Shown: one piece after another, positions 1 through 64,000 of the stretch
Layout: every line of letters starts with the position of its first letter
Position numbering within the stretch: the first letter of the stretch is position 1
NCBI GenBank assembly: GCA_949284175.1
Contig: CASDVE010000002.1
Location: 1-64,000, forward strand
DNA length: 64,000 nt
Direction of reading: 5' to 3'
DNA from: an uncultured Eubacteriales bacterium
Lineage (GTDB): Bacteria; Bacillota; Clostridia; Lachnospirales; Lachnospiraceae
Notes under the pieces: generated by a model
Told to the model about the DNA's origin: nothing
Databases searched by the model: none
The model's input: only the letters and a program-made list of their open reading frames with translations
Made by a program: the position numbers and the translations under genes

Positions 1-158
1 CTTATTCTGACCTAACTTAAATATGTACGATAGAGCGATGGTCTGTTGCGTCAACCAAAGGTATCATAACCTGAATATCGTAGTATCCATTTCTGAATAT
101 TTAGTCTGGTGAACCATTTAACAGAAGCCACAGACCTTCACGGTCTGTGGTAGTTCAC
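1..158 (+). ncRNA. Right end / omega-RNA-like end of an IS200/IS605-type element
   Basis: No coding frame is visible. The segment ends in a perfect 9-bp hairpin (CCACAGACC at 128-136, GGTCTGTGG at 142-150), preceded by AGAAG and followed by TAGTTCAC at 151-158. This layout is typical of the right end of IS200/IS605-type elements carrying tnpB, where the 3' part of the guide (omega) RNA is encoded. The tnpB gene, if present, lies left of the window. Bases after 158 would be the guide portion. Positions 159-355 hold no gene or motif I can name. Known: hairpin ends and omega RNA of this family. Inferred: that this copy belongs to such an element. Confidence 0.5.
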
Positions 159-355
159 TAAAAATGTGGTATTCCTGTTTAAACATCTTATCTTTATTAT
201 AAATTCTCAATATAGATTGTCAAGTCAGCAAGAAAAATAGATACGTGATAAAGAGGGAGAGGAATTTTAATGAAATAAGAATTGTATGAAAGAAAAAGTA
301 GCAAAATAGACAAAAATTGGTGTAAAAATTTTACATATAAAAAGCCACCTGAAGA

Positions 356-384
356 TTGACATGTTTAAACAAGTTTGATATGAT
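356..384 (+). promoter_or_regulatory. Sigma-A promoter of the trehalose operon
   Basis: TTGACA at 356-361 and TATGAT at 379-384 are separated by 17 bp, a near-consensus vegetative promoter. The spacer and start region are overlapped by two dyads that could bind a repressor. The leader to treP is about 105 nt and ends with AAGGAGAG before the ATG. Confidence 0.75.
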
Positions 385-401
385 GTACTTGTTCAAACAA
401 G
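360..401 (+). promoter_or_regulatory. Two dyad operators, probable TreR-type sites
   Basis: CATGTTTAAACAAG (360-373) lies in the promoter spacer and CTTGTTCAAACAAG (388-401) lies at the transcription start. Both fit CTTGTT-NN-AACAAG, the first with one mismatch, and their centres are 28 bp apart. Position and symmetry fit a GntR-family trehalose repressor. No treR gene is in the window, so the regulator is inferred. Confidence 0.55.
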
Positions 402-495
402 TAGTGAAATATATTTTTTATAACACAATTTTTTTCCTTGTGCTGGACATAAAATAAGGAAAAAAAGAGAGAATAAAAGAAAAGGAGAGAGCGCA

Positions 496-2460
496 ATGGC
501 AAAATATGAACAAGATGTCAAAGAGTTACTACGTCTTATTGGTGGAAAAGAAAACATCAGTGCAGTTTCTCACTGTATGACAAGAATGCGGTTTGTTCTT
601 GTGGATCAGAAAAAAGCCGATGAAAAGGCAATTCAAGATCTAAAAAGTGTAAAAGGAACATTTACACAAGCAGGGCAGTATCAAGTGATTATTGGAAATG
701 ATGTTTCCACATTTTATAATGAGTTTACGGCTTATGCAGGTGTAGAAGGTGTGAGTAAAGACGCCGTAAAAAGTATGGCAAAGACCAATCAAAAGCCAAT
801 TCAAAAAATTATGGGTAGTCTTGGAGAGATCTTTGCTCCTTTGATTCCTGCTTTAATCTGTGGTGGTCTTGTATTAGGATTTCGAAATATCATTGGTGAA
901 ATCAATTTCTTTAACAATGGGACAGAGAGTTTAGCCGATGTATCTCAATTTTTTGCGGGACTTTATAATTTCTTATGGCTCATTGGAGAAGCGGTATTCC
1001 ACCTGTTACCAGTAGGAATTGTATGGTCTATTACAAAGAAAATGGGAACGACACAGATTTTAGGTATTGTTCTCGGTTTAACCTTGGTTTCTTCCCAATT
1101 ATTAAATGGATTCAGTGTGGCAAGTACAGCCCCTGCTGATATACCAGTTTGGGATTTTGGATTCGCCAAAGTGCAAATGATTGGATACCAAGGACAAGTC
1201 ATCGCAGCTATGATGGCAGGTTTTGTTCTTGTCTATTTAGAAAAATTTTTTAAAAAGCACTGTCCAGAAGTTGTCAGTATGATCGTTGTTCCATTTTGTG
1301 CGTTAATTCCAGCTGTTATTATTGCACACACCATCGTAGGTCCAATCGGTTGGAAAATTGGTAATGCCATTGCAGACGTTGTCTACACAGGCTTAACTTC
1401 TAACATGGGAGTACTCTTTGCGTTAGTATTTGGTGTATGCTATGCCCCAATCGTTATGACTGGACTCCATCATATGACAAATGCGGTGGATACACAGCTT
1501 TCTAATTTATTTGGAGGAACGATTCTTTGGCCAATGATCGCACTTAGCAATATTGCACAAGGTTCTAGTGTTCTTGCTATGTCTGTTCTTCAAAAGAAAA
1601 ATGATAGAGCACAGCAGATTAATGTGCCAGCTTGTATTTCTTGTTATCTTGGGGTAACCGAGCCAGCACTCTTTGGTGTAAACTTAAAGTATGGATTCCC
1701 ATTGGTTTGTGGCATGATTGGTTCTGGAATTGCAGCGGTTATCTCGGTTGGATTTGGAGTGCAAGCATTTAGCATAGGAGTTGGCGGTCTTCCAGGAATT
1801 TTATCCATTAAACCAGAATATTGGCTCATATTTTTAGTTGCTATGGCAGTGGCAATCGTTGTTCCATTTTGCTTGACTTATATCGTAGGAAAGAAAAAAC
1901 TTTCAAAAGAAGAAAGATTTGGAAAATGTGAAGTTCAGGATGTACAACCAATAGAAGAAGTGAAAGAAGAAAAGAATGAAGATGCTCATGTAGAAAAGGA
2001 AGAAGTAGTTGCATTGACATCCCCAATTACAGGAAGAATTATTCCAATTGAGCAGATGCCAGATGCGGTATTTTCTCAAAAGATTATGGGGGATGGTGTT
2101 GGAATTGAACCGACAGGAAATGTGGTGCTAGCACCATGTGATGGAACCATTAGTGTTGTTATGACAGATAGCAAGCACGCTTGTGGTTTGACATTGGATA
2201 ACGGTGTGGAATTGCTCATTCATGTTGGAATTGATACCGTAGACATGGGTGGGGATGGATTTGAACTCTTTGTAAAGAGCGGTGATAGAGTAAAACGAGG
2301 AGATAAGCTGATTTCCTTTACACCAGAAAAGATTGAACAAGCTGGGCATCCAAAGACCACAGCATTTATTATCGCAGGAGAAGGAACGGCAAAGGAATTT
2401 AAATTCCATACGGAGATGGATGCAACAGCAGGAGAAACAATAGTTATGGAATGTTTGTAG
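496..2460 (+). CDS. treP: Trehalose-type PTS EIIBCA permease
   Basis: Membrane PTS permease that imports a disaccharide, most likely trehalose, and phosphorylates it. Domains in order: EIIB (about 1-90, phosphorylated Cys27 in SHCMTRMRF), EIIC with about ten hydrophobic segments (about 105-465), a charged Glu/Lys linker (about 475-515), and a glucose-type EIIA (about 520-654) with His561 and the phosphorylated His576 in LLIHVGIDTV. At 654 aa it carries its own EIIA, unlike the shorter EIIBC trehalose permeases. It starts 24 bp upstream of the phosphotrehalase gene, which supports trehalose as substrate; beta-glucoside or sucrose specificity cannot be excluded by sequence alone. Confidence 0.85.
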   Translation: MAKYEQDVKELLRLIGGKENISAVSHCMTRMRFVLVDQKKADEKAIQDLKSVKGTFTQAGQYQVIIGNDVSTFYNEFTAYAGVEGVSKDAVKSMAKTNQKPIQKIMGSLGEIFAPLIPALICGGLVLGFRNIIGEINFFNNGTESLADVSQFFAGLYNFLWLIGEAVFHLLPVGIVWSITKKMGTTQILGIVLGLTLVSSQLLNGFSVASTAPADIPVWDFGFAKVQMIGYQGQVIAAMMAGFVLVYLEKFFKKHCPEVVSMIVVPFCALIPAVIIAHTIVGPIGWKIGNAIADVVYTGLTSNMGVLFALVFGVCYAPIVMTGLHHMTNAVDTQLSNLFGGTILWPMIALSNIAQGSSVLAMSVLQKKNDRAQQINVPACISCYLGVTEPALFGVNLKYGFPLVCGMIGSGIAAVISVGFGVQAFSIGVGGLPGILSIKPEYWLIFLVAMAVAIVVPFCLTYIVGKKKLSKEERFGKCEVQDVQPIEEVKEEKNEDAHVEKEEVVALTSPITGRIIPIEQMPDAVFSQKIMGDGVGIEPTGNVVLAPCDGTISVVMTDSKHACGLTLDNGVELLIHVGIDTVDMGGDGFELFVKSGDRVKRGDKLISFTPEKIEQAGHPKTTAFIIAGEGTAKEFKFHTEMDATAGETIVMECL

Positions 2461-2483
2461 TCATTTAGGAAGGAAAAGGGCTT

Positions 2484-4139
2484 ATGAAAGATTTTAAGAA
2501 AAGTGTTGTATATCAAATTTATCCAAAATCATTTTATGACACAAATGGAGATGGATTTGGAGATTTAAAAGGCGTGACTTCTAAACTGGATTATATCAAA
2601 GAACTAGGTGTTGATTATATTTGGATGACTCCGTTTTTTGTATCTCCTCAAAAAGACAACGGATATGATGTGGAAAACTATTATGAAATCGATCCTCGTT
2701 ATGGAACAATGGAAGATTTTGAAGAGCTTGCAAAAGAGGCAAAAAAACGAGGAATTGATTTGATGCTTGATATGGTTTTCAATCATACATCCGATCAGCA
2801 TGAATGGTTTCAAAAAGCATTATCCGGAGATGAAAAATATAAAAACTACTATATTTTTAAGAAGGGAAAACCAGATGGAAGTGCACCGACCAATTGGGAA
2901 AGCAAGTTTGGCGGAAGTGCATGGCAATATGTTCCGGAGTTTGATGAATACTATTTGCATTTATTTGATGTATCCCAGCCGGATCTCAACTGGGAAAATG
3001 AAGAAGTTCGAAAAGAAGTGCAAAAGGTGATTCGCTTTTGGATGAAAAAAGGAGTGAAGGGCTTTCGATTTGATGTCATTAACTTGATCAGTAAGGGAGA
3101 ATTTGAAGATGACGATCAGGGGGATGGAAGAAGATTTTATACCGATGGTCCTAACATTCATAAGTATTTAAGAGAATTGAATGAGCAGACCTTTGGACAA
3201 GAAGAAGGCATTATTACCGTTGGAGAAATGTCAAGCACATCAATGGAAAATTGTTTCCAATATGCAGGAGAAGATAGCCATGAGCTTTCTATGGTGTTTA
3301 ACTTTCATCATTTAAAAGTAGATTTTATGGGCAATGAGAAATGGGTGCTTGTTCCAGCTGATTTTGGAAAGTTAAAACAGATTCTCTTTGATTGGCAAAA
3401 AGGAATGGCAGACAATCACGCTTGGAATGCAGTCTTTTGGTGCAACCATGACCAGCCTCGTGTAGTTTCAAGATTTGGCGATGAAGGCATGTATTGGAAA
3501 CAGTCTGCTAAAATGTTAGCAACCATTATTCATTGCTTCCGAGGAACACCTTATGTCTATCAAGGGGAAGAGCTTGGAATGACGAATGCTGGATTTACCG
3601 ATATTTCTCAATATCAAGATGTGGAAAGCATCAATCATTTTAGAATCTTACAAGAAAAAGGGCTGACACAAAGCGATGCCTATCGCATTTTGCAAATTCA
3701 TTCCAGAGATAATAGTAGAACACCGATGCAATGGGAGAAAAAAGAGCATGGTGGATTTACCACAGGAACTCCTTGGATTGAAGTGAATCGAAACTATGAA
3801 AGAATTAATGCAAAAGAGGAATTAGAAGATAAGGATTCTATTTTCCATTACTATCAACAATTAATCCGCATGCGAAAAGAATATGATGTTATCGCATATG
3901 GTGATTTTGAAGAACTAGATCGAAACCATCCAAAAGTGATTGCTTATAAGAGGACATACGGAACGGAACAGTTACAAGTCATTGCTAATTTTTATGGAGT
4001 GGATGTGGAATGGAAGAGTAGCCAGTCGTTCAATGGTTTTGAAGTCTTAATTGGAAACTATGATGAAACGACGATAGAGGATGATAAAAAGATTTCCCTT
4101 CGCCCATATGAAGCAGTAGTACTTTATAAAAAAGAATAA
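2484..4139 (+). CDS. treA: Alpha,alpha-phosphotrehalase (GH13)
   Basis: Cytoplasmic GH13 hydrolase that splits trehalose 6-phosphate into glucose and glucose 6-phosphate. The (beta/alpha)8 barrel shows the family catalytic triad: Asp197 in GFRFDV, Glu248 in TVGEMS, Asp323 in CNHDQP, plus the N-terminal YQIYPKSF and DMVFNH motifs. Length (551 aa) is normal. Its position directly behind the PTS permease, in one transcript, argues for phosphotrehalase rather than the closely related oligo-1,6-glucosidase. Confidence 0.85.
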   Translation: MKDFKKSVVYQIYPKSFYDTNGDGFGDLKGVTSKLDYIKELGVDYIWMTPFFVSPQKDNGYDVENYYEIDPRYGTMEDFEELAKEAKKRGIDLMLDMVFNHTSDQHEWFQKALSGDEKYKNYYIFKKGKPDGSAPTNWESKFGGSAWQYVPEFDEYYLHLFDVSQPDLNWENEEVRKEVQKVIRFWMKKGVKGFRFDVINLISKGEFEDDDQGDGRRFYTDGPNIHKYLRELNEQTFGQEEGIITVGEMSSTSMENCFQYAGEDSHELSMVFNFHHLKVDFMGNEKWVLVPADFGKLKQILFDWQKGMADNHAWNAVFWCNHDQPRVVSRFGDEGMYWKQSAKMLATIIHCFRGTPYVYQGEELGMTNAGFTDISQYQDVESINHFRILQEKGLTQSDAYRILQIHSRDNSRTPMQWEKKEHGGFTTGTPWIEVNRNYERINAKEELEDKDSIFHYYQQLIRMRKEYDVIAYGDFEELDRNHPKVIAYKRTYGTEQLQVIANFYGVDVEWKSSQSFNGFEVLIGNYDETTIEDDKKISLRPYEAVVLYKKE

Positions 4140-4148
4140 ACGATGAGA

Positions 4149-4196
4149 AGTCAGTATTTTTGCTCATAATAAAATAGCAAAGATGCTGACTTTTTA
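4149..4196 (+). terminator. Rho-independent terminator of the tre operon
   Basis: An AGTCAG...TTTGCT arm pairs with AGCAAAGATGCTGACT, with one or two mismatches, and is followed by TTTTT. It lies 10 bp after the treA stop. Confidence 0.75.
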
Positions 4197-4254
4197 TATG
4201 AAAGGGGTGAGGAAAGAGAAAATACTTTTGGACACAATTACCATAGAGTTTTTG

Positions 4255-4283
4255 TTGACTTTTTTTCGTTAAATCAATAAAAT
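4255..4283 (+). promoter_or_regulatory. Sigma-A promoter of the DUF969-DUF979-pcp operon
   Basis: TTGACT (4255-4260) and TAAAAT (4278-4283) with 17 bp between them, 47 bp upstream of the first ATG, which has an AGGAGG site at 4317-4322. Confidence 0.65.
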
Positions 4284-4329
4284 ATGAAATAAAGTTAAGA
4301 AAGTGTAAAGAAAATAAGGAGGATATGAC

Positions 4330-5025
4330 ATGGAATATATCAAATTAATTGGTATTTTAATTGTTATTTTAGGATTTGCGTTCAAACTGGATTCCATTTT
4401 GATTATATTTATTTCTGCCATTGTCACAGCGTTTGTAGGTGGATTAGGTGTGGATGGGTTTTTAGAAACCTTTGGAACAACCTTTGTATCCAATCGAAGT
4501 ATGGCAATTTTTATTATGATTTTGCTTGTAACAGGCACATTGGAAAGAAATGGATTGCGAGAAGGAGCAGCCAGTTTAATTCAGAAAGTAAAAGGTGTGA
4601 CCGCAGGAAAATTGGTCTGTGCTTATGGTGTTATGAGGGCATTCTTTGCTGCTTTTAATGTGGGATTTGGCGGAGTAGCAGGTTTTGTCCGTCCTGTTGT
4701 TTTACCAATGGCAGAGGGTGCTATTGAAGCAGAAGGAGAAGAAGTCAATGAAGAACATTTTGAGGAAATTAAGGGAATGGCTTCTGCCATGGAAAATGTC
4801 ACATGGTTTTTCTTTCAGGTGTTATTTGTAGGCGGTTCAGGAGGGCTGTTAGTTCAGTCCACATTAAAGTCACTTGGTTATGATGTGGAACTGATTGATC
4901 TCGTAAAAGTGGAGATTCCGGTTGCCTTTACAGCATTAGTTGTGGCTAGTATTTATTTTATTTTAAAAGATAGAAGATTGTGTAAGAAATATTATGGTTC
5001 AAAAGGAATAAAGGATAAAAAATAG
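4330..5025 (+). CDS. DUF969 membrane protein
   Basis: Integral membrane protein of 231 aa with about six hydrophobic helices and a soluble Glu-rich loop around residues 135-150. It matches the DUF969 family, almost always found directly before DUF979. The pair resembles a two-part transporter of unknown substrate. The gene is first in a three-gene operon ending in pyroglutamyl peptidase, so a role in uptake of pyroglutamyl peptides or 5-oxoproline is a reasonable inference, not a demonstrated one. Confidence 0.75.
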   Translation: MEYIKLIGILIVILGFAFKLDSILIIFISAIVTAFVGGLGVDGFLETFGTTFVSNRSMAIFIMILLVTGTLERNGLREGAASLIQKVKGVTAGKLVCAYGVMRAFFAAFNVGFGGVAGFVRPVVLPMAEGAIEAEGEEVNEEHFEEIKGMASAMENVTWFFFQVLFVGGSGGLLVQSTLKSLGYDVELIDLVKVEIPVAFTALVVASIYFILKDRRLCKKYYGSKGIKDKK

Positions 5026-5042
5026 GATAGAGGAGAGAAAGA

Positions 5043-5990
5043 ATGATATCATTTTTTATGGATCCTAGTATTGAATTAGGAACAAAGTTATTGGAAATGG
5101 TTTATATCATCATCGGATTTATCACGTTCTATGCTGGTATTAAAAATTTATTTGATAAAGAAAATCCTGCAAGAATTGGAACGGCAATCTTTTGGTGCTC
5201 CTTTGGGATTGCCTGTGCTTTTGGAAAGTGGATGCCAGCAAAAGTGACAGGGAGTCTTGTTATCATTATGATTATTCCAGCTATTTTAAAAAGAGTAAAG
5301 GTTGGAAAGATCGATGCACCTACAAAAGAATATACAGAGAAACAGTTCAAGAAAATTGGATTGAAAATTTTTCTTCCAGCCCTTTGCATGGGAATTATGG
5401 CAATAGTGTTTGCACTCTTTACCAATATTAGTTCTTTAGTAGGTGTAACAGTGGGCGTATTGCTCGCCATGATTCTGTTAATGATGTATTCAAAAGATAA
5501 TACACCAAAAGTCTTTTTAAACGATTCTGAGCGGTTATTATCGGTTATGGGACCTCTTTGTATGCTCCCTCAGCTATTAGGATGTCTTGGAGGTATCTTT
5601 ACAGAAGCGGGAGTGGGAGATGTTATCGCACAGATGGTTCAAAAAATTGTTCCAGAAGGTAATGTAACAGTGGGAATTATCGTCTATGCCATTGGAATGG
5701 TGTTATTTACTATGATTATGGGAAATGCTTATGCGGCGATTACGGTTATGACCGTTGGAATTGGGGTACCATGTGTTCTTATCTATGGAGCAAATCCAGC
5801 ACTCATCGGTATGGTTGCTTTGACTTGCGGTTTCTGTGGAACATTGTTGACTCCAATGGCAGCTAATTTTAATGTAGTACCTGTGGCATTGTTGGATATG
5901 AAGAAAAAATTTGGGGTAATTAAAAATCAGATTTTAATTGCCGGTATCATGCTCGTATTTCAAATTTGCTATATGATATTAATGAAATAA
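5043..5990 (+). CDS. DUF979 membrane protein
   Basis: Polytopic membrane protein of 315 aa with eight to ten hydrophobic segments and a Lys-rich cytoplasmic loop near residues 80-105. It belongs to the DUF979 family and starts 17 bp after its DUF969 partner. The two have the look of a split transporter. Its neighbour pcp follows after 25 bp. Function is unknown; the genetic link to pyroglutamyl peptidase is the main clue. Confidence 0.75.
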
Positions 5991-6015
5991 AAAGAGAAAG
6001 GATAGGGAATACTTT

Positions 6016-6660
6016 ATGAAAATATTAGTGACAGGTTTTGATCCCTTTGGTGGAGAAAGTGTGAATCCAGCTTACGAGGCGGTGAAGTTATTGCCAGATG
6101 AGATTGGAGGAGCAAAGATTATTAAGCTGGAAATTCCAACGGTATTTACAAAAAGTGTGGCAGTAGTGGAAGACGCCATAAAACAATATGAGCCTGATGT
6201 TGTCATTAACGTAGGACAGGCAGGAGGAAGAGCCTGTGTTACCATAGAAAAAGTGGCGATTAATTTAGCAGAGGCAAGGATTCCTGATAATGATGGAGAA
6301 CAGCCAATGGATGTGCCTCTTCGTGTAGATGGAGAAACGGCTTATTTTGCAACAGTTCCAGTAAAAGCTATGGTAAAAAATGTGCGAGATCACCAGTTGC
6401 CTTGTCACATTTCTTATACAGCAGGAACTTATGTGTGCAATAGTATTATGTATCAAGTGTTGTATTTAACAAATAAACGCTATCCAAATGTGAGGGCAGG
6501 ATTTATTCATGTTCCTTATGCCACAGAACAGACAGTGGATAAGCCAAATGGTACACCTTGTATGCCATTAGAGAGCATTGCAAAAAGTATCGAATATGCA
6601 CTAGAAGCGGTAGTTGAGCATAAAGAAGATATAAAAGAAAGCATGGGAACGATTCAGTAA
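6016..6660 (+). CDS. pcp: Pyroglutamyl-peptidase I
   Basis: Cytoplasmic C15 cysteine peptidase that removes N-terminal 5-oxoproline from peptides. The catalytic triad is visible: Glu78 in VTIEK, Cys141 in TYVCNS, His165 in FIHVP. The N-terminal TGFDPFGG motif and the length (214 aa) are typical. It is the last gene of the DUF969-DUF979 operon and may process the compound those membrane proteins bring in. Confidence 0.92.
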
Positions 6661-6671
6661 CAGTCCTATAA

Positions 6672-6701
6672 TTGACTAGCAGGAGTGATTGGTGCTATAC
6701 T
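6672..6701 (+). promoter_or_regulatory. Sigma-A promoter of the Big2 protein gene
   Basis: TTGACT (6672-6677) and TATACT (6696-6701) are spaced by 18 bp, 51 bp before the ATG of the secreted protein. Confidence 0.5.
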
Positions 6702-6752
6702 TAGCCAAATAGAGTTTTAGAGTTTAATATTTATTGATAAAGGAGAAGAGAA

Positions 6753-7742
6753 ATGATATTTCAAAAAGTAACCAAAAATAAAAAGAAAACTTTAAAAAGA
6801 CTCATGGCACTTTGTGTGGCATCAACCATGTTTTTGTCAGTTCCTGTTTTGGCAGACACGAAAAAGCCTACCTTGTCCGCTACGAAAATGAACATTTCAT
6901 TAGGGGCAAAGGGAACACATAAGATCAATAATACATTTTCTCAAGGTGTTCATCAAATTACAATTCAAAATCCAGTAAAAGGTGCAAAATATGTTTGTAC
7001 TTCTAGCAATAAGAAAGTGTTATCCGTTAAAACAAAGAATAATAAAATTAATTTAACAGGAGTATCCGCAGGTTCTGCAACCATAACTTGTAAGCAGACG
7101 TTAAAAGGGAAGACAACCGTTGTTGGAAAAGCAAAAATTATAGTGCATAATGCAAAGGCCGTATTTGTCGATCCAAGCAATTGGAATTTAGGAATTTATA
7201 GGAGAGAATTTTCTGCTATAAGCAATGGTAATTCTGGATTGGGAATCCAATATTATAGTACCGATGATAAGGTAAACTATACATTCCAAGTGGATAAAAA
7301 AGGCTTAACAGTAAAAGATGAAAAGGCATATAACAGCGATGCCAACAATATGATAAATCTCTATCCAACAAAAGGAGGAGTATTTAAAGTCACTGTAACA
7401 CAGACATATGAGAAAAAGAAAAAAACAATTGGTTCTATTTCTTTGAATTTTAAAGAGCCAAACATTCATAAAACACAGGAACTCTATGTGGATTCTGCTG
7501 TTTCCATTGCCGATATTATGGATTATTATTCTTTTGAAAGAGAGTATTATTTAGAGGCAAACGGACAGAATTTATATCAAAAAGATGAAAACAATTCCCT
7601 TTATGTGGATTCTGCAAATGGAATCTGGGGGATGAAAGAAGGTTCTTTTGATGTTAAAATCTATGATTATCATGCACAGACAAAAGAAAAAGGGAAATTG
7701 CTTGGAACTTGTACTTTTATCGTGAAAGGTATCAACAACTAA
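6753..7742 (+). CDS. Secreted Ig-like (Big2) domain protein
   Basis: 329 aa with a clear Sec signal peptide: basic start, hydrophobic core at about 18-30, likely cleavage after VLA near residue 34. Residues about 40-135 look like a Big2-type fold (TLSATKMNISLG, then VSAGSATITC). The remainder (about 135-329) is beta-rich and not recognised. No LPXTG, SLH or transmembrane anchor is visible, so it is probably released or held non-covalently at the surface. It stands alone between its own promoter and a terminator. Confidence 0.7.
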   Translation: MIFQKVTKNKKKTLKRLMALCVASTMFLSVPVLADTKKPTLSATKMNISLGAKGTHKINNTFSQGVHQITIQNPVKGAKYVCTSSNKKVLSVKTKNNKINLTGVSAGSATITCKQTLKGKTTVVGKAKIIVHNAKAVFVDPSNWNLGIYRREFSAISNGNSGLGIQYYSTDDKVNYTFQVDKKGLTVKDEKAYNSDANNMINLYPTKGGVFKVTVTQTYEKKKKTIGSISLNFKEPNIHKTQELYVDSAVSIADIMDYYSFEREYYLEANGQNLYQKDENNSLYVDSANGIWGMKEGSFDVKIYDYHAQTKEKGKLLGTCTFIVKGINN

Positions 7743-7812
7743 AAGAACGATGAGAACCATTCGTATTGATGAACTCTTAGAGATAGTGCAATTGGATTGA
7801 AATTGAAAAAAG

Positions 7813-7855
7813 CCTTATAATCATCTTAGACAATAAGAGATTATAAGGTTTTTTA
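7813..7855 (+). terminator. Rho-independent terminator
   Basis: CCTTATAATC (7813-7822) pairs perfectly with GATTATAAGG (7839-7848), followed by TTTTTT. Confidence 0.85.
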
Positions 7856-8001
7856 TATTATTGGAATAAAAACATAAAAGATACCTTATGATAAGGTTAT
7901 AGTATTTTAGAATAAAAAGTGATACAATAACAATAACTGTTTTATAAATAGGAAACGATGCAGAGGATAAAAAAGAAATCAAAAGATAAAATGGAGGACA
8001 T

Positions 8002-8676
8002 ATGAGTAACATTAGTATATTTGATGTTATGGGACCGAATATGATTGGACCCTCTAGCTCTCATACTGCGGGAGCACTTCGCATTGCCTTACTTGCAAGC
8101 AATCTTGCAAAAGGAAACGTTGCCCATGTAACGTTCATTCTCTATGGTTCTTTTGCAAGAACCTATCATGGACATGGAACGGATCGTGCTTTAGTTGGAG
8201 GGATACTCGGTTATACAACCGATGATGAGCGAATCAGAGATTCCTTTGAATATGCAAAGAAAGCAGGCATTACGTATGAATTTGTGGAAGACTTCACAAA
8301 TAAAGATGTGCATCCTAACACCGTTGATATTGAATTGACTTGCGAAAATGGACAAGTGATTACGATGCGTGGTGTATCCATTGGAGGAGGAAATGCGGTT
8401 ATTCAAAGATTAAATGGGATTGAAATCGATATGAATGGAGCATCTCCAACCGTCATTGTAAAACATTGGGATAGAAAAGGTGTTCTTGCCTATATTACAA
8501 AGGTGATTAGCGATGCTGATTTGAATATTGGAGCATTAAAATTATATCGTGAAGGCAAAGGAAAACTGGCTTATGCTATTGTGGAATTGGATGGTAAAGT
8601 GCCAGAAGATATTTTACAAAAACTAGAAGAGTATCCGGATAATATCGCAACCACATATATTCCGGCTTTATTATGA
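8002..8676 (+). CDS. sdaAB: L-serine dehydratase, beta subunit
   Basis: Beta subunit of the oxygen-sensitive iron-sulfur L-serine deaminase, which converts serine to pyruvate and ammonia. It has the GPSSSHTAGA motif near residue 16, a substrate-domain region with GGGN (about 128-131), and a C-terminal ACT domain (about 150-224). Length (224 aa) is normal for the split Gram-positive enzyme. The alpha subunit normally follows within a few bases. Here an IS607-type element separates them. Confidence 0.92.
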   Translation: MSNISIFDVMGPNMIGPSSSHTAGALRIALLASNLAKGNVAHVTFILYGSFARTYHGHGTDRALVGGILGYTTDDERIRDSFEYAKKAGITYEFVEDFTNKDVHPNTVDIELTCENGQVITMRGVSIGGGNAVIQRLNGIEIDMNGASPTVIVKHWDRKGVLAYITKVISDADLNIGALKLYREGKGKLAYAIVELDGKVPEDILQKLEEYPDNIATTYIPALL

Positions 8677-8684
8677 AGAAATAA

Positions 8685-8691
8685 TAGGAGG
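8685..8691 (+). promoter_or_regulatory. Stranded Shine-Dalgarno of sdaAA
   Basis: TAGGAGG lies just after the sdaAB stop codon with no start codon behind it. Joining position 8703 to 10677 across the IS607 element recreates AGGAGG, a 12-nt spacer and ATG of sdaAA. The site is therefore best read as the original sdaAA ribosome binding site, now about 2 kb from its gene. Confidence 0.7.
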
Positions 8692-8782
8692 AATAAGAAC
8701 AGTTATTTTGAATATATAAAATTCTATAAAATTATATTAAATTTTTATAGAATATGTTATGATCTGATTGAGGTGATAAGTC

Positions 8783-9410
8783 ATGAAGTATTACTCAATA
8801 GGAGAATTTGCAAGTAAAATAAGGTAAAACTGTTCAGACACTTAGAAATTGGGATAAGAAAGGAACTTTAAAACCACATCATAAAACAGCAGGTGGTACA
8901 AGATATTATTCTCAAGAACAACTGAATCATTTTTTGGGTTTAAAACCAAAAGATAAACGAAACAAAAAGGCTATTGGTTATTGTAGAGTTAGTTCTCACA
9001 AGCAAAAAGATGATCTTGAAAAACAGATTGAAAATGTAAAAAACTATATGTACGCAAAAGGTTATCAATTTGAAATAATTTCTGATATTGGAAGTGGAAT
9101 TGACTATAATAAAAAAGGATTAAATCAACTAGTAGATATGATTACGAATTCAGAAGTAAATAAAATAGTAATTCTTTATAAAGATAGATTAATTTGATTT
9201 GGATACGAATTAATAGAAAATCTTTGTGATAAATATGACACTACGATTGAAATTATAGACAATACTGAGAAAACAGAAGAGCAAGAATTGGTAGAAGATT
9301 TCATTCAAATAGTTACTGTATTTAGTTGTAGACTTCAAGGAAAAGGAGCGAATAAAGCTAAGAAAATGCTTAAGGAGTTGATAGAGGATGATACTTGCAA
9401 AGAAGGTTAG
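8783..9410 (+). pseudogene. tnpA: IS607 TnpA serine recombinase, broken
   Basis: Reading through two lesions gives a 208-aa IS607 transposase: MerR-like HTH (MKYYSIGEFA, then TVQTLRNWDKKG, GGTRYY), then a small serine-recombinase domain with YCRVSSHKQKDDL carrying the nucleophile Ser. Lesion 1: one extra A near 8821-8823 shifts the frame after AAA ATA, giving a TAA at once. Lesion 2: TGA at 9195-9197 where ARG (AGA) is expected in the active-site motif DRLIR-FGYE. The ATG has an AGGTGAT site at 8771-8777. It ends at TAG 9408-9410 inside tnpB. The element cannot move on its own unless a related TnpA acts in trans. Confidence 0.88.
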
Positions 9411-10503
9411 ATTGTACCCAAGTGAGTTACAAGAAAAAAAGTTATGGCAATCCGTAGATACTGCAAGGTTTATCTATAATTGGACACTTGCAAGACAAGA
9501 AGAAAATTATAAAAATGGGGGTAAGTTTATATCTGATAGCATTCTTAGAAAAGAAATAACCAAGCTAAAAAAGAATGAGTTAAGTTGGTTAAATGATGTA
9601 TCGAATAATGTTGCAAAACAAGCGGTAAAAGACGCTTGTAATGCTTACAAAAGATTTTTTAAAGGATTGTCAGGTAAACCAAGATTTAAAAGTAAAAGAA
9701 AAAGTAAAAAATCCTTCTATCATGATAATGTTAAATTAAAAGTGAAAGAAGGAAAATTCGTTCATATTGAAAAAGTTGGTTGGATAAAAACCAATGAACA
9801 ATTACCGATTGGAGTTAAATATAATAATCTAAGAATAAGCTACGATAATAAATATTGGTATCTATCAGTTGGTATAGAGCAAGGAGAATCACAAGAGGTA
9901 TTAACAGATGTATCATTAGGCATAGATTTAGGTTTAAAAGATTTCGCAATATGTTCTGATGGTACCGTTTATAAAAATATAAATAAAAGTTATGTAGTGA
10001 AAAAAATTGAAAAGAGATTAAAAAGACTGCAAAAGCAAGTAAGTAGAAAATATGAACAAAATAAAAAAGGAAAGGAGTATGTCAAAACTAAAAATATTAT
10101 AAAACTTGAAAAGAAGATACAACAAACGTATAGAAGATTGGCTAATATAAGAAATAACTATCTTCATCAAACTACAACAAGTATCGTGAAAACCAAACCA
10201 TACAGAGTTGTAATCGAAGATTTAAATGTAAAGGGCATGATGAAAAATAAACATGTATCTGATGCTATAAGAAAACAAGGATTTTATGAATTTAGAAGGC
10301 AACTTAAATATAAGTGTAAATTTAGAGGAATTAAATTAGTTGTAGCAGATAAATTTTATCCATCATCAAAGACTTGTAGTAGATGTGGAGAGATTAAGAA
10401 AGATTTAAAACTGTCTGATAGAGTATACAAATGTAATTGTGGCTTATCTATGGATAGAGATTTAAATGCAAGTATCAATCTTTCTAAGTATAAATTAGCA
10501 TAA
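9388..10503 (+). CDS. tnpB: TnpB, RNA-guided nuclease of IS607 element
   Basis: 371-aa TnpB, the presumed ancestor type of Cas12 nucleases. All RuvC residues are present: Asp180 in GIDLGLKDF, Glu277 in RVVIEDLN, Asp358 in DRDLNAS. A zinc finger sits between them (Cys330, Cys333, Cys349, Cys351; the last pair is CxC rather than CxxC). The N-terminal helix-turn-helix/WED part is intact. No stop or frameshift is seen, in contrast to the adjacent transposase. Its start overlaps the end of tnpA. Such proteins cut DNA at sites matching the guide of the omega RNA made from the element's right end. Confidence 0.93.
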   Translation: MILAKKVRLYPSELQEKKLWQSVDTARFIYNWTLARQEENYKNGGKFISDSILRKEITKLKKNELSWLNDVSNNVAKQAVKDACNAYKRFFKGLSGKPRFKSKRKSKKSFYHDNVKLKVKEGKFVHIEKVGWIKTNEQLPIGVKYNNLRISYDNKYWYLSVGIEQGESQEVLTDVSLGIDLGLKDFAICSDGTVYKNINKSYVVKKIEKRLKRLQKQVSRKYEQNKKGKEYVKTKNIIKLEKKIQQTYRRLANIRNNYLHQTTTSIVKTKPYRVVIEDLNVKGMMKNKHVSDAIRKQGFYEFRRQLKYKCKFRGIKLVVADKFYPSSKTCSRCGEIKKDLKLSDRVYKCNCGLSMDRDLNASINLSKYKLA

Positions 10504-10676
10504 TATCATTTGCAAGATAATGCTGATATGTAGGATGCGTTGTATCCGAATTTACGCCCTCGGAGAGTTATAGCAAACGAAAGTAGATTATTATTTATAG
10601 TTTTCAAAATCGAACTCGTAGAACAGGGAATGAAACAAGATTTATAGATATTTATAGATATTTGGCAACGGGCAGT
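10504..10676 (+). ncRNA. Putative omega-RNA / right end of IS607 element
   Basis: No coding frame. Family knowledge places the TnpB guide RNA over the 3' end of tnpB and the right end, with the guide reading into flanking host DNA. Here that guide would be the first bases of sdaAA (from 10677). The exact 5' end and fold were not determined. Confidence 0.4.
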
Positions 10677-11546
10677 ATGAATTTTCGAGATGGAAAAGAG
10701 CTTCTTGCATTTTGCAAAGAGCATCAATGTAAGATTTCTGAGGCTATGATTGAGAGAGAAGTACAAGATATAGAACGCTCAAAAGAAGAGACAATGGAAA
10801 AAATGCAAACGGCATGGAGTATTATGAAAAAATCAATTGAACGTTCTTTAACAGAAGATGTAAGGAGTATGGGTGGATTAATTGGCGGAGAAAGTAAGAA
10901 ATTAAAACAGTTACGAGAAGATGGAAAAAATATATGTGGTTCTGTGATTTCGAAAGCGATTTCCTATGCCGTTGGTGTGTTAGAAGTCAATGCGTCCATG
11001 GGACTGATTGTGGCAGCACCAACAGCTGGCTCTTCTGGTGTTATGCCAGGAACCATGTGTGCCATGCAAGAAGAGTTTGGGTTTACGGATGCAGAGATTA
11101 TACAAGCTCTTTTTAATGCCTCTGCCATTGGATATTTGATTACAAGAAATGCTACAACAGCAGGAGCAGAAGGCGGTTGTCAAGCGGAAGTTGGTTCTGC
11201 AAGTGCCATGGCAGCTTCTGCGGTCACAGAGTTGATGGGAGGAACCATAGAGCAATGCTTTGATGCTGCTTCCTTTGCCCTTATCAACTTATTGGGGCTT
11301 GTATGCGATCCGGTTGGAGGTCTTGTAGAGTTTCCTTGTCAGCTCAGAAATGCACAGGGAGCTACGACTGCATTGACCAGTGCAGAAATGGCACTGAGTG
11401 GAATAAAATGTCCAGTCCCACTTGATGAAACCATCGAGATCATGTATCGTGTTGGCAAATCAATTCCATCTGAGCTAAGAGAAACATCATTAGGAGGGAT
11501 GGCAACTTCAAAAGGAGCTTGTTCTCATTGCAATATGTGCCATTGA
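10677..11546 (+). CDS. sdaAA: L-serine dehydratase, alpha subunit
   Basis: 289-aa catalytic alpha subunit holding the [4Fe-4S] cluster that activates serine. Visible ligand candidates are Cys168, Cys210 (GLVCDPVGG) and Cys221 (EFPCQLRN). The C-terminal CSHCNMCH carries the cysteine that in this family reaches into the active site. The start ATG follows from homology (MNFRDGKELL). A TTG at 10662 in the same frame lies in element DNA and would add five residues. The native Shine-Dalgarno is stranded at 8685; only a weak GGG lies ahead of the present ATG, so translation may be poor or depend on tnpB read-through. Confidence 0.9.
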   Translation: MNFRDGKELLAFCKEHQCKISEAMIEREVQDIERSKEETMEKMQTAWSIMKKSIERSLTEDVRSMGGLIGGESKKLKQLREDGKNICGSVISKAISYAVGVLEVNASMGLIVAAPTAGSSGVMPGTMCAMQEEFGFTDAEIIQALFNASAIGYLITRNATTAGAEGGCQAEVGSASAMAASAVTELMGGTIEQCFDAASFALINLLGLVCDPVGGLVEFPCQLRNAQGATTALTSAEMALSGIKCPVPLDETIEIMYRVGKSIPSELRETSLGGMATSKGACSHCNMCH

Positions 11547-11620
11547 TAAACTATGTTTCGAAAGGTCAATGGGGATAACATAGGATGAAATTACCGAAGA
11601 AAAAAGGAAAGGAGAGGATA

Positions 11621-12301
11621 ATGATGCCTCAGATTACGAATGATTGGGCGGAGTATATGGATGCAGAATATAAAAAGCCTTATTACAGAGATTTATATAA
11701 GAAAGTGCTAGAAGAATACTCTACTTATGAAATTTTTCCACCAGCAGATGATATTTTTAATGCGTTTCATTTAACGCCACTGCATGATGTGAAAGTTGTT
11801 ATTTTAGGACAGGATCCTTATCACAATGTGGGACAGGCACATGGACTCAGTTTTTCTGTAAAGCCAGGGGTGCAAACACCACCTTCTCTTGTGAATATTT
11901 ATCAGGAATTGAAAGAAGATGTGGGATGTTATGTTCCAAACAATGGGTATTTAGTAAAATGGGCAAAACAAGGCGTTTTAATGCTCAATACCGTTCTCAC
12001 AGTGAGAGCCCATCAGGCAAATTCTCATAGAGGAATCGGTTGGGAGAATTTTACCGATGCAGCGATTCGAGCTTTAAATGAACAAGATCGACCAATCGTC
12101 TTTTTGTTGTGGGGAAAACCAGCCCAAATGAAGAAAAAAATGCTAAATAACAAAAAGCATTTAATCTTAGAAGCTCCACATCCTAGTCCATTATCAGCCT
12201 ATCGTGGTTTTTTTGGATGTGGACATTTTAGCAAGACAAATGCGTTCTTAAAGGAAAATGGACTAGAGCCAATTGATTGGCAGATTGAAAATATTGAATG
12301 A
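11621..12301 (+). CDS. ung: Uracil-DNA glycosylase, family 1
   Basis: Removes uracil from DNA to start base excision repair. Motif 1 GQDPYH with the catalytic Asp and motif 2 HPSPLSAYRGFFGCGHF with the catalytic His are both intact; length is about 226 aa. The start is set at 11621 because GGAGAGG lies at 11611-11617; ATG 11624 is equally possible. An in-frame ATG at 11585 would add 12 Lys-rich residues and has only a weak ribosome site. Confidence 0.93.
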   Translation: MMPQITNDWAEYMDAEYKKPYYRDLYKKVLEEYSTYEIFPPADDIFNAFHLTPLHDVKVVILGQDPYHNVGQAHGLSFSVKPGVQTPPSLVNIYQELKEDVGCYVPNNGYLVKWAKQGVLMLNTVLTVRAHQANSHRGIGWENFTDAAIRALNEQDRPIVFLLWGKPAQMKKKMLNNKKHLILEAPHPSPLSAYRGFFGCGHFSKTNAFLKENGLEPIDWQIENIE

Positions 12302-12383
12302 AAAGCTATTGGACTATAAAGGGTGTTCTCATCGTTTTTATCATTACTAGAAAATATGGATAGGGGAGAAAGGGAGTTATTGT

Positions 12384-13310
12384 ATGAAAAAAAATCAACA
12401 AATGTTAGGGCATTTTTTAGCCCTTTTTACTGTTCTTGTTTGGGGAACAACATTCGTATCAACGAAGATACTTTTAAAAGATTTCAGTCCTGTGGAAGTG
12501 CTATTTACAAGATTTGGAATCGGTTTGATCGTTTTGTTTTTCATGAATCATCGTCCATTAAAATTGAAAGACAAAAAGCACGAACTATATTTTATTGGAG
12601 CGGGGATAACAGGAATTACGCTATATTATCTATTTGAAAATATTGCACTTACATATTCTATGGCATCCAATGTGGGCATTCTGTTAGCCTGTGCACCATT
12701 TTTTACAGGAATTATATCTAAAATTTTTATGAAAGATAAACTTGGAAAATCATTCTTTATTGGTTTTTTCTTTGCGATTCTTGGGATTCTTCTGATTAAC
12801 TTCAATGGACAAGTCGTTTTAAAATTAAATCCAATTGGAGATATACTGGCCGTGATTGCGGCTCTGATCTGGGCATTTTATTGTCTATGTATCCGAAAAA
12901 TAGCGGAGTGTGAATATGATACAGTGCAAACAACAAGACGTGTGTTTTGTTGGGGCGTTCTCTTTATGATTCCAGTGTTATTGATCTTTGGATATCATCC
13001 TACCATGGAAGCCCTATTAAAACCCGTGAATCTTATGAATTTCCTCTATCTTGGTATTGGTGCTTGTGCCATTTGTTTTGTCACATGGAATTTTGCAATG
13101 AAGGTGCTTGGAACGGTAAAATCAAGTGTCTATTTATATTTAAACCCAGTGATTACCATTATTGCATCGGCTATTATTTTAAGAGAGATAATCACCAAAG
13201 TGGCTATCTTAGGAACAGGCTTGATTTTAGTTGGATTGGTTATTTCTGAATGGGGAGGAAAAGCTCATCATCATGATGGGGTGAATGAGGAGATAACTCT
13301 TGGCGAATAA
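12384..13310 (+). CDS. EamA/DMT-family transporter
   Basis: 308-aa inner-membrane protein with ten hydrophobic segments in two EamA repeats (about 10-140 and 155-290); the conserved FAILGILLI and FLYLGIGA stretches are typical. The C-terminus is His/Glu rich. DMT exporters often move amino acids or metabolites. It lies just before an aminotransferase (37 bp gap), which hints at an amino acid or derivative, but the substrate is unknown. Confidence 0.8.
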   Translation: MKKNQQMLGHFLALFTVLVWGTTFVSTKILLKDFSPVEVLFTRFGIGLIVLFFMNHRPLKLKDKKHELYFIGAGITGITLYYLFENIALTYSMASNVGILLACAPFFTGIISKIFMKDKLGKSFFIGFFFAILGILLINFNGQVVLKLNPIGDILAVIAALIWAFYCLCIRKIAECEYDTVQTTRRVFCWGVLFMIPVLLIFGYHPTMEALLKPVNLMNFLYLGIGACAICFVTWNFAMKVLGTVKSSVYLYLNPVITIIASAIILREIITKVAILGTGLILVGLVISEWGGKAHHHDGVNEEITLGE

Positions 13311-13347
13311 GAAAACATCATATAGAGTGTGGATAGGAGGTAGAGTA

Positions 13348-14547
13348 ATGATTTCAGAAAAAATGTATGAACTTGGTAGCCAACGTTCTGTCATTCGTGA
13401 GATTTTTGAATATGGAAATCAACGAAAAAAAGAAGTTGGAGAAGAAAATGTATATGATTTTAGTCTTGGAAACCCTAGTGTTCCAGCTCCAAAGGCGGTA
13501 AATCAAGCCATTCTTGATATTTTGAATACAGAGGATGAAGTGGCAATTCATAGCTATACAAGTGCACAGGGATCAGAAGAGTGTAGAAGTGCTATGGCAA
13601 AGTCTTTGAATCAGCGGTTTGGAACGGCATTTCATGCCAACAACTTTTATATGACCGTTGGGGCAGCAGCATCCCTTAGCATTTGTCTAAAAGCCATTGC
13701 CAGTCCAGAGGATGAATTTATCACATTCGCACCATTTTTTCCAGAATATCGGTGTTTTGTGGAATCCGCTGGAGGAAAATTGGTTGTGATTCCGGCAAAA
13801 GAAGATGACTTTCAAATTGCATTTGATCTGTTTGAAAAGGCGATTCATGAGAAAACAAAAGCGATTATTATAAATTCTCCAAATAATCCAGCAGGAACCG
13901 TATATACAGAGGAAACATTGCAAAAACTGGTGGAAATTTTGGAGAGAAAACAAAAGGAATATGGACACGCTATTTATTTAATTTCCGATGAACCATATCG
14001 TGAAATTGTCTATGATGGATACGAAGTTCCGTTTTTGACAAAATATTATGCCAATACGTTTGTGTGCTATTCTTTTAGTAAGGCGTTATCCTTAGCAGGA
14101 GAAAGAATCGGATATATTATTGTTCCAGATGAAATGGAAGAGGCAAAGAAAGTATATTTGGCAGTGTGCGGAGCAGGAAGAGCCTTAGGATATGTATGTG
14201 CCCCATCTTTGTTTCAAAAGGTCGTTGCAAGATGTGCTAACGAAGTGAGCGATCTTTCGATATATAAGAAAAATCGTGACTTATTATATGAACACTTAAT
14301 ATCCCTTGGATTTGAGTGTGTGAAGCCACAAGGTGCTTTTTACTTATTTCCAAAAGCTCTTGAAGAAAATGCAGAGGCATTTTGTGAACGAGCAAAAAAA
14401 TATGATTTACTTCTCGTTCCAGGAACGGGCTTTGGCTGTCCATCCCATGTAAGAATCTCTTATTGTGTCACAACAAAGCAGATAGAAAAAGCAATGAGTG
14501 CCTTTGAAAAATTGGCAGAAGAGTATGGACACAGTCGCCATATGTGA
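13348..14547 (+). CDS. PLP-dependent aminotransferase, class I/II
   Basis: 399 aa. Fold-type I aminotransferase with the PLP lysine Lys245 in SFSKALSLAGERIGY, the NSPNNPAGT motif and the SDEPYREIVY segment with the PLP-pyridine Asp; the RISYC motif near the C-terminus has the carboxylate-binding Arg. It resembles the aspartate/aromatic aminotransferase group. The start at 13348 is chosen for AGGAGG at 13335-13340; a longer frame from 13300 overlaps the transporter gene. Substrate not resolved. Confidence 0.85.
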   Translation: MISEKMYELGSQRSVIREIFEYGNQRKKEVGEENVYDFSLGNPSVPAPKAVNQAILDILNTEDEVAIHSYTSAQGSEECRSAMAKSLNQRFGTAFHANNFYMTVGAAASLSICLKAIASPEDEFITFAPFFPEYRCFVESAGGKLVVIPAKEDDFQIAFDLFEKAIHEKTKAIIINSPNNPAGTVYTEETLQKLVEILERKQKEYGHAIYLISDEPYREIVYDGYEVPFLTKYYANTFVCYSFSKALSLAGERIGYIIVPDEMEEAKKVYLAVCGAGRALGYVCAPSLFQKVVARCANEVSDLSIYKKNRDLLYEHLISLGFECVKPQGAFYLFPKALEENAEAFCERAKKYDLLLVPGTGFGCPSHVRISYCVTTKQIEKAMSAFEKLAEEYGHSRHM

Positions 14548-14585
14548 GCATAAATATTTTCGTATGACTCGTTATCTTTGTGAAA
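14527..14585 (-). repeat. Degenerate copy D of the dispersed structured repeat
   Basis: On the minus strand it reads CAAAGATAACGAGTCAT, then TATGCTCACATA and GCGACTG. These match in order the core, hairpin and end of the copy at 20291-20396. The copy is partial and overlaps the last codons of the aminotransferase gene, so chance similarity is not ruled out. Confidence 0.4.
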
Positions 14586-14590
14586 AAAAG

Positions 14591-14629
14591 AAAGAGAGCA
14601 AGAAATGTTACGTTTCTTGCTCTCTTTTT
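14591..14629. terminator. Bidirectional terminator
   Basis: AAAGAGAGCAAGAAA (14591-14605) pairs perfectly with TTTCTTGCTCTCTTT (14613-14627). A-rich and T-rich flanks allow use by both the aminotransferase and the convergent secreted-protein gene. Confidence 0.9.
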
Positions 14630-14647
14630 GTTGTGTTGGAAAAAAGA

Positions 14648-17191
14648 TTAGGAAATGGTAAAAGTTCCTGTTCCAACTCTACCAGTACCATCATTGAGTG
14701 TAATTGTTAGGTTGTATGTACCAGACGGAAAATTATAAATGATTGTAAATTCTTCGTTGGAATCCCCAGAAATTGTGCCGGTTTCTCCCATAGTAAATTC
14801 TGCTAGGCTTGAACCATCAGAATATGTGAAGGTGTACTTAGTACCGCCTAGATTACAATTCACATTATCTGGACTTTTCACAACAAAATCAAATCCGTCT
14901 GGAAAACCAGTATATACTTTAATAGTATCAATCGTAAAGGTCTTTGGAGTGTTATCATCTGTACCATTATCTGGTTCTGCGGGTGTTTCTGGTGCCACGT
15001 AGGCTGGAATCTTATAAGATACGAGCCAGTCAGAGTATTGTCCTTTTTCATCCTTTCCTACAAGACAAAGATAAGAGTCAGCAGGAAGTGTAGAGGAATC
15101 CAATGGTAAGGTATAAGTTACAGTTCCGCTATGCAATGGGTTTTCCGTTGGATTTGCGGATAAAACAAGGTTTGGATCGCCAGATTTATAAAGGTCTTGT
15201 GGGTCAAAGTTCTCATTTGGTTGTAACACTGTCCAATAGAATGTACCTTCTTTATCGGATTTTACATCTACGGATAATTCTTTGTCGCTTTTCCATGTTG
15301 CAGAAAGTCCGGTGTTAGTAAGTTTAGGACCAGTGTAATCCAAATAGCAACCTTTTGTAGCTTGCGTGCCATTTGGGAATGTGATCGTAACTTTTACTGT
15401 ATTCTTATCAAATGGAATGTATCCTTTTTTCATGTACACTTTATACGTTTGATTATCCGTTGTTTCCACACGACCTAAACTGAGTGAACCAGCGGAGCAC
15501 TCCACAGTGAAGTTGGAAAGTTCTAATGCTTTTTTATCACTTAATGTGATTGTAAAATAAAAGAGTTCATCCCCAAAGTTGGCATTATCGATAAACGTAC
15601 CGGTTGCCTCTGTAATAGAGATAGGAGAAGTATCCTCTGGTGCAACTTCAGAAGTGAGTGGAAGTTTTTGAATCAGAGAAGTTCGGTTTCCATCACCAAC
15701 TGCCATATAATATAAGGAATAAGAAACCCCTTCTTGAAGTCCAGTGAGAGTTATTTCATTTAGATACTGTTTCATAGAAACAGAGGTTCCTGATTGAAAC
15801 ATCATGTTTTCCGTAATGCCATCCAATTCATTTGGGATGACATGAACCGCTTTTGTGCGAACTGCCTTACTCGTTTCATTTGGCTTTAGGATATAATAAA
15901 AAGTTCCTGGTTCATCGGATACATAAGAAAATGTTGCTTCTGTATGACTTGTGCGTGTCAATACAATACTGCTAAGTTGTGGACAGTCATATTTAGAAAC
16001 AAAATCTTTGTCAATTAAGCTATTATCAGGGAAAACAATAGCTAAGTTATAGCCATTATCATCGTAATGGGTTGTTGTGATGTCAAAGATTTGATAATTG
16101 TCCACATTGTGAAGTTCTAATACTGTCATATCAGAACCACCAGTGGTACAAAGGATACTAATCATATCTTTTGTAAGTTCAGGATAGGATTTATTTAATG
16201 TTAAACGAACTGTACCCATCGCAATGGATTCTACCTTTGTAATGGCAAGACCACTGGTTTCGGCAATACTTGGTTTTGTTGTAGAGCCAGAATCTGAACC
16301 GGAGTCAGGAGTTGAATTAGAGCCAGAGTTTGAACCAGAATCAGAACTGCTATCATTGGTAATTCCAGAGTCAGAACCTGTTGTTGTATCAGAAACAGGT
16401 GTTCCATTAGAAGTGATACCGTTAACACCTGGTGCCGTTTCAATTTTTGTTGTAGAGTTTGAACTAGTATCGATTTTAAGATTGTTTTCCTTGGCTACCA
16501 CTTTTTCAATTTGTCCATTTCCTTCAATGGTTATATTAGAGGAAGTCTGAATGTTTTTAATGGTAGCATCTTTAGAAACCACAAGAGTAGCATTGCCAAC
16601 ATCTTTGGAAATCGTTAAGGAGTCGATAGTTCCGTTGATTGTGATAGCTGTATCTTTTCCGTTGACAGTTACTTCTGTTGCAGAACCATTTAATGAAATT
16701 TTACTTCCTTCAGAAAGTGCTTTGATGGTAGGAACAGTTCCATTGATTACGGTATCTGCATTGTTCTTGCCTAAAACAAGAGAGGAAACATTTGCAGTGC
16801 TGTCTACGGAAAGTTGAACAGGAGTTCCAGACTTATTGAGCTGAACTTGAGAAAGAGAAGAATTTCTACCAATGGTGACAGCATGATCGCCGGTGCCATA
16901 AATATTTGTTGTTCCTTTGACTGTTACATTAGAAAAAGAAATGTTCCCTTTTCCTTGACCAGTCATAATGGAAAAGTCTTCAGAGAGCGTTTTATTGCTC
17001 AAAGAAAAATTCTCTGTATTTACAAAAACTGCTCCGCTTAAGTTATTTTGTACACTTTTTGAAAGAAGAGTGCGGGAAGAAGAACTGCTAGCAAAGATAT
17101 TCACAGGCTGTGTCATAGTAAGAGCACAGGCAGTTCCGAAAAGTGCTATATTCTTTAACATATTTTTCTTAAATCTATTACTTGTAGTCAC
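14648..17191 (-). CDS. Large secreted repeat protein, surface adhesin-like
   Basis: 847 aa starting at GTG with AGGAGG 7 nt upstream. It has a signal peptide (hydrophobic core about 14-34, ending IFASS). Residues about 40-260 are short Ser/Thr/Asn/Val beta-rungs resembling a right-handed beta-helix or polymer-forming fold. A Ser-Asp-Gly linker spans about 262-310. Residues about 315-847 form four or five beta-sandwich modules of Ig/fibronectin type, two with the phrase GTFYY or GTFYW. No LPXTG, SLH or C-terminal helix is seen. It ends within an AT-rich convergent terminator. Role in adhesion or matrix is inferred from architecture only. Confidence 0.7.
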   Translation of the reverse strand: MTTSNRFKKNMLKNIALFGTACALTMTQPVNIFASSSSSRTLLSKSVQNNLSGAVFVNTENFSLSNKTLSEDFSIMTGQGKGNISFSNVTVKGTTNIYGTGDHAVTIGRNSSLSQVQLNKSGTPVQLSVDSTANVSSLVLGKNNADTVINGTVPTIKALSEGSKISLNGSATEVTVNGKDTAITINGTIDSLTISKDVGNATLVVSKDATIKNIQTSSNITIEGNGQIEKVVAKENNLKIDTSSNSTTKIETAPGVNGITSNGTPVSDTTTGSDSGITNDSSSDSGSNSGSNSTPDSGSDSGSTTKPSIAETSGLAITKVESIAMGTVRLTLNKSYPELTKDMISILCTTGGSDMTVLELHNVDNYQIFDITTTHYDDNGYNLAIVFPDNSLIDKDFVSKYDCPQLSSIVLTRTSHTEATFSYVSDEPGTFYYILKPNETSKAVRTKAVHVIPNELDGITENMMFQSGTSVSMKQYLNEITLTGLQEGVSYSLYYMAVGDGNRTSLIQKLPLTSEVAPEDTSPISITEATGTFIDNANFGDELFYFTITLSDKKALELSNFTVECSAGSLSLGRVETTDNQTYKVYMKKGYIPFDKNTVKVTITFPNGTQATKGCYLDYTGPKLTNTGLSATWKSDKELSVDVKSDKEGTFYWTVLQPNENFDPQDLYKSGDPNLVLSANPTENPLHSGTVTYTLPLDSSTLPADSYLCLVGKDEKGQYSDWLVSYKIPAYVAPETPAEPDNGTDDNTPKTFTIDTIKVYTGFPDGFDFVVKSPDNVNCNLGGTKYTFTYSDGSSLAEFTMGETGTISGDSNEEFTIIYNFPSGTYNLTITLNDGTGRVGTGTFTIS

Positions 17192-17216
17192 GAAAAATCC
17201 TCCTTATTATCAAACA

Positions 17217-17792
17217 TTATCTAAAATATTCATAATGGATGGTAAGAATGGAATCACTCAGTTCCATTGTGGCAAAGACCGTTGCCTTATGATTGGTAAG
17301 GCGATAGGCTTTCATAAGAAAAGCATTCCATATATCTTTACACTGAGCAGGATCAGAACCTAGCTCATAGGTAAAGGTATAGGTTTTAGATTGCTTTTCA
17401 TTGGTTGGACCAAGAATGGATTGATTTAGGTTGTATTTTGCAAAGGCTGTTTGCCAAATGGCTTCCTCTTGTTGTGTAAAGGAATTATCTTTTTTTTGCT
17501 TTGCTTGATACCAACGAAGGTAAGTTTCTTCAATGGATTCCTGATTGCGATTTTGCCATATGCCATCTTTACTGTATCCACCAGTTAAGTACCAGACATT
17601 GGTTACTTTTTGACCATTTTCTTTTATATAGTAAGAAACTCCATCCGAAGTTTGTAGACCTACATTTAAGTTGGTGCTTTGTGCTTGTGGTTTTAAACTG
17701 GATGGGGTGGTTGCATAGGTTATAGCTGGCTGAGAAGATAATGCCAATACAAGACAACCCGCGATCATAGATTTTGGAAAAAGTTTGTTCAT
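17217..17792 (-). CDS. Small secreted protein upstream of the adhesin-like gene
   Basis: 191 aa with a signal peptide (MNKLFPKSMIAGCLVLALSS, cleavage probably after TYA). The mature part is hydrophilic with many Gln and Tyr and one WQNRNQES region; no domain is recognised. The start is set at 17792 because AAGGAGA lies 8 nt upstream; a longer frame from 17819 has no ribosome site. It is 25 bp upstream of the large secreted gene on the same strand and probably shares its promoter at 17898-17926, so the two may act together outside the cell. Confidence 0.7.
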   Translation of the reverse strand: MNKLFPKSMIAGCLVLALSSQPAITYATTPSSLKPQAQSTNLNVGLQTSDGVSYYIKENGQKVTNVWYLTGGYSKDGIWQNRNQESIEETYLRWYQAKQKKDNSFTQQEEAIWQTAFAKYNLNQSILGPTNEKQSKTYTFTYELGSDPAQCKDIWNAFLMKAYRLTNHKATVFATMELSDSILTIHYEYFR

Positions 17793-17897
17793 GCGATATC
17801 TCCTTATCTTATGTATCAATATTATGTAGTGGAGAAACGGATAAGATTGGCTTCTCCTAGTTTTAAGTTACCATATTTTTCTATAAAATTTTTCCTA

Positions 17898-17926
17898 AGT
17901 ATATCACTAAAAAAGGAGAAAAACAA
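17898..17926 (-). promoter_or_regulatory. Promoter of the two secreted-protein genes
   Basis: On the minus strand TTGTTT (17926-17921) and TATACT (17903-17898) with a 17-bp spacer, about 105 bp before the 17792 start codon. Confidence 0.5.
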
Positions 17927-18037
17927 CTGAAAAAGGAATACCTTAATAAAATATAAACACCTAAATCGTCTTTCATATTTGGTTAAAATATACAGTTTAT
18001 TTTGGCTGAAATGAATACTTTTTTAATCAGAAAGGAG

Positions 18038-18066
18038 TTGAATAAAGTTTCTCTACCTATTATAAT
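18038..18066 (+). promoter_or_regulatory. Promoter of the diguanylate cyclase transcript
   Basis: TTGAAT (18038-18043), 17 bp, TATAAT (18061-18066). The leader then carries the 28-codon ORF before the main gene. The rest of 17820-18144 shows nothing else identifiable. Confidence 0.65.
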
Positions 18067-18144
18067 AGGGTTGAAAAAATGGAAGTGTAAAATAATAAGG
18101 GGAAGTTACTATAAATAACTAGAAAAAGAGTAGATTGGAGGAAT

Positions 18145-18231
18145 ATGCTGTTTACGGTATGTCATTGGTTATATAAACGGTATAAAATATTTTACACAAA
18201 AGAAAAATCTCTAGGAGAACAGGGAAGATGA
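18145..18231 (+). CDS. 28-codon upstream ORF coupled to the diguanylate cyclase
   Basis: ATG with TTGGAGGA 4-5 nt upstream. The product is a basic peptide starting MLFTVCHWLY and ending GEQGR. Its TGA overlaps the next gene's start codon as ATGA (18228-18231), the classic layout for translational coupling. It has an aromatic/Cys/His-rich first half and a Lys-rich second half. No similarity is recognised. It may simply set translation of the cyclase, or be a small membrane-associated peptide. Confidence 0.5.
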   Translation: MLFTVCHWLYKRYKIFYTKEKSLGEQGR

Positions 18232-20168
18232 GAAAGTTAATAGGGAAATATATCATTATGATTATGATATGTGTTAGTTGTGGGTTAATTGGAGCTTTTT
18301 ATTGGTTAAATACTGGTTGGAAAGAGCATACAGAGTTGAGATTTTTGGAGAGTTGTACAGAGCAGGTTATTTCTATCTTAAAATCCAATGAAGAAAAAGA
18401 TAAAACGGCATTAAAGCTATTTGAAAATGATTATATTCATCGGGCAAATAGTATTGCCTATGTCATTGACCAAACTATGGACAATGATTTAACCAGTGTA
18501 AAATTACAAAAATTAGCAAAACTTAATGATGTGGAAGAAATTTATATTGTAGATGAAAATGGAACAATTAAAACGAGCAGTCAAACGAATATGATTGGAG
18601 TTAGCTTTTATAAAGTTGATCTATTAAAGAAGTTTATTCCTTTAATAGAAAGCAAAAAAACGGATGACTACTATGTGGAACTAGACGGATATGATATTAA
18701 GTCAAAGAAGGAAATGGTTTATATCGGTGTGAAACCTTTTCAGAGTAAAAAAGGGATGATACAGATTGCGGTGGAGCCAAAAATATTGATGGAATATAAG
18801 CAAAAATCTAGTATTTCTTCCACTATTTCTTCTATGCCAACAAGAGAATATGTGACTATCTTTGTATTGGATGAAAAAACAGGTGAATTGTTAGGCATTA
18901 CTAAAAATAATACTCAGTCATTGGACTTTGGAGAGATAGAGAAACAAGATGTCCTTTCCTATTTAAAACAATATATTGGGAATTCTGGAAAAATTATCAT
19001 CAATGGAGAAGAGAAATTAATTGATGTAAAAGAATGGAATGCCAATCTTATTGGTGTAACATCGGATAGTGAGTTTATCCGTAATTCTTCTTTACAATAT
19101 CTTATGATGGTCACTCTGATTGTAGTGGTGTTAACTATTATTGTTATTGTATGTCTTTATAAGTTATTAGATTATTTTATTATTAGTGATATTGAACGTA
19201 TGGTAGATGGTGTTAATGCCTTTTTAAATGGAAATGGTAAAGTGGAGTTTCATGCTAATAAGAAAACAGAGCTTTATAAGATGACACAGGGATTGAATAA
19301 ATGGGTAGAATCTTATGCCAATAAATCTGAGCGTATTTCAAAAGTTGTGTCCATGATGGGAAATACTTATGCTACGTATGAATACTTTGATGATTTGCAT
19401 CAAGTGTTTTACTCTGATAACTTACCAGATATGCTAGAGGTAAGCGAGAAAGAATGCGAAGAATTTATTTTGGAAAAATATTCCCATGATACAATAAAGA
19501 ATGTTATGAATCGACATTTGGATAAACCAGAAGAGGATGTTATAATTACAAAAAGTGGAAGACATTTAAAGATACAAAGAATGACATCAGGAAATACATA
19601 TTATGCCATTATTCGAGATATTTCAGAAGAGCAAAAGGAACATGAGAAGTTATCCAATGCACTGTATGAGGCAAATGAAAAGGCATCAAGAGATGTATTG
19701 ACTGGTCTATATAATCGAAATAAAGCAGAAGAATTGATTAATACATGGTTTCAAGATGGAAAGAAAACAGGTGTTATGCTTTTAATGGATTTAGATAACT
19801 TTAAAAAGGTAAATGATGAAAAAGGGCATCCAGAAGGGGATGTATTATTGAAAAAATTTGCTCACATTGTATTGCATCAATTTAGAGATTCTGATGTTAA
19901 AGCAAGAATTGGAGGAGATGAATTTGTTGTCTTTCTTCCAAACTGTGTGGAAAAGAGTATTTTGAAAGAAAAACTCAATTCATTTCTTATCAATTGCAGG
20001 CAAGAATTACGGCAGTATTATATGGAGCAGAGATTATCCGTCAGTGTTGGTGTTGCTTATGCCACAGAAATGATACATTCTTATGATGAGCTATATCACA
20101 GTGCAGATTCGGCTATGTATGTGGCAAAGAAACATGGGAAAGATGGATATTTTATCAATGAAGAATAA
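18228..20168 (+). CDS. Membrane-bound diguanylate cyclase with extracellular sensor
   Basis: 646 aa. A transmembrane helix at about 8-28, an extracytoplasmic Cache-like region at about 30-280, and a second helix at about 285-312 lead to a HAMP/PAS-like linker (about 315-485) and a GGDEF domain (about 490-646). The active motif RIGGDEF is intact with Gly562-Phe566. An RxxD product-inhibition site (Arg553-Asp556) lies five residues ahead. It should make cyclic di-GMP in response to an outside signal. It is divergent from the secreted adhesin-like genes, so control of surface attachment is a possible link. Confidence 0.88.
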   Translation: MRKLIGKYIIMIMICVSCGLIGAFYWLNTGWKEHTELRFLESCTEQVISILKSNEEKDKTALKLFENDYIHRANSIAYVIDQTMDNDLTSVKLQKLAKLNDVEEIYIVDENGTIKTSSQTNMIGVSFYKVDLLKKFIPLIESKKTDDYYVELDGYDIKSKKEMVYIGVKPFQSKKGMIQIAVEPKILMEYKQKSSISSTISSMPTREYVTIFVLDEKTGELLGITKNNTQSLDFGEIEKQDVLSYLKQYIGNSGKIIINGEEKLIDVKEWNANLIGVTSDSEFIRNSSLQYLMMVTLIVVVLTIIVIVCLYKLLDYFIISDIERMVDGVNAFLNGNGKVEFHANKKTELYKMTQGLNKWVESYANKSERISKVVSMMGNTYATYEYFDDLHQVFYSDNLPDMLEVSEKECEEFILEKYSHDTIKNVMNRHLDKPEEDVIITKSGRHLKIQRMTSGNTYYAIIRDISEEQKEHEKLSNALYEANEKASRDVLTGLYNRNKAEELINTWFQDGKKTGVMLLMDLDNFKKVNDEKGHPEGDVLLKKFAHIVLHQFRDSDVKARIGGDEFVVFLPNCVEKSILKEKLNSFLINCRQELRQYYMEQRLSVSVGVAYATEMIHSYDELYHSADSAMYVAKKHGKDGYFINEE

Positions 20169-20251
20169 ACCAATGATATGGTATCAAAAAGAATGTAAGA
20201 AAAGAAAATATTTTTTGTAAAAGAATAAAAAGAAGATAGAAATTGAAAGAG

Positions 20252-20290
20252 ATAAGACGGTTTTTTATAGAATAAAAAACCGTCTTATTT
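20252..20290 (+). terminator. Rho-independent terminator
   Basis: ATAAGACGGTTTTTTAT (20252-20268) and ATAAAAAACCGTCTTAT (20272-20288) form a 17-bp perfect hairpin, followed by TTG. Confidence 0.8.
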
Positions 20291-20396
20291 GCGTGGAAGG
20301 CATAAGTCAAGCGGAAATGCTTGCATTTCTATTTTATGCGAAGGCAACGAGTCAGAAACTATGCTTGCATAAGTTTATGACGACTGCTTTCCAATA
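20291..20396 (+). repeat. Dispersed structured repeat, copy A
   Basis: This is locally GC-richer than the flanks. It contains GAAGGCATAAGTCAA, hairpin AAATGC-TTGCATTT (20315-20328), core ATGCGAAGGCAACGAGTCAG, hairpin TATGCTTGCATA (20360-20371) and TTTATGACGACTG. The same blocks occur in the same order, inverted, at 56358-56508. It sits between a terminator and the next promoter, with no coding frame. Confidence 0.65.
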
Positions 20397-20464
20397 TGAC
20401 GTGTGTTTTGTATGACTGTTTTTAGTGATAGTGATATACATAAGAAGAAACGAAGTATTTTATA

Positions 20465-20493
20465 TTGTTAATATGTGATAAAAATGATATAAT
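20465..20493 (+). promoter_or_regulatory. Promoter of the SGNH lipoprotein gene
   Basis: TTGTTA (20465-20470) and TATAAT (20488-20493) with a 17-bp spacer, 31 bp before the ATG. Confidence 0.6.
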
Positions 20494-20524
20494 ATTAAAT
20501 ATTTTGGTAAAAAGGAGTAATATA

Positions 20525-21367
20525 ATGAGAAGAGTTGTATTATGGATGGCAATGTTTTTGGTTACGGCGATTCCTTTTGTAGGATGCAGTAAAAGTACGG
20601 ATAGAATCATGGATACAACGGTTGCAACAACGGAGGAGTCCATCCTCAATGGAAAGTTAGAGTTAAAAGTTCCCGATCCAGTGGCAAAAAAGGGGAGCAA
20701 GATTTTATTCGTTGGTAATAGTCACACGTATGTAAATGATCTTCCACAAATCTTTTATGAAATGACAATCGCTTTAGGCACAGAGTGTGATGTGTATGAT
20801 TTGACAGAAGGTGCATATTATTTGCACCAATTTGCGGATACCGAAGATGAGATTGGAGCGATTCTTGATGAGGCATTAACGGAGGAGGAGTGGGATTTTG
20901 TTATTTTACAGGAAAATACCAATGCTGCTGTTTCCAATACCCCAGAAAAGGATATGCTTCCTTATGCAGAAATTCTTGATAAGAAAATTAAAAAGGCAAA
21001 TGGGCAAACGGGATTTCTTATGACATGGGCACCAAAAAATGGTGGTTCTAATGGAGTATTTGCTATATCAAGAGAAAAAGTACAAGAAATATTGGCGACC
21101 AATTATTCAGAAGTGGCAAAACAAGTGGATGGTTTACTTTTTCCAGCAGGAATTGCATTTTTAAAAGTGGCAGAACAGTATCCAGAGATTCAGCTATGGG
21201 ATGAAGATGAAATCCATCCATCTGTGGCAGGAAGTTATTTGGCAAGCTGTGTTATTTATGCGGAGCTATTTCAGAAATCACCAGAGGGTTGTTCTTATAT
21301 TGGTGGTTTGGATGAAGAAGTAGCAAAAAAATTACAAACCATGGCAAAAGAAATTGTGTTGGAATAG
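20525..21367 (+). CDS. SGNH/GDSL-like hydrolase lipoprotein
   Basis: 280 aa. The lipoprotein signal has lipobox FVGC with Cys21, so the protein is tethered outside the membrane. The mature part begins with a short linker, then an SGNH hydrolase fold: block I GNSHT with nucleophile Ser66, and the DEIH motif with Asp228 and His231. Such enzymes remove ester groups, for example acetyl groups from glycans. The start at 20525 has AAGGAG upstream; an upstream TTG at 20465 lies in the promoter. Its substrate is unknown and it stands alone. Confidence 0.75.
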   Translation: MRRVVLWMAMFLVTAIPFVGCSKSTDRIMDTTVATTEESILNGKLELKVPDPVAKKGSKILFVGNSHTYVNDLPQIFYEMTIALGTECDVYDLTEGAYYLHQFADTEDEIGAILDEALTEEEWDFVILQENTNAAVSNTPEKDMLPYAEILDKKIKKANGQTGFLMTWAPKNGGSNGVFAISREKVQEILATNYSEVAKQVDGLLFPAGIAFLKVAEQYPEIQLWDEDEIHPSVAGSYLASCVIYAELFQKSPEGCSYIGGLDEEVAKKLQTMAKEIVLE

Positions 21368-21400
21368 AGGCATCTTTTTTACCATTTCCTTTGTTGTATC

Positions 21401-21429
21401 TTGACAAAAGAATCGAGTAGTGATATAGT
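21401..21429 (+). promoter_or_regulatory. Promoter of the fatty acid synthesis operon
   Basis: TTGACA (21401-21406) and TATAGT (21424-21429) with a 17-bp spacer. The -10 element is overlapped by the first FabT-like box. Confidence 0.85.
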
Positions 21430-21458
21430 TTGAATATCAAAATATTTGAAGTTCAAAA
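21427..21458 (+). promoter_or_regulatory. Two tandem FabT-like operator boxes
   Basis: AGTTTGAATATCAAAAT (21427-21443) and ATTTGAAGTTCAAAA (21444-21458) both have the form TTTGA-NNN-TCAAA, with centres 16 bp apart. This matches the MarR-family FabT box known from other Firmicutes. Binding would cover the transcription start. No fabT gene is in the window. Confidence 0.65.
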
Positions 21459-21462
21459 GTAT

Positions 21463-21481
21463 AACAAGCCATAGGCTTGTT
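21463..21481 (+). promoter_or_regulatory. Hairpin in the acpP leader
   Basis: AACAAGCC-ATA-GGCTTGTT is an 8-bp perfect stem in the 5' untranslated region, about 54 bp before acpP. It is not followed by a T-run. A role in mRNA stability is a guess. Confidence 0.45.
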
Positions 21482-21534
21482 GCATGGAAGCTCATACCTT
21501 TCACACAAAAATGAATGAAATAGGAGAATGAATC

Positions 21535-21768
21535 ATGTTAGAAAAAATGAAATCCATTATTGCGGAACAGTTAGATATTGAAGAAAGTCAAATTCAAGAA
21601 ACAACAAATTTTAAAGATGATCTTGGGGTTGACTCTTTGGATCTGTTTGAATTAGTAATGGCATTAGAAGAAGAATATAACGTAGAAATCCCATCTGAAG
21701 ATTTAGAAAAACTTCTTACAGTTTCAGATGTTATGAACTATTTAAAAGGCAAAGGCGTAGAAGCTTAA
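21535..21768 (+). CDS. acpP: Acyl carrier protein
   Basis: 77-aa acidic four-helix protein that carries growing acyl chains. The phosphopantetheine attachment site is Ser34 in GVDSLD. Length and charge are typical. It is the first gene of the operon. Confidence 0.97.
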   Translation: MLEKMKSIIAEQLDIEESQIQETTNFKDDLGVDSLDLFELVMALEEEYNVEIPSEDLEKLLTVSDVMNYLKGKGVEA

Positions 21769-21785
21769 CAATAAAAACAAAAGAA

Positions 21786-21823
21786 AAAGGGGTGTTGTGG
21801 TGAATGTCTACGGCATCCCCTTT
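21786..21823 (+). promoter_or_regulatory. Intercistronic hairpin between acpP and fabD
   Basis: AAAGGGGTG pairs with CATCCCCTTT (one bulge) around a 19-nt loop, followed by CGTTTTC. It resembles a weak terminator or processing site, which would let acpP, needed in excess, be expressed above the downstream enzymes. Confidence 0.45.
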
Positions 21824-21876
21824 CGTTTTCATATAGAGAAGATAAAAAATGTGAACACAGGAATAAGGAGTGCGTG

Positions 21877-22803
21877 ATGAGTAAAATAGCATTTATGTTT
21901 CCGGGACAAGGCGCCCAATATATTGGAATGGCACAAGATTTTTATGAGCAGTTTGAAGAGAGCAAAGAAGTATTTCAAAAGGCAACACAGTTGCTTGGAT
22001 TTTCTATGGAAGATCTCTGCTTTAAAGAAAATGATCAGTTGAATATTACAGAGTATACGCAAGTAGCGATGTTGACAGCAAGCACTGCTATTTTAAGAAA
22101 AGTGGAGTCGTTAGGAATTGCACCAGATTTTACAGTTGGGTTAAGTCTTGGAGAATATAATGCACTCATTGCCTCAAACGTGATGACATTTGAAGATGCG
22201 GTACGAGTTGTTAGACAAAGAGGGATTTTAATGCAGAATGCGGTTCCGGTTGGATTAGGAGCTATGTCCGCAGTACTAGGGGCGAAGAAGGAAGTGATTG
22301 AAGCCGTTTGTGAAGAAACAGAAGGCATCGTTAGCATTGCCAATTACAATTGCCCAGGACAAATTGTGATTTCTGGTGAAAAAGAAGCGGTACAAAAAGC
22401 GGGAGAAGCATTAAAAGAACAGGGAGCAAAACGAGTGATTCCTTTAAATGTAAGCGGTCCATTCCATTCAAAAATGTTGCAAACAGCAGGAGAAGAACTA
22501 ATAAAGGTGCTAGAAGGTGTAACGATTCATAAACCAAGTGTTCCTTATGTTGCCAATGTCAATGCCAAACTCATACAAGAAGAACAAGGGATCAAAGAGT
22601 TATTAGGAGAACAAGTGTCTTCTTCTGTGCGGTTTGAGCAATCCATTGAAACATTATTAGAACAAGGGGTTACAACATTCATTGAAATGGGGCCAGGAAA
22701 AACATTGTCTGGATTTGTAAAAAAAGTGAATCGAAGTGTAAATATAATCAATATTGAAAAAGTAGAAGATCTTGAAAAGTTAAAGGAGATAGTGAAATGT
22801 TAG
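21877..22803 (+). CDS. fabD: Malonyl-CoA:ACP transacylase
   Basis: 308 aa. Transfers malonyl from CoA to ACP. GQGAQ at the N-terminus, the nucleophile Ser90 in GLSLGE and the active-site His197 in GPFHSKM are present. The start ATG 21877 has AAGGAG 6 nt upstream; the preceding GTG is less likely. It overlaps fabG by 7 bp, indicating coupled translation. Confidence 0.96.
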
Positions 22804-23537
22804 AGGGAAAAATTGCAGTTGTAACAGGGGCATCAAGAGGAATTGGAAGAGAGATCGCTAAGACTTTGGCCTCTTATGGTGCAAAAGTGGTTGTAAACTA
22901 CAATGGTTCAGAAGAAAAAGCAAAAGAAGTGGTGGAGGCGATTGCAGAGCAAGGAGGCACTGCAATTGCGATAAAAGCTAGTGTTTCTAATGGTCAAGAA
23001 GTGAAAGATATGATGGATCAAGTGGTTGCTCAATTTGGAAGAATTGATATTCTTGTGAACAATGCAGGAATCACGAAAGATAATCTTGTGATGAAGATGA
23101 CGGATGAAGATTTTGATGCGGTGATTGATACTAACTTAAAAGGAACATTCCTTTGCATGAAACAAGTATATCGTTTGATGTTAAAACAAAAATATGGACG
23201 TATTATCAATATGTCTTCTGTATCTGGCATTGCTGGTAATGCAGGACAAGTCAATTATTCTGCGTCAAAAGCAGGGGTGATCGGAATGACAAAGTCACTG
23301 GCAAGAGAATTAGGCTCTCGTGGTATTACAGTCAATGCTGTGGCACCAGGATTTATTGAAACAGAAATGACAGCCGTTCTTTCTGATAAAGTGAAGACAG
23401 AGATTGAAGGTCAAATTCCATTAAAACGCATGGGTCAAGTAAAAGATGTGGCAGAAGCAGTAGCATTTTTGGCATCCGATAAGGCTTCTTATATTACAGG
23501 TCAGATTTTACAAGTGGATGGCGGAATGGCGATGTAA
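22797..23537 (+). CDS. fabG: 3-oxoacyl-ACP reductase
   Basis: 246-aa NADPH-dependent short-chain dehydrogenase that reduces 3-oxoacyl-ACP. It has the cofactor motif [12 protein letters not shown] and the catalytic Asn113, Ser141, Tyr154 and Lys158. Its place inside the fab operon fixes the role. Confidence 0.96.
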
Positions 23538-23591
23538 GCCATAGCGTAGAGTTAGATAAGAGAAAAAGGATCAGAAGATAGAGGTAAAAAG

Positions 23592-24827
23592 ATGAAAAGA
23601 GTTGTAGTAACAGGGATGGGGGCGATTACCCCGTTAGGAAATAATGTAGAAACATTTTGGAGTGGTTTAAAAGAAGGAAAAGTGGCAATTAAGCCGATTG
23701 ATCGTTTTGATACAACAGAGTATAAAGCAAAAGTCGCAGCTCAGGTGGAAGATTTTGTTGCAAAAGACTACATGGATCCAAAGTCTGCAAGAAGAATGGA
23801 ATTATTTTGCCAATATGCAGTAGCGGCTACAAAAGAAGCCATGGAGCAAGCTGGGCTTGATATGGAAAAAGAAGATGCAACAAGAGTGGGATGTTCTATC
23901 GGTTCTGGAGTTGGATCATTACAAGTGGTAGAAAAAGAATGTAAGAAATTATTTGAAAAAGGACCAAACCGTATTTCTCCTATGATGGTTCCTCTTATGA
24001 TTTCTAACATGGCGGCTGGTAATGTTGCCATTGCTTATGGATTAAAAGGAAAATGTATTAACGTGGTGACTGCTTGTGCCACAGGAACCCATTCTATTGG
24101 AGAGGCATTTCGTTCCATTCAAGCAGGAGAAGTGGATGTTATGATTGCAGGAGGAACAGAAGCTGCTATTACACCACTTGGCGTTTCTGGATTCTCTGCT
24201 TTAACTGCTCTTACATTCAGCGAAGATCCAATGCGTGCTTCCATTCCTTTTGATAAAGAGAGAAGTGGGTTTGTTATGGGAGAAGGAGCTGGTGTTGTCG
24301 TTGTGGAATCATTGGAACACGCTAAGGCTCGTGGAGCGAATATTTTAGCTGAAATTGTAGGATATGGAGCAACTTGTGATGCGTTCCATATCACATCTCC
24401 AGCAGAAGATGGAGAAGGAGCTGCAAGAGCTATGGAATATGCCATTCAGGAATCAGGAGCAAAGAAAGAAGAAATTCTTTATATCAATGCTCATGGAACA
24501 AGCACCCATCATAATGACTTGTTTGAAACGATGGCAATTAAAAATGTATTTGGAGAACACGCTTATGATATGTATGTAAACTCCACAAAATCCATGATTG
24601 GACATGGACTTGGGGCAGCTGGAGCTGTGGAATTTATCGCTTGTGTAAAAACAGTGGAAGAAAACTTTATTCATAAAACTGCGGGATATGAAGTGGCAGA
24701 CGAAGAATGTGATTTAAATTATTGTAAAGAAGCGGTAACAGATAAAGAAGTTCATTATGCACTCAGCAACTCCTTAGGATTTGGCGGGCATAATGCAAGT
24801 ATTCTTGTTAAAAAATTCGCAGAATAA
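23592..24827 (+). CDS. fabF: 3-oxoacyl-ACP synthase II
   Basis: 411-aa condensing enzyme that elongates acyl-ACP with malonyl-ACP. The catalytic triad is Cys162 (TACATG), His301 (NAHGTST) and His338 (IGHGLGAAG), a Cys-His-His elongation type. It is the only condensing enzyme in this operon; no fabH (initiation) is present in the window. Confidence 0.96.
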   Translation: MKRVVVTGMGAITPLGNNVETFWSGLKEGKVAIKPIDRFDTTEYKAKVAAQVEDFVAKDYMDPKSARRMELFCQYAVAATKEAMEQAGLDMEKEDATRVGCSIGSGVGSLQVVEKECKKLFEKGPNRISPMMVPLMISNMAAGNVAIAYGLKGKCINVVTACATGTHSIGEAFRSIQAGEVDVMIAGGTEAAITPLGVSGFSALTALTFSEDPMRASIPFDKERSGFVMGEGAGVVVVESLEHAKARGANILAEIVGYGATCDAFHITSPAEDGEGAARAMEYAIQESGAKKEEILYINAHGTSTHHNDLFETMAIKNVFGEHAYDMYVNSTKSMIGHGLGAAGAVEFIACVKTVEENFIHKTAGYEVADEECDLNYCKEAVTDKEVHYALSNSLGFGGHNASILVKKFAE

Positions 24828-24842
24828 GAGAAAGGGAACACC

Positions 24843-25322
24843 ATGGATATTAATGAAATCATGCAGTTAATTGATAAAGTATCAGATTCTAAGTTAAGTG
24901 AATTTACATTGGAAGAGGGAAATATCAAACTTACATTAAAAGCAGATCGAGATAAAAAGGTAGTATACCAAGAAGAAAAGGTGGAGAAACAAGAAGAACA
25001 AGAAGTTGTTGTGAAAAAACCTTCTATGCCTCCTGTACAACCACCGATGACAGCACAAGAAGTGAGTGAAAAAGCAAAACCAGTGAATGGAAAAGTGGTT
25101 AAATCCCCTCTTGTAGGAACGTTTTATTCCGCACCAGCAGAAGATAAACCACCTTTTGTATCCGTTGGCGATACGGTAAAAAAAGGTCAAGTCATTGGAA
25201 TTGTTGAGGCAATGAAATTGATGAATGAAGTGGAATCAGAATTTGATGGAACCGTTCTTGAAGTGCTTGTGTCCAATGAACAGATGGTGGAATATGGGCA
25301 ACCATTAGTTGTTATTGGATAA
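24843..25322 (+). CDS. accB: Biotin carboxyl carrier protein of acetyl-CoA carboxylase
   Basis: 159 aa. The N-terminal helix is followed by a Pro/Glu/Lys-rich linker (about 40-85) and a biotinyl domain; biotin is attached at Lys125 in EAMKLMNE. It carries the carboxyl group between AccC and AccDA. Confidence 0.95.
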   Translation: MDINEIMQLIDKVSDSKLSEFTLEEGNIKLTLKADRDKKVVYQEEKVEKQEEQEVVVKKPSMPPVQPPMTAQEVSEKAKPVNGKVVKSPLVGTFYSAPAEDKPPFVSVGDTVKKGQVIGIVEAMKLMNEVESEFDGTVLEVLVSNEQMVEYGQPLVVIG

Positions 25323-25364
25323 GAAGAAAGAACATAAAATAGGTCGTATAATAAGAGGTGTACT

Positions 25365-25790
25365 ATGTTAAATATAGAAGAAATTAAACAGATCATACCA
25401 CATCGAGCTCCCTTTCTTTTAATTGATCGCATTGAAGAGATGGAAGTTGGTGTTCGTGCCGTTGGAAAAAAATGTGTCACATATAATGAACCATTTTTTC
25501 AAGGACATTTCCCACAAGAGGCAGTGATGCCAGGAGTTTTAATCATTGAAGCCATGGCACAAGTAGGTGCTGTTTGCTGTCTATCAATGGAAGAAAATAA
25601 AGGGAAAATCGCCTATTTTGGAGGCATTAATAAAGCCAAATTTAGGAAGAAAGTTGTTCCAGGAGATGTCTTATTACTAGAAGTTGAAATGATCAAAGTA
25701 AAAGGCCCTGTTGGTATTGGAAAAGGAACAGCAACTGTGGATGGAAAGGTGGTTGCACAAGCAGAACTCACCTTTATGCTTGGAAACTAA
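25365..25790 (+). CDS. fabZ: 3-hydroxyacyl-ACP dehydratase
   Basis: 141-aa hot-dog-fold dehydratase that makes trans-2-enoyl-ACP. The catalytic His48 is in FQGHFP and Glu62 in LIIEAMAQ. It lies between accB and accC, an order common in clostridial operons. No fabA/fabM isomerase is seen nearby. Confidence 0.95.
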
Positions 25791-25826
25791 GTGCAAGAAG
25801 TGCAAACATGTGGAAAAGAGGAAACT

Positions 25827-27191
25827 ATGTTTAAGAAAATTTTGATTGCAAACCGAGGAGAAATCGCAGTCCGCATTATTCGTGCCTGTCGTGAAATGGG
25901 AATTTTAACGGTTGCGGTTTGCTCTGAGGCGGATAAGGAAGCATTGCACGCACAGCTTGCCGATGAAACCATTTGTATTGGACCTGCTCCTGCAAAAGAT
26001 AGTTATTTAAATATGGAGAGTATTATCAGTGCAACACTGGTAAGTGGAGCGGAAGCCATTCATCCAGGATTTGGATTTTTGTCAGAAAACAGTAAGTTTG
26101 TCAAGATGTGCAATCAATGTAATATTACATTTATCGGTCCATCAGCGGATACCATTGACAAAATGGGAAATAAATCAGAGGCTAGAAATACCATGATGAA
26201 AGCCGGTGTTCCTGTCGTTCCAGGAACGAAAGAACCTGTTTACGATGCAGAAACGGGAGAACGGCTTGCACAAGAGATTGGGTATCCAATTATGATCAAA
26301 GCCTCTGCTGGTGGCGGTGGAAAAGGTATGAGAATTGCAGAATCAAAAGAAGAGTTTAAGGAAAAGTTTGAAACTGCACAAAAAGAGGCGGAAAAGGGAT
26401 TTGGCGATAATACCATGTATTTGGAACGCTATGTGAAAAATCCAAGACATATTGAAATTCAAATTCTTGCGGATCAACAAGGAAATACCATTTATTTGGG
26501 AGAACGTGACTGTTCTATTCAACGCCGTCATCAAAAAATGATAGAGGAAGCACCATCTTGTGCCATCGATGAAACATTGAGAAAACAGATGGGAGAATCT
26601 GCTGTTAAAGCATCAAAGACAGTAGGATATTATAGTGCTGGTACTATTGAATTTTTGATGGATGAAAACAATCAGTTTTATTTTATGGAAATGAATACCC
26701 GTATTCAAGTGGAACATCCAGTGACAGAAATGATCACAGGAATTGATTTGATTAAAGAACAGATCAAAATTGCAGCAGGAGAAAGTCTAAACATAAAACA
26801 AGAAGATGTTCAAATACATGGGCATGCCATTGAATGCAGAATTAATGCAGAAGATCCAAGCAAAAACTTTATGCCTTGTCCAGGAACTGTGGAATATATC
26901 CATTTTCCAGGGGGAAAAGGCATTAGAGTTGATTCTGCCCTCTATGCAGGATGTCAGATTCCTCCATACTATGACTCTATGGTGGCAAAACTAATTGTTC
27001 ATGATGAAACAAGAGAGTTGGCAATTAAAAAAATGCGAAGTGCTTTAGGCGAGTTGATTGTGCAAGGGGTAAATACCAATTTAGATTACCAGTATGAGAT
27101 TTTAAAAGATGAAGATTATGTGCGAGGTAACGTGGATACAGGCTTTATAGAAAAATTTCAAAAGCGATTAGAAGAACAAGAAAGCCAGTGA
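25827..27191 (+). CDS. accC: Biotin carboxylase subunit of acetyl-CoA carboxylase
   Basis: 454 aa ATP-grasp enzyme that carboxylates biotin on AccB. It begins MFKKILIANRGEIA, has the glycine-rich ATP loop GGGGKGM and the MEMNTRIQVEHPVTE active-site segment. The start ATG 25827 fits the conserved N-terminus; a GTG at 25791 would add 12 non-conserved residues. Confidence 0.97.
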   Translation: MFKKILIANRGEIAVRIIRACREMGILTVAVCSEADKEALHAQLADETICIGPAPAKDSYLNMESIISATLVSGAEAIHPGFGFLSENSKFVKMCNQCNITFIGPSADTIDKMGNKSEARNTMMKAGVPVVPGTKEPVYDAETGERLAQEIGYPIMIKASAGGGGKGMRIAESKEEFKEKFETAQKEAEKGFGDNTMYLERYVKNPRHIEIQILADQQGNTIYLGERDCSIQRRHQKMIEEAPSCAIDETLRKQMGESAVKASKTVGYYSAGTIEFLMDENNQFYFMEMNTRIQVEHPVTEMITGIDLIKEQIKIAAGESLNIKQEDVQIHGHAIECRINAEDPSKNFMPCPGTVEYIHFPGGKGIRVDSALYAGCQIPPYYDSMVAKLIVHDETRELAIKKMRSALGELIVQGVNTNLDYQYEILKDEDYVRGNVDTGFIEKFQKRLEEQESQ

Positions 27192-27245
27192 TTGGTGTGA
27201 AAATAACATGATCCATTATAAAAAGAAAGTGAGAGATGGAAGTAT

Positions 27246-28115
27246 ATGCTGAAAGAAATGTTTAAAAAGACATCAGGATTATCCATGAGCGAACGCCGTC
27301 AGGCGAAAAAAGGAGAACATATCAGAACCAAACTTGATGAGCCTCAAATTCCAGATGGTTTATTTGAAAAATGTGATGCGTGTGGAGATTTGATCTATGC
27401 AGAGGATATTGTGGCGAATTACTATGTCTGTCCTCACTGTGGTCATTATTTTCGCATTCGTCCAAGAACCAGAATCCGCATGGTACTTGATAAAGGAAGT
27501 TTTGAAGAATGGGATGAACAGCTTGAAATCTCCGATCCATTAGAATTTCCAGGTTATCAAAGTAAATTAGAGCATATGAAAGAAGTGACCAATTTAGAAG
27601 AGGCAGTTATGACGGGAAAAGGCACTATAAGAGGAGTTCCCGTTGTAATTGGTGTTATGGCATCGGATTTCATGATGGGAAGCATGGGGCACGTGGTAGG
27701 AGAAAAGATTACAAGAGCCGTAGAAAGAGCAACGAAAGAAAAGTTGCCAGTTATCTTATTCACCTGCTCTGGTGGAGCCAGAATGCAAGAAGGGATTATT
27801 TCTCTTATGCAGATGGCAAAGACATCACAAGCATTAAAACGTCATGATGAAGCAGGACTTCTTTATATTACGGTGATTACCGATCCAACAACAGGTGGTG
27901 TGACCGCTAGTTTTGCTATGCTTGGTGATATTATTCTTGCAGAACCAAACGCTTTAATTGGATTTGCTGGACAGCGTGTGATCGAACAAACCATTGGTCA
28001 AAAACTTCCAGAAGGATTCCAAAGAGCTGAATTTCTTCAAGATCATGGTTTTATTGATAAAATCGTGGAACGAAAACATTTAAGACAGATTTTATCCCTT
28101 TTATTGAGAAAATAG
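27246..28115 (+). CDS. accD: Acetyl-CoA carboxylase carboxyltransferase beta
   Basis: 289 aa. The N-terminal zinc ribbon is intact (Cys43, Cys46, Cys62, Cys65), followed by the crotonase-like carboxyltransferase core with [12 protein letters not shown]. It pairs with AccA to move the carboxyl group onto acetyl-CoA. Confidence 0.96.
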
Positions 28116-28164
28116 CCATCAAAGGGATAGTAAGTGAAATGGTTGAAGAATGAGGAGTGATAGA

Positions 28165-28956
28165 ATGGAAGAACAATTAAACGCATGGGATCGTGTTTTG
28201 ATTTCAAGAAGTGCAGGTCGTCCCACAAGCCTTGATTATATTAGTTTTATTTTTGATGATTTTATCGAGTTACATGGAGATCGCTACTATGGAGATGATC
28301 CAGCCATTGTTGGAGGGCTAGCCGGTTTAAATGGAAGAACAGTGACTGTCATTGGTCATCAAAAGGGAAGAAGTACAAAAGAAAATATTCGCAGAAATTT
28401 TGGAATGCCTTCACCAGAAGGGTATCGAAAAGCCCTTCGTCTTATGAAACAAGCACAAAAGTTTAATAGACCAATTATTTGTTTTGTGGATACACCAGGA
28501 GCTTATTGTGGGATAGAAGCGGAAGAAAGAGGGCAAGGAGAAGCCATTGCAAGAAACTTGTATGAAATGGCAGGGCTTACCGTACCGATCCTTTCCATTG
28601 TGATAGGAGAAGGTGGAAGCGGTGGAGCGATTGCTCTAGCAGTTGCCAATGAAGTGTGGACAATGGAAAATGCCACATATTCCATCCTATCTCCAGAAGG
28701 TTTTGCTGCAATTTTATGGAAAGATGGAAAGAAAGCACCAGAAGCTGCATCGGTTATGAAGATTACAGCTACGGACTTACAAAACCTGAATGTGGTAGAA
28801 GAGATTATCAAAGAGGATCAACCGATTGGAATTGATAATATCGAAGAAATTACTGCTGATATGCGAAATAAAATAGAAGCATTTATTAAGAAATATGATA
28901 ACATGACACCAGAAGAGATTGTAAAAGAACGGTACGATCGATTTCGTGCTTTTTAG
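28165..28956 (+). CDS. accA: Acetyl-CoA carboxylase carboxyltransferase alpha
   Basis: 263 aa with [10 protein letters not shown] and GEGGSGGA, the oxyanion and acyl-CoA binding segments. It is shorter at the N-terminus than the E. coli subunit, as is usual in clostridia. The start ATG 28165 has GAGGAG 7 nt upstream; ATG 28150 contains that site itself. Its stop codon overlaps the operon terminator. Confidence 0.95.
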
Positions 28957-28983
28957 GCTATTATGCAATAGCCTTTCTTTTTT
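28956..28983 (+). terminator. Terminator of the fab-acc operon
   Basis: GGCTATT-ATGC-AATAGCC followed by TTTCTTTTTT. The first base is the last base of the accA stop codon. Confidence 0.85.
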
Positions 28984-29091
28984 ACGCAAAAAATTCAGTT
29001 AAATAAAACTAGGTGAAATGTTATATAAAAATAGAAAATATAGTATTTAAAACTACATAATATATCATGAATAAAAGAAGGGAGCTCTATT

Positions 29092-30192
29092 ATGAATAGA
29101 ACAAAAACATTGCAAATTGGCAATCTTATCGCTAAAATTCCTGTCATTCAAGGGGGGATGGGAGTTGGTATCAGCTTAAGTTCCCTTGCAGGAGCGGTTG
29201 CAAAGGAAGGTGCTATTGGAATTATCTCTACGGCACAGATCGGGTATCGAGAAGAAGACTTTGACACAAATCCTTTAAAAGCCAATATGAGAGCCATTCA
29301 AAAAGAAGTAAAAAAGGCGAGAGAAATTGCAAAGGGTGGAATCATAGGAGTCAATATTATGGTTGCCACAAAACAATATAGTGAATATGTAAAAGAAGCG
29401 GTAAGAGCTGGGGTTGATCTCATTATCTCAGGGGCTGGTCTACCAATGGAATTGCCAAAAATTGTGCAAGAAGAGATACAAAAACGAAAAGAAGAGGGAT
29501 GGCAGTTAAAGCGACCAAATTTAGTTCCCATCGTTTCTTCTAAAAAAGCTGCTAATTTAATTTTAAAAATGTGGGATAAAAAAGCACAGGTGGCACCAGA
29601 TGCCATTGTCATAGAAGGTCCAAAAGCTGGAGGACATTTGGGCTTTAAGCCAGAAGAGCTTGAACATATGGAGGAGATGGACTATGATGAAGAGATTAAG
29701 AAGATTATAGAAGTTATAAAGCCTTATGAACAAAAATATCAACATGAGATTCCTGTGATTGTGGCTGGAGGAATTTTAAATCGAGAGCAGATGGAACATT
29801 ATATGGACATGGGAGCGTCTGGCGTACAAGTGGCAACACCTTTTGTTACAACAAAGGAGTGTGATGCTGATATTCGATTTAAAGAGGCGTATATTAACTG
29901 TAAAAAAGAAGATATTATTATTGTGAAAAGCCCTGTTGGAATGCCAGGAAGAGCCATTAATAATGCCTTCCAAAAGAGGATTCAAGAAGAGGGAAAAATT
30001 CCTGTTGGACGTTGTCACTCCTGTATCTCCACATGTAAACAAAAGGAAATTCCTTATTGTATTACAGAAGGATTGATTAATGCTGTAAAAGGAGATATTG
30101 AGCACGCCCTTGTTTTTTGCGGTGCAAATGCGTATTTGGCTGATAAAATTACAACAGTAAAAGAAGTGTTAAGTAGATATTGTGAAGAATAG
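29092..30192 (+). CDS. FabK / nitronate monooxygenase-family flavoprotein
   Basis: 366-aa FMN-dependent TIM-barrel protein. It has IQGGMGVG at the N-terminus, the conserved His182 in AGGHLG and VAGGI plus VQVATPF in the phosphate-binding part. It carries a C-terminal cysteine set Cys308-x2-Cys311-x3-Cys315-x7-Cys323 that classical FabK (about 320 aa) lacks and that could bind a metal or Fe-S cluster. The upstream operon has no enoyl-ACP reductase, so this gene may supply that step; a nitronate or other oxidase role is equally possible. It lies between two terminators, so it has its own transcript. Confidence 0.7.
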   Translation: MNRTKTLQIGNLIAKIPVIQGGMGVGISLSSLAGAVAKEGAIGIISTAQIGYREEDFDTNPLKANMRAIQKEVKKAREIAKGGIIGVNIMVATKQYSEYVKEAVRAGVDLIISGAGLPMELPKIVQEEIQKRKEEGWQLKRPNLVPIVSSKKAANLILKMWDKKAQVAPDAIVIEGPKAGGHLGFKPEELEHMEEMDYDEEIKKIIEVIKPYEQKYQHEIPVIVAGGILNREQMEHYMDMGASGVQVATPFVTTKECDADIRFKEAYINCKKEDIIIVKSPVGMPGRAINNAFQKRIQEEGKIPVGRCHSCISTCKQKEIPYCITEGLINAVKGDIEHALVFCGANAYLADKITTVKEVLSRYCEE

Positions 30193-30212
30193 AAGTTTCT
30201 TTATATAAAAAG

Positions 30213-30268
30213 TAACAGTGTTTTTATGGAAATATTTTAAAATATTTTTGTAAAAACACTGTTTTTTT
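30213..30268 (+). terminator. Rho-independent terminator
   Basis: AACAGTGTTTTT...AAATATTTT pairs with AAAATATTT...AAAAACACTGTT and is followed by TTTTTT: a long hairpin 20 bp after the flavoprotein gene. Confidence 0.85.
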
Positions 30269-30270
30269 AT

Positions 30271-30946
30271 GTATTAGAAAATGTAAATGTGACAAAAGAA
30301 GTTTTGACGAAAATAAGGAATCGTGATATTGCATAAAAAATAAAATCATATTTGTTAAATCTATATAATGATAAGCTGTAAAAAATTGGATTAAGAGAGA
30401 ATTGTGACTATTTTATCAATGTTTTTTGTGGAAACGCATTAAAAAATGCTGAAAATATATAAAAAATTAGTTAGATTAATGATAAAATGAAAAAAAGCCC
30501 TTTTATTTTTTGAACAAATGATCTATAATACTAATTAAGGCAATTACGAAAAAAGCTATATCATAGATTGTCTATTCTATCTAAAAAATATTGAGATAAC
30601 AAAAAAATAAATATGCTAGTTATTTCATAATTACAAAGTCGGCAATCGTTTTATAGTTTTTATCTTTTCCAGATGGAATGAGGTGAAATCAATCAACAAC
30701 TCTTCCTTTGGAGAAGAAATATATACTCATAGTGGAATTGTATTTAAACAAACGTTCCGATGAATCCATAAAAAATATGGAGGACATAACAGTGAAAGAG
30801 GAAACTTGTGAGAAGAAGGTGGCATTATGAGGAAAATAGTAAGTCTTTACTATGGGAACTAGCCGTGAAGGAGAAGTGTATTGAAAACAAAACATACATT
30901 TTACGTTGCGGTTGTAAGAATTACCGGGAAAGAGAGGCAAAATAAC
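30271..30946 (+). other. Long AT-rich gap and leader before the AEC transporter
   Basis: About 670 bp without a clear gene. Its last part contains short ORFs with ribosome sites: 30777-30830 (17 codons) ends with its TGA overlapping the ATG at 30827 of an 11-codon ORF. AAGGAG then precedes a TTG at 30881 that is in frame with the transporter. These could be chained upstream ORFs or decayed coding DNA. No T-box or known riboswitch core was found. Confidence 0.3.
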
Positions 30947-31864
30947 GTGAGTATAATGGTAGTTTTTAATCAAATGATGTGTTTATTTTTAATGATTGCC
31001 CTTGGATATGGGGTTGCAAAGTGGGGCATTGTATCACAACAGGTGTCCGGAGGACTTTCCTCTATGGTTGTTAAAATCACCTGTCCAATGATGGTGTTAT
31101 CGTCTGTTATGACGGCAAAACCTCAAGGAACAATGAAAGAAATTTTTATGGTATTTTTATTATCAATTGGATTATATATCATTTTCCCTTTAATTGGGTT
31201 AGTGTTGAACTTAGTGATAAGAACACCGGAAAAAGATAAGAGATTGTACATATTCATGACAACATTTTCAAATGTAGCATTTATGGGATTTCCAGTTATT
31301 AATGCGATTTATGGAGAAACAGGAGTGTTCTTTACTGCTATCTTTAACTTGACATTCAACTTATTTGTATTCACTTTTGGGGTAGCATTAATGTCAGGAA
31401 ATACAGGAAAAGAAACAATTTCTTTAAAATCCTTGTTGAATCCAGGAATTATTGCGGCTGTTGTAGCAATTGTTATTTTTGCTCTGAAACTTCCAGTACC
31501 AACAATTATTTCAACAACTTGTAGTACCGTTGGAAGCATGACAACACCACTTGCTATGATTGTAATTGGTTCTTCCTTAGCAACAGTACCATTAAAAGAA
31601 GTATTCAGCGAATATCGCTTGTATCCATATACAATTTTGAAACAAGGAATTGCACCAGTGCTCATTTGGTTCCTATTTAAAAACTTTATTACAAATCCAA
31701 TGATTCTTGCGATTACAGTTATTGTATCCGCAATGCCAGTGGCAGCAACAACTGTTATGTTCTCAAAAGAATATGGTCAGGATGATGTAAAAGCAGCAAA
31801 AGGTGTTTTCATTACAACATTGATCTCTATTGTAACAATTCCAGCAATTACAATGCTGTTCTAA
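30947..31864 (+). CDS. AEC-family (auxin efflux carrier) transporter
   Basis: About 305 aa, ten hydrophobic helices in two inverted halves split by a hydrophilic loop, as in the AEC family, which moves organic acids such as malate. Conserved features include TTFSNVAFMGFPV and the C-terminal MPVAATTVMFSKEYG. The start is uncertain: GTG 30947 has GAGAGG 9 nt upstream; TTG 30881 would add 22 residues and also has AAGGAG; ATG 30956 has no good ribosome site. Substrate unknown. Confidence 0.8.
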   Translation: MSIMVVFNQMMCLFLMIALGYGVAKWGIVSQQVSGGLSSMVVKITCPMMVLSSVMTAKPQGTMKEIFMVFLLSIGLYIIFPLIGLVLNLVIRTPEKDKRLYIFMTTFSNVAFMGFPVINAIYGETGVFFTAIFNLTFNLFVFTFGVALMSGNTGKETISLKSLLNPGIIAAVVAIVIFALKLPVPTIISTTCSTVGSMTTPLAMIVIGSSLATVPLKEVFSEYRLYPYTILKQGIAPVLIWFLFKNFITNPMILAITVIVSAMPVAATTVMFSKEYGQDDVKAAKGVFITTLISIVTIPAITMLF

Positions 31865-31870
31865 CGAATA

Positions 31871-31916
31871 AAAAATCGTCAAAGAAAAGAGAAAATCTTT
31901 TCTTTGACGATTTTTT
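31871..31916 (+). terminator. Rho-independent terminator
   Basis: AAAAATCGTCAAAGAAAAGA pairs with TCTTTTCTTTGACGATTTTT, giving a stem of about 19 bp ending in a T-run. Positions 31917-32168 show no further feature apart from AGAGGAGGT at about 32053, which has only a three-codon frame behind it. Confidence 0.9.
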
Positions 31917-32168
31917 GTTCATCAACTAGTATCATAGTATGATTTTGAGCGTTGTTTTAATATTGTAAGAATCTGTCATATTGTCAGGAAGTGAAAAACA
32001 CAGTATAATAAAGGCAATCACGATCAAAAAGGGGAAATAAGAATAGGGAGAATAGAGGAGGTATTAATTGAAAAAGTGAAAAAATAAACAAAAAAAGTCA
32101 TGTAAAACAATTATTTTTTGCAATTTGCTAAAAAAGTGTGAAATTTGTTGAAAAATGAAAACTTCTCA

Positions 32169-32196
32169 TTGCAAAATATGTTAGAATGTATATAAT
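32169..32196 (+). promoter_or_regulatory. Probable mreB promoter
   Basis: TTGCAA (32169-32174), 16 bp, TATAAT (32191-32196), about 100 bp before the ATG. Confidence 0.45.
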
Positions 32197-32297
32197 TATA
32201 TAGGAAATGATATCAAAAGATTCATAGGGAAACCTGATAAATTATAAAATATATGGAAACAATAAAGTAGATAGCGGTAGAACGAAAGGGGATAAAA

Positions 32298-33284
32298 ATG
32301 GCAAGTACAGATATCGGAATCGATTTGGGAACAGCAAGCGTTTTAGTTTATGTAAAGGGAAAAGGTGTTGTGTTAAAAGAGCCATCAGTTGTGGCTTTTG
32401 ATAGAAATACAAATAAAATTAAAGCCATTGGTGAAGAAGCGAGATTGATGCTTGGTCGTACACCAGGAAATATTGTTGCAGTACGTCCTTTAAGACAGGG
32501 TGTTATTTCTGATTATACTGTAACAGAAAAAATGATTAAATATTTTATTCAAAAAGCTGTTGGAAAATCTTTCTTTTCTAAAAGACCAAGAGTTGCTGTT
32601 TGTGTTCCAAGCGGTGCCACAGAAGTTGAGAAAAAAGCGGTAGATGATGCGACAAGAGAAGCAGGAGCTAGAGATGTTGTCATTATTGAAGAGCCAATTG
32701 CTGCTGCAATTGGAGCTGGTATCGAAATTGCAAAACCATGCGGAAATATGATCGTAGACATCGGAGGTGGTACTTCTGATATAGCTGTTATTTCTCTTGG
32801 TGGAACAGTTGTCAGCACTTCTATTAAAATTGCTGGTGATGATTTCGACGAAGCTATCGTTCGCTATATGCGTAAAAAACATAATTTATTAATTGGTGAA
32901 AGAACAGCAGAAGACATTAAAATTAACATTGGTACTGTTTATAAACGTCCAGAAAATAATTCTATGGATGTTCGTGGACGTAACCTTGTAACAGGTCTTC
33001 CAAAGACTATTACTGTTACATCAGAAGAAACAGAAGAAGCACTGCGTGAAGCGGCAACACAGATTGTAGAAGCAGTACACAGCGTGCTTGAAAAAACTCC
33101 ACCAGAACTTGCAGCCGATATTTCTGATCGTGGTATCGTATTAACAGGTGGTGGTGCTTTACTTCATGGTTTAGAAGAATTAATTGAAGAAAAAACAGGT
33201 ATCAATACAATGACAGCGGATGAACCATTAACAGCTGTTGCTATTGGAACAGGACAATATGTTGAATATTTAAGTGATAAATAA
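32298..33284 (+). CDS. mreB: MreB/Mbl-type rod-shape actin
   Basis: 328-aa bacterial actin that guides cell wall elongation beneath the membrane. The actin-fold motifs are clear: phosphate-1 GIDLGTASV, phosphate-2 VDIGGGTSD, adenosine segment LTGGGALLHG. It is transcribed alone between two terminators and is not next to mreC/mreD, as seen for Mbl or MreBH paralogues, so the exact paralogue is not certain. Confidence 0.93.
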   Translation: MASTDIGIDLGTASVLVYVKGKGVVLKEPSVVAFDRNTNKIKAIGEEARLMLGRTPGNIVAVRPLRQGVISDYTVTEKMIKYFIQKAVGKSFFSKRPRVAVCVPSGATEVEKKAVDDATREAGARDVVIIEEPIAAAIGAGIEIAKPCGNMIVDIGGGTSDIAVISLGGTVVSTSIKIAGDDFDEAIVRYMRKKHNLLIGERTAEDIKINIGTVYKRPENNSMDVRGRNLVTGLPKTITVTSEETEEALREAATQIVEAVHSVLEKTPPELAADISDRGIVLTGGGALLHGLEELIEEKTGINTMTADEPLTAVAIGTGQYVEYLSDK

Positions 33285-33291
33285 AAACGAG

Positions 33292-33328
33292 AAAAGACAA
33301 AGGAAGAAAAACCTTTGTCTTTTTTTTC
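33292..33328 (+). terminator. Terminator of mreB
   Basis: AAAAGACAAAGG (33292-33303) pairs with CCTTTGTCTTTT and runs into eight T residues. Confidence 0.88.
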
Positions 33329-33349
33329 GTCAGAACAACGTACTTTTTA

Positions 33350-33400
33350 TCATTTATGCAAAGACAACGAGTCATGGGAGAGCATGTATAATCACATATA
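33350..33400 (+). repeat. Partial copy B of the dispersed repeat
   Basis: TTTATGCAAAGACAACGAGTCA matches the core of copy A at 18 of 22 or more positions; the downstream part is too diverged to align with confidence. It lies between the mreB terminator and a convergent GNAT gene. Confidence 0.45.
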
Positions 33401-33401
33401 G

Positions 33402-33767
33402 TTAAAAATTTTTCCGCATAACATAATTGGTGAGAAGAATCCCTTGACGATTTACTTGTTGTTCTTTTTGCACTATATAACCACGATGTTCAAAAAAAGG
33501 GCGAGCGGTAATAGAAGCATGAGTTTCTATATCAGTGGCTTTATAAGAACATGCAGTCTGTTCTAATTTATCACAAAGGAGAGTTGCAATCCCTCTGTTT
33601 TGATAGTCTTTATGGACATACAGGCGATCGAGATAATTTGGTTCTTCTAAGTCGGCAAAGCCAACGATCTGGTCTTTTTCTATGGCAACTAATGTCTGAT
33701 GTTCTAAGAAAGAGCGATTCCAGATGGAAGGATCGATCGCATTTGGAGCCCAAGAACGAAGATACAT
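33402..33767 (-). CDS. GNAT acetyltransferase, probably N-terminally truncated
   Basis: 121 aa. It resembles YafP-like GNAT proteins of about 150 aa, with the acetyl-CoA motif region RLYVHKDYQNRGIATLL and the C-terminal ASITARPFFEHRGY. The first strand and two helices expected ahead of SWAPNAID (about 30-35 residues) are missing. The upstream minus-strand DNA has no frame that supplies them. An AAAGGA lies 9 nt before the ATG, so the short form may be made, but function is doubtful. Confidence 0.6.
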   Translation of the reverse strand: MYLRSWAPNAIDPSIWNRSFLEHQTLVAIEKDQIVGFADLEEPNYLDRLYVHKDYQNRGIATLLCDKLEQTACSYKATDIETHASITARPFFEHRGYIVQKEQQVNRQGILLTNYVMRKNF

Positions 33768-33910
33768 AATATAATCCTTTCTATTATATATAGTGATAGG
33801 TTTTCATCCTTTGAGGTAAAAAGAAGCCGTATCCTATGAATTTATGGTTATTATAGCATGAAAGATATGGTTTTTTAAAGTTAAGAAAGAATGTAGGTAC
33901 CCGCTTTTAG

Positions 33911-33940
33911 TTGACTTTATGATTAAGTTTGGAGTAACAT
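33911..33940 (+). promoter_or_regulatory. Possible promoter of recD2-comF
   Basis: TTGACT (33911-33916), 18 bp, TAACAT (33935-33940), 71 bp before the recD2 ATG. Confidence 0.4.
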
Positions 33941-34010
33941 AGATAACAATAACATTTCTATACACATAGAGTAGATAGAAACGATAAAAGATGATAGAAA
34001 GGCGAAAAAT

Positions 34011-36257
34011 ATGGCGATATTAGAAGGATATGTCGGACATATCAGATTTCGAAATGAGGAAAATGGATACACAGTTTTGACGTTGGAAACGGCAGTGGAT
34101 GAGGAAACCTGTGTTGGAAATTTTAACTATATAAATGAGGGGGAATACATGAGAATGGAGGGAGATTATGTGGATCATCCCGTTCATGGACCTCAATTTA
34201 AAGTGGAAACATACGAAGTAAAAGCTCCAGAGGGAATGAAGGATATGGAGCGGTATTTAGGTTCTGGTTCGATTAAAGGGATGGGACCAGTTCTTGCAAA
34301 GCGAGTGGTCAAAAAGTTTAAGATGGATACCTTTCGTGTCATTGAAGAAGAACCAGAACGGCTGATTGAGATCAAGGGGATTTCGGAGAGAATGGCACAG
34401 GATATTGCAATGCAGTTCCATGAAAAACAGGCGATGAGGCAAGCTATGATCTTCCTTTCTCAATATGGAATTGCCACAAATTATGCAGTAAAAATTTTTA
34501 ATGAGTACGGAGATCGATTGTACGATGTGATTAAGACGAATCCTTATAAAATGGCGGATGATATTACAGGGATTGGATTTAAGATTGCGGATGAAATCGC
34601 TGGAAGGGTTGGAATCGGAACAGAGTCCGATTTCCGGCTAAAGTCTGGTATTTTGTATACAATGCAACAGGCAAGTTATAGTGGACACGTTTCTTTTCCA
34701 AGAGAGCGATTGCTCATTCGAGGTGCAGAGTTACTAGGAGTAACGCCAGAAGTTTTAGAGCCAAGACTGATGGATCTGGTGCTTGAGAAAAAGTTAGTTA
34801 TAAAAAAAATGGATAATCGAGATATGGTCTATACCAATAATACGTATTATGTGGAAATGAATACAGCAAAGCGGTTGCTTGATTTGGATGTGAAATATGA
34901 CGTTCCAGATGTTACGTTAGAACACAGTCTAAAGATGATGGAGCAGAGCGAGAAAATTATCTATGATGAACTGCAAAAAGATGCCATTCGAACGGGAGCT
35001 AGAAATGGTGTTTTAATCGTAACTGGTGGGCCAGGGACAGGTAAAACTACGACCATTAACGCTATTATCAGGTATTTTGAAGGAGAAGGACTTGATATTA
35101 TGCTTGGAGCTCCAACAGGACGGGCGGCAAAGAGAATGGCGGAGGCAACAGGATGTGAGGCAAAGACGATACATAGACTGTTAGAGTTAAATGGGGATTT
35201 AGAAGGAGGTTCTCGTTTTAAGTTTGAGAGAAATGAACAAAATCCTTTGGAAACCGATGTGGTTATTATTGATGAAATGTCCATGGTGGACTTGAATTTA
35301 ATGCACGCCCTTTTAATGGCAATTGTGCCGGGGACAAGACTTATTTTAGTAGGGGACGGCAATCAGTTACCATCTGTGGGGGCAGGAAATGTGTTAAAAG
35401 ATCTCATCGCTTCGAAATGTTTTTCTGTTGTGGAACTGAATAAGATCTTCCGCCAAGCGGAAAAGAGCGACATTGTTGTCAATGCCCATCGAATCAACCA
35501 AGGACAGTTCATTAAACTGGATAATAAAAGCAGAGATTTTTTCTTTTTAAAGAGAAATTCTATCCAAGAGATACTCGGTGTTGTTATTTATCTTGTAAGG
35601 GATAAAATGCCAAAGTATGTGGATGCAACACCTTATGATGTTCAAGTGTTGACCCCAATGAGAAAGGGAGAGCTTGGAGTTGAAAAATTGAATCAAATTT
35701 TACAGCAATATTTGAATCCACCATCACCAGAAAAAAGAGAAAAAGAAGTCCATATCGGTGTATTTCGAGAGGGCGATAAAGTTATGCAAATCAAAAATAA
35801 CTATAAACTGGAATGGGAGATTACCAATGGAAGAGGTTTTGTTCTCGACACAGGGGTTGGTGTTTTTAATGGCGATGTTGGAATTATTCGGGAGATCAAT
35901 TCCTTTTCAGAAGAAATTGTCGTTGTCTTTGATGAAGTAAAAGTTGTAAAATATGGATTTTCTATGTTGGATGAATTGGAGCTTGCCTATGCGGTCACCA
36001 TTCATAAATCACAAGGAAGTGAGTATCCAGCCGTTGTACTTCCACTGCTTACAGGCCCTAGAGTATTATTTAATCGAAATCTACTCTATACTGCTGTTAC
36101 AAGAGCAAAGCAATGTGTGACCATGGTTGGCAATCCCGATATGGTTGATTTTATGATACAAAATGTCAATGAACAACTGCGATATAGCGGTCTGGCATAT
36201 CAATTAAAAGAGATTCGAGCTATGGAAAGTCAAGGAGAAGGGTTGAACCTGTTGTAA
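34011..36257 (+). CDS. recD2: RecD2-like ATP-dependent DNA helicase
   Basis: 748-aa superfamily 1B 5'-3' helicase. An N-terminal OB/helix-hairpin-helix region (about 1-300) contains GSGSIKGMGPVLA and GIGFKIADEIAG. Walker A GGPGTGKTT is near residue 340, Walker B DEMSMVD near 425, and the C-terminal motif VTIHKSQGSEYPAVV plus YTAVTRAK complete the motor. Unlike E. coli RecD it is not part of a RecBCD locus. It probably acts in DNA repair and replication restart. Confidence 0.92.
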   Translation: MAILEGYVGHIRFRNEENGYTVLTLETAVDEETCVGNFNYINEGEYMRMEGDYVDHPVHGPQFKVETYEVKAPEGMKDMERYLGSGSIKGMGPVLAKRVVKKFKMDTFRVIEEEPERLIEIKGISERMAQDIAMQFHEKQAMRQAMIFLSQYGIATNYAVKIFNEYGDRLYDVIKTNPYKMADDITGIGFKIADEIAGRVGIGTESDFRLKSGILYTMQQASYSGHVSFPRERLLIRGAELLGVTPEVLEPRLMDLVLEKKLVIKKMDNRDMVYTNNTYYVEMNTAKRLLDLDVKYDVPDVTLEHSLKMMEQSEKIIYDELQKDAIRTGARNGVLIVTGGPGTGKTTTINAIIRYFEGEGLDIMLGAPTGRAAKRMAEATGCEAKTIHRLLELNGDLEGGSRFKFERNEQNPLETDVVIIDEMSMVDLNLMHALLMAIVPGTRLILVGDGNQLPSVGAGNVLKDLIASKCFSVVELNKIFRQAEKSDIVVNAHRINQGQFIKLDNKSRDFFFLKRNSIQEILGVVIYLVRDKMPKYVDATPYDVQVLTPMRKGELGVEKLNQILQQYLNPPSPEKREKEVHIGVFREGDKVMQIKNNYKLEWEITNGRGFVLDTGVGVFNGDVGIIREINSFSEEIVVVFDEVKVVKYGFSMLDELELAYAVTIHKSQGSEYPAVVLPLLTGPRVLFNRNLLYTAVTRAKQCVTMVGNPDMVDFMIQNVNEQLRYSGLAYQLKEIRAMESQGEGLNLL

Positions 36258-36402
36258 GGAGAAGGGATAAAAAGTTAATAAAGACATGAACAAATATGAG
36301 AGCAAGTGTTATGAAGAAAGAGAAAAAATAGTTTCTTTTCGTAAGGCTTGTTTCTCATCAGTTTCATGAAAGTAGCCATCAGTAAAGGGGGAGGGATTAC
36401 CA

Positions 36403-37164
36403 TTGAAAAAACAAACATATGAAGTAATAAAGGGAGGGATGGAGTATTTCGTGGATCTGCTCTATCCAAGAAGATGTCCCCTTTGTCAGACTATCACGAA
36501 AAATCATGCGCTGGTTTGTGAAGACTGTGAAAAAGATGCACCTTATGTGTTACAACCCTATTGCATGAAGTGTGGAAAGCCCATGAGAAAAGAGGAAGAA
36601 ACAAAAGAATATTGCTTTGACTGCATAAAACAAGAGCATGTATTTGAAAGAAATTATAGCTTGTTCGTATATGAAACAAGAGTAAAACAATCGATTTATC
36701 AATTTAAGTACCATAATAAACGAGAATTTGCGGACTGGTATGCAAAGAAACTTTTTGAGAGGTATCAAAAAGAAGTGGAGCGAATGCAACTAGATGGCAT
36801 TGTGCCAGTGCCTATTCATAAGAAAAAAAGACGACAGAGGGGATATAATCAAGCGGAGCTGATTTCACGTCAATTATCCAACCTTTGTAAAATTCCTCAC
36901 TATCCAAAGGGGTTAATCCGAACATTAGAAACCGTACCACAAAAAGAATTGAACAACAAACAGCGTTATCAAAATTTACGGCAGGCCTTTTCCATTGGAA
37001 CGTTGCCACCTATGGAGCAGAAAGAACAAGAGCGAACCATTTTGCTTGTGGATGATATTTATACAACAGGGGCTACCCTAGATGCCTGTGCCACTGTTTT
37101 ATTAGAACAAAGGTATGCCACAAAAGTCTATGGATGCACCATCGGCATTAGTAAAGGTTTTTAA
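36403..37164 (+). CDS. comF: ComF-family protein
   Basis: 253 aa. The N-terminal zinc finger has CPLC, CEDC, CMKC and CFDC pairs; the C-terminal phosphoribosyltransferase-type domain has the PRPP loop LLVDDIYTTGATL. ComF assists single-stranded DNA handling during natural transformation. The TTG start is chosen because GGGGGAGG lies 8 nt upstream; ATG 36439 is the alternative. It lies 145 bp behind recD2. Confidence 0.88.
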   Translation: MKKQTYEVIKGGMEYFVDLLYPRRCPLCQTITKNHALVCEDCEKDAPYVLQPYCMKCGKPMRKEEETKEYCFDCIKQEHVFERNYSLFVYETRVKQSIYQFKYHNKREFADWYAKKLFERYQKEVERMQLDGIVPVPIHKKKRRQRGYNQAELISRQLSNLCKIPHYPKGLIRTLETVPQKELNNKQRYQNLRQAFSIGTLPPMEQKEQERTILLVDDIYTTGATLDACATVLLEQRYATKVYGCTIGISKGF

Positions 37165-37253
37165 AACTTACAAAAATGATAAAATTTTTCTAACGAAAAT
37201 CTTAGATATTTCTTAAATTCTTACAATATACCTTTCAAACATCCCCCTTTATC

Positions 37254-37281
37254 TTGAAACTCAAACTAGATATGATAAAAT
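37254..37281 (+). promoter_or_regulatory. Promoter of the SLH-exporter operon
   Basis: TTGAAA (37254-37259), 16 bp, TAAAAT (37276-37281), 61 bp before the start codon. Confidence 0.55.
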
Positions 37282-37342
37282 AAAAACGTATATGGATTTT
37301 TTTGCTAAAAAGTTTAAAAAAGTAAAATTGGAGGAAATGGAT

Positions 37343-39253
37343 ATGAGAATAAGAAGTTGCATACTAGTTCTTGCCTTAGTTTTATCTATGAGTGCAGGAA
37401 ATATGCAAACCGTGCAAGTAGTGAAAGCCAGCACAGCAACTCAAACACAGACGGACGAGAATCTTCCAGAAAAAGTGATTATTGCGACTGGTATTATGGA
37501 TACGGATTCAAAAGGGAATATGAATACAAATAAGAAAGTGACAAGGGCACAGTTTTCTAAAATCCTTGTGAATGCTTCCCCATTAAAGGATACGGTGGCA
37601 AAGAAAATAAAAACCTCTCTTTTTTCTGATGTAAAGAGCAGTTTTTGGGCAGCACCATACATAAAAATTGCCATTGAACAGGATTTTATGCAGGGGAATT
37701 TGCAAGGAAAATTCCGCCCACAGGATACCATTACATTAAAAGAAGCAGTGAATGGCGTGGTTCGTTTATTAGGATATGAGGATAGTGACTTCAAAGGAAA
37801 TAAAACATCTGCAAAAATGTCTTTTTACTATTCCAATCATTTAAACAAAGGTATTAGCAAGAAACAAAATGAAGGTCTTACAAGAGGTGATGTTGTCAAT
37901 CTGATTTACAATACATTGACAACCAAGACAAAGACAGGGACGGTATATGGAGAAACCCTTGGATATCCATTGAATAAAAAAGGGGATATTGACTATTTGG
38001 CACTTATTGATAATAAAATGAAAGGTCCAATTGTTGCCACAAAAGATTGGACAAAGAAGATCCCATTTTCCGTAAAAAGTGCAGTGATTTATCGAGATAA
38101 TAAAAAGGTAACTTCTAGTTCGATTCAAGTGGATGACGTGTTGTATTACTCAAAAGAATTAAAAACTGTCTGGGCATACAAAGATAAGGTGACTGGAGAA
38201 TATCAAAAAGCCACACCTGATCGCATTAACCCAGAAACGGTAACCGTAGGAGGAAAAGAGTATACGATTGGAACACAAAAGTCTGCTTATGCACTTTCCA
38301 CTATGGGAGAGTTTGAATATGGAGATCGCATTACACTATTATTAGGAAAGGATAATACCGTTGTAGGCGTTAAGGCAGTGGAAGATAAAAATGAGATTAT
38401 CGGTGGTATTATCATTGAAAAAGGAAAACATGAAAATAGCAAAGAAGATGAAGGAGCAACAGTAACCAACTATATTCGCATGGTGGATTCTAAAGGTGTG
38501 GAACATACCTTTGACTGTGATACTGATAAACTCCTTGTAGGAAAACCAGTACAAGTGAGCTATATTGATGATAAGGCAGTCGTCAATGAAGTGGAACTTT
38601 ATGATATCAGTGGAAAAGTGGATGATGAGGCAACAAGCCTTGGTAGCCATAAGTTCGCTGAAGATGCTAATATTTTAGATTATCGTGAAGGGGCTTATAA
38701 GCAGATTAAGGCAAAAGATTTAGCAGGACTTTATTTATATCAAGGAGAGATTAAATACTATCGTTTAAATAAAGATGGAGCAATTACGGATCTGATTGTC
38801 GGTGATGTGACAGGAGAACTCTATGACTATGGTATTTTGATCAGTGCTTCTGAAAGTGGAAATGCTTATATGGCATCTGGTAGCTATACATTTGAAATTG
38901 ATGGAAAAATTCAGAGTGCAACGACCAGCTATAAAATGCTTGTGGACAATGAAAAAGGACCAGCGAGATTCCAGTTTGATGAAAAAGGACAGTTGGCTGG
39001 TATCCGTATGTTGAGCGTTTATGAAGTTCGTTCCATTAGTGAAACAGAAGTATCTGATAGCAGAGATTCTAAAGAAATTGCAGATAATGCAGTTGTGTAT
39101 CTCGTTAAGGATGGTTCTTATTATTCTACAACTTTATCAAAAATCTCTAATTTAGAGCGTTATAAAGTAAATGCGTACTATGACTCCAATGCAAAACGAA
39201 AGGATGTTGTAAGAGTCATTGTAGCAAGAGAAAAGACAGAAAATGAGAGATAA
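37343..39253 (+). CDS. SLH-domain surface protein
   Basis: 636 aa. Signal peptide (core about 6-25, cleavage near VKA), then three S-layer homology motifs in the first 190 residues (VTRAQFSKIL; FWAAPYIKIAIEQDFMQG; LTRGDVVNLIYNTL), which bind secondary cell wall polymer. The rest (about 200-636) is beta-rich and unrecognised. The start at 37343 is preferred because GGAGG lies 8 nt ahead; ATG 37337 is too close. Its 3' end abuts a MacA-like adaptor gene, suggesting it belongs to the exporter's envelope path. Confidence 0.8.
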   Translation: MRIRSCILVLALVLSMSAGNMQTVQVVKASTATQTQTDENLPEKVIIATGIMDTDSKGNMNTNKKVTRAQFSKILVNASPLKDTVAKKIKTSLFSDVKSSFWAAPYIKIAIEQDFMQGNLQGKFRPQDTITLKEAVNGVVRLLGYEDSDFKGNKTSAKMSFYYSNHLNKGISKKQNEGLTRGDVVNLIYNTLTTKTKTGTVYGETLGYPLNKKGDIDYLALIDNKMKGPIVATKDWTKKIPFSVKSAVIYRDNKKVTSSSIQVDDVLYYSKELKTVWAYKDKVTGEYQKATPDRINPETVTVGGKEYTIGTQKSAYALSTMGEFEYGDRITLLLGKDNTVVGVKAVEDKNEIIGGIIIEKGKHENSKEDEGATVTNYIRMVDSKGVEHTFDCDTDKLLVGKPVQVSYIDDKAVVNEVELYDISGKVDDEATSLGSHKFAEDANILDYREGAYKQIKAKDLAGLYLYQGEIKYYRLNKDGAITDLIVGDVTGELYDYGILISASESGNAYMASGSYTFEIDGKIQSATTSYKMLVDNEKGPARFQFDEKGQLAGIRMLSVYEVRSISETEVSDSRDSKEIADNAVVYLVKDGSYYSTTLSKISNLERYKVNAYYDSNAKRKDVVRVIVAREKTENER

Positions 39254-39266
39254 AAGGGAGGAAAGA

Positions 39267-41000
39267 GTGAGAATGGAAGAACAAAAAAAAGAACCACAGC
39301 TTGAACCTAGCATAGAAAAACAGAGCAAAGGGAAAAAAATACTCGCTTTTTTAAAGAGAAAGAAAAAGTGGTTAAAATGGATTATTATTTTAATTATTAT
39401 CGTTGTTGTTGTTATGAAAATTAGAGCAAATGTGACAAAACAGATTGGACAAATGACTCCAAAAGTAAAGACAACCACAATGGAGAAAAGAGATCTGGAA
39501 ATGACACTAACAGGTTCAGGTGTAATTGAGCCACAGGATCAATATACCGTAGTTCCTCTCGTACAAGGGGAGATCTTATCCGCTCCTTTTGAAGAAGGCC
39601 AGCAAGTGAAAAAAGGGGATTTGCTCTATGAAATCGATACAAAAGAAGTGCAAAACTCTATTAAATCAGCAAAATTAAATGTAGAACAGGCACAAAATGC
39701 TTATGATAATGCGGTAAAAGCAAAAGATGATTTAATCTTAACTTCCAATGTATCCGGTTACATTAAAGACTTGAAAGTAAAGGAAGGGGATATGGTAACT
39801 GCGGGAATGCAGATCGCGGATATTTATGATAATACAACGATGTATTTGACTGTTCCTTTTAATACTATGGATGTAAAAGGAAGTTGGGTTGGTAAAAAAG
39901 CAGTGGTATTTGCTGGAGAAGACGAGGAGAGATTGACAGGAACTGTTGTTGAAGTTTCTCCTGTGACAGAAACATTAAGTGGCGGAAGAATTGTAAAGCA
40001 AGTAAAAATCTCTGTTGTGAATCCAGGTGGTTTAACAGATGGATTAACAGGAATTGCCACTGTTGATGGAGTGGAATGCAACGATGAAGGAACTTTTTCT
40101 GTAAAAGAACAGACAACACTGTTAGCTTCAGGAAGTGGTGAAATTAGCTCTTTAAACATTAAAAAGGGAGAAAAAATAAAGGATGGTCAGACCTATGCTA
40201 CCTTAAAAGGGGATACCGTAGATTCTCAGATCAAAAATGCAAAAACTGCATTAGAATCCGCACAACTCACCTTAGAATCCCAACAAGATAGTTTGGACAA
40301 TTATAAGATTACCGCTCCAATCTCTGGACAGGTGATTACAAAAACGAAGAAAAAAGGGGATAAGATTTCTATGTCCTCTCAGACCAGTGCAGAAGGAATG
40401 TCACTGGCAGTTATTTATGATTTATCTTCTCTCAAATTCGAAATGAAAGTGGATGAATTAGACATTAAAAATGTAAAAGTTGGTCAGAAGGTAGAAGTGA
40501 CCTGTGAAGCCTTAGAAGGCAAAAAAATGACAGGACACGTAGAAAATATTAGCTTAAAAAGTGTTAGCCAAAATGGGGTAACACAATATCCTGTTTTAGT
40601 TCGAATGGATAAAGTCTATGATCTATTACCAGGTATGAATGTGGATAGCAAGATTATTGTAAAGAAAGAAAAACAGGTGGATAGCCTTCCATTAGAATGT
40701 CTACAACGGGGCAATGTGGTGTATGTAAAAGAAGAAGGAAGCGACAGCGAGCAGAATACCACAAAGAAAACAGGGACAGAGGCGTTAACAGCCACTCAAA
40801 ATGGTGGCATTCCAGCTGGATTTAAAGAAGTGAACGTTCAAGTTGGAATTGATGATGGAGATTATGTGCAGATTAAGAGTGGATTACAAGAAGGAGATCA
40901 GATTTATGTTCCTAGCCCACAACAGTCAACCCTCGATATGTATATGAGCGGGGCTTATGCAGGGGATAGTTCTTCAGAAAGTAGCTCTGCTACGGAGTAA
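39267..41000 (+). CDS. MacA/HlyD-type efflux adaptor protein
   Basis: About 577 aa. A basic N-terminus and one transmembrane helix (about 27-49) are followed by split biotinyl-lipoyl domains around two short coiled coils, beta-barrel segments and a C-terminal part ending in a Ser/Ala tail. The repeated lipoyl motif SGSGEISSLNIKKG indicates an internal duplication. Gram-positive MacA homologues link an ABC exporter to the envelope. The GTG start at 39267 has AGGGAGG 5 nt ahead; ATG 39273 or 39243 are alternatives. It overlaps no gene but follows the SLH gene within 13 bp. Confidence 0.85.
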   Translation: MRMEEQKKEPQLEPSIEKQSKGKKILAFLKRKKKWLKWIIILIIIVVVVMKIRANVTKQIGQMTPKVKTTTMEKRDLEMTLTGSGVIEPQDQYTVVPLVQGEILSAPFEEGQQVKKGDLLYEIDTKEVQNSIKSAKLNVEQAQNAYDNAVKAKDDLILTSNVSGYIKDLKVKEGDMVTAGMQIADIYDNTTMYLTVPFNTMDVKGSWVGKKAVVFAGEDEERLTGTVVEVSPVTETLSGGRIVKQVKISVVNPGGLTDGLTGIATVDGVECNDEGTFSVKEQTTLLASGSGEISSLNIKKGEKIKDGQTYATLKGDTVDSQIKNAKTALESAQLTLESQQDSLDNYKITAPISGQVITKTKKKGDKISMSSQTSAEGMSLAVIYDLSSLKFEMKVDELDIKNVKVGQKVEVTCEALEGKKMTGHVENISLKSVSQNGVTQYPVLVRMDKVYDLLPGMNVDSKIIVKKEKQVDSLPLECLQRGNVVYVKEEGSDSEQNTTKKTGTEALTATQNGGIPAGFKEVNVQVGIDDGDYVQIKSGLQEGDQIYVPSPQQSTLDMYMSGAYAGDSSSESSSATE

Positions 41001-41012
41001 GGGGGAATTGTC

Positions 41013-41732
41013 ATGGAACAAAAACAACCATTAATTTACTTAAAAGATGTATATAAAATCTATCGGATGGGGAATACCGAAGTTCGTGCTAGCAATGGGA
41101 TCAATTTATCCATTTATCGAGGAGAAATGGTAGCTATTGTTGGTAAATCAGGAAGTGGTAAGTCAACCATTATGAATATTATCGGAGCTTTGGATGTTCC
41201 CACAACGGGAGAATATTATTTGGATGGAAAAAATGTCAATTCCATGGACGATGATGAATTGGCAAAGATAAGAAATCAAAAGATAGGATTTATTTTCCAA
41301 CAATATAATTTATTGCCTAAAATGAATTTATTAGAAAATGTGGAACTGCCCTTGCTCTATGCAGGGGTTCGAGAAAAAAAGAGATATGAACTAGCCATGG
41401 CATCCCTTGAAAAGGTAGGGCTTTCTGATAAGTGGAAAAATAAGCCAAACCAGTTATCTGGTGGACAGCAACAGCGTGTTTCCATCGCAAGGGCGTTAGC
41501 GGGTTCTCCTTCTTTAATTCTTGCCGATGAGCCAACAGGAGCTCTTGATTCGAGAACAAGTAGAGAGGTATTAGACTTCTTAAAACAATTAAACGAAGAG
41601 GGCAACACCATCGTGATTATCACCCATGATAATAGCATTGCGTTGGAAGCAAAAAGAGTTGTACGTATCAAAGATGGACAGATTATTTTTGATGGCACAG
41701 CGGATGAATACAGAAAGCAGGTGGGAGAATGA
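41013..41732 (+). CDS. MacB-type ABC exporter ATPase
   Basis: 239 aa. Walker A GKSGSGKST (residues 44-52), Q-loop FQQYNLL, signature LSGGQQQR and Walker B LILADEPTGALD followed by the H-loop ITHD are all intact. It belongs to the LolD/MacB/FtsE ATPase group. It overlaps the permease gene by 4 bp and follows the adaptor by 12 bp. Confidence 0.93.
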   Translation: MEQKQPLIYLKDVYKIYRMGNTEVRASNGINLSIYRGEMVAIVGKSGSGKSTIMNIIGALDVPTTGEYYLDGKNVNSMDDDELAKIRNQKIGFIFQQYNLLPKMNLLENVELPLLYAGVREKKRYELAMASLEKVGLSDKWKNKPNQLSGGQQQRVSIARALAGSPSLILADEPTGALDSRTSREVLDFLKQLNEEGNTIVIITHDNSIALEAKRVVRIKDGQIIFDGTADEYRKQVGE

Positions 41733-42907
41733 GTTTTTATCAAGCATTTAAAATGGCGTGGGAAAGCATTCTTGGCAATAAAATGAGAACATTCCTCACC
41801 ATGCTTGGCATGATTATAGGTGTAGCATCGGTTATCGCTCTTGTCAGTTTAATGCAGGGAATGATTAGCTTTTCTAAAGAACAGTATAAAGATATGGGAA
41901 GTGATCAGCTTACGGTAACTTTGACAGCAAAATCGGATAAAAAGCCGATGAAAGAAGAAGAAATGTATGAATTTGTAGAGGATAATACAGAGTTATACAA
42001 TCAGATCACACCACAGATTACATCAACACTACTTCTTAGAAGAGGAGATCATAAACTAGAAAATCGTACAGTCACTGGTGTTAATGAGTCCTATTTGGAT
42101 ATTGCTAAGTTAAAATTAGATGAAGGACGATTTTTAACCTATGGCGATATGGAAACGAGAAAAAAAGTTTGCGTCATTGGTAGTTATACCAATCAAAAGT
42201 TATTTCCGGATGTAGATCCGATTGGACAAAATATTCGTGTTGGGAATGATACCTTTGAAGTGATTGGAGTCTTAAAAGAGAAAGCCGATTCCACAGAAGG
42301 TAGCAGTGATGATTGTATCTACGTTCCTTATGCAACTCTTGCAAAAGTATCCTTTCAAGGAAGAATTATGACTTATGTTATCACTGGGAAAGATGATAAC
42401 AGAATGAAAGAGGCTAAAAAAGTCTTGGAGCAATTTTTATATGATCGCTATCATACTGATGAAGCGTATAGTGTGTTTAGTTTAACAGAACTCCTTGATA
42501 TGATGGATCAAATGACGGGCATGATGCAAAACATTTTAGTTGGTATCGCAGGAATTTCCCTTCTCGTAGCAGGTATTGGTATTATGAATATTATGCTTGT
42601 ATCTGTGACAGAGCGAACAAAGGAAATTGGAATCCGAAAGTCATTGGGAGCGAGAAGAAGAGATATTATGCGTCAGTTTGTTTTAGAAGCTGGCATGGTC
42701 AGCACAATAGGCGGTATTTTGGGCATTATCTTAGGTGGAACAGCTACCACGATGCTTGGAAATATGATCAATTTAAAGGCTTCGCCATCCATCGGGGCAA
42801 TCATACTAGCTTCTGGTGTATCCGCAGGAATTGGAATTATATTCGGATATCTTCCTGCCAATAAGGCGGCGAAGTTAAATCCAATTGATGCCTTAAGAAA
42901 TGAATAA
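41729..42907 (+). CDS. MacB/FtsX-type ABC exporter permease
   Basis: 392 aa. First helix about 20-40, a large extracellular MacB-PCD domain (about 45-260), then three helices (about 268-375), as in type VII ABC exporters. The motif ERTKEIGIRKSLGARRRDI marks the cytoplasmic coupling loop. With the adaptor and ATPase it forms a tripartite exporter of peptides, lipids or drugs; the cargo is unknown. Confidence 0.92.
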   Translation: MSFYQAFKMAWESILGNKMRTFLTMLGMIIGVASVIALVSLMQGMISFSKEQYKDMGSDQLTVTLTAKSDKKPMKEEEMYEFVEDNTELYNQITPQITSTLLLRRGDHKLENRTVTGVNESYLDIAKLKLDEGRFLTYGDMETRKKVCVIGSYTNQKLFPDVDPIGQNIRVGNDTFEVIGVLKEKADSTEGSSDDCIYVPYATLAKVSFQGRIMTYVITGKDDNRMKEAKKVLEQFLYDRYHTDEAYSVFSLTELLDMMDQMTGMMQNILVGIAGISLLVAGIGIMNIMLVSVTERTKEIGIRKSLGARRRDIMRQFVLEAGMVSTIGGILGIILGGTATTMLGNMINLKASPSIGAIILASGVSAGIGIIFGYLPANKAAKLNPIDALRNE

Positions 42908-42926
42908 AACGTAGCGATGAAAAATG

Positions 42927-42978
42927 GAGCTATTGCAAAAGTGGAAAGAAGATTCCCAAGAGCAATAGCTCTATTTTC
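42927..42978 (+). terminator. Terminator of the exporter operon
   Basis: GAGCTATTGC (42927-42936) and GCAATAGCTC (42962-42971) form a perfect 10-bp stem with a 25-nt loop, followed by TATTTTCC. Confidence 0.7.
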
Positions 42979-43040
42979 CTATCTTGATAGTTTCTTTTCC
43001 AAATGTTTTCATCATTTATCATTTTTTAATGGAGGTGATA

Positions 43041-43100
43041 ATGAATAATATTAATATAAAATACATAAATTTACCGATTTATATACATAAAAATAATTAA
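43041..43100 (+). CDS. 19-residue small ORF with a very strong ribosome site
   Basis: GGAGGTGAT at 43031-43039, a near-perfect match to the 16S rRNA tail, stands 5 nt before ATG. The peptide starts MNNINIKYIN and is rich in Asn, Ile and Tyr. It stops just before an ARG-box-like site and the argF promoter. It holds no arginine codons, so it is not a simple arginine attenuator. It may be a real small protein or relic. Confidence 0.35.
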   Translation: MNNINIKYINLPIYIHKNN

Positions 43101-43101
43101 A

Positions 43102-43118
43102 ATATGAATAAAAAACAT
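43102..43118 (+). promoter_or_regulatory. ARG-box-like site
   Basis: ATATGAATAAAAAACAT closely resembles the ArgR operator core (CATGAATAAAAATTCAA) known in Firmicutes. It lies 40 bp upstream of the argF -35 element. Repression by arginine via ArgR is a reasonable inference. Confidence 0.45.
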
Positions 43119-43157
43119 TATTTTAATGTATAAAATTAAAAAATATGCAAAAAACTT

Positions 43158-43186
43158 TTGACTTTCCTCTTTTCAGTTGCTATAAT
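43158..43186 (+). promoter_or_regulatory. argF promoter
   Basis: TTGACT (43158-43163), 17 bp, TATAAT (43181-43186), 67 bp before the ATG. Confidence 0.8.
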
Positions 43187-43252
43187 GAGCAAAAAGGAAC
43201 TGGTAACAAGATCCAATGGGATAGATCAGGAGAAAAAGGAGAGGTTAAAAGG

Positions 43253-44194
43253 ATGAATATAAAAGGAAGAAGTTTTTTAACATTAAAGGATTTTACAAAA
43301 GAAGAGATTGAAGGATTGCTGGATTTAGCCAGTCAGTTAAAAGCGGATAAGAAAAAAGGAATTACAGGCAATCGTTTAAAAGGAAAAAATATTGCATTAA
43401 TTTTTGAAAAGCCATCCACTCGTACAAGATGTGCTTTTACCGTTGGATGCGTGGACGAAGGGGGACATCCAGAGTACTTAGGAAAAGATGATATTCAACT
43501 TGGACATAAAGAATCCGTAGAGGATACGGCAAGAGTGTTAGGCAGAATGTTTGATGGAATTGAATTTCGTGGATTCAAACAGGAAAATGTGGAAAAACTA
43601 GCAAAATATAGTGGAGTACCTGTATGGAATGGATTGACAGACGAATATCATCCAACACAGATCTTGGCGGATATGCTTACATTAAAAGAACATTTTGGAT
43701 ATTTAAAAGGGTTGCATTTTGTATACGCTGGAGATGGAAGAAATAATATGGCAAATTCTCTTATGATCGGCTGTTCTAAATTAGGGCTTCATTTTACATT
43801 GATCGCACCAAAAGTTTTATGGCCAAAAGAAGAGCTGATTGACATTTGTAATGGCTATGCAAAAGAATCAGAAGGAACAATTTCCTTATCAGAAGACGTG
43901 AATGCCGTACAAGGGGCAGATGCTATCTATACGGATGTATGGTGCTCTATGGGAGAAGAAGAAAAAGCGGGAGAACGAATCGCCCTTTTAAAACCATACC
44001 AAGTTAATGCAGAACTGCTGAAAAAGACTGGAAAAGATACAACCGTTGTGATGCATTGCCTGCCAGCTGTAAAGGGAAATGAGATCACAGAAGAAGTATT
44101 TGAACAATATGCGGATATTATTTTTGAAGAGGCAGAAAATCGTATGCACACAATTAAAGCGGTTATGGTGGCAACACTTGGAGAAGAAAAATAA
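43253..44194 (+). CDS. argF: Ornithine carbamoyltransferase
   Basis: 313-aa enzyme making citrulline from ornithine and carbamoyl phosphate. The carbamoyl phosphate site STRTR (Ser55-Arg59) and the HCLP motif (His268-Pro271) that marks ornithine rather than aspartate specificity are intact. The start at 43253 has AAAAGGATG context with GGAGAGG further up; a frame extending to 43145 crosses the promoter. It stands alone with an ARG-box-like site, which favours the biosynthetic role over arginine deiminase catabolism. Confidence 0.93.
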
Positions 44195-44207
44195 AGAAAC
44201 GTTCATA

Positions 44208-44247
44208 AAAAATGCAAGTTGATTTTATATCAACTCGCATTTTTTTG
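44208..44247 (+). terminator. argF terminator
   Basis: AAAAATGCAAGTTGAT pairs with ATCAACTCGCATTTTT (one mismatch), followed by T residues. Positions 44248-44503 hold only AT-rich DNA with no supported feature. Confidence 0.85.
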
Positions 44248-44503
44248 TTATAGGAAATTCCTCCCAAACTGCCCTCATACGGTAAAGAGTGTGCAACGTA
44301 CACTTTGTTTTATACACAGAAATGATATTTTCTAATATATAAGGAATATGAGTAACATGGAGCAAAAGATAATAAAAGTTTCGATAGTTAATTTTAGGAT
44401 AATATGTATAATATTTACTTTTTATTAACAGAAAAAATAATAAAAATAACATTAAAGTACAATTTTGCACACCCTCTATATATGCAATTGTGATCAAATA
44501 ATA

Positions 44504-44532
44504 TTGAAAATAGAGGGGTTGAATAATACAAT
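44504..44532 (+). promoter_or_regulatory. Promoter of the PTS-aldolase-DhaKL cluster
   Basis: TTGAAA (44504-44509), 17 bp, TACAAT (44527-44532), 60 bp before the first gene. Confidence 0.6.
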
Positions 44533-44543
44533 TTATATATGAA

Positions 44544-44557
44544 AAACGAATTCGTTT
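44544..44557 (+). promoter_or_regulatory. 14-bp palindromic operator candidate
   Basis: AAACGAATTCGTTT is a perfect palindrome 12 bp downstream of the -10 element and 35 bp before the IIA gene. A site for the PRD regulator encoded in the cluster, or another repressor, is a plausible reading. Confidence 0.45.
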
Positions 44558-44591
44558 CTAAAATAGTATTTTTTATGGAAAGGAGGACAGT

Positions 44592-45062
44592 ATGAAAAAA
44601 GATATGATTTTTAAAGAGCTGATACAACTGGATTGGGAGGTTGAAAATCAGGATGATTTTTTTAATAAAATAGCACAGAAACTAAAAAGGTTAGGCTATG
44701 TAAAAGAAACTTATGAGGAAGCATTAAAAAGGAGGGAAGAGAACTATCCGACGGCACTTCCAATTGCACCTTATCCAGTGGCGATACCACACGCAGATCC
44801 AGAGCATATCAAAAAGCCATTTATTGCTTCAACAAGGTTAAAAAAACCAGTTGAATGGAGAGAAATGGCGAATAATGATGTGATACATCATGTGCAAATT
44901 ATATTTGTATTAGGATTTGTACAGTCGGAGGAACATATTGAGCTTTTGCAGGTTTTGATCGAGAATTTACAAAATGTAGAACTGATGAAACATTTTATGA
45001 GCGTAACTAGTGAAGATGAATATTATGAACTTATATGTGAAATGAAAGGCATGGATTCATAA
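44592..45062 (+). CDS. PTS sugar transporter subunit IIA (galactitol/fructose type)
   Basis: 156-aa cytoplasmic EIIA of the mannitol/fructose fold. The phosphorylated residue is His67 in AIPHADPEHI. It hands phosphate from HPr to the separate IIB. It opens an eight-gene cluster whose IIB and IIC partners follow within 35 bp each. Confidence 0.88.
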   Translation: MKKDMIFKELIQLDWEVENQDDFFNKIAQKLKRLGYVKETYEEALKRREENYPTALPIAPYPVAIPHADPEHIKKPFIASTRLKKPVEWREMANNDVIHHVQIIFVLGFVQSEEHIELLQVLIENLQNVELMKHFMSVTSEDEYYELICEMKGMDS

Positions 45063-45086
45063 GGAGAAGAGTAGGAGGAAAAAGTT

Positions 45087-45380
45087 ATGGCAGTAAGAGT
45101 AATTGTAGCATGTGGAAGTGGAGTGGCAACATCTCAAACAGTTGCAAGTAAGGTAAATCGAATGTTAAAGGAAAAAAATATTAATGCAGTAGTGGAAGCC
45201 GTAGATTTAAAATCTGTGGATCGTTATATGGAAGGAAGTGCTGCCTATATTACAATTGTAAAAAATACAAAAGAATATCCAATTCCTGTTATCAATGGGA
45301 TTGCATTTTTGACTGGGGTAGGAAAAGATAAGGAGTTTGAGAAATTAGTGGAAGCAATTGAACATTATCGAGTGAAATAA
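45087..45380 (+). CDS. PTS subunit IIB (galactitol type)
   Basis: 97 aa with the phosphocysteine Cys9 in the loop VACGSGVATSQ, typical of the galactitol/lactose-like IIB fold. It phosphorylates the sugar brought in by the IIC behind it. Confidence 0.9.
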   Translation: MAVRVIVACGSGVATSQTVASKVNRMLKEKNINAVVEAVDLKSVDRYMEGSAAYITIVKNTKEYPIPVINGIAFLTGVGKDKEFEKLVEAIEHYRVK

Positions 45381-45413
45381 AGGAGAAAATATTGTAAAGG
45401 GAGGAAGGAACGG

Positions 45414-46772
45414 ATGCAGATATTAGAAAATAGTGTTAACTTTTTGCTAGGGTTAGGAGCAGCAGTATTTGTACCGATTATCATTATTATTGCGGGATTG
45501 TTAGTAAGAATGAAGATAAAAGATGCCATCTCTTCAGGTATCACTCTTGGTGTGGCGTTTTCGGGAATGACAATGTTAATTAACTATATGACAGGTGCCA
45601 TTACTCCAGCAGCAGAGGCGATGGTAAAGACAATTGGAATAGAATTGCCAATCACAGATGGTGGATGGACAACGATGTCCACAATTTCATGGTCATGGCC
45701 TTATGCTTTTTTAATGTTCCCATTAGTTATAGGTATTAATATTCTCTTATTGGTGTTAAAGAAAACCGATACTTTTAATGCAGATTTATGGAACGTATGG
45801 GGAAAAATTTTTACAGCAGTAGCAGCCTATTATATTACGAAAAGTGTGATCATTGCGTTTATTATTGCAGCAATTCAAACAGTATTTGAATTGAAAAGTG
45901 CAGATTTTCATCAATACCGTGTGGAAAAACTATCAGGAATTCCGGGCGTTACGTGTACACATAAAATGGTATTTCTTGCAGCTCCAATGTATCCAGTGGA
46001 TTGGGTTTTAAGAAAGATTCCAGCATTGAATAAATCTTTTGATGCTAGTGATCTAAAGGATAAAGTTGGTATTTTTGCAGAAAATCATGTGCTTGGATTT
46101 ATTTTGGGAATTATTTTCGGAATTCTGGCACGATATGATGTTGCGGGAGTTTTGACTTTGGGGGTACAGTGTGCAACAGCACTTACGTTATTCCCTGTGA
46201 TTTCTAAATATTTTATGCAGGCGTTAGAGCCGATTTCTAATGCAGTATCAGAATTTATGCAAAATAAATTTTCAGATAGAGAGTTATATGTGGGACTTGA
46301 TTGGCCATTTTTAGGTGGTTCTAACGAAATTTGGTTGGCTGTTATTTGGACAATTCCAGTGACTCTTATTATGGCATTTTTCTTACCAGGTAATAAAATT
46401 CTTCCATTTGCAGGAATTATCAATATTGCCATTGCAGTACCTGCTTATTTTGTCTGTCAAGGGAATATTATTCGTATGTTAATTCAATGTACACTATTTA
46501 CACCAGCATTTTTATGGATAGGAACACAGTTTGCTCCATTTATGACGGAGTTAGCCAATACAACAGGAGCAGTATCTCTTGCACAAGGGCAACAAATTTC
46601 TAATTCAAGTATTGATGGACCAATTTTTACTTATGCGTTATCCCATGTTATGAAAATTGTGGATGGAGATTTTATTCCGTTGATTGTCTTAATTATATGG
46701 ATTGTATGTTTTATATGTTATTCAAGAAGTTTAATTCGGGAAAGGAAAGCAGGTGAAGCAACAGCTAAGTAG
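45414..46772 (+). CDS. PTS subunit IIC (galactitol type)
   Basis: 452-aa membrane permease with ten or more hydrophobic segments and the GatC-family pattern, including WSWPYAFLMFPLVIG and LDWPFLGGSNE. Galactitol-type IICs also carry other polyols and ketoses, so the sugar cannot be named. The absence of a polyol dehydrogenase in the cluster argues for a substrate already at ketose level, or one oxidised elsewhere. Confidence 0.9.
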   Translation: MQILENSVNFLLGLGAAVFVPIIIIIAGLLVRMKIKDAISSGITLGVAFSGMTMLINYMTGAITPAAEAMVKTIGIELPITDGGWTTMSTISWSWPYAFLMFPLVIGINILLLVLKKTDTFNADLWNVWGKIFTAVAAYYITKSVIIAFIIAAIQTVFELKSADFHQYRVEKLSGIPGVTCTHKMVFLAAPMYPVDWVLRKIPALNKSFDASDLKDKVGIFAENHVLGFILGIIFGILARYDVAGVLTLGVQCATALTLFPVISKYFMQALEPISNAVSEFMQNKFSDRELYVGLDWPFLGGSNEIWLAVIWTIPVTLIMAFFLPGNKILPFAGIINIAIAVPAYFVCQGNIIRMLIQCTLFTPAFLWIGTQFAPFMTELANTTGAVSLAQGQQISNSSIDGPIFTYALSHVMKIVDGDFIPLIVLIIWIVCFICYSRSLIRERKAGEATAK

Positions 46773-46793
46773 GAAATATACTGGCTATATGAT

Positions 46794-48839
46794 ATGAAAA
46801 TTGGAAGTCGTAATTTTTTAATGTTACAAGAAGTTATAGAAAATGAGGCTCATATTACAGGAAAAGACTTAGAGAATAAATTTCACTTATCCAGAAAGCA
46901 AGTAAGTTATGGAATTAAGAAGATCAATGAGTATATGAAAGAATGTGGGTATCCCGAAATTATAAGGCTTTCAAATGGAAGATTCAATGTGCCAGAGCGA
47001 GTAATCAATGAACTGGATTTAATAAAAATAGAGCAAGAGAATCAAGAAATTTGGTTTTCCAAAGAAGAGAGAATGGATATCATTTGCCTCATGCTCTTGG
47101 CAAGTCAAGAAGAACTCTCTCTTTGGCATTTTGTGACAATTTTAAAGGTAAGTAAAAACACTGTGCTTACTGATCTAAAAAAGTTAGAAGATGTTTTAAG
47201 AAAAAGAGAGCTTACCATTGCTTATGAACGAAAGACAGGATATGTGATAAACGGAACAGAGTATGAAAAAAGGCAGTTACTTTTGACCATTCTTAGCGAT
47301 GTCATGATTCAATATGGACATTATTTTGTTGTGAAAGAAATTTGTCATATGCAGACAGAAGGGCTAAAAAAGATACAAGAAATGCTGATTGGAATAGAGG
47401 AGCAGTTAAATGTAAAGTTTGCAGGAGAAATGATAGAAATTAATAGCTATCTTTTTTATATTATTTTTTCAAGAATTAAAAATGGTATGGTATTAAATGA
47501 AATTCCAGATAATTTTAAGCATATCATTGGGACAGCAGAGTACGCAGTGATTAAGACATTTGCTGAACGAAATGAGATAAAAAACACATATGAAATTATG
47601 TACTTAACGGCACACATTCAAAGTATGAAATTAGATGCTTTTTTATGGGGAAAGGTTGGATTGGAAAAGTCAAGTATTAAAAAAGCGGTAGAGGATACAA
47701 TAGAAAATTATGAAAAATTGGCTTGTGTTAATATTCAAGATAAAGAGGAATTAAAAAATATGTTAATTCAGCATTGTGAGCCAGCATTGTATCGTATTCG
47801 TTATAATTTTCATGTAGGACTTGATATTACAGAATATATTCTTCCTGCTTATCAGGAATTACATAATGTAGTGAGTAAAGCGGTATCACCACTGGAAAAT
47901 CTTGTAGAAAAGAAGATTCCAGAGAAAGAACTTGTCTATATTTCTTTAATTATTGGAACTCATATTACAAAGGAAGGCTATGAAAAGGAAGAAAATATTC
48001 ATCCAAAGGCAGTTGTTGTATGTCAAAATGGAATTACCGTTTCAAGGTTTTTATGGTCATCCTTGAAAGATGTTTTTCCGGAAATTCAGTTTACAAAGTG
48101 TATGTCGGTAAATGAATTTAAACAGTATAAAGAATCATTTGATATTGTGTTTTCAACAACAACATTGAAAACTGATAAAAGACTTTTTGTTATTAATCCT
48201 CTTATGGATGATAAAAAGAGAAAAAAAATTCGAGAACAAGTGCTAAAAAGTTTTGAAAATGATGGCTTTTTTCTATCACAACAAAATGAAATTATGCAGA
48301 TTGTAAAAAGACATATGAGTGCAAGTTCTTATAAAAAGCTGTGTTCTGAAATAGATGCCCATGTGTTAAAGGAAGAGCAAAAAGAGATATGGGATGATAA
48401 AAAAGAATATCACCTTTTGGAGCTATTGGATAAAAATACAATTCGAGTAGTGGACGAGAGTATGGGGTGGAAAGTGGCGATTGAGTTCGCTGCTATGCCA
48501 CTTTTATATGATAATATTATTAATCGGCAATATGTAGAGAAAATTATTTACAATATTATGGAACATAGACCTTATTTAGAGGTAGCCGATGGTGTGATCA
48601 TTGCTCATGCGGGAATAGAAGATGGTGTTAATGATGTTGGAATGTCAATGTTAGTGCTGCCAGAAAAAATATCTATCTTAGGGTATTTGAATGCCAATGT
48701 CATTGTAGTATTAGCAACACCAGATTATGAGAGTCATTTACTTGCGTTAAATGAACTGATTGATATTTTAGAAGATGAAGAGAAATTAAGTCATATAAAA
48801 CATGCAACAGTTGAGAATGACATTTTGAAATTGTTATAA
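46794..48839 (+). CDS. PRD-containing transcription activator (MtlR/BglG-like)
   Basis: 681 aa. Domain order: HTH (about 10-60), a second HTH (about 85-165), two PTS regulation domains (about 185-400) with candidate phospho-His in YLTAHIQ and IGTHITK, an EIIB-like domain (about 405-495) with Cys410 in VVCQNG, and an EIIA domain (about 535-681) with His605 in IIAHAG. Such proteins respond to PTS phosphorylation and turn on their own operon. It is encoded between the PTS and the aldolase and starts 21 bp after IIC. Confidence 0.88.
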   Translation: MKIGSRNFLMLQEVIENEAHITGKDLENKFHLSRKQVSYGIKKINEYMKECGYPEIIRLSNGRFNVPERVINELDLIKIEQENQEIWFSKEERMDIICLMLLASQEELSLWHFVTILKVSKNTVLTDLKKLEDVLRKRELTIAYERKTGYVINGTEYEKRQLLLTILSDVMIQYGHYFVVKEICHMQTEGLKKIQEMLIGIEEQLNVKFAGEMIEINSYLFYIIFSRIKNGMVLNEIPDNFKHIIGTAEYAVIKTFAERNEIKNTYEIMYLTAHIQSMKLDAFLWGKVGLEKSSIKKAVEDTIENYEKLACVNIQDKEELKNMLIQHCEPALYRIRYNFHVGLDITEYILPAYQELHNVVSKAVSPLENLVEKKIPEKELVYISLIIGTHITKEGYEKEENIHPKAVVVCQNGITVSRFLWSSLKDVFPEIQFTKCMSVNEFKQYKESFDIVFSTTTLKTDKRLFVINPLMDDKKRKKIREQVLKSFENDGFFLSQQNEIMQIVKRHMSASSYKKLCSEIDAHVLKEEQKEIWDDKKEYHLLELLDKNTIRVVDESMGWKVAIEFAAMPLLYDNIINRQYVEKIIYNIMEHRPYLEVADGVIIAHAGIEDGVNDVGMSMLVLPEKISILGYLNANVIVVLATPDYESHLLALNELIDILEDEEKLSHIKHATVENDILKLL

Positions 48840-48863
48840 AACAAAGATTGGGAGGTAGTCATC

Positions 48864-49535
48864 ATGTTAGAAACATTGAAAAAAGATGTTTGTGAAATTG
48901 CAAAAAGAGCACAGAACAGTGGTTTATGTAAACATAAATCTGGAAATTTTAGTGCTAGGGATTTAGAAACTGGGTTTGTTGTTATTACACCAACTAGTGT
49001 GGATAGACAATTATTAACACCAAGAGATATGATTGTGATGGATTTGGAGGCCAATGTTATTGAAAATCTTTCCAATTTAAAACCAACCAGTGAGTCTTTG
49101 ATGCACTTAATGGTATATAAACAAAGACCAAAAGTAACGGCTATTGCTCATACACATTCTCCTTATGCGACTACATTTGCACTTTTAAATAAAGCAATTC
49201 CGGCGATTGTATATGAAGTTGCTAATTTGGGACTTAGTAAAGCAAGGGTACCAGTAGCACCATATGGACGCCCAGGGACACCAGAACTGGCGGATAGTGT
49301 CATTATATGTTGTCAGGAGGCAGATTGTTTCTTATTAGAAAAGCATGGAGCTGTGGCAGTGGATGAACGGGATATTTACGAAGCATTTTTAAAGGCAGCT
49401 TATATTGAAGAATTGGCTGAATTATATCATCATTCTTTAACGGCCAATCAAGGAAAAGAACCAGATGCTTTTACACAAGAAGAATTACAAAAATGGGAGT
49501 ATCCTTCAGAGATCAAGTTTCGAAAAGAAATGTGA
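48864..49535 (+). CDS. Class II (zinc) aldolase, fuculose/ribulose-phosphate type
   Basis: 223 aa. Metal ligands match the L-fuculose-1-phosphate aldolase/AraD group: His96 and His98 (AHTHSP) and His161 (EKHGAV), with catalytic Glu77 (TSES). It probably splits a ketose 1-phosphate made by the PTS into dihydroxyacetone phosphate and an aldehyde. Epimerase activity of the AraD kind cannot be excluded. Confidence 0.85.
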   Translation: MLETLKKDVCEIAKRAQNSGLCKHKSGNFSARDLETGFVVITPTSVDRQLLTPRDMIVMDLEANVIENLSNLKPTSESLMHLMVYKQRPKVTAIAHTHSPYATTFALLNKAIPAIVYEVANLGLSKARVPVAPYGRPGTPELADSVIICCQEADCFLLEKHGAVAVDERDIYEAFLKAAYIEELAELYHHSLTANQGKEPDAFTQEELQKWEYPSEIKFRKEM

Positions 49536-49550
49536 GAAGGGGGAAATTAA

Positions 49551-50192
49551 GTGAGAATTTATTTCATAAGACATGGAAGACAATGTGATAAACGATGTAA
49601 TGTCGATGTTGCACTTTCAGAAGAAGGCATTCACCAAGCAAAATTATTAGGAAGTAGAATGAAAGAATTTGGAGTGCAAAAAGTCTATTCTAGTGATATG
49701 ATCCGTGCCAAGCAAACAGCGGAATATGCAAATCAGTATTGGAATGTGGAGCATGAGATCATTCCGGAGTTTCGGGAAATTAGCTTTGGTAAAATGGAAG
49801 GAAAAGATGACGATGAGATTCAAAGTCTTTTTGCTGATTTTAAGAAAGAACAAGAAAAAATGGAATATGATTTGCCATATCCAGATGGGGAATCTGCAAT
49901 GGATGTGGTGAAACGTTCCATGCCCAAACTAATGGAGATCGTGAATAGTGGTCTTGAATGTGTGGCTATTGTTACGCATGGTGTATGGATTCGAGCTATG
50001 ATAGCTTATATATTAGGCATGGATATGGCGAAATGGCGTCTTCTTGGCGTTGCGTTTGAAAATGGAAGTATCACACAAGTAGATTATCATAGTAAGAAAC
50101 AAATTTTTACTTTAGAAAAATTAAATGATTATGCACATTTAGAAGCATATAAAGAATTGTTGCGGAGTGCATGGAATGTAAATGAAAACTAA
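49551..50192 (+). CDS. Histidine phosphatase family protein
   Basis: 213 aa starting at GTG. Its catalytic motif is IRHGRQ with phospho-His8; the second His lies in IVTHGVWIR, and the fold matches the phosphoglycerate-mutase superfamily. The RHGRQCDKRC variant lacks the usual RHGET. Its position between the aldolase and dhaK suggests dephosphorylation of a pathway intermediate, for example to give the substrate of the kinase that follows. The real substrate is unknown. Confidence 0.8.
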   Translation: MRIYFIRHGRQCDKRCNVDVALSEEGIHQAKLLGSRMKEFGVQKVYSSDMIRAKQTAEYANQYWNVEHEIIPEFREISFGKMEGKDDDEIQSLFADFKKEQEKMEYDLPYPDGESAMDVVKRSMPKLMEIVNSGLECVAIVTHGVWIRAMIAYILGMDMAKWRLLGVAFENGSITQVDYHSKKQIFTLEKLNDYAHLEAYKELLRSAWNVNEN

Positions 50193-50229
50193 AAAGCAAG
50201 ATAAATATAAAAGAAGGAAGGGAAGTTAT

Positions 50230-51237
50230 ATGAAGAAGATTATAAATACGGCAGATACATTCGTAAAAGATACAATGGAGGGGATTATTTGTGCTTATGG
50301 AGATAAAGTGAAGTTATTAAAGGATGATTTTCGTATTCTTTTATCCAATTATCCGACAAAAGATGGAAAAGTAGGAATTGTGACAGCTGGTGGAAGCGGA
50401 CATCTTCCTATGTTTCTTGGATATGTTGGAAAAGGATTATTAGATGGCTGTGCAGTTGGAGAAGTATTTGCCTCTCCTTCCTCTGAAAAAATGGCGGATA
50501 TGATACGAGCTTGTGATAGAGGAAATGGAGTTCTATGTTTGTTTGGTAATTATAATGGAGATCTTTTTAATTTCCGTATGGCTTGTGATGAAGTGGAATT
50601 TGATGACATTAAAACAAAACAGGTGATTGTGAGGGATGATGTAGCAAGTGCCAATAAAGAAAACGAAAAAAAACGACGTGGAGTTGCGGGAATGATGTAT
50701 GCATTTAAAGTTGCTGGTGCAGCAGCCGATCAAATGATGAGTCTTGAAGATGTTGCTAAAGTAACCGAAAGAGCTTTACAAAATATTCGTTCTATGGGAG
50801 TTGCTTTGTCACCTTGTATTGTTCCAAAAGTTGGACGACCTACCTTCACAATTGAGGAAGATGAAATAGAGATTGGAATGGGAATTCATGGGGAAGCTGG
50901 AATTGAAGTAAAGAAAATGATGACAGCGGATGAAATAGCAGAGATTCTTATGAAAAATATTATGGATGATATGTCGCTTATAAGTGGGGATGAAGTATCT
51001 GTTATGATCAATGGTTTAGGTGGTACGCCATTAGAAGAGCAATTGATTGTATATAGAAAGGTGTATGAAATTTTGAATAAAAAGGGTATTTCCGTTGTAA
51101 TGCCCCATATCGGAGAATATGCGACCTCTATGGAAATGGCAGGACTATCTATTACAATTTTCAAATTGGATGAAGAATTAAAGACATTATTGAAAGCTCC
51201 AGCCGAAACGCCATTTTATACTAATTTAAATAAGTGA
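50230..51237 (+). CDS. dhaK: Dihydroxyacetone kinase, DhaK subunit
   Basis: 335 aa. Substrate-binding subunit that holds the ketone as a hemiaminal on His220 (GMGIHGEAG); His58 (GGSGHLP) and Asp111 (NYNGDLFNF) complete the active site. It works with the DhaL subunit. Substrate may be dihydroxyacetone or a small ketose such as erythrulose. The start at 50230 follows GGAAGGGAAG and avoids a 16-residue extension that overlaps the phosphatase gene. Confidence 0.9.
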   Translation: MKKIINTADTFVKDTMEGIICAYGDKVKLLKDDFRILLSNYPTKDGKVGIVTAGGSGHLPMFLGYVGKGLLDGCAVGEVFASPSSEKMADMIRACDRGNGVLCLFGNYNGDLFNFRMACDEVEFDDIKTKQVIVRDDVASANKENEKKRRGVAGMMYAFKVAGAAADQMMSLEDVAKVTERALQNIRSMGVALSPCIVPKVGRPTFTIEEDEIEIGMGIHGEAGIEVKKMMTADEIAEILMKNIMDDMSLISGDEVSVMINGLGGTPLEEQLIVYRKVYEILNKKGISVVMPHIGEYATSMEMAGLSITIFKLDEELKTLLKAPAETPFYTNLNK

Positions 51238-51251
51238 TAGGAAGTGAAACC

Positions 51252-51878
51252 ATGAATAGAGAAACAATCAAAGGAATTATGATAGCAATTAGTAAAGAAA
51301 TTTCTGAAAATAGAGATTATTTAGTGGAGCTTGATCAAGTAAATGGAGATGGAGATCTTGGGATTTCTATGGATGATGGGTATCAAGCATTAGTTCAGCA
51401 TTTAGAAGAAACAGAAGAAACAGATTTGGGAAAAATTATGATGTCTTGTGGAAAAGTGTTTAATACATCTGCACCGTCTTCTCTTGGTACGATTACAAGT
51501 TTTGGGTTTATGGGTATGGCAAAGAAACTAAAAGGAAAAGAAAATGTTACATTTAAAGAAGGTGCGAAAGCATTGTTTGCTGGCGTAGAAAATATTATGG
51601 TAAAAGCGGAGTCAGAGGTTGGAGAGAAAACAATTGTAGATTCTTTATATCCCGCTGCAAAAGCGTTACTTGAATATGAAGGAGATAAAAAAGGTGCAAT
51701 CATTCACGCCTTTGAAGTAGCAAAAGCGGGATCAGAAGCAACGAGGCAAATGAAAGCAGTGCATGGAAGAGCCGTTTATTCATCAGAGCGTAGTATTGGA
51801 ATTTTAGATGGTGGTTCTGTTGTTGGAATGTTAATTTTTAAGGGGATAAAAGAATACTATCTGAATCAAGAGGATTGA
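51252..51878 (+). CDS. dhaL: Dihydroxyacetone kinase, DhaL subunit
   Basis: 208-aa nucleotide-binding subunit. The Mg-nucleotide ligands Asp28, Asp33 and Asp35 are present (NGDGDLG). A DhaM partner (EIIA-Man type) is needed by PEP-dependent enzymes, but none lies nearby; the HPr-like gene downstream may be related to that. The start at 51252 is chosen by ribosome site; the frame runs back to 51234, overlapping dhaK. Confidence 0.88.
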   Translation: MNRETIKGIMIAISKEISENRDYLVELDQVNGDGDLGISMDDGYQALVQHLEETEETDLGKIMMSCGKVFNTSAPSSLGTITSFGFMGMAKKLKGKENVTFKEGAKALFAGVENIMVKAESEVGEKTIVDSLYPAAKALLEYEGDKKGAIIHAFEVAKAGSEATRQMKAVHGRAVYSSERSIGILDGGSVVGMLIFKGIKEYYLNQED

Positions 51879-51908
51879 TGGAACAAATCTGACACAAAAG
51901 CGATGGAA

Positions 51909-51938
51909 TGGACAGTATCACATAGCGTATAGTATAAT
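51909..51938 (+). promoter_or_regulatory. Possible internal promoter for the HPr-like gene
   Basis: TGGACA (51909-51914), 18 bp, TATAAT (51933-51938), 42 bp before the ATG. No terminator separates it from dhaL, so the gene may be read from both. Confidence 0.5.
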
Positions 51939-51979
51939 GTGAAAAAAATAGATAGAATACGTGTGATAGGAGGGTGCTT

Positions 51980-52237
51980 ATGATAGTGCTAAATTATATT
52001 GTGACAGAAGAACAAGGATTGCACGCCACACCATCGGGGATGTTAGTGAAAATAACAAGTAAAATGAAAAGCAAGATTACAGTAAAACAAGGGGAAAGAA
52101 AAGAGGATGCTAGAAATATTTTTGGACTGATGGCGCTTAGAATTAGGCAAGGTCAGGAGGTGCAAGTGCTCATAGAAGGGGAGACAGAGATGGAAGATGC
52201 AAAAGCGATAAAAGAATTTTTGGAAGAAAATTTATAA
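51980..52237 (+). CDS. HPr-family phosphocarrier lacking Ser46
   Basis: 85-aa HPr fold. The PEP-dependent phosphorylation site His15 is kept in GLHATPSG, but the usual Arg17 is Thr. The regulatory Ser46, target of HPr kinase, is Asn (ARNIFGLM). It could therefore carry phosphate but not take part in Ser46-dependent catabolite control. It follows dhaL by 101 bp, with AGGAGGG 6 nt before its ATG. It may be dedicated to the PTS or the DhaKL of this cluster; this is inference. Confidence 0.8.
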   Translation: MIVLNYIVTEEQGLHATPSGMLVKITSKMKSKITVKQGERKEDARNIFGLMALRIRQGQEVQVLIEGETEMEDAKAIKEFLEENL

Positions 52238-52253
52238 AGAGTATATAGTAGAG

Positions 52254-52303
52254 AATGACACTTTTTACAATAGGATTCTATGGGAAGAAGGTGTCATTTT
52301 TCT
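52254..52303 (+). terminator. Terminator of the cluster
   Basis: AATGACAC (52254-52261) and GTGTCATT (52291-52298) enclose a 29-nt loop and lead into TTTCTTCTT. Confidence 0.65.
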
Positions 52304-52331
52304 TCTTGATTATGATTTTTGAATCAAAGAT

Positions 52332-52360
52332 TTGCATGAATGAAAGTTATCTGTTATGAT
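52332..52360 (+). promoter_or_regulatory. Promoter of DUF6145-dusB-pfp
   Basis: TTGCAT (52332-52337), 17 bp, TATGAT (52355-52360), about 60 bp before the first ATG. Confidence 0.5.
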
Positions 52361-52421
52361 TGGTACTGGATTATTAAGAGTATTTGACAGATAGAATAAT
52401 GATAGATAGAAAGGAGTAAAT

Positions 52422-52763
52422 ATGGACAAAGAACCTATTGTACTTTGTGGTGCTAGCACATATGAGCAGAAATTTTACTTCAATCCTGAATTTTCAGGGC
52501 TTCCAAAACAGATTCAAGATGAATTAAAAGTTGTTTGTGTTATTTTTACATCTCAGATTAGTTCGGTGTTTACATTGGAATTTGATGAAGAGGGCAACCT
52601 CGATTTTGTTGTTCGCCCAAATGATGATTTTGCTTTCGATGATATTGGAAGTGCATTAAAGATTAAAGAGCTTCAGAGAGAGAAGAGAGAGCTTTGGGAA
52701 GAATTGGAACTTTATTATAAAGTGTTCTTTCTTGGAATGAAGATAGAAGAAATCGAAGGATAG
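52422..52763 (+). CDS. DUF6145-like protein
   Basis: 113-aa acidic protein with beta-strands in the first two thirds and a Leu/Glu-rich coiled-coil helix near residues 82-105. It has no catalytic motif. It resembles the small Lachnospiraceae protein (DUF6145) usually found just before dusB, as here (55 bp gap). Function unknown. Confidence 0.6.
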   Translation: MDKEPIVLCGASTYEQKFYFNPEFSGLPKQIQDELKVVCVIFTSQISSVFTLEFDEEGNLDFVVRPNDDFAFDDIGSALKIKELQREKRELWEELELYYKVFFLGMKIEEIEG

Positions 52764-52818
52764 ATGGACAATCCATTAAGAAGAACACATATGAGATAAA
52801 ATAGAATAGGAGATTTGT

Positions 52819-53790
52819 ATGAGTCTTAAAATAGGAACTATTACAATTCCTCATGGACTAATTCTTGCACCCATGGCAGGGGTGACCGACTTGCCATTTC
52901 GTTTGCTTTGCAAAGAACAAGGGTGCGAAATGTTTTATACGGAAATGGTCAGTGCAAAGGCATTATATTATGGAAATAAAAATACAGAACCATTGCTTGC
53001 AACTGATAAAAAAGAACGTCCAGTTTCTGTTCAGATCTTTGGTTCAGAACCAGAAATTATGGCACAGATGGCAAAGAAACTGGAAGAAAAAGGATGTTTT
53101 GATGCCATTGACATCAATATGGGATGTCCTGTTCCTAAAATTGTGAATAATGGGGAGGGGTCTGCTCTTATGAAAAATCCTAAATTAGCAGGAGAAATTA
53201 TAAAAGCAGTATCCTCATCTGTTACCATTCCATTGACGGTTAAGATCAGAAAAGGTTTTACGGAAGAAACACAAAATGCAGTGGAGATGGCACAAGTTGC
53301 CGAGGAAAATGGAGCGGCTGCCATTGCAGTGCATGGAAGGACAAGGGAACAATATTATTCTGGAACGGCTGACTGGGATATGATTCGAAGAGTAAAAGAG
53401 GCAGTTACTATTCCGGTCATTGGAAATGGCGATGTGTTTGAACCAGAAGATGCCATAAGGATTTATGAGGAAACTGGTTGTGATGGTATTATGATTGCAC
53501 GAGGAGCAAAAGGAAATCCATGGCTTTTTAAACGTATTGTTCACTATATGGATACAAAAGAACTATTGCCAAAGCCAAGTCTTTTAGAAGTGACAGATAT
53601 GATTCTGCGTCATGCTAAAATGATGGTGGAATTTAAGGGAGAGTATATTGGGATTCGAGAGATGAGAAAGCATGTAGCATGGTATACCGTTGGATATCAT
53701 GGCTCTTCTAAATTAAGAAATATGGTGAATCAAGTGGAAACATTAGAGCAACTAAACAATTTGATTCGAGAGTATGAGCAAATGGCATAA
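52819..53790 (+). CDS. dusB: tRNA-dihydrouridine synthase
   Basis: 323-aa FMN enzyme that reduces uridines in the tRNA D-loop. LAPMAGVTDLPFR at the N-terminus, catalytic Cys103 in NMGCPVPKI, and the FMN site VIGNGDVF plus MIARGAKGNPW are intact. It ends 16 bp before pfp. Confidence 0.93.
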   Translation: MSLKIGTITIPHGLILAPMAGVTDLPFRLLCKEQGCEMFYTEMVSAKALYYGNKNTEPLLATDKKERPVSVQIFGSEPEIMAQMAKKLEEKGCFDAIDINMGCPVPKIVNNGEGSALMKNPKLAGEIIKAVSSSVTIPLTVKIRKGFTEETQNAVEMAQVAEENGAAAIAVHGRTREQYYSGTADWDMIRRVKEAVTIPVIGNGDVFEPEDAIRIYEETGCDGIMIARGAKGNPWLFKRIVHYMDTKELLPKPSLLEVTDMILRHAKMMVEFKGEYIGIREMRKHVAWYTVGYHGSSKLRNMVNQVETLEQLNNLIREYEQMA

Positions 53791-53806
53791 AGGAGATAAA
53801 AAGACG

Positions 53807-55030
53807 ATGAATAATTTATTAATTGCGCAGTCAGGCGGTCCTACATCAGCGATTAATGCAACGATTGCTGGTGCGATTAGCTGTGCATTTTCTAGCAAGA
53901 AGGTAGATCATGTATATGGGGCTATCAATGGAATTCAAGGGGTATTTGAAGAGAAGTTTGTGGATTTAAAAGAAAAATTAGAATCAGAAAAAGATTTTAG
54001 AATGTTGTGTCAGACACCATCCGCAGCACTCGGTTCTTGTCGTTTTAAATTAGGGGATCTTAAAAAAGATAAAGAGCAGTTTGAAACGATTATTAAAATC
54101 TTTAGAAAGCACGATATTAAATATTTTATCTACACTGGTGGAAATGATTCCATGGATACGGTGGATAAATTATCTGCTTATTGCAAAGAAAATGGAATTG
54201 ATGACATCGTCGTTGTTGGTGCACCAAAGACAATTGATAATGACTTGACAGAAATCGATCACTGCCCAGGATTTGGCTCAGCGGCAAAATACATTGCCAC
54301 AACATTTGCAGAGCTTGAAAGAGATTGTCATGTATATGATACAAAAGCGGTTACCATTGTAGAAGTGATGGGAAGAAATGCTGGATGGTTGACAGCTGCT
54401 TCTGCCCTTGCAAGAGTAGCAGGAGGAAAAGGTCCAGATCTTATTTATTTATGTGAGCCTGTCTTTAGCATACCAAAATTTTTGGAAGATATTAAAAAGA
54501 AAATGGAAGATCATCCAGATATTATTGTAGCTGTTAGTGAAGGAATTAAAGATGAAAATGGAGTGTATATTTCTGAGCATGTGCAAGCAGGAGCGAAAGA
54601 TGCCTTTGGTCATTCTATTATTTCAGGAGCTGGAAGTGTTTTAGAAAATATTGTGCGTAAAGAGCTTGGATGCAAAGTTCGTTCTGTGGAATTGAATTTA
54701 ATGCAACGCTGTGGAGCTCATGTGGCAAGTGGAACGGATATTGAAGAAAGCCGTATGCTTGGTATGAAAGCCTGTCAATGTGCTCTTGATGGTGAAACAG
54801 GAGTGATGGCGATTATGACACGTGTATCCAATACGCCATATGAAGTGACATTTGGCAGTGTACCTGTTTCAAAGGTTGCCAATAAAGAGAAAAAAGTGCC
54901 AATGGAATGGATTCATGAAAATGGAAATGACGTAAAACAAGAACTGATCGATTATATGCTTCCATTAATTCAAGGGGAAGTATCTGTGATGTATGAAAAT
55001 GGGATTCCAAAGCATTTTTATTTATATTAA
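53807..55030 (+). CDS. pfp: 6-phosphofructokinase, PPi-dependent type predicted
   Basis: 407 aa. Glycolytic enzyme phosphorylating fructose 6-phosphate. GQSGG-like AQSGGPT starts the fold, and the catalytic TIDND is present. The two residues that set the donor point to pyrophosphate: Asp114 in GGNDS, where ATP enzymes have Gly, and Lys141 in APKTIDND, where ATP enzymes have Gly. The first Asp of the usual PPi GGDD is Asn here. The start at 53807 has AGGAG upstream; the frame otherwise overlaps dusB. Confidence 0.85.
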   Translation: MNNLLIAQSGGPTSAINATIAGAISCAFSSKKVDHVYGAINGIQGVFEEKFVDLKEKLESEKDFRMLCQTPSAALGSCRFKLGDLKKDKEQFETIIKIFRKHDIKYFIYTGGNDSMDTVDKLSAYCKENGIDDIVVVGAPKTIDNDLTEIDHCPGFGSAAKYIATTFAELERDCHVYDTKAVTIVEVMGRNAGWLTAASALARVAGGKGPDLIYLCEPVFSIPKFLEDIKKKMEDHPDIIVAVSEGIKDENGVYISEHVQAGAKDAFGHSIISGAGSVLENIVRKELGCKVRSVELNLMQRCGAHVASGTDIEESRMLGMKACQCALDGETGVMAIMTRVSNTPYEVTFGSVPVSKVANKEKKVPMEWIHENGNDVKQELIDYMLPLIQGEVSVMYENGIPKHFYLY

Positions 55031-55060
55031 AAATGATAAAAAATAAAAATACGAAAGATA

Positions 55061-55103
55061 AAAATGATGAGAAATTGACGAAGTCAGTTTCTCATCATTT
55101 TTT
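55061..55103 (+). terminator. Terminator after pfp
   Basis: AAAATGATGAGAAA pairs with TTTCTCATCATTTT, with an inner TGAC/GTCA, followed by TTT. Confidence 0.88.
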
Positions 55104-55201
55104 TGTATAATAAAAACTTTTCGTTTTTATCATATTTAGGAATATTTCTAAGATATGGGGCATATAGCATAAAGAAAGAATAGCGGAATAGGGGAAGAAA
55201 A

Positions 55202-56146
55202 ATGAAAATTGCGTTCATTCGATATCGCTATTTGGAGAAATTGAGCATTTTTTATCGAATTACTAGCCGTTTTTTACCAAAAGGTTTGATGAAGGAGTAT
55301 TTTTTAAGAAAAAGGCGTTTAAAGAGAAGAGAGTGCACAGAAGGAGAATTCAGAGGAATGGAAGTGGAACTTCCTTTTAACGAATACGGAGAACAAAGGA
55401 TAGGGAAGGATAGCGTTTGGAGTTTTTTAGAAGAGGATATAAGAGAGCAAAAAAGACTTTATGGAAATACGGCTATTTTACTAAAAGGAGAGTTGTTTTT
55501 AAACTATTGTAAGAGGGATAGTAACTTTTCTTGTTATCCTTATGAAGCCAATCCTTGTCTTACTTGTGGAGCAAAAGAAGAGATTTCTAAGTTGCAGGGA
55601 GAATATAGCATATGCAATTTTTTTAGGAAACGAAATTACATGGATTGGCTTAAACTATTTTTCGTAAAAGAGTTGACGGAATATTATCGCTCTTTGTATG
55701 GGATTAGAAAAAAGCTATTAAAACTTGTTATTGTAGAAGGTGAACTTGAAGAAACCAAACGAGTGATAAAAGTGCTGTCAAAGGACTTAAATTATATGAT
55801 TGTAAAGACAAAAAATCAAGAAATGTATGATTCTCTTGCAAGAGAAATTTATGAAGAAACTGGTCTATCCATTATTTTTCTGGATAAAGAGGATCATAGA
55901 GAAGAAGAAGTCTTTAAAAAATTAGAAGGAGGAGAAAGTCAAAAGGCAGTCATTACCGTAGATTTGACTCATTTATACCCAAAGGCGACGAATATTCGTA
56001 TCACCCAAAGGGGGATTTGGGTGGATCAAGAAGTGCTAGTGGCTGTTTTAATGGAACAGGCGATGAATTTTGATGGAAGAATTGTAGAAGAGAAGTTTGT
56101 GGAATGCAAAGAAGAATATGGATTGTATCTTCGAAAAATCGTCTAG
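55202..56146 (+). CDS. Uncharacterised protein with cysteine-containing N-terminal half
   Basis: 314 aa, not recognised. A basic N-terminus (about 1-55) is followed by a region with CYPYEANPCLTCGAKEE and another Cys near CNFF (about 115-140), perhaps a metal site, and then an alpha/beta half (about 175-314). That half has KLVIVEGELEETKRVIKVLS, a pattern like a Rossmann nucleotide- or ligand-binding fold. No signal peptide or membrane helix. It stands alone between the pfp terminator and greA. An AATAGGGGAAG precedes its ATG. Confidence 0.5.
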   Translation: MKIAFIRYRYLEKLSIFYRITSRFLPKGLMKEYFLRKRRLKRRECTEGEFRGMEVELPFNEYGEQRIGKDSVWSFLEEDIREQKRLYGNTAILLKGELFLNYCKRDSNFSCYPYEANPCLTCGAKEEISKLQGEYSICNFFRKRNYMDWLKLFFVKELTEYYRSLYGIRKKLLKLVIVEGELEETKRVIKVLSKDLNYMIVKTKNQEMYDSLAREIYEETGLSIIFLDKEDHREEEVFKKLEGGESQKAVITVDLTHLYPKATNIRITQRGIWVDQEVLVAVLMEQAMNFDGRIVEEKFVECKEEYGLYLRKIV

Positions 56147-56259
56147 GGATTCATGGATAAAAATAACATTTATAATAAGAAGAAAAATTTCTAATGATAA
56201 GGGAGAAAAGAACAAAATTGTAACATGTGGAAAATAAAGGAAAACGGAGGGAATGCCAG

Positions 56260-56288
56260 TTGACAAGAGATCAACAGTCATTTATAAT
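56260..56288 (+). promoter_or_regulatory. Promoter of greA-lysS
   Basis: TTGACA (56260-56265), 17 bp, TATAAT (56283-56288). This makes a leader of about 255 nt before greA, most of which is repeat copy C. Confidence 0.8.
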
Positions 56289-56357
56289 ATAAGAATTGTA
56301 ACCTAGAAGAAATATGCGTTGCACGTTTCGGGGGTTTTAAATAAGAAATCCAATAGA

Positions 56358-56508
56358 TTTGATTTGACAGTTGTCATAAATTCGTGCAAGCACGATTCCT
56401 GACTCGTCGCTTTTGCGTAAACGATGGGAAACACGCTCTGCGAGTTTCTCTCGTTCGCGGGTGGCGTAAGCATTTTTATTTGACTTATGCCTTCGCGTAA
56501 ATCAAATT
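56358..56508 (-). repeat. Dispersed structured repeat, copy C, in the greA leader
   Basis: Read on the minus strand it gives GAAGGCATAAGTCAA, AATGCTTACG, a GC-rich insert absent from copy A, then ACGCAAAAGCGACGAGTCAG, hairpin CGTGCTTGCACG and TTTATGACAACTG. Short inverted ends (ATTTGATTT at 56358, AAATCAAAT at 56500) flank it. The CGTG/CACG stem differs from TATG/CATA in copy A by two paired changes, so the hairpin itself is conserved. Confidence 0.65.
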
Positions 56509-56548
56509 TCTTCAAATAAATATGTAAGAAAGAAAGGGAGTTCCATCA

Positions 56549-57034
56549 ATGGCAGAAAAGAAAAATATTTTAACATATGCTGGGTTAAGAGAATTAGAAG
56601 AAGAATTACAGCAGTTAAAGGTAGTAACTCGTAAAGAGGTAGCTCAAAAAATTAAAGAGGCTAGAGAACAGGGCGATTTATCAGAAAATGCGGAATACGA
56701 TGCAGCGAAAGATGAACAGCGTGATATTGAGGCTCGTATTGAAGAAATAGAGAAAATTTTAAGAAATGCAGAAGTTGTAGATGAAGATGAAGTAGATCTT
56801 GAAAAAATCAACATCGGATGTATGGTAAAATTATTTGATATGGAATTTAATGAGGAAGTAACTTATAAATTAGTTGGTTCAACAGAAGCGGATATTTTTG
56901 CAGGAAAGATCTCCAATGAATCTCCTCTTGGACACGCATTGATTGGATGTAAAATTGGAGAAGTTGTGGATGTAGAAGGAGTAGACGGAGCAGAAAAATA
57001 TCGTATTTTAGATATTCAAAGATCGAACTTATAA
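56549..57034 (+). CDS. greA: Transcription elongation factor GreA
   Basis: 161 aa. The N-terminal coiled coil (about 8-78) carries the acidic tip DLSENAEYDAAK, which reaches the RNA polymerase active site to stimulate cleavage of backtracked RNA. The C-terminal FKBP-like domain follows. First gene of a greA-lysS pair. Confidence 0.96.
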   Translation: MAEKKNILTYAGLRELEEELQQLKVVTRKEVAQKIKEAREQGDLSENAEYDAAKDEQRDIEARIEEIEKILRNAEVVDEDEVDLEKINIGCMVKLFDMEFNEEVTYKLVGSTEADIFAGKISNESPLGHALIGCKIGEVVDVEGVDGAEKYRILDIQRSNL

Positions 57035-57060
57035 GAGAAAGAATAGGAGTGTAAGAAACT

Positions 57061-58533
57061 GTGGCAGAACAGAATTTAAATGAAATTTTAAAAATCAGAC
57101 ATGAAAAACTTGCTGAATTAAAAGAGGCAGGAAAAGATCCGTTTGAGATTACAAAGTACGATCAAACACATCACAGTATGGAGATCAAAGATAACTTTGA
57201 TGAATTAGAAGGGAAAACAGTATCTGTTGCTGGTAGATTGATGTTCAAACGTGTCATGGGTAAAGCATCTTTTTGTAATATCCAAGACTTACAAGGAAAT
57301 ATTCAATCTTATGTAGCAAGAGATAATATTGGAGAAGAATCCTATAAAGATTTCAAGAAATTTGATATTGGTGATATTGTTGGAATCAAAGGTGAAGTGT
57401 TTAAAACAAAAACAGGAGAAATCTCTATCCATGCAACAGAAGTTACACTACTAAGTAAGAGTCTTCAAGTGCTTCCAGAGAAATTCCATGGTTTAACAAA
57501 TACAGATGTGCGTTATCGTCAAAGATATGTTGATTTAGTTATGAATCAAGATGTGAAAGAAACATTCATTAAACGTTCAAAATGTATTAGTGCCATTCGT
57601 CGTTTCTTAGATGGACAAGGTTTTATGGAAGTGGAAACTCCTATGCTCGTAAGCAATGCAGGTGGAGCTGCTGCAAGACCTTTTGAAACACATTATAACG
57701 CGTTAGATGAAGATGTAAAACTTCGCATTTCTTTAGAATTATACTTAAAGAGATTGATTGTAGGCGGTCTTGAAAGAGTATATGAAATTGGACGTGTATT
57801 CCGTAACGAAGGAACTGATGCAAGACATAATCCAGAGTTCACATTAATGGAATTATACCAAGCATACACAGACTACAATGGAATGATGGAATTAGCAGAA
57901 AATCTCTATCGTCATGTGGCACAGGAAGTATGCGGAACTATGCAGATCCCTTATGGCGATGTGATTATCGACTTAGAAAAACCATTTGAAAGAATTACCA
58001 TGATCGATGCTTTGAAAAAATATGCTAATATCGACTTTACAACGGTAAAAACAACAGAAGAAGCAAAGGCATTAGCAAAAGAACATCATGTAGAATTTGA
58101 AGAAAGACATAAAAAAGGTGATATTTTAAGCCTTTTATTCGAAGAATTTGTAGAAGAAAAATTAATTCAACCTACATTTGTTATCGATCATCCAGTGGAA
58201 ATTTCTCCACTGACTAAGAAAAAACCAGAAGATCCAGAATATGTAGAACGCTTTGAATTATTTATTTACGGACGTGAAATGGCAAATGCTTATTCTGAGA
58301 TCAACGATCCAATCGATCAGAGAGAACGTTTTGAAGCACAAGAAGAATTATTGGCTCAAGGCGATGAAGAAGCAAATAGAATTGATGAAGACTTCTTAAA
58401 TGCGTTAAGCATTGGTATGCCACCAACAGGCGGTATCGGCTTTGGTATTGACCGTATGGTAATGCTTATGACAAACTCTCCAGCGATTCGTGATGTATTG
58501 TTATTCCCAACAATGAAGAGTTTGGATAAATAA
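57061..58533 (+). CDS. lysS: Lysyl-tRNA synthetase, class II
   Basis: 490 aa starting at GTG. An N-terminal OB-fold binds the anticodon (about 50-150). Class II motifs follow: motif 2 [15 protein letters not shown] and motif 3 [12 protein letters not shown]. It follows greA by 26 bp, a common clostridial order. Confidence 0.97.
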
Positions 58534-58540
58534 AACCAAC

Positions 58541-58579
58541 AAAGAAGATTACTATGAATATATGGTAATCTTCTTTTTG
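58541..58579 (+). terminator. Terminator of greA-lysS
   Basis: AAAGAAGATTAC (58541-58552) and GTAATCTTCTTT (58565-58576) form a 12-bp perfect stem, then TTGG. Confidence 0.85.
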
Positions 58580-58666
58580 GATCTGTATAAAAATTTGTAA
58601 GAAACAAGGCTTTTTCTATACGTTGAATTTGTCAAAGAATGTATCATAATGCAAAGGAGAACGATC

Positions 58667-59860
58667 ATGAAGAAACGAAAAAGAAGAAAAAAACAAAGAT
58701 ATCGAGTTTTAAAAGCGGTTGTAGGAATCTCTATATGTCTGATAGTTGTAATTGGCATCATAGCTTTTAATTGGACTAGTATTCAGTTAGGAATGAAAGG
58801 CTATGATAGAGATGCTAGAGCAACTTTATTGTCGTTATCAGAAGAAGAAATCGAAGAATATTTAAGTTTAGATAAAATTATTGATCTATCTAAATGGGAT
58901 CAAGTGAACAATCAACATCATTATTATGATTATGAGTTATATAGCAGTGATACTGTAAGTGTAGAAGATGTTGTTTCTTATGTGGATGAATTTTATCATA
59001 CATATCATACAGAATTAAAAGAATTAGGGTATGATTTAGAAACCCAGCGTTCTTTAATGAAACAATTATCATTGGATGATTTCCATATATTAACAGAGAA
59101 TCAATTGAAATGGAAAGAGGTAGAGCCGTTTATAGATATTAAAGGAAGAATTATGGAAGATATGCCACAATATATTAAATCGACTTTAGAACCAGTAGAA
59201 GCGGTTATGAATATTTCTTATGCTATGATTGATTCCAGAAATTCATCCGATAGAACGTATTTTTTAGAGGAGCCATCCAATACTTCCTTGTTGATTAAAA
59301 AAGGTTTCTCTATTTCAAAAGATTATGTGCCAGAAGATTTAGTAAAGGTCAATATCCCGACTGCTACGACAAATAATCAAATGAGAAGGGATGCGGCTAA
59401 GGCATTAGAGGCCATGTATCAAGATGCGAAAAAAGAAGGACTTATACTTGCAGTCAATAGTGCCTATCGTTCTTATGAAGAGCAACAAAAGATTTATGAT
59501 GAATATTTTAGAATTTATGATGAAGTGACCGCTGCTAGTTTGGTAGCAGTTCCAGGAACAAGTGAACACCAATTAGGACTTAGTGTAGACTTAACAAGTC
59601 AAAGTGTAATAGATGGACAGTATGGTGTTTTTGGTAGTACGCCAGAATATCAGTGGGTCATTAAAAATGCTCATAACTATGGATTTATCCTTCGCTATCC
59701 AAGTGATAAAATCAGTATCACAGGGATTGCAAATGAGCCATGGCATTATCGCTATGTTGGGGTAGAATTAGCTAAGAAGTTATATAAAGAAGGGTTGACC
59801 TTAGAAGAATATACATTAAAAAATGGATTTGATTATCCTGTTTCTTTAGTTGAAAATTGA
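58667..59860 (+). CDS. VanY-like D-alanyl-D-alanine carboxypeptidase, membrane anchored
   Basis: 397 aa. A Lys/Arg-rich start and one transmembrane helix (about 12-36), a linker region of about 210 residues with no recognised domain, then an M15B peptidase domain (about 240-390). Zinc and catalytic residues are visible: His301 and Asp308 (SEHQLGLSVD), Glu357 and His360 (EPWH). It trims the terminal D-Ala from peptidoglycan stem peptides outside the membrane. The start at 58667 follows AAGGAGA by 6 nt. No van cluster is nearby, so this is a housekeeping wall enzyme. Confidence 0.88.
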   Translation: MKKRKRRKKQRYRVLKAVVGISICLIVVIGIIAFNWTSIQLGMKGYDRDARATLLSLSEEEIEEYLSLDKIIDLSKWDQVNNQHHYYDYELYSSDTVSVEDVVSYVDEFYHTYHTELKELGYDLETQRSLMKQLSLDDFHILTENQLKWKEVEPFIDIKGRIMEDMPQYIKSTLEPVEAVMNISYAMIDSRNSSDRTYFLEEPSNTSLLIKKGFSISKDYVPEDLVKVNIPTATTNNQMRRDAAKALEAMYQDAKKEGLILAVNSAYRSYEEQQKIYDEYFRIYDEVTAASLVAVPGTSEHQLGLSVDLTSQSVIDGQYGVFGSTPEYQWVIKNAHNYGFILRYPSDKISITGIANEPWHYRYVGVELAKKLYKEGLTLEEYTLKNGFDYPVSLVEN

Positions 59861-59919
59861 AATTCTGTTCTAAACAGCAATGACTTATCAGTAACAGTCG
59901 AGCTAGGGAATAATTTTGC

Positions 59920-59948
59920 TTGTTTACCTTGAAAAAATATTGTATAAT
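59920..59948 (+). promoter_or_regulatory. Promoter of the SMR transporter gene
   Basis: TTGTTT (59920-59925), 17 bp, TATAAT (59943-59948), leaving a leader of about 150 nt. No guanidine riboswitch core was recognised in it. Confidence 0.5.
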
Positions 59949-60105
59949 CTTTATTTACGAAAAAGCGAAATGATATAAAAGTATCAAGATGATATAAGAA
60001 TGAGGAAAATTAAGATATACATTTTTTTAGTAAGAATATTAGATCCAGAGTGCCATGGACAATTGAAATAGTATATAGATTTTGATAGAAGAAAAGGAGA
60101 TTATG

Positions 60106-60423
60106 ATGGCTTGGATTTATTTGGCTATTGCAGGAGTATTTGAAGTAATATGGGCGACGGCTCTAAAATATTCAGAGGAATTTACGAAAATATTGCCGAC
60201 GATTATTACTATTGTAGGTATGGTGATTGGATTTATCTTTTTGGCAAAGGCAACAAAAATAATTCCTATGGGAACTGCATATGCCGTTTGGACAGGTATT
60301 GGAGCAGTAGGTGCTGTTATAGTAGGGATATTGCTTTTTAAAGAACCAGTAAGTACAATGAGAATTTTATTTCTCAGCTGTATTGTAGTTGGAATTATTG
60401 GATTAAAAGTAACATCTGCTTAG
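60106..60423 (+). CDS. sugE: SMR-family transporter, SugE/Gdx type
   Basis: 105 aa with four membrane helices. The essential Glu13 lies in GVFEVIWATALKYS, a context typical of SugE/Gdx guanidinium exporters rather than EmrE multidrug exporters. It acts as a dual-topology dimer exchanging substrate for protons. The start at 60106 follows AAGGAGA; ATG 60103 is the alternative. Confidence 0.85.
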   Translation: MAWIYLAIAGVFEVIWATALKYSEEFTKILPTIITIVGMVIGFIFLAKATKIIPMGTAYAVWTGIGAVGAVIVGILLFKEPVSTMRILFLSCIVVGIIGLKVTSA

Positions 60424-60582
60424 AAATATTTGATAAAATTAGATAATGAGATGGTAATCGAGATATTAACTATGATTGGGACATGGTGTTTACAGATAAA
60501 ACATTTTGTTATAAATTAGTGACGAAAACCCATAGGCTTGTCTGTGAGAGCAGTCAACAAAAGGGTTAATAAGAATATATTA

Positions 60583-60619
60583 AAAAAAGATCTGAGGTTT
60601 CTTCCTTAGATCTTTTTTT
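60583..60619 (+). terminator. Rho-independent terminator
   Basis: AAAAGATCTGAGG pairs with CCTTAGATCTTTT (one mismatch) and is followed by TTT. The stretch 60424-60582 shows nothing else. Confidence 0.85.
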
Positions 60620-60684
60620 AGTAGTGATTTGATACCTAATTTTATCATGGTCTAGCACTCGGTTTAAAATCTATATCGTATCTA

Positions 60685-60713
60685 TTGACTCTGTTAAGGT
60701 GCAGTGATACAAT
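60685..60713 (+). promoter_or_regulatory. Promoter of the alcohol dehydrogenase gene
   Basis: TTGACT (60685-60690), 17 bp, TACAAT (60708-60713), 35 bp before the ATG. Confidence 0.7.
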
Positions 60714-60748
60714 GAGAAACAATAAACTAAAAAAGGGGATGACTGGAA

Positions 60749-61843
60749 TTGAATCATTACAACGTTTGTTTACCAAACTACTCCATTGGAACGGACTGCT
60801 ATAAAGAAATTGGTTATTATGCTAGATATTATGGAAAGAAAGCAGTGGTAATCGGCGGAAAGACGGCTATGTCCAAGGCGAAATCTGCATTGCTAGAAGG
60901 GATTGCAGATACTGATATAGAGATTCTTGATTTTATTTGGTATGGAGGAGATTCTACCTATGAGAATGGAAATGCTCTAATTGCTAACGAAATAGTACAA
61001 AAAGCGGATATTATTTTTGGAGTTGGCGGAGGAAGAGCTTGTGATACTTGTAAATATGTAGCAAATGAAATGGATAAGCCGTTGTTTGCATTTCCAACTG
61101 TTGGAAGTAATTGTGCCTCTGTAACCGCTATTTGTGTTATGTATCATGCAGATGGAAGTTTTCGAGATTACTATTATCCAAAACTGGCAGAACACACTTT
61201 TATCAATACTGAAATTATTGCGGATTCACCATATGAACTATTATGGGCTGGAATTGGAGATGCCTTATCCAAAGAATGTGAAGCTGTTTTTTCTAGTAAG
61301 GATGATGACTTATCTCATACACCACTGATGGGGGTACAGTTAAGTAAGATTTGTACAGAGCCATTGCTTATTTATGGAAAAGAGGCATTACAGGCTTGTA
61401 AAGAAAAGAAAGTGACTAAAGCATTAGAACAAGTAGTACTTGATATTATTGTTTCCACTGGACTAGTATCCAATATGGCAACTCAAATGCCAAACTACTA
61501 CTATAATTCTTCATTAGCACACTGTGTTTATTATGGTTCTACTGTTACGAGAGGAGGGCATAAACACCTACATGGTGAAATCGTAGCGTTAGGAGTGCTT
61601 TGTCTTCTTACATATGACGGAAAATTGGATGAAAGAGATCGTATCATGCAGTTTAATCGTGAGATAGGATTGCCGATTTGTTTTGATGACATTGGAATCA
61701 AAGAAGATGAGTTTGATGCTATGGTAGAAAAGGCAATGACAAGTACTGAATGGAAATTCCGTCCAAAAGATGTGACAAGAGAAAAATTTATGCAATGTAT
61801 GATAGAGCAAAATAAGGCAGGAAGAGCATTGAAGGAAAAATAA
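60749..61843 (+). CDS. Iron-containing alcohol dehydrogenase, glycerol dehydrogenase-like
   Basis: 364 aa. NAD-binding half with GVGGGRACDT and a helical metal-binding half with Asp171, His258 and His275, matching the three ligands of GldA. It resembles the GldA/YbdH branch, which oxidises glycerol or reduces small hydroxy-carbonyls. It may link to the DhaKL cluster 9 kb upstream through dihydroxyacetone, but has its own promoter, so this is only a possibility. Confidence 0.82.
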   Translation: MNHYNVCLPNYSIGTDCYKEIGYYARYYGKKAVVIGGKTAMSKAKSALLEGIADTDIEILDFIWYGGDSTYENGNALIANEIVQKADIIFGVGGGRACDTCKYVANEMDKPLFAFPTVGSNCASVTAICVMYHADGSFRDYYYPKLAEHTFINTEIIADSPYELLWAGIGDALSKECEAVFSSKDDDLSHTPLMGVQLSKICTEPLLIYGKEALQACKEKKVTKALEQVVLDIIVSTGLVSNMATQMPNYYYNSSLAHCVYYGSTVTRGGHKHLHGEIVALGVLCLLTYDGKLDERDRIMQFNREIGLPICFDDIGIKEDEFDAMVEKAMTSTEWKFRPKDVTREKFMQCMIEQNKAGRALKEK

Positions 61844-61879
61844 AATAAGAGCTATGTTTTTAGACAAGGAAAAATCTAA

Positions 61880-61990
61880 GTGGAATTGTTAACGAATTTA
61901 AATCAGGTAGCTCTGGTGATCATTGTTGTGTATCCGAAATTTGAAAAGGTAACTGGATTGCTAGAAAGAGCTTGGATGATAAGAGGATAG
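61880..61990 (+). CDS. 36-residue small ORF, doubtful
   Basis: GTG start with AAGGA 9 nt upstream, ending 26 bp before the next gene. The peptide has a hydrophobic stretch QVALVIIVVYP and resembles a broken piece of a larger protein. No match is recognised. It could be a remnant or chance frame. Confidence 0.2.
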   Translation: MELLTNLNQVALVIIVVYPKFEKVTGLLERAWMIRG

Positions 61991-62015
61991 CTTTCATATA
62001 TAAAGGAGGAAAACT

Positions 62016-62381
62016 TTGGAGATTAAGAAGATTGATTATGATTTTTCCGTATGCAAAGTGAGAGATTTTTCAAAGGTGGATTTAGAGAATGAGTATTGTT
62101 TTATTGGGAAAACTGATGAAGAAAATTCATTAGTTTGTATCACGCAAAATACTCCCGATAATGTAACAGAACGGGAAGATGGTTGGAAAGCGTTTAGAAT
62201 ACAGGGAGTGTTAGACTTTTCACTTATAGGAATTCTTTCTAAAATATCAACTTTATTAGCTGAAAATAATATTGGAATCTTTGCCATATCAACATACAAT
62301 ACGGATTATATTTTGACAAAAAAAGATAACTATGATAAAGCATTAGAGGTTCTTGCTAGCTCTGGGTATGAGGTGAAATGA
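62016..62381 (+). CDS. ACT-domain protein (CASTOR-like)
   Basis: 121 aa starting at TTG, with AAAGGAGG about 6 nt upstream. An N-terminal half of ACT-like strands (WKAFRIQG after a beta hairpin) is followed by a second ACT module GILSKISTLLAENNIGIFAIST. Small proteins of this type bind amino acids and act as sensors or regulators. No enzyme domain is attached. It lies between the alcohol dehydrogenase and the sugar-binding gene. Confidence 0.75.
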   Translation: MEIKKIDYDFSVCKVRDFSKVDLENEYCFIGKTDEENSLVCITQNTPDNVTEREDGWKAFRIQGVLDFSLIGILSKISTLLAENNIGIFAISTYNTDYILTKKDNYDKALEVLASSGYEVK

Positions 62382-62593
62382 TTTTATAATAGGACTCTCG
62401 TTTTTCTATTTTGTAATTATTTATATATAAAAAGTCGTAAAATGGATATTTATTGTTATATATGTACAATGGAATCTTAAAAATTTCAATGAAAACCTAA
62501 AAATATTCTATGTTATATTTTGGAAATTTCTTATATACTGTCAATATCAATAAATAACACGATACATATATGAAATAGAAGGGAGAAAGTAGT

Positions 62594-63883
62594 ATGAGAA
62601 AAAAAGTGGTAGCATTGACGATGTCAGTATTGTTAAGTCTTTCAATGGTTGCATGTGGTTCAGGGGGAACAACAAGTGATAGCCAAGATACCTCTGCACC
62701 AGCTGCGGATTCAGGAGCATCCGTAGCAAATAAGGATAAACCTTTAGTGTGGTTCAATCGTCAGCCATCGAATAGTTCTACGGGAGAACTGGATATGACA
62801 GCCTTAAGTTTCAACAAAGATACCTATTATGTAGGCTTTGATGCAAATCAGGGGGCTGAACTTCAAGGAACGATGGTTCGAGATTATATTGAAAAGAATA
62901 TTGATACAATTGACCGTAATGGAGATGGTATCATCGGTTATGTGTTAGCAATCGGTGATATTGGACATAACGATTCCATCGCACGTACAAGAGGTGTTCG
63001 TAAAGCCCTTGGTACAGGTGTTGAAAAAGATGGAAATATCAACAGCGATCCAATTGGTACCAATACAGATGCTTCTTCTAAAATTGTACAGGACGGTTCT
63101 ATTGAAGTAGGTGGAAAGACATACGTTGTTCGTGAACTGGCCTCTCAGGAAATGAAGAACTCAGCAGGGGCTACATGGGATGCAGCCACAGCAGGTAATG
63201 CCATCGGTACGTGGTCTTCTTCTTTTGGTAAAGATATTGATGTTGTTGTTTCTAATAACGATGGAATGGGTATGTCCATGTTTAACGCATGGTCAAGAGA
63301 TAACAAAGTTCCTACGTTTGGTTATGATGCAAACAACGATGCGGTAGCTGCTATTGCAGAAGGATATGGCGGAACCATTAGCCAGCACGCAGATGTTCAG
63401 GCATATTTAACACTTCGTGTTCTTCGTAACGCTTTAGATGGAGTTGATGTAGATACAGGTATTGGTACCGCAGATGAAGCAGGTAATGTTCTATCTAGTG
63501 ATGTTTATGTATACAAAGAAGATGAACGTTCTTACTATGCTTTAAACGTTGCAGTTACTGCTGATAACTATAAAGATTTTACAGATTCTACAAAGGTTTA
63601 TGAACCAGTATCCAAACAACTTGATGCAAGTTCACACCCTACAAAGAAAGTATGGTTGAATATTTATAATGCTTCTGATAACTTCTTAAGTTCCACTTAT
63701 CAACCACTTCTTCAAAACTATGATGATCTTTTGAATCTTGAGGTTGATTATATCGGTGGTGATGGACAGACAGAGTCCAATATTACAAACCGTCTTGGAA
63801 ATCCAAGTCAATACGATGCTTTCGCTATTAATATGGTAAAAACAGATAACGCAGCTTCTTATACAGCTTTATTGAATCAATAA
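62594..63883 (+). CDS. mglB: Galactose/glucose-binding lipoprotein, circularly permuted
   Basis: 429 aa. Lipobox MVAC with Cys21 anchors it outside the membrane. Sugar ligands known from MglB are present: Asn55 (WFNRQP), Asp127 and Arg131 (GHNDSIAR), Trp195, Asn222 (SNNDGM), Asp245 (GYDANND). The calcium loop DRNGDGIIG follows at 107-115. The segment that starts ordinary MglB, the strand leading into (Y)DDNF, is found instead at the C-terminus: residues 352-429 with ASDNFLSS and AFAINMVKTDNAAS. So the domain order is rotated while binding residues are kept. The gene heads an mgl operon. Confidence 0.88.
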   Translation: MRKKVVALTMSVLLSLSMVACGSGGTTSDSQDTSAPAADSGASVANKDKPLVWFNRQPSNSSTGELDMTALSFNKDTYYVGFDANQGAELQGTMVRDYIEKNIDTIDRNGDGIIGYVLAIGDIGHNDSIARTRGVRKALGTGVEKDGNINSDPIGTNTDASSKIVQDGSIEVGGKTYVVRELASQEMKNSAGATWDAATAGNAIGTWSSSFGKDIDVVVSNNDGMGMSMFNAWSRDNKVPTFGYDANNDAVAAIAEGYGGTISQHADVQAYLTLRVLRNALDGVDVDTGIGTADEAGNVLSSDVYVYKEDERSYYALNVAVTADNYKDFTDSTKVYEPVSKQLDASSHPTKKVWLNIYNASDNFLSSTYQPLLQNYDDLLNLEVDYIGGDGQTESNITNRLGNPSQYDAFAINMVKTDNAASYTALLNQ

Positions 63884-63894
63884 TCTATATGGAA

Positions 63895-63932
63895 AACTAT
63901 TAGGAAGAAGAAGTTCTTCCTAATAGTTTCTC
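63895..63932 (+). terminator. Hairpin between mglB and mglA
   Basis: AACTATTAGGAAGAA (63895-63909) and TTCTTCCTAATAGTT (63914-63928) form a perfect 15-bp stem with a 4-nt loop and a weak T-run. It probably acts as a partial terminator or stability element keeping the binding protein more abundant than the ATPase. Confidence 0.65.
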
Positions 63933-63969
63933 TAAAAGAGATGATAGCAGTGGTGAGAGGTGGGTAGTC

Positions 63970-64000
63970 ATGGTAGATAAGAAAGATGATATTGTCTTAT
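63970..64000 (+). CDS. mglA: mglA start, galactose ABC transporter ATPase (partial)
   Basis: ATG with AGAGGTG upstream. The ten residues visible read MVDKKDDIVL, which fits the beginning of clostridial MglA proteins. The gene runs out of the window. The call rests mainly on position behind mglB. Confidence 0.6.
   Translation, partial: MVDKKDDIVL

Follow-up and report, generated by a model that had tools for sequence, protein, structure and literature searches.

A Circularly Permuted MglB-Type Sugar-Binding Protein, of a Topology Already Known, Encoded next to mglA in a Lachnospiraceae Genome

The window analysed in this work, i.e., a stretch of 64,000 nucleotides from the genome of an uncultured gut bacterium (Eubacteriales, Lachnospiraceae), harbors at positions 62594..63883 (on the forward strand, like all the other window features given below) a gene for a predicted galactose/glucose-binding protein of 429 residues, which the order of its parts, as read from the sequence, confirms as a circularly permuted MglB. 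The permutation is real, but it is not new as a phenomenon, since it was described in 2016 for the spirochaete protein TpMglB-2 (Tp0684), whose structure was solved, and whose circular permutation and fourth hinge were reported, by Brautigam et al. (PMC4990184). According to that paper, TpMglB-2 represents a proposed subclass (Type Ic/Cluster Bc) and is related to proteins of treponemes and of many Gram-positive bacteria of the gut; it changes its conformation on binding D-glucose in vitro and prefers glucose to galactose. Our overall explanation, in which we place high confidence, is that the window gene encodes a predicted Type Ic permuted MglB lipoprotein that likely handles glucose/galactose for MglA-MglC, and that the permuted form likely had one origin within an MglB gene. 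The interpretation of the permutation given in a preliminary description of this DNA is supported.

Layout of the Permuted Protein

The protein starts with a predicted signal peptide (62594..62656) ending in the lipobox cysteine Cys21 (SMVAC), a residue that is almost invariant in an alignment of 49 sequences, followed by a low-complexity spacer of residues 22–45 (62657..62728). In the structure model used here, built from 49 sequences and replacing an earlier one (16 sequences, mean pLDDT 65.8), the pLDDT is below 50 over residues 1–41. The MglB core (residues 46–330; 62729..63583), assigned by Peripla_BP_4 and structural alignment, comprises the N lobe from canonical strand 4 onward and the C lobe; its opening residues, KPLVWFNRQPS, are those of this strand. 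The Pfam match to Peripla_BP_4 spans residues 75–283 and profile positions 94–256 of 258, the first 93 positions being absent. The core embeds the calcium loop (residues 107–115, with D107, N109, D111, and G115; 62912..62938), whose distal ligand is D216 (ligands as named in PMC4990184). In the model, which can be aligned with 6bgc_B over this stretch as well, a connector of residues 331–350 (63584..63643) lies at the place of the fourth hinge and extended stretch of TpMglB-2 (PMC4990184). Residues 351–429 (63644..63880) correspond, according to PF18610 and to profile comparisons, to the N-terminal unit of canonical MglB; PF18610 (Peripla_BP_7) is matched at residues 350–420 with 143.8 bits, and the unit holds D362 and F364, equivalent to E. 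coli D14 and F16.

In the model, this moved unit consists of strands at 351–357, 382–388, and 409–413, each followed by a helix (363–379, 395–401, and 420–428, respectively). The first three N-lobe strands are therefore all C-terminal and none is N-terminal, as in the TpMglB-2 type. The preliminary description had moved one strand-helix unit to residues 352–429; the position at the tail was correct, whereas the model reveals three such units. Since the moved piece comprises three units, the signal peptide and the spacer run into canonical strand 4 of the N lobe, and not into the second beta unit as had been proposed. Moreover, only 45 residues (signal peptide plus spacer) precede the core, which leaves no space for an N-terminal unit; an extra domain accompanied by such a unit was, accordingly, not found. 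The structure prediction that had been called for yielded a fold with two lobes; the C-terminal unit would complete the N lobe and bring D362 and F364 to the cleft.

Rotation of the Sequence and Alternative Readings

The preliminary description had called for a rotation in silico and an alignment with MglB. When residues 347–429 were placed before residues 46–346, the scores rose with each of the methods adopted (HMM, NF011924, BLASTP, and profile-profile) and a single joined alignment was obtained. The score against the canonical-MglB HMM (the canonical set consisting of 87 distinct ORFs of 330–410 residues that score 130 bits or more with the canonical MglB of this genome) increased from 123.2 to 136.1 bits, the maximum over 200 shufflings of the moved unit being 121.5. 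The same rotation raised the NCBIfam NF011924 score from 90.5 to 100.4 bits, both below the 420-bit cut-off of this MglB equivalog, with the best stretch then spanning the new joint. Against the genome's own canonical MglB, the two BLASTP pieces (70.5 and 20.8 bits) became one of 75.9 bits, and the profile-profile score, which was 265.1 (223 columns) before the rotation, became 302.1 (303 columns). A scan of the rotation over all positions, with the 24-residue spacer kept in the ring, gave no gain and singled out no cut; the linker-free rotation did gain.

Pfam holds the C-terminal piece as a separate family, PF18610, as would be expected if residues 351–429 were an added domain and the core a truncated MglB without its N-terminal unit. 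Nevertheless, the two pieces jointly cover the canonical length just once, the rotation fuses them into one 303-column alignment, and the crystal structures that it matches over the whole length have been reported as permuted: the match with 5jx2_A (TpMglB-2) pairs residues 46–427 with 19–385 at 313.8 bits. The added-domain reading is contradicted by 5JX2 as described; it was rejected, and we regard it as very improbable. An even smaller, practically negligible, probability is assigned to an assembly or annotation artefact that wrongly joined two genes or fragments. We found nothing in its favour, and it is refuted by the single open frame, by the 7966 relatives retrieved at E 0.001 or better (the best 120 of which all carry PF18610), and by the best 80 of 455 named loci. 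The end-to-end match with 5JX2, the C-terminal PF18610, and the gains upon rotation thus bear out the original proposal of a natural circular permutation.

Comparison with TpMglB-2 and E. coli MglB

The identity with TpMglB-2 (PDB 5JX2, 6BGC, and 6BGD), founder of Type Ic/Cluster Bc, is 44–47% in structural matches. Sugar contacts and calcium ligands are as in Table 2 of PMC4990184, except that the E. coli D14 site is D362 here and N311 in TpMglB-2. Differently from TpMglB-2, the window protein also has a longer C-lobe segment near residues 141–175, and its operon is of the Gram-positive type and includes a two-component system.

The core fold is shared with E. coli MglB/GGBP (PDB 2FVY and 8FXT) over residues 41–329 in the structural alignment of the model, whereas the N-terminal unit lies at the opposite end of the window protein. 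The binding residues and the calcium loop, common to both proteins, had been described as kept; this holds for nine of the ten E. coli sugar contacts, which are identical, while N256 is replaced by Q264 and the loop has the reduced TpMglB-2 form (E. coli Q142 corresponds to G115 and E205 to D216). The ten sugar-contact sites do not vary among 331 permuted proteins, save for one residue in one protein: the D14 site is an aspartate in 330 of them and an asparagine only in P0241, which is identical to TpMglB-2. In E. coli MglB, D14 contacts the epimeric hydroxyl of the sugar. On the basis of its sequence, the window protein may bind both glucose and galactose.

Origin of the Moved Unit

The 2016 paper (PMC4990184) left undecided whether the moved unit stems from a different gene. 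According to this option, a unit from a different sugar-binding gene would have replaced the lost N-terminal unit and then converged. The profile of the moved unit matched that of canonical MglB along the whole unit (score 39.5, P 6.4e-6, 73 columns), the best of 150 column shuffles reaching 26.4 and the reversed profile 10.2. No match was obtained with the profile of other Peripla_BP_4 sugar-binding proteins (15.9), a diverse profile that may mask a match of the moved unit, nor with 25 of these other proteins taken singly (all 17.6 or less). The other-family profile is usable, because the N-terminal unit of canonical MglB does match it (P 2.4e-15). The likeness to MglB needs profiles to emerge, since the unit scored 30.6 with one of nine single canonical MglBs and less than 22 with the others; the moved unit alone gave a weak 11.9 bits against canonical N-terminal units (best shuffle 8.2).

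The core tree was a quick one of 100 rows, in which the permuted proteins were thinned from 331 to 43 and the canonical and other proteins from 130 to 57. The permuted proteins, 43 in number, group in a single clade (SH-aLRT 99) inside a clade of MglBs (99), with two halves of 28 Bacillota-type rows (99) and 15 rows from the TpMglB-2 search (96); the nearest canonical row is a long branch, so that the exact join is unsure. In the unit-only tree (90 columns, 100 rows), the permuted units again form one clade, whose position relative to the canonical units is not resolved; with so few columns, this lack of a firm placement beside the canonical MglB units leaves some room for the different-gene option. 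Against it stand the profile match with canonical MglB and not with the other families tested, the SDNF motif of the moved unit, which holds the MglB-type D14/F16 contacts, and the single clade formed by core and unit alike. Since the unit matches canonical MglB and none of the 25 other proteins, descent from one MglB gene is favoured, and we consider a different-gene source unlikely. The permutation is likely to have been one event inside MglB.

Tandem MglB Fusions

The preliminary description had stated that such a rearrangement needs duplication and truncation. The duplication step is seen in living proteins: a double MglB of 553 residues (L137:3655-5316) has the order N-core-N-core, and so do 12 of its best 120 relatives (5057 matches in all), a set enriched for duplicates because the query itself is duplicated. 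These tandem fusions (L137:3655-5316, P0121-P0131, and P0133) are single polypeptides of 543–679 residues, and in some of them the second copy is incomplete: about 51 positions are left of the second core in the L137 protein and in P0121, and it ends at profile position 145 in P0133. Two full MglB copies, preceded by a lipoprotein-like signal, are present in each of P0122 and P0126.

The existence of these fusions indicates that in-frame tandem duplication of MglB happens. The permuted order would then result if an N-core-N-core protein lost its first N unit together with its second core, and such a duplication followed by such losses is the likely way in which the permutation arose once in an MglB gene. 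The fusions show that the duplication route is open, not that the permuted clade took it, because the sole tandem row kept in the core tree sits in a different MglB subclade. P0132 (core-N-core) was rejected as an intermediate, since its initial methionine falls within the N-terminal unit and it appears truncated; P0141 (N-core-core) represents a different internal duplication.

Organization of the Operon

Permuted mglB is the first gene of an operon with which the window ends. The start of mglA lies at 63970..64000, cut by the window end; the complete gene (L003:5971-7479) scores 666.6 bits with NF008215, below its cut-off of 828. The gene order at L003 is mglB, mglA, mglC, a response regulator, a histidine kinase with a dCache sensor, a PBP, and a canonical-order MglB. 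Among the best 80 of 455 loci, mglA follows permuted mglB in 75/75 testable named loci and mglC does so in 66/67. Within the named loci holding at least 9.8 kb, the downstream region includes the response regulator in 47/59, the kinase in 45/59, and a canonical-order MglB in 42/59 cases.

The canonical-order MglB of this operon (L003:13819-14880; 225 bits with NF011924) is, like the permuted protein, a predicted lipoprotein of the MglB family. It has the classical order and is about 24% identical to the rotated permuted protein; its gene stands about 8 kb downstream of permuted mglB, beyond the histidine kinase gene rather than ahead of mglA. Standing beside the kinase, it would likely sense the sugar, with the two-component system controlling the operon. 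A canonical MglB directly upstream of the permuted gene occurs in 6/70 named loci (best 80 of 455); L138, L139, L073, and L103, among others, and also G149 and G046 have this arrangement. A canonical match (E 1e-20 or better) was found in 17 of the 21 family genomes with PF18610 vs. 59 of the 179 others; permuted MglB is not a substitute for canonical MglB.

Between mglB and mglA, a 16-bp hairpin is predicted by folding (63894..63929); it is not terminator-like and was not scored as a terminator. A stem of at least nine pairs is predicted in this gap in 64/76 loci, a result that shuffled sequences often reach, and the median folding energy is −25.7 vs. −15.5 for shuffled sequences. The hairpin possibly keeps the mRNA of the binding protein in excess. 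Around the gene no Rfam family reached the gathering threshold, and a promoter scan returned 7 sites vs. 6.8 expected.

An orphan permuted MglB (59% identity, with I at the D154 site) is encoded on the reverse strand at L198:9639-10901, in genome G989. An HD-domain gene and a GGDEF gene lie beside it in the same line, and the 18 kb analysed gave no match to mglA or mglC; the protein might possibly act as a sugar sensor for second-messenger control.

The Extended MglC Permease

The mglC gene, just past the window end (L003:7463-9154), codes for 563 residues, of which the MglC model covers 230–563 only. The N-terminal extension of about 220 residues is charged (45 K/R and 46 D/E in the first 225 residues), with no PDB sequence match and no Pfam domain. 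In the named loci (best 80 of 455), the mglC ORFs are 508–558 residues long in 64/66 cases, the other two being fragments.

Among the 200 family genomes, PF18610 and the MglC extension are each present in 21, and the two lists are identical. The extension is also present in two further class genomes with PF18610 (G268 at L141 and G825 at L140). Of 146 genomes drawn from the whole order, two have PF18610 and one has the extension, the discordant genome being G989. Overall, 23 of the 24 permuted genomes examined have the extension, the exception being the G989 orphan. We found no report of this same-genome coupling in the literature searched, and no treponemal operon among the viral contigs searched. 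Permuted MglB, with a single origin by duplication, and extended MglC might form one co-inherited transport module in which the extension is a working partner and not a passenger; this is a tentative proposal, to which we give rather less than even credence, because shared descent of one operon would give the same co-occurrence and the partnership is only inferred from it.

Phylogenetic Distribution and Membrane Anchoring

PF18610 was retrieved from 21/200 family, 2/146 order, 3/291 class, and 2/398 phylum genomes (overlapping draws, each count including the window's own genome) and from 0/14 control genomes. The named relatives outside Bacillota are treponemes (best 120 of 2642 in the TpMglB-2 search). 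A lipobox pattern occurs in 92/96 permuted ORFs, in 113 of the best 120 (of 2642) proteins from the TpMglB-2 search, and in 57/87 canonical-order MglBs, several of the misses among the latter having a plausible lipobox or membrane anchor. In L011, L044, L059, and L088, the permuted MglB begins with a signal-like segment that lacks the lipobox cysteine.

It has been suggested that the permuted topology is an adaptation to membrane anchoring (PMC4990184). Anchoring alone does not explain the topology, because 4/96 permuted ORFs lack the lipobox and canonical-order MglB lipoproteins are encoded in the same operons; these data weaken the suggestion, although anchoring may have been the origin of the permuted form.

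Conclusions

As a predicted lipoprotein, the permuted MglB probably takes up its sugar, glucose or galactose, on the outer side of the membrane, its lobes presumably closing upon sugar binding as reported for TpMglB-2 (PMC4990184), and the sugar is likely passed to the MglA-MglC importer encoded beside it. The coupling of permuted MglB with an extended permease in the same genomes represents a lead. These sequences make it possible to address two questions dating back to 2016, i.e., from where the moved unit derives and whether the new topology was selected by membrane anchoring; operons harboring both topologies, lipobox-less permuted proteins, and tandem fusions of MglB provide natural material for both. 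Natural circular permutants of binding proteins indicate that the chain order in the two-lobed fold is negotiable.
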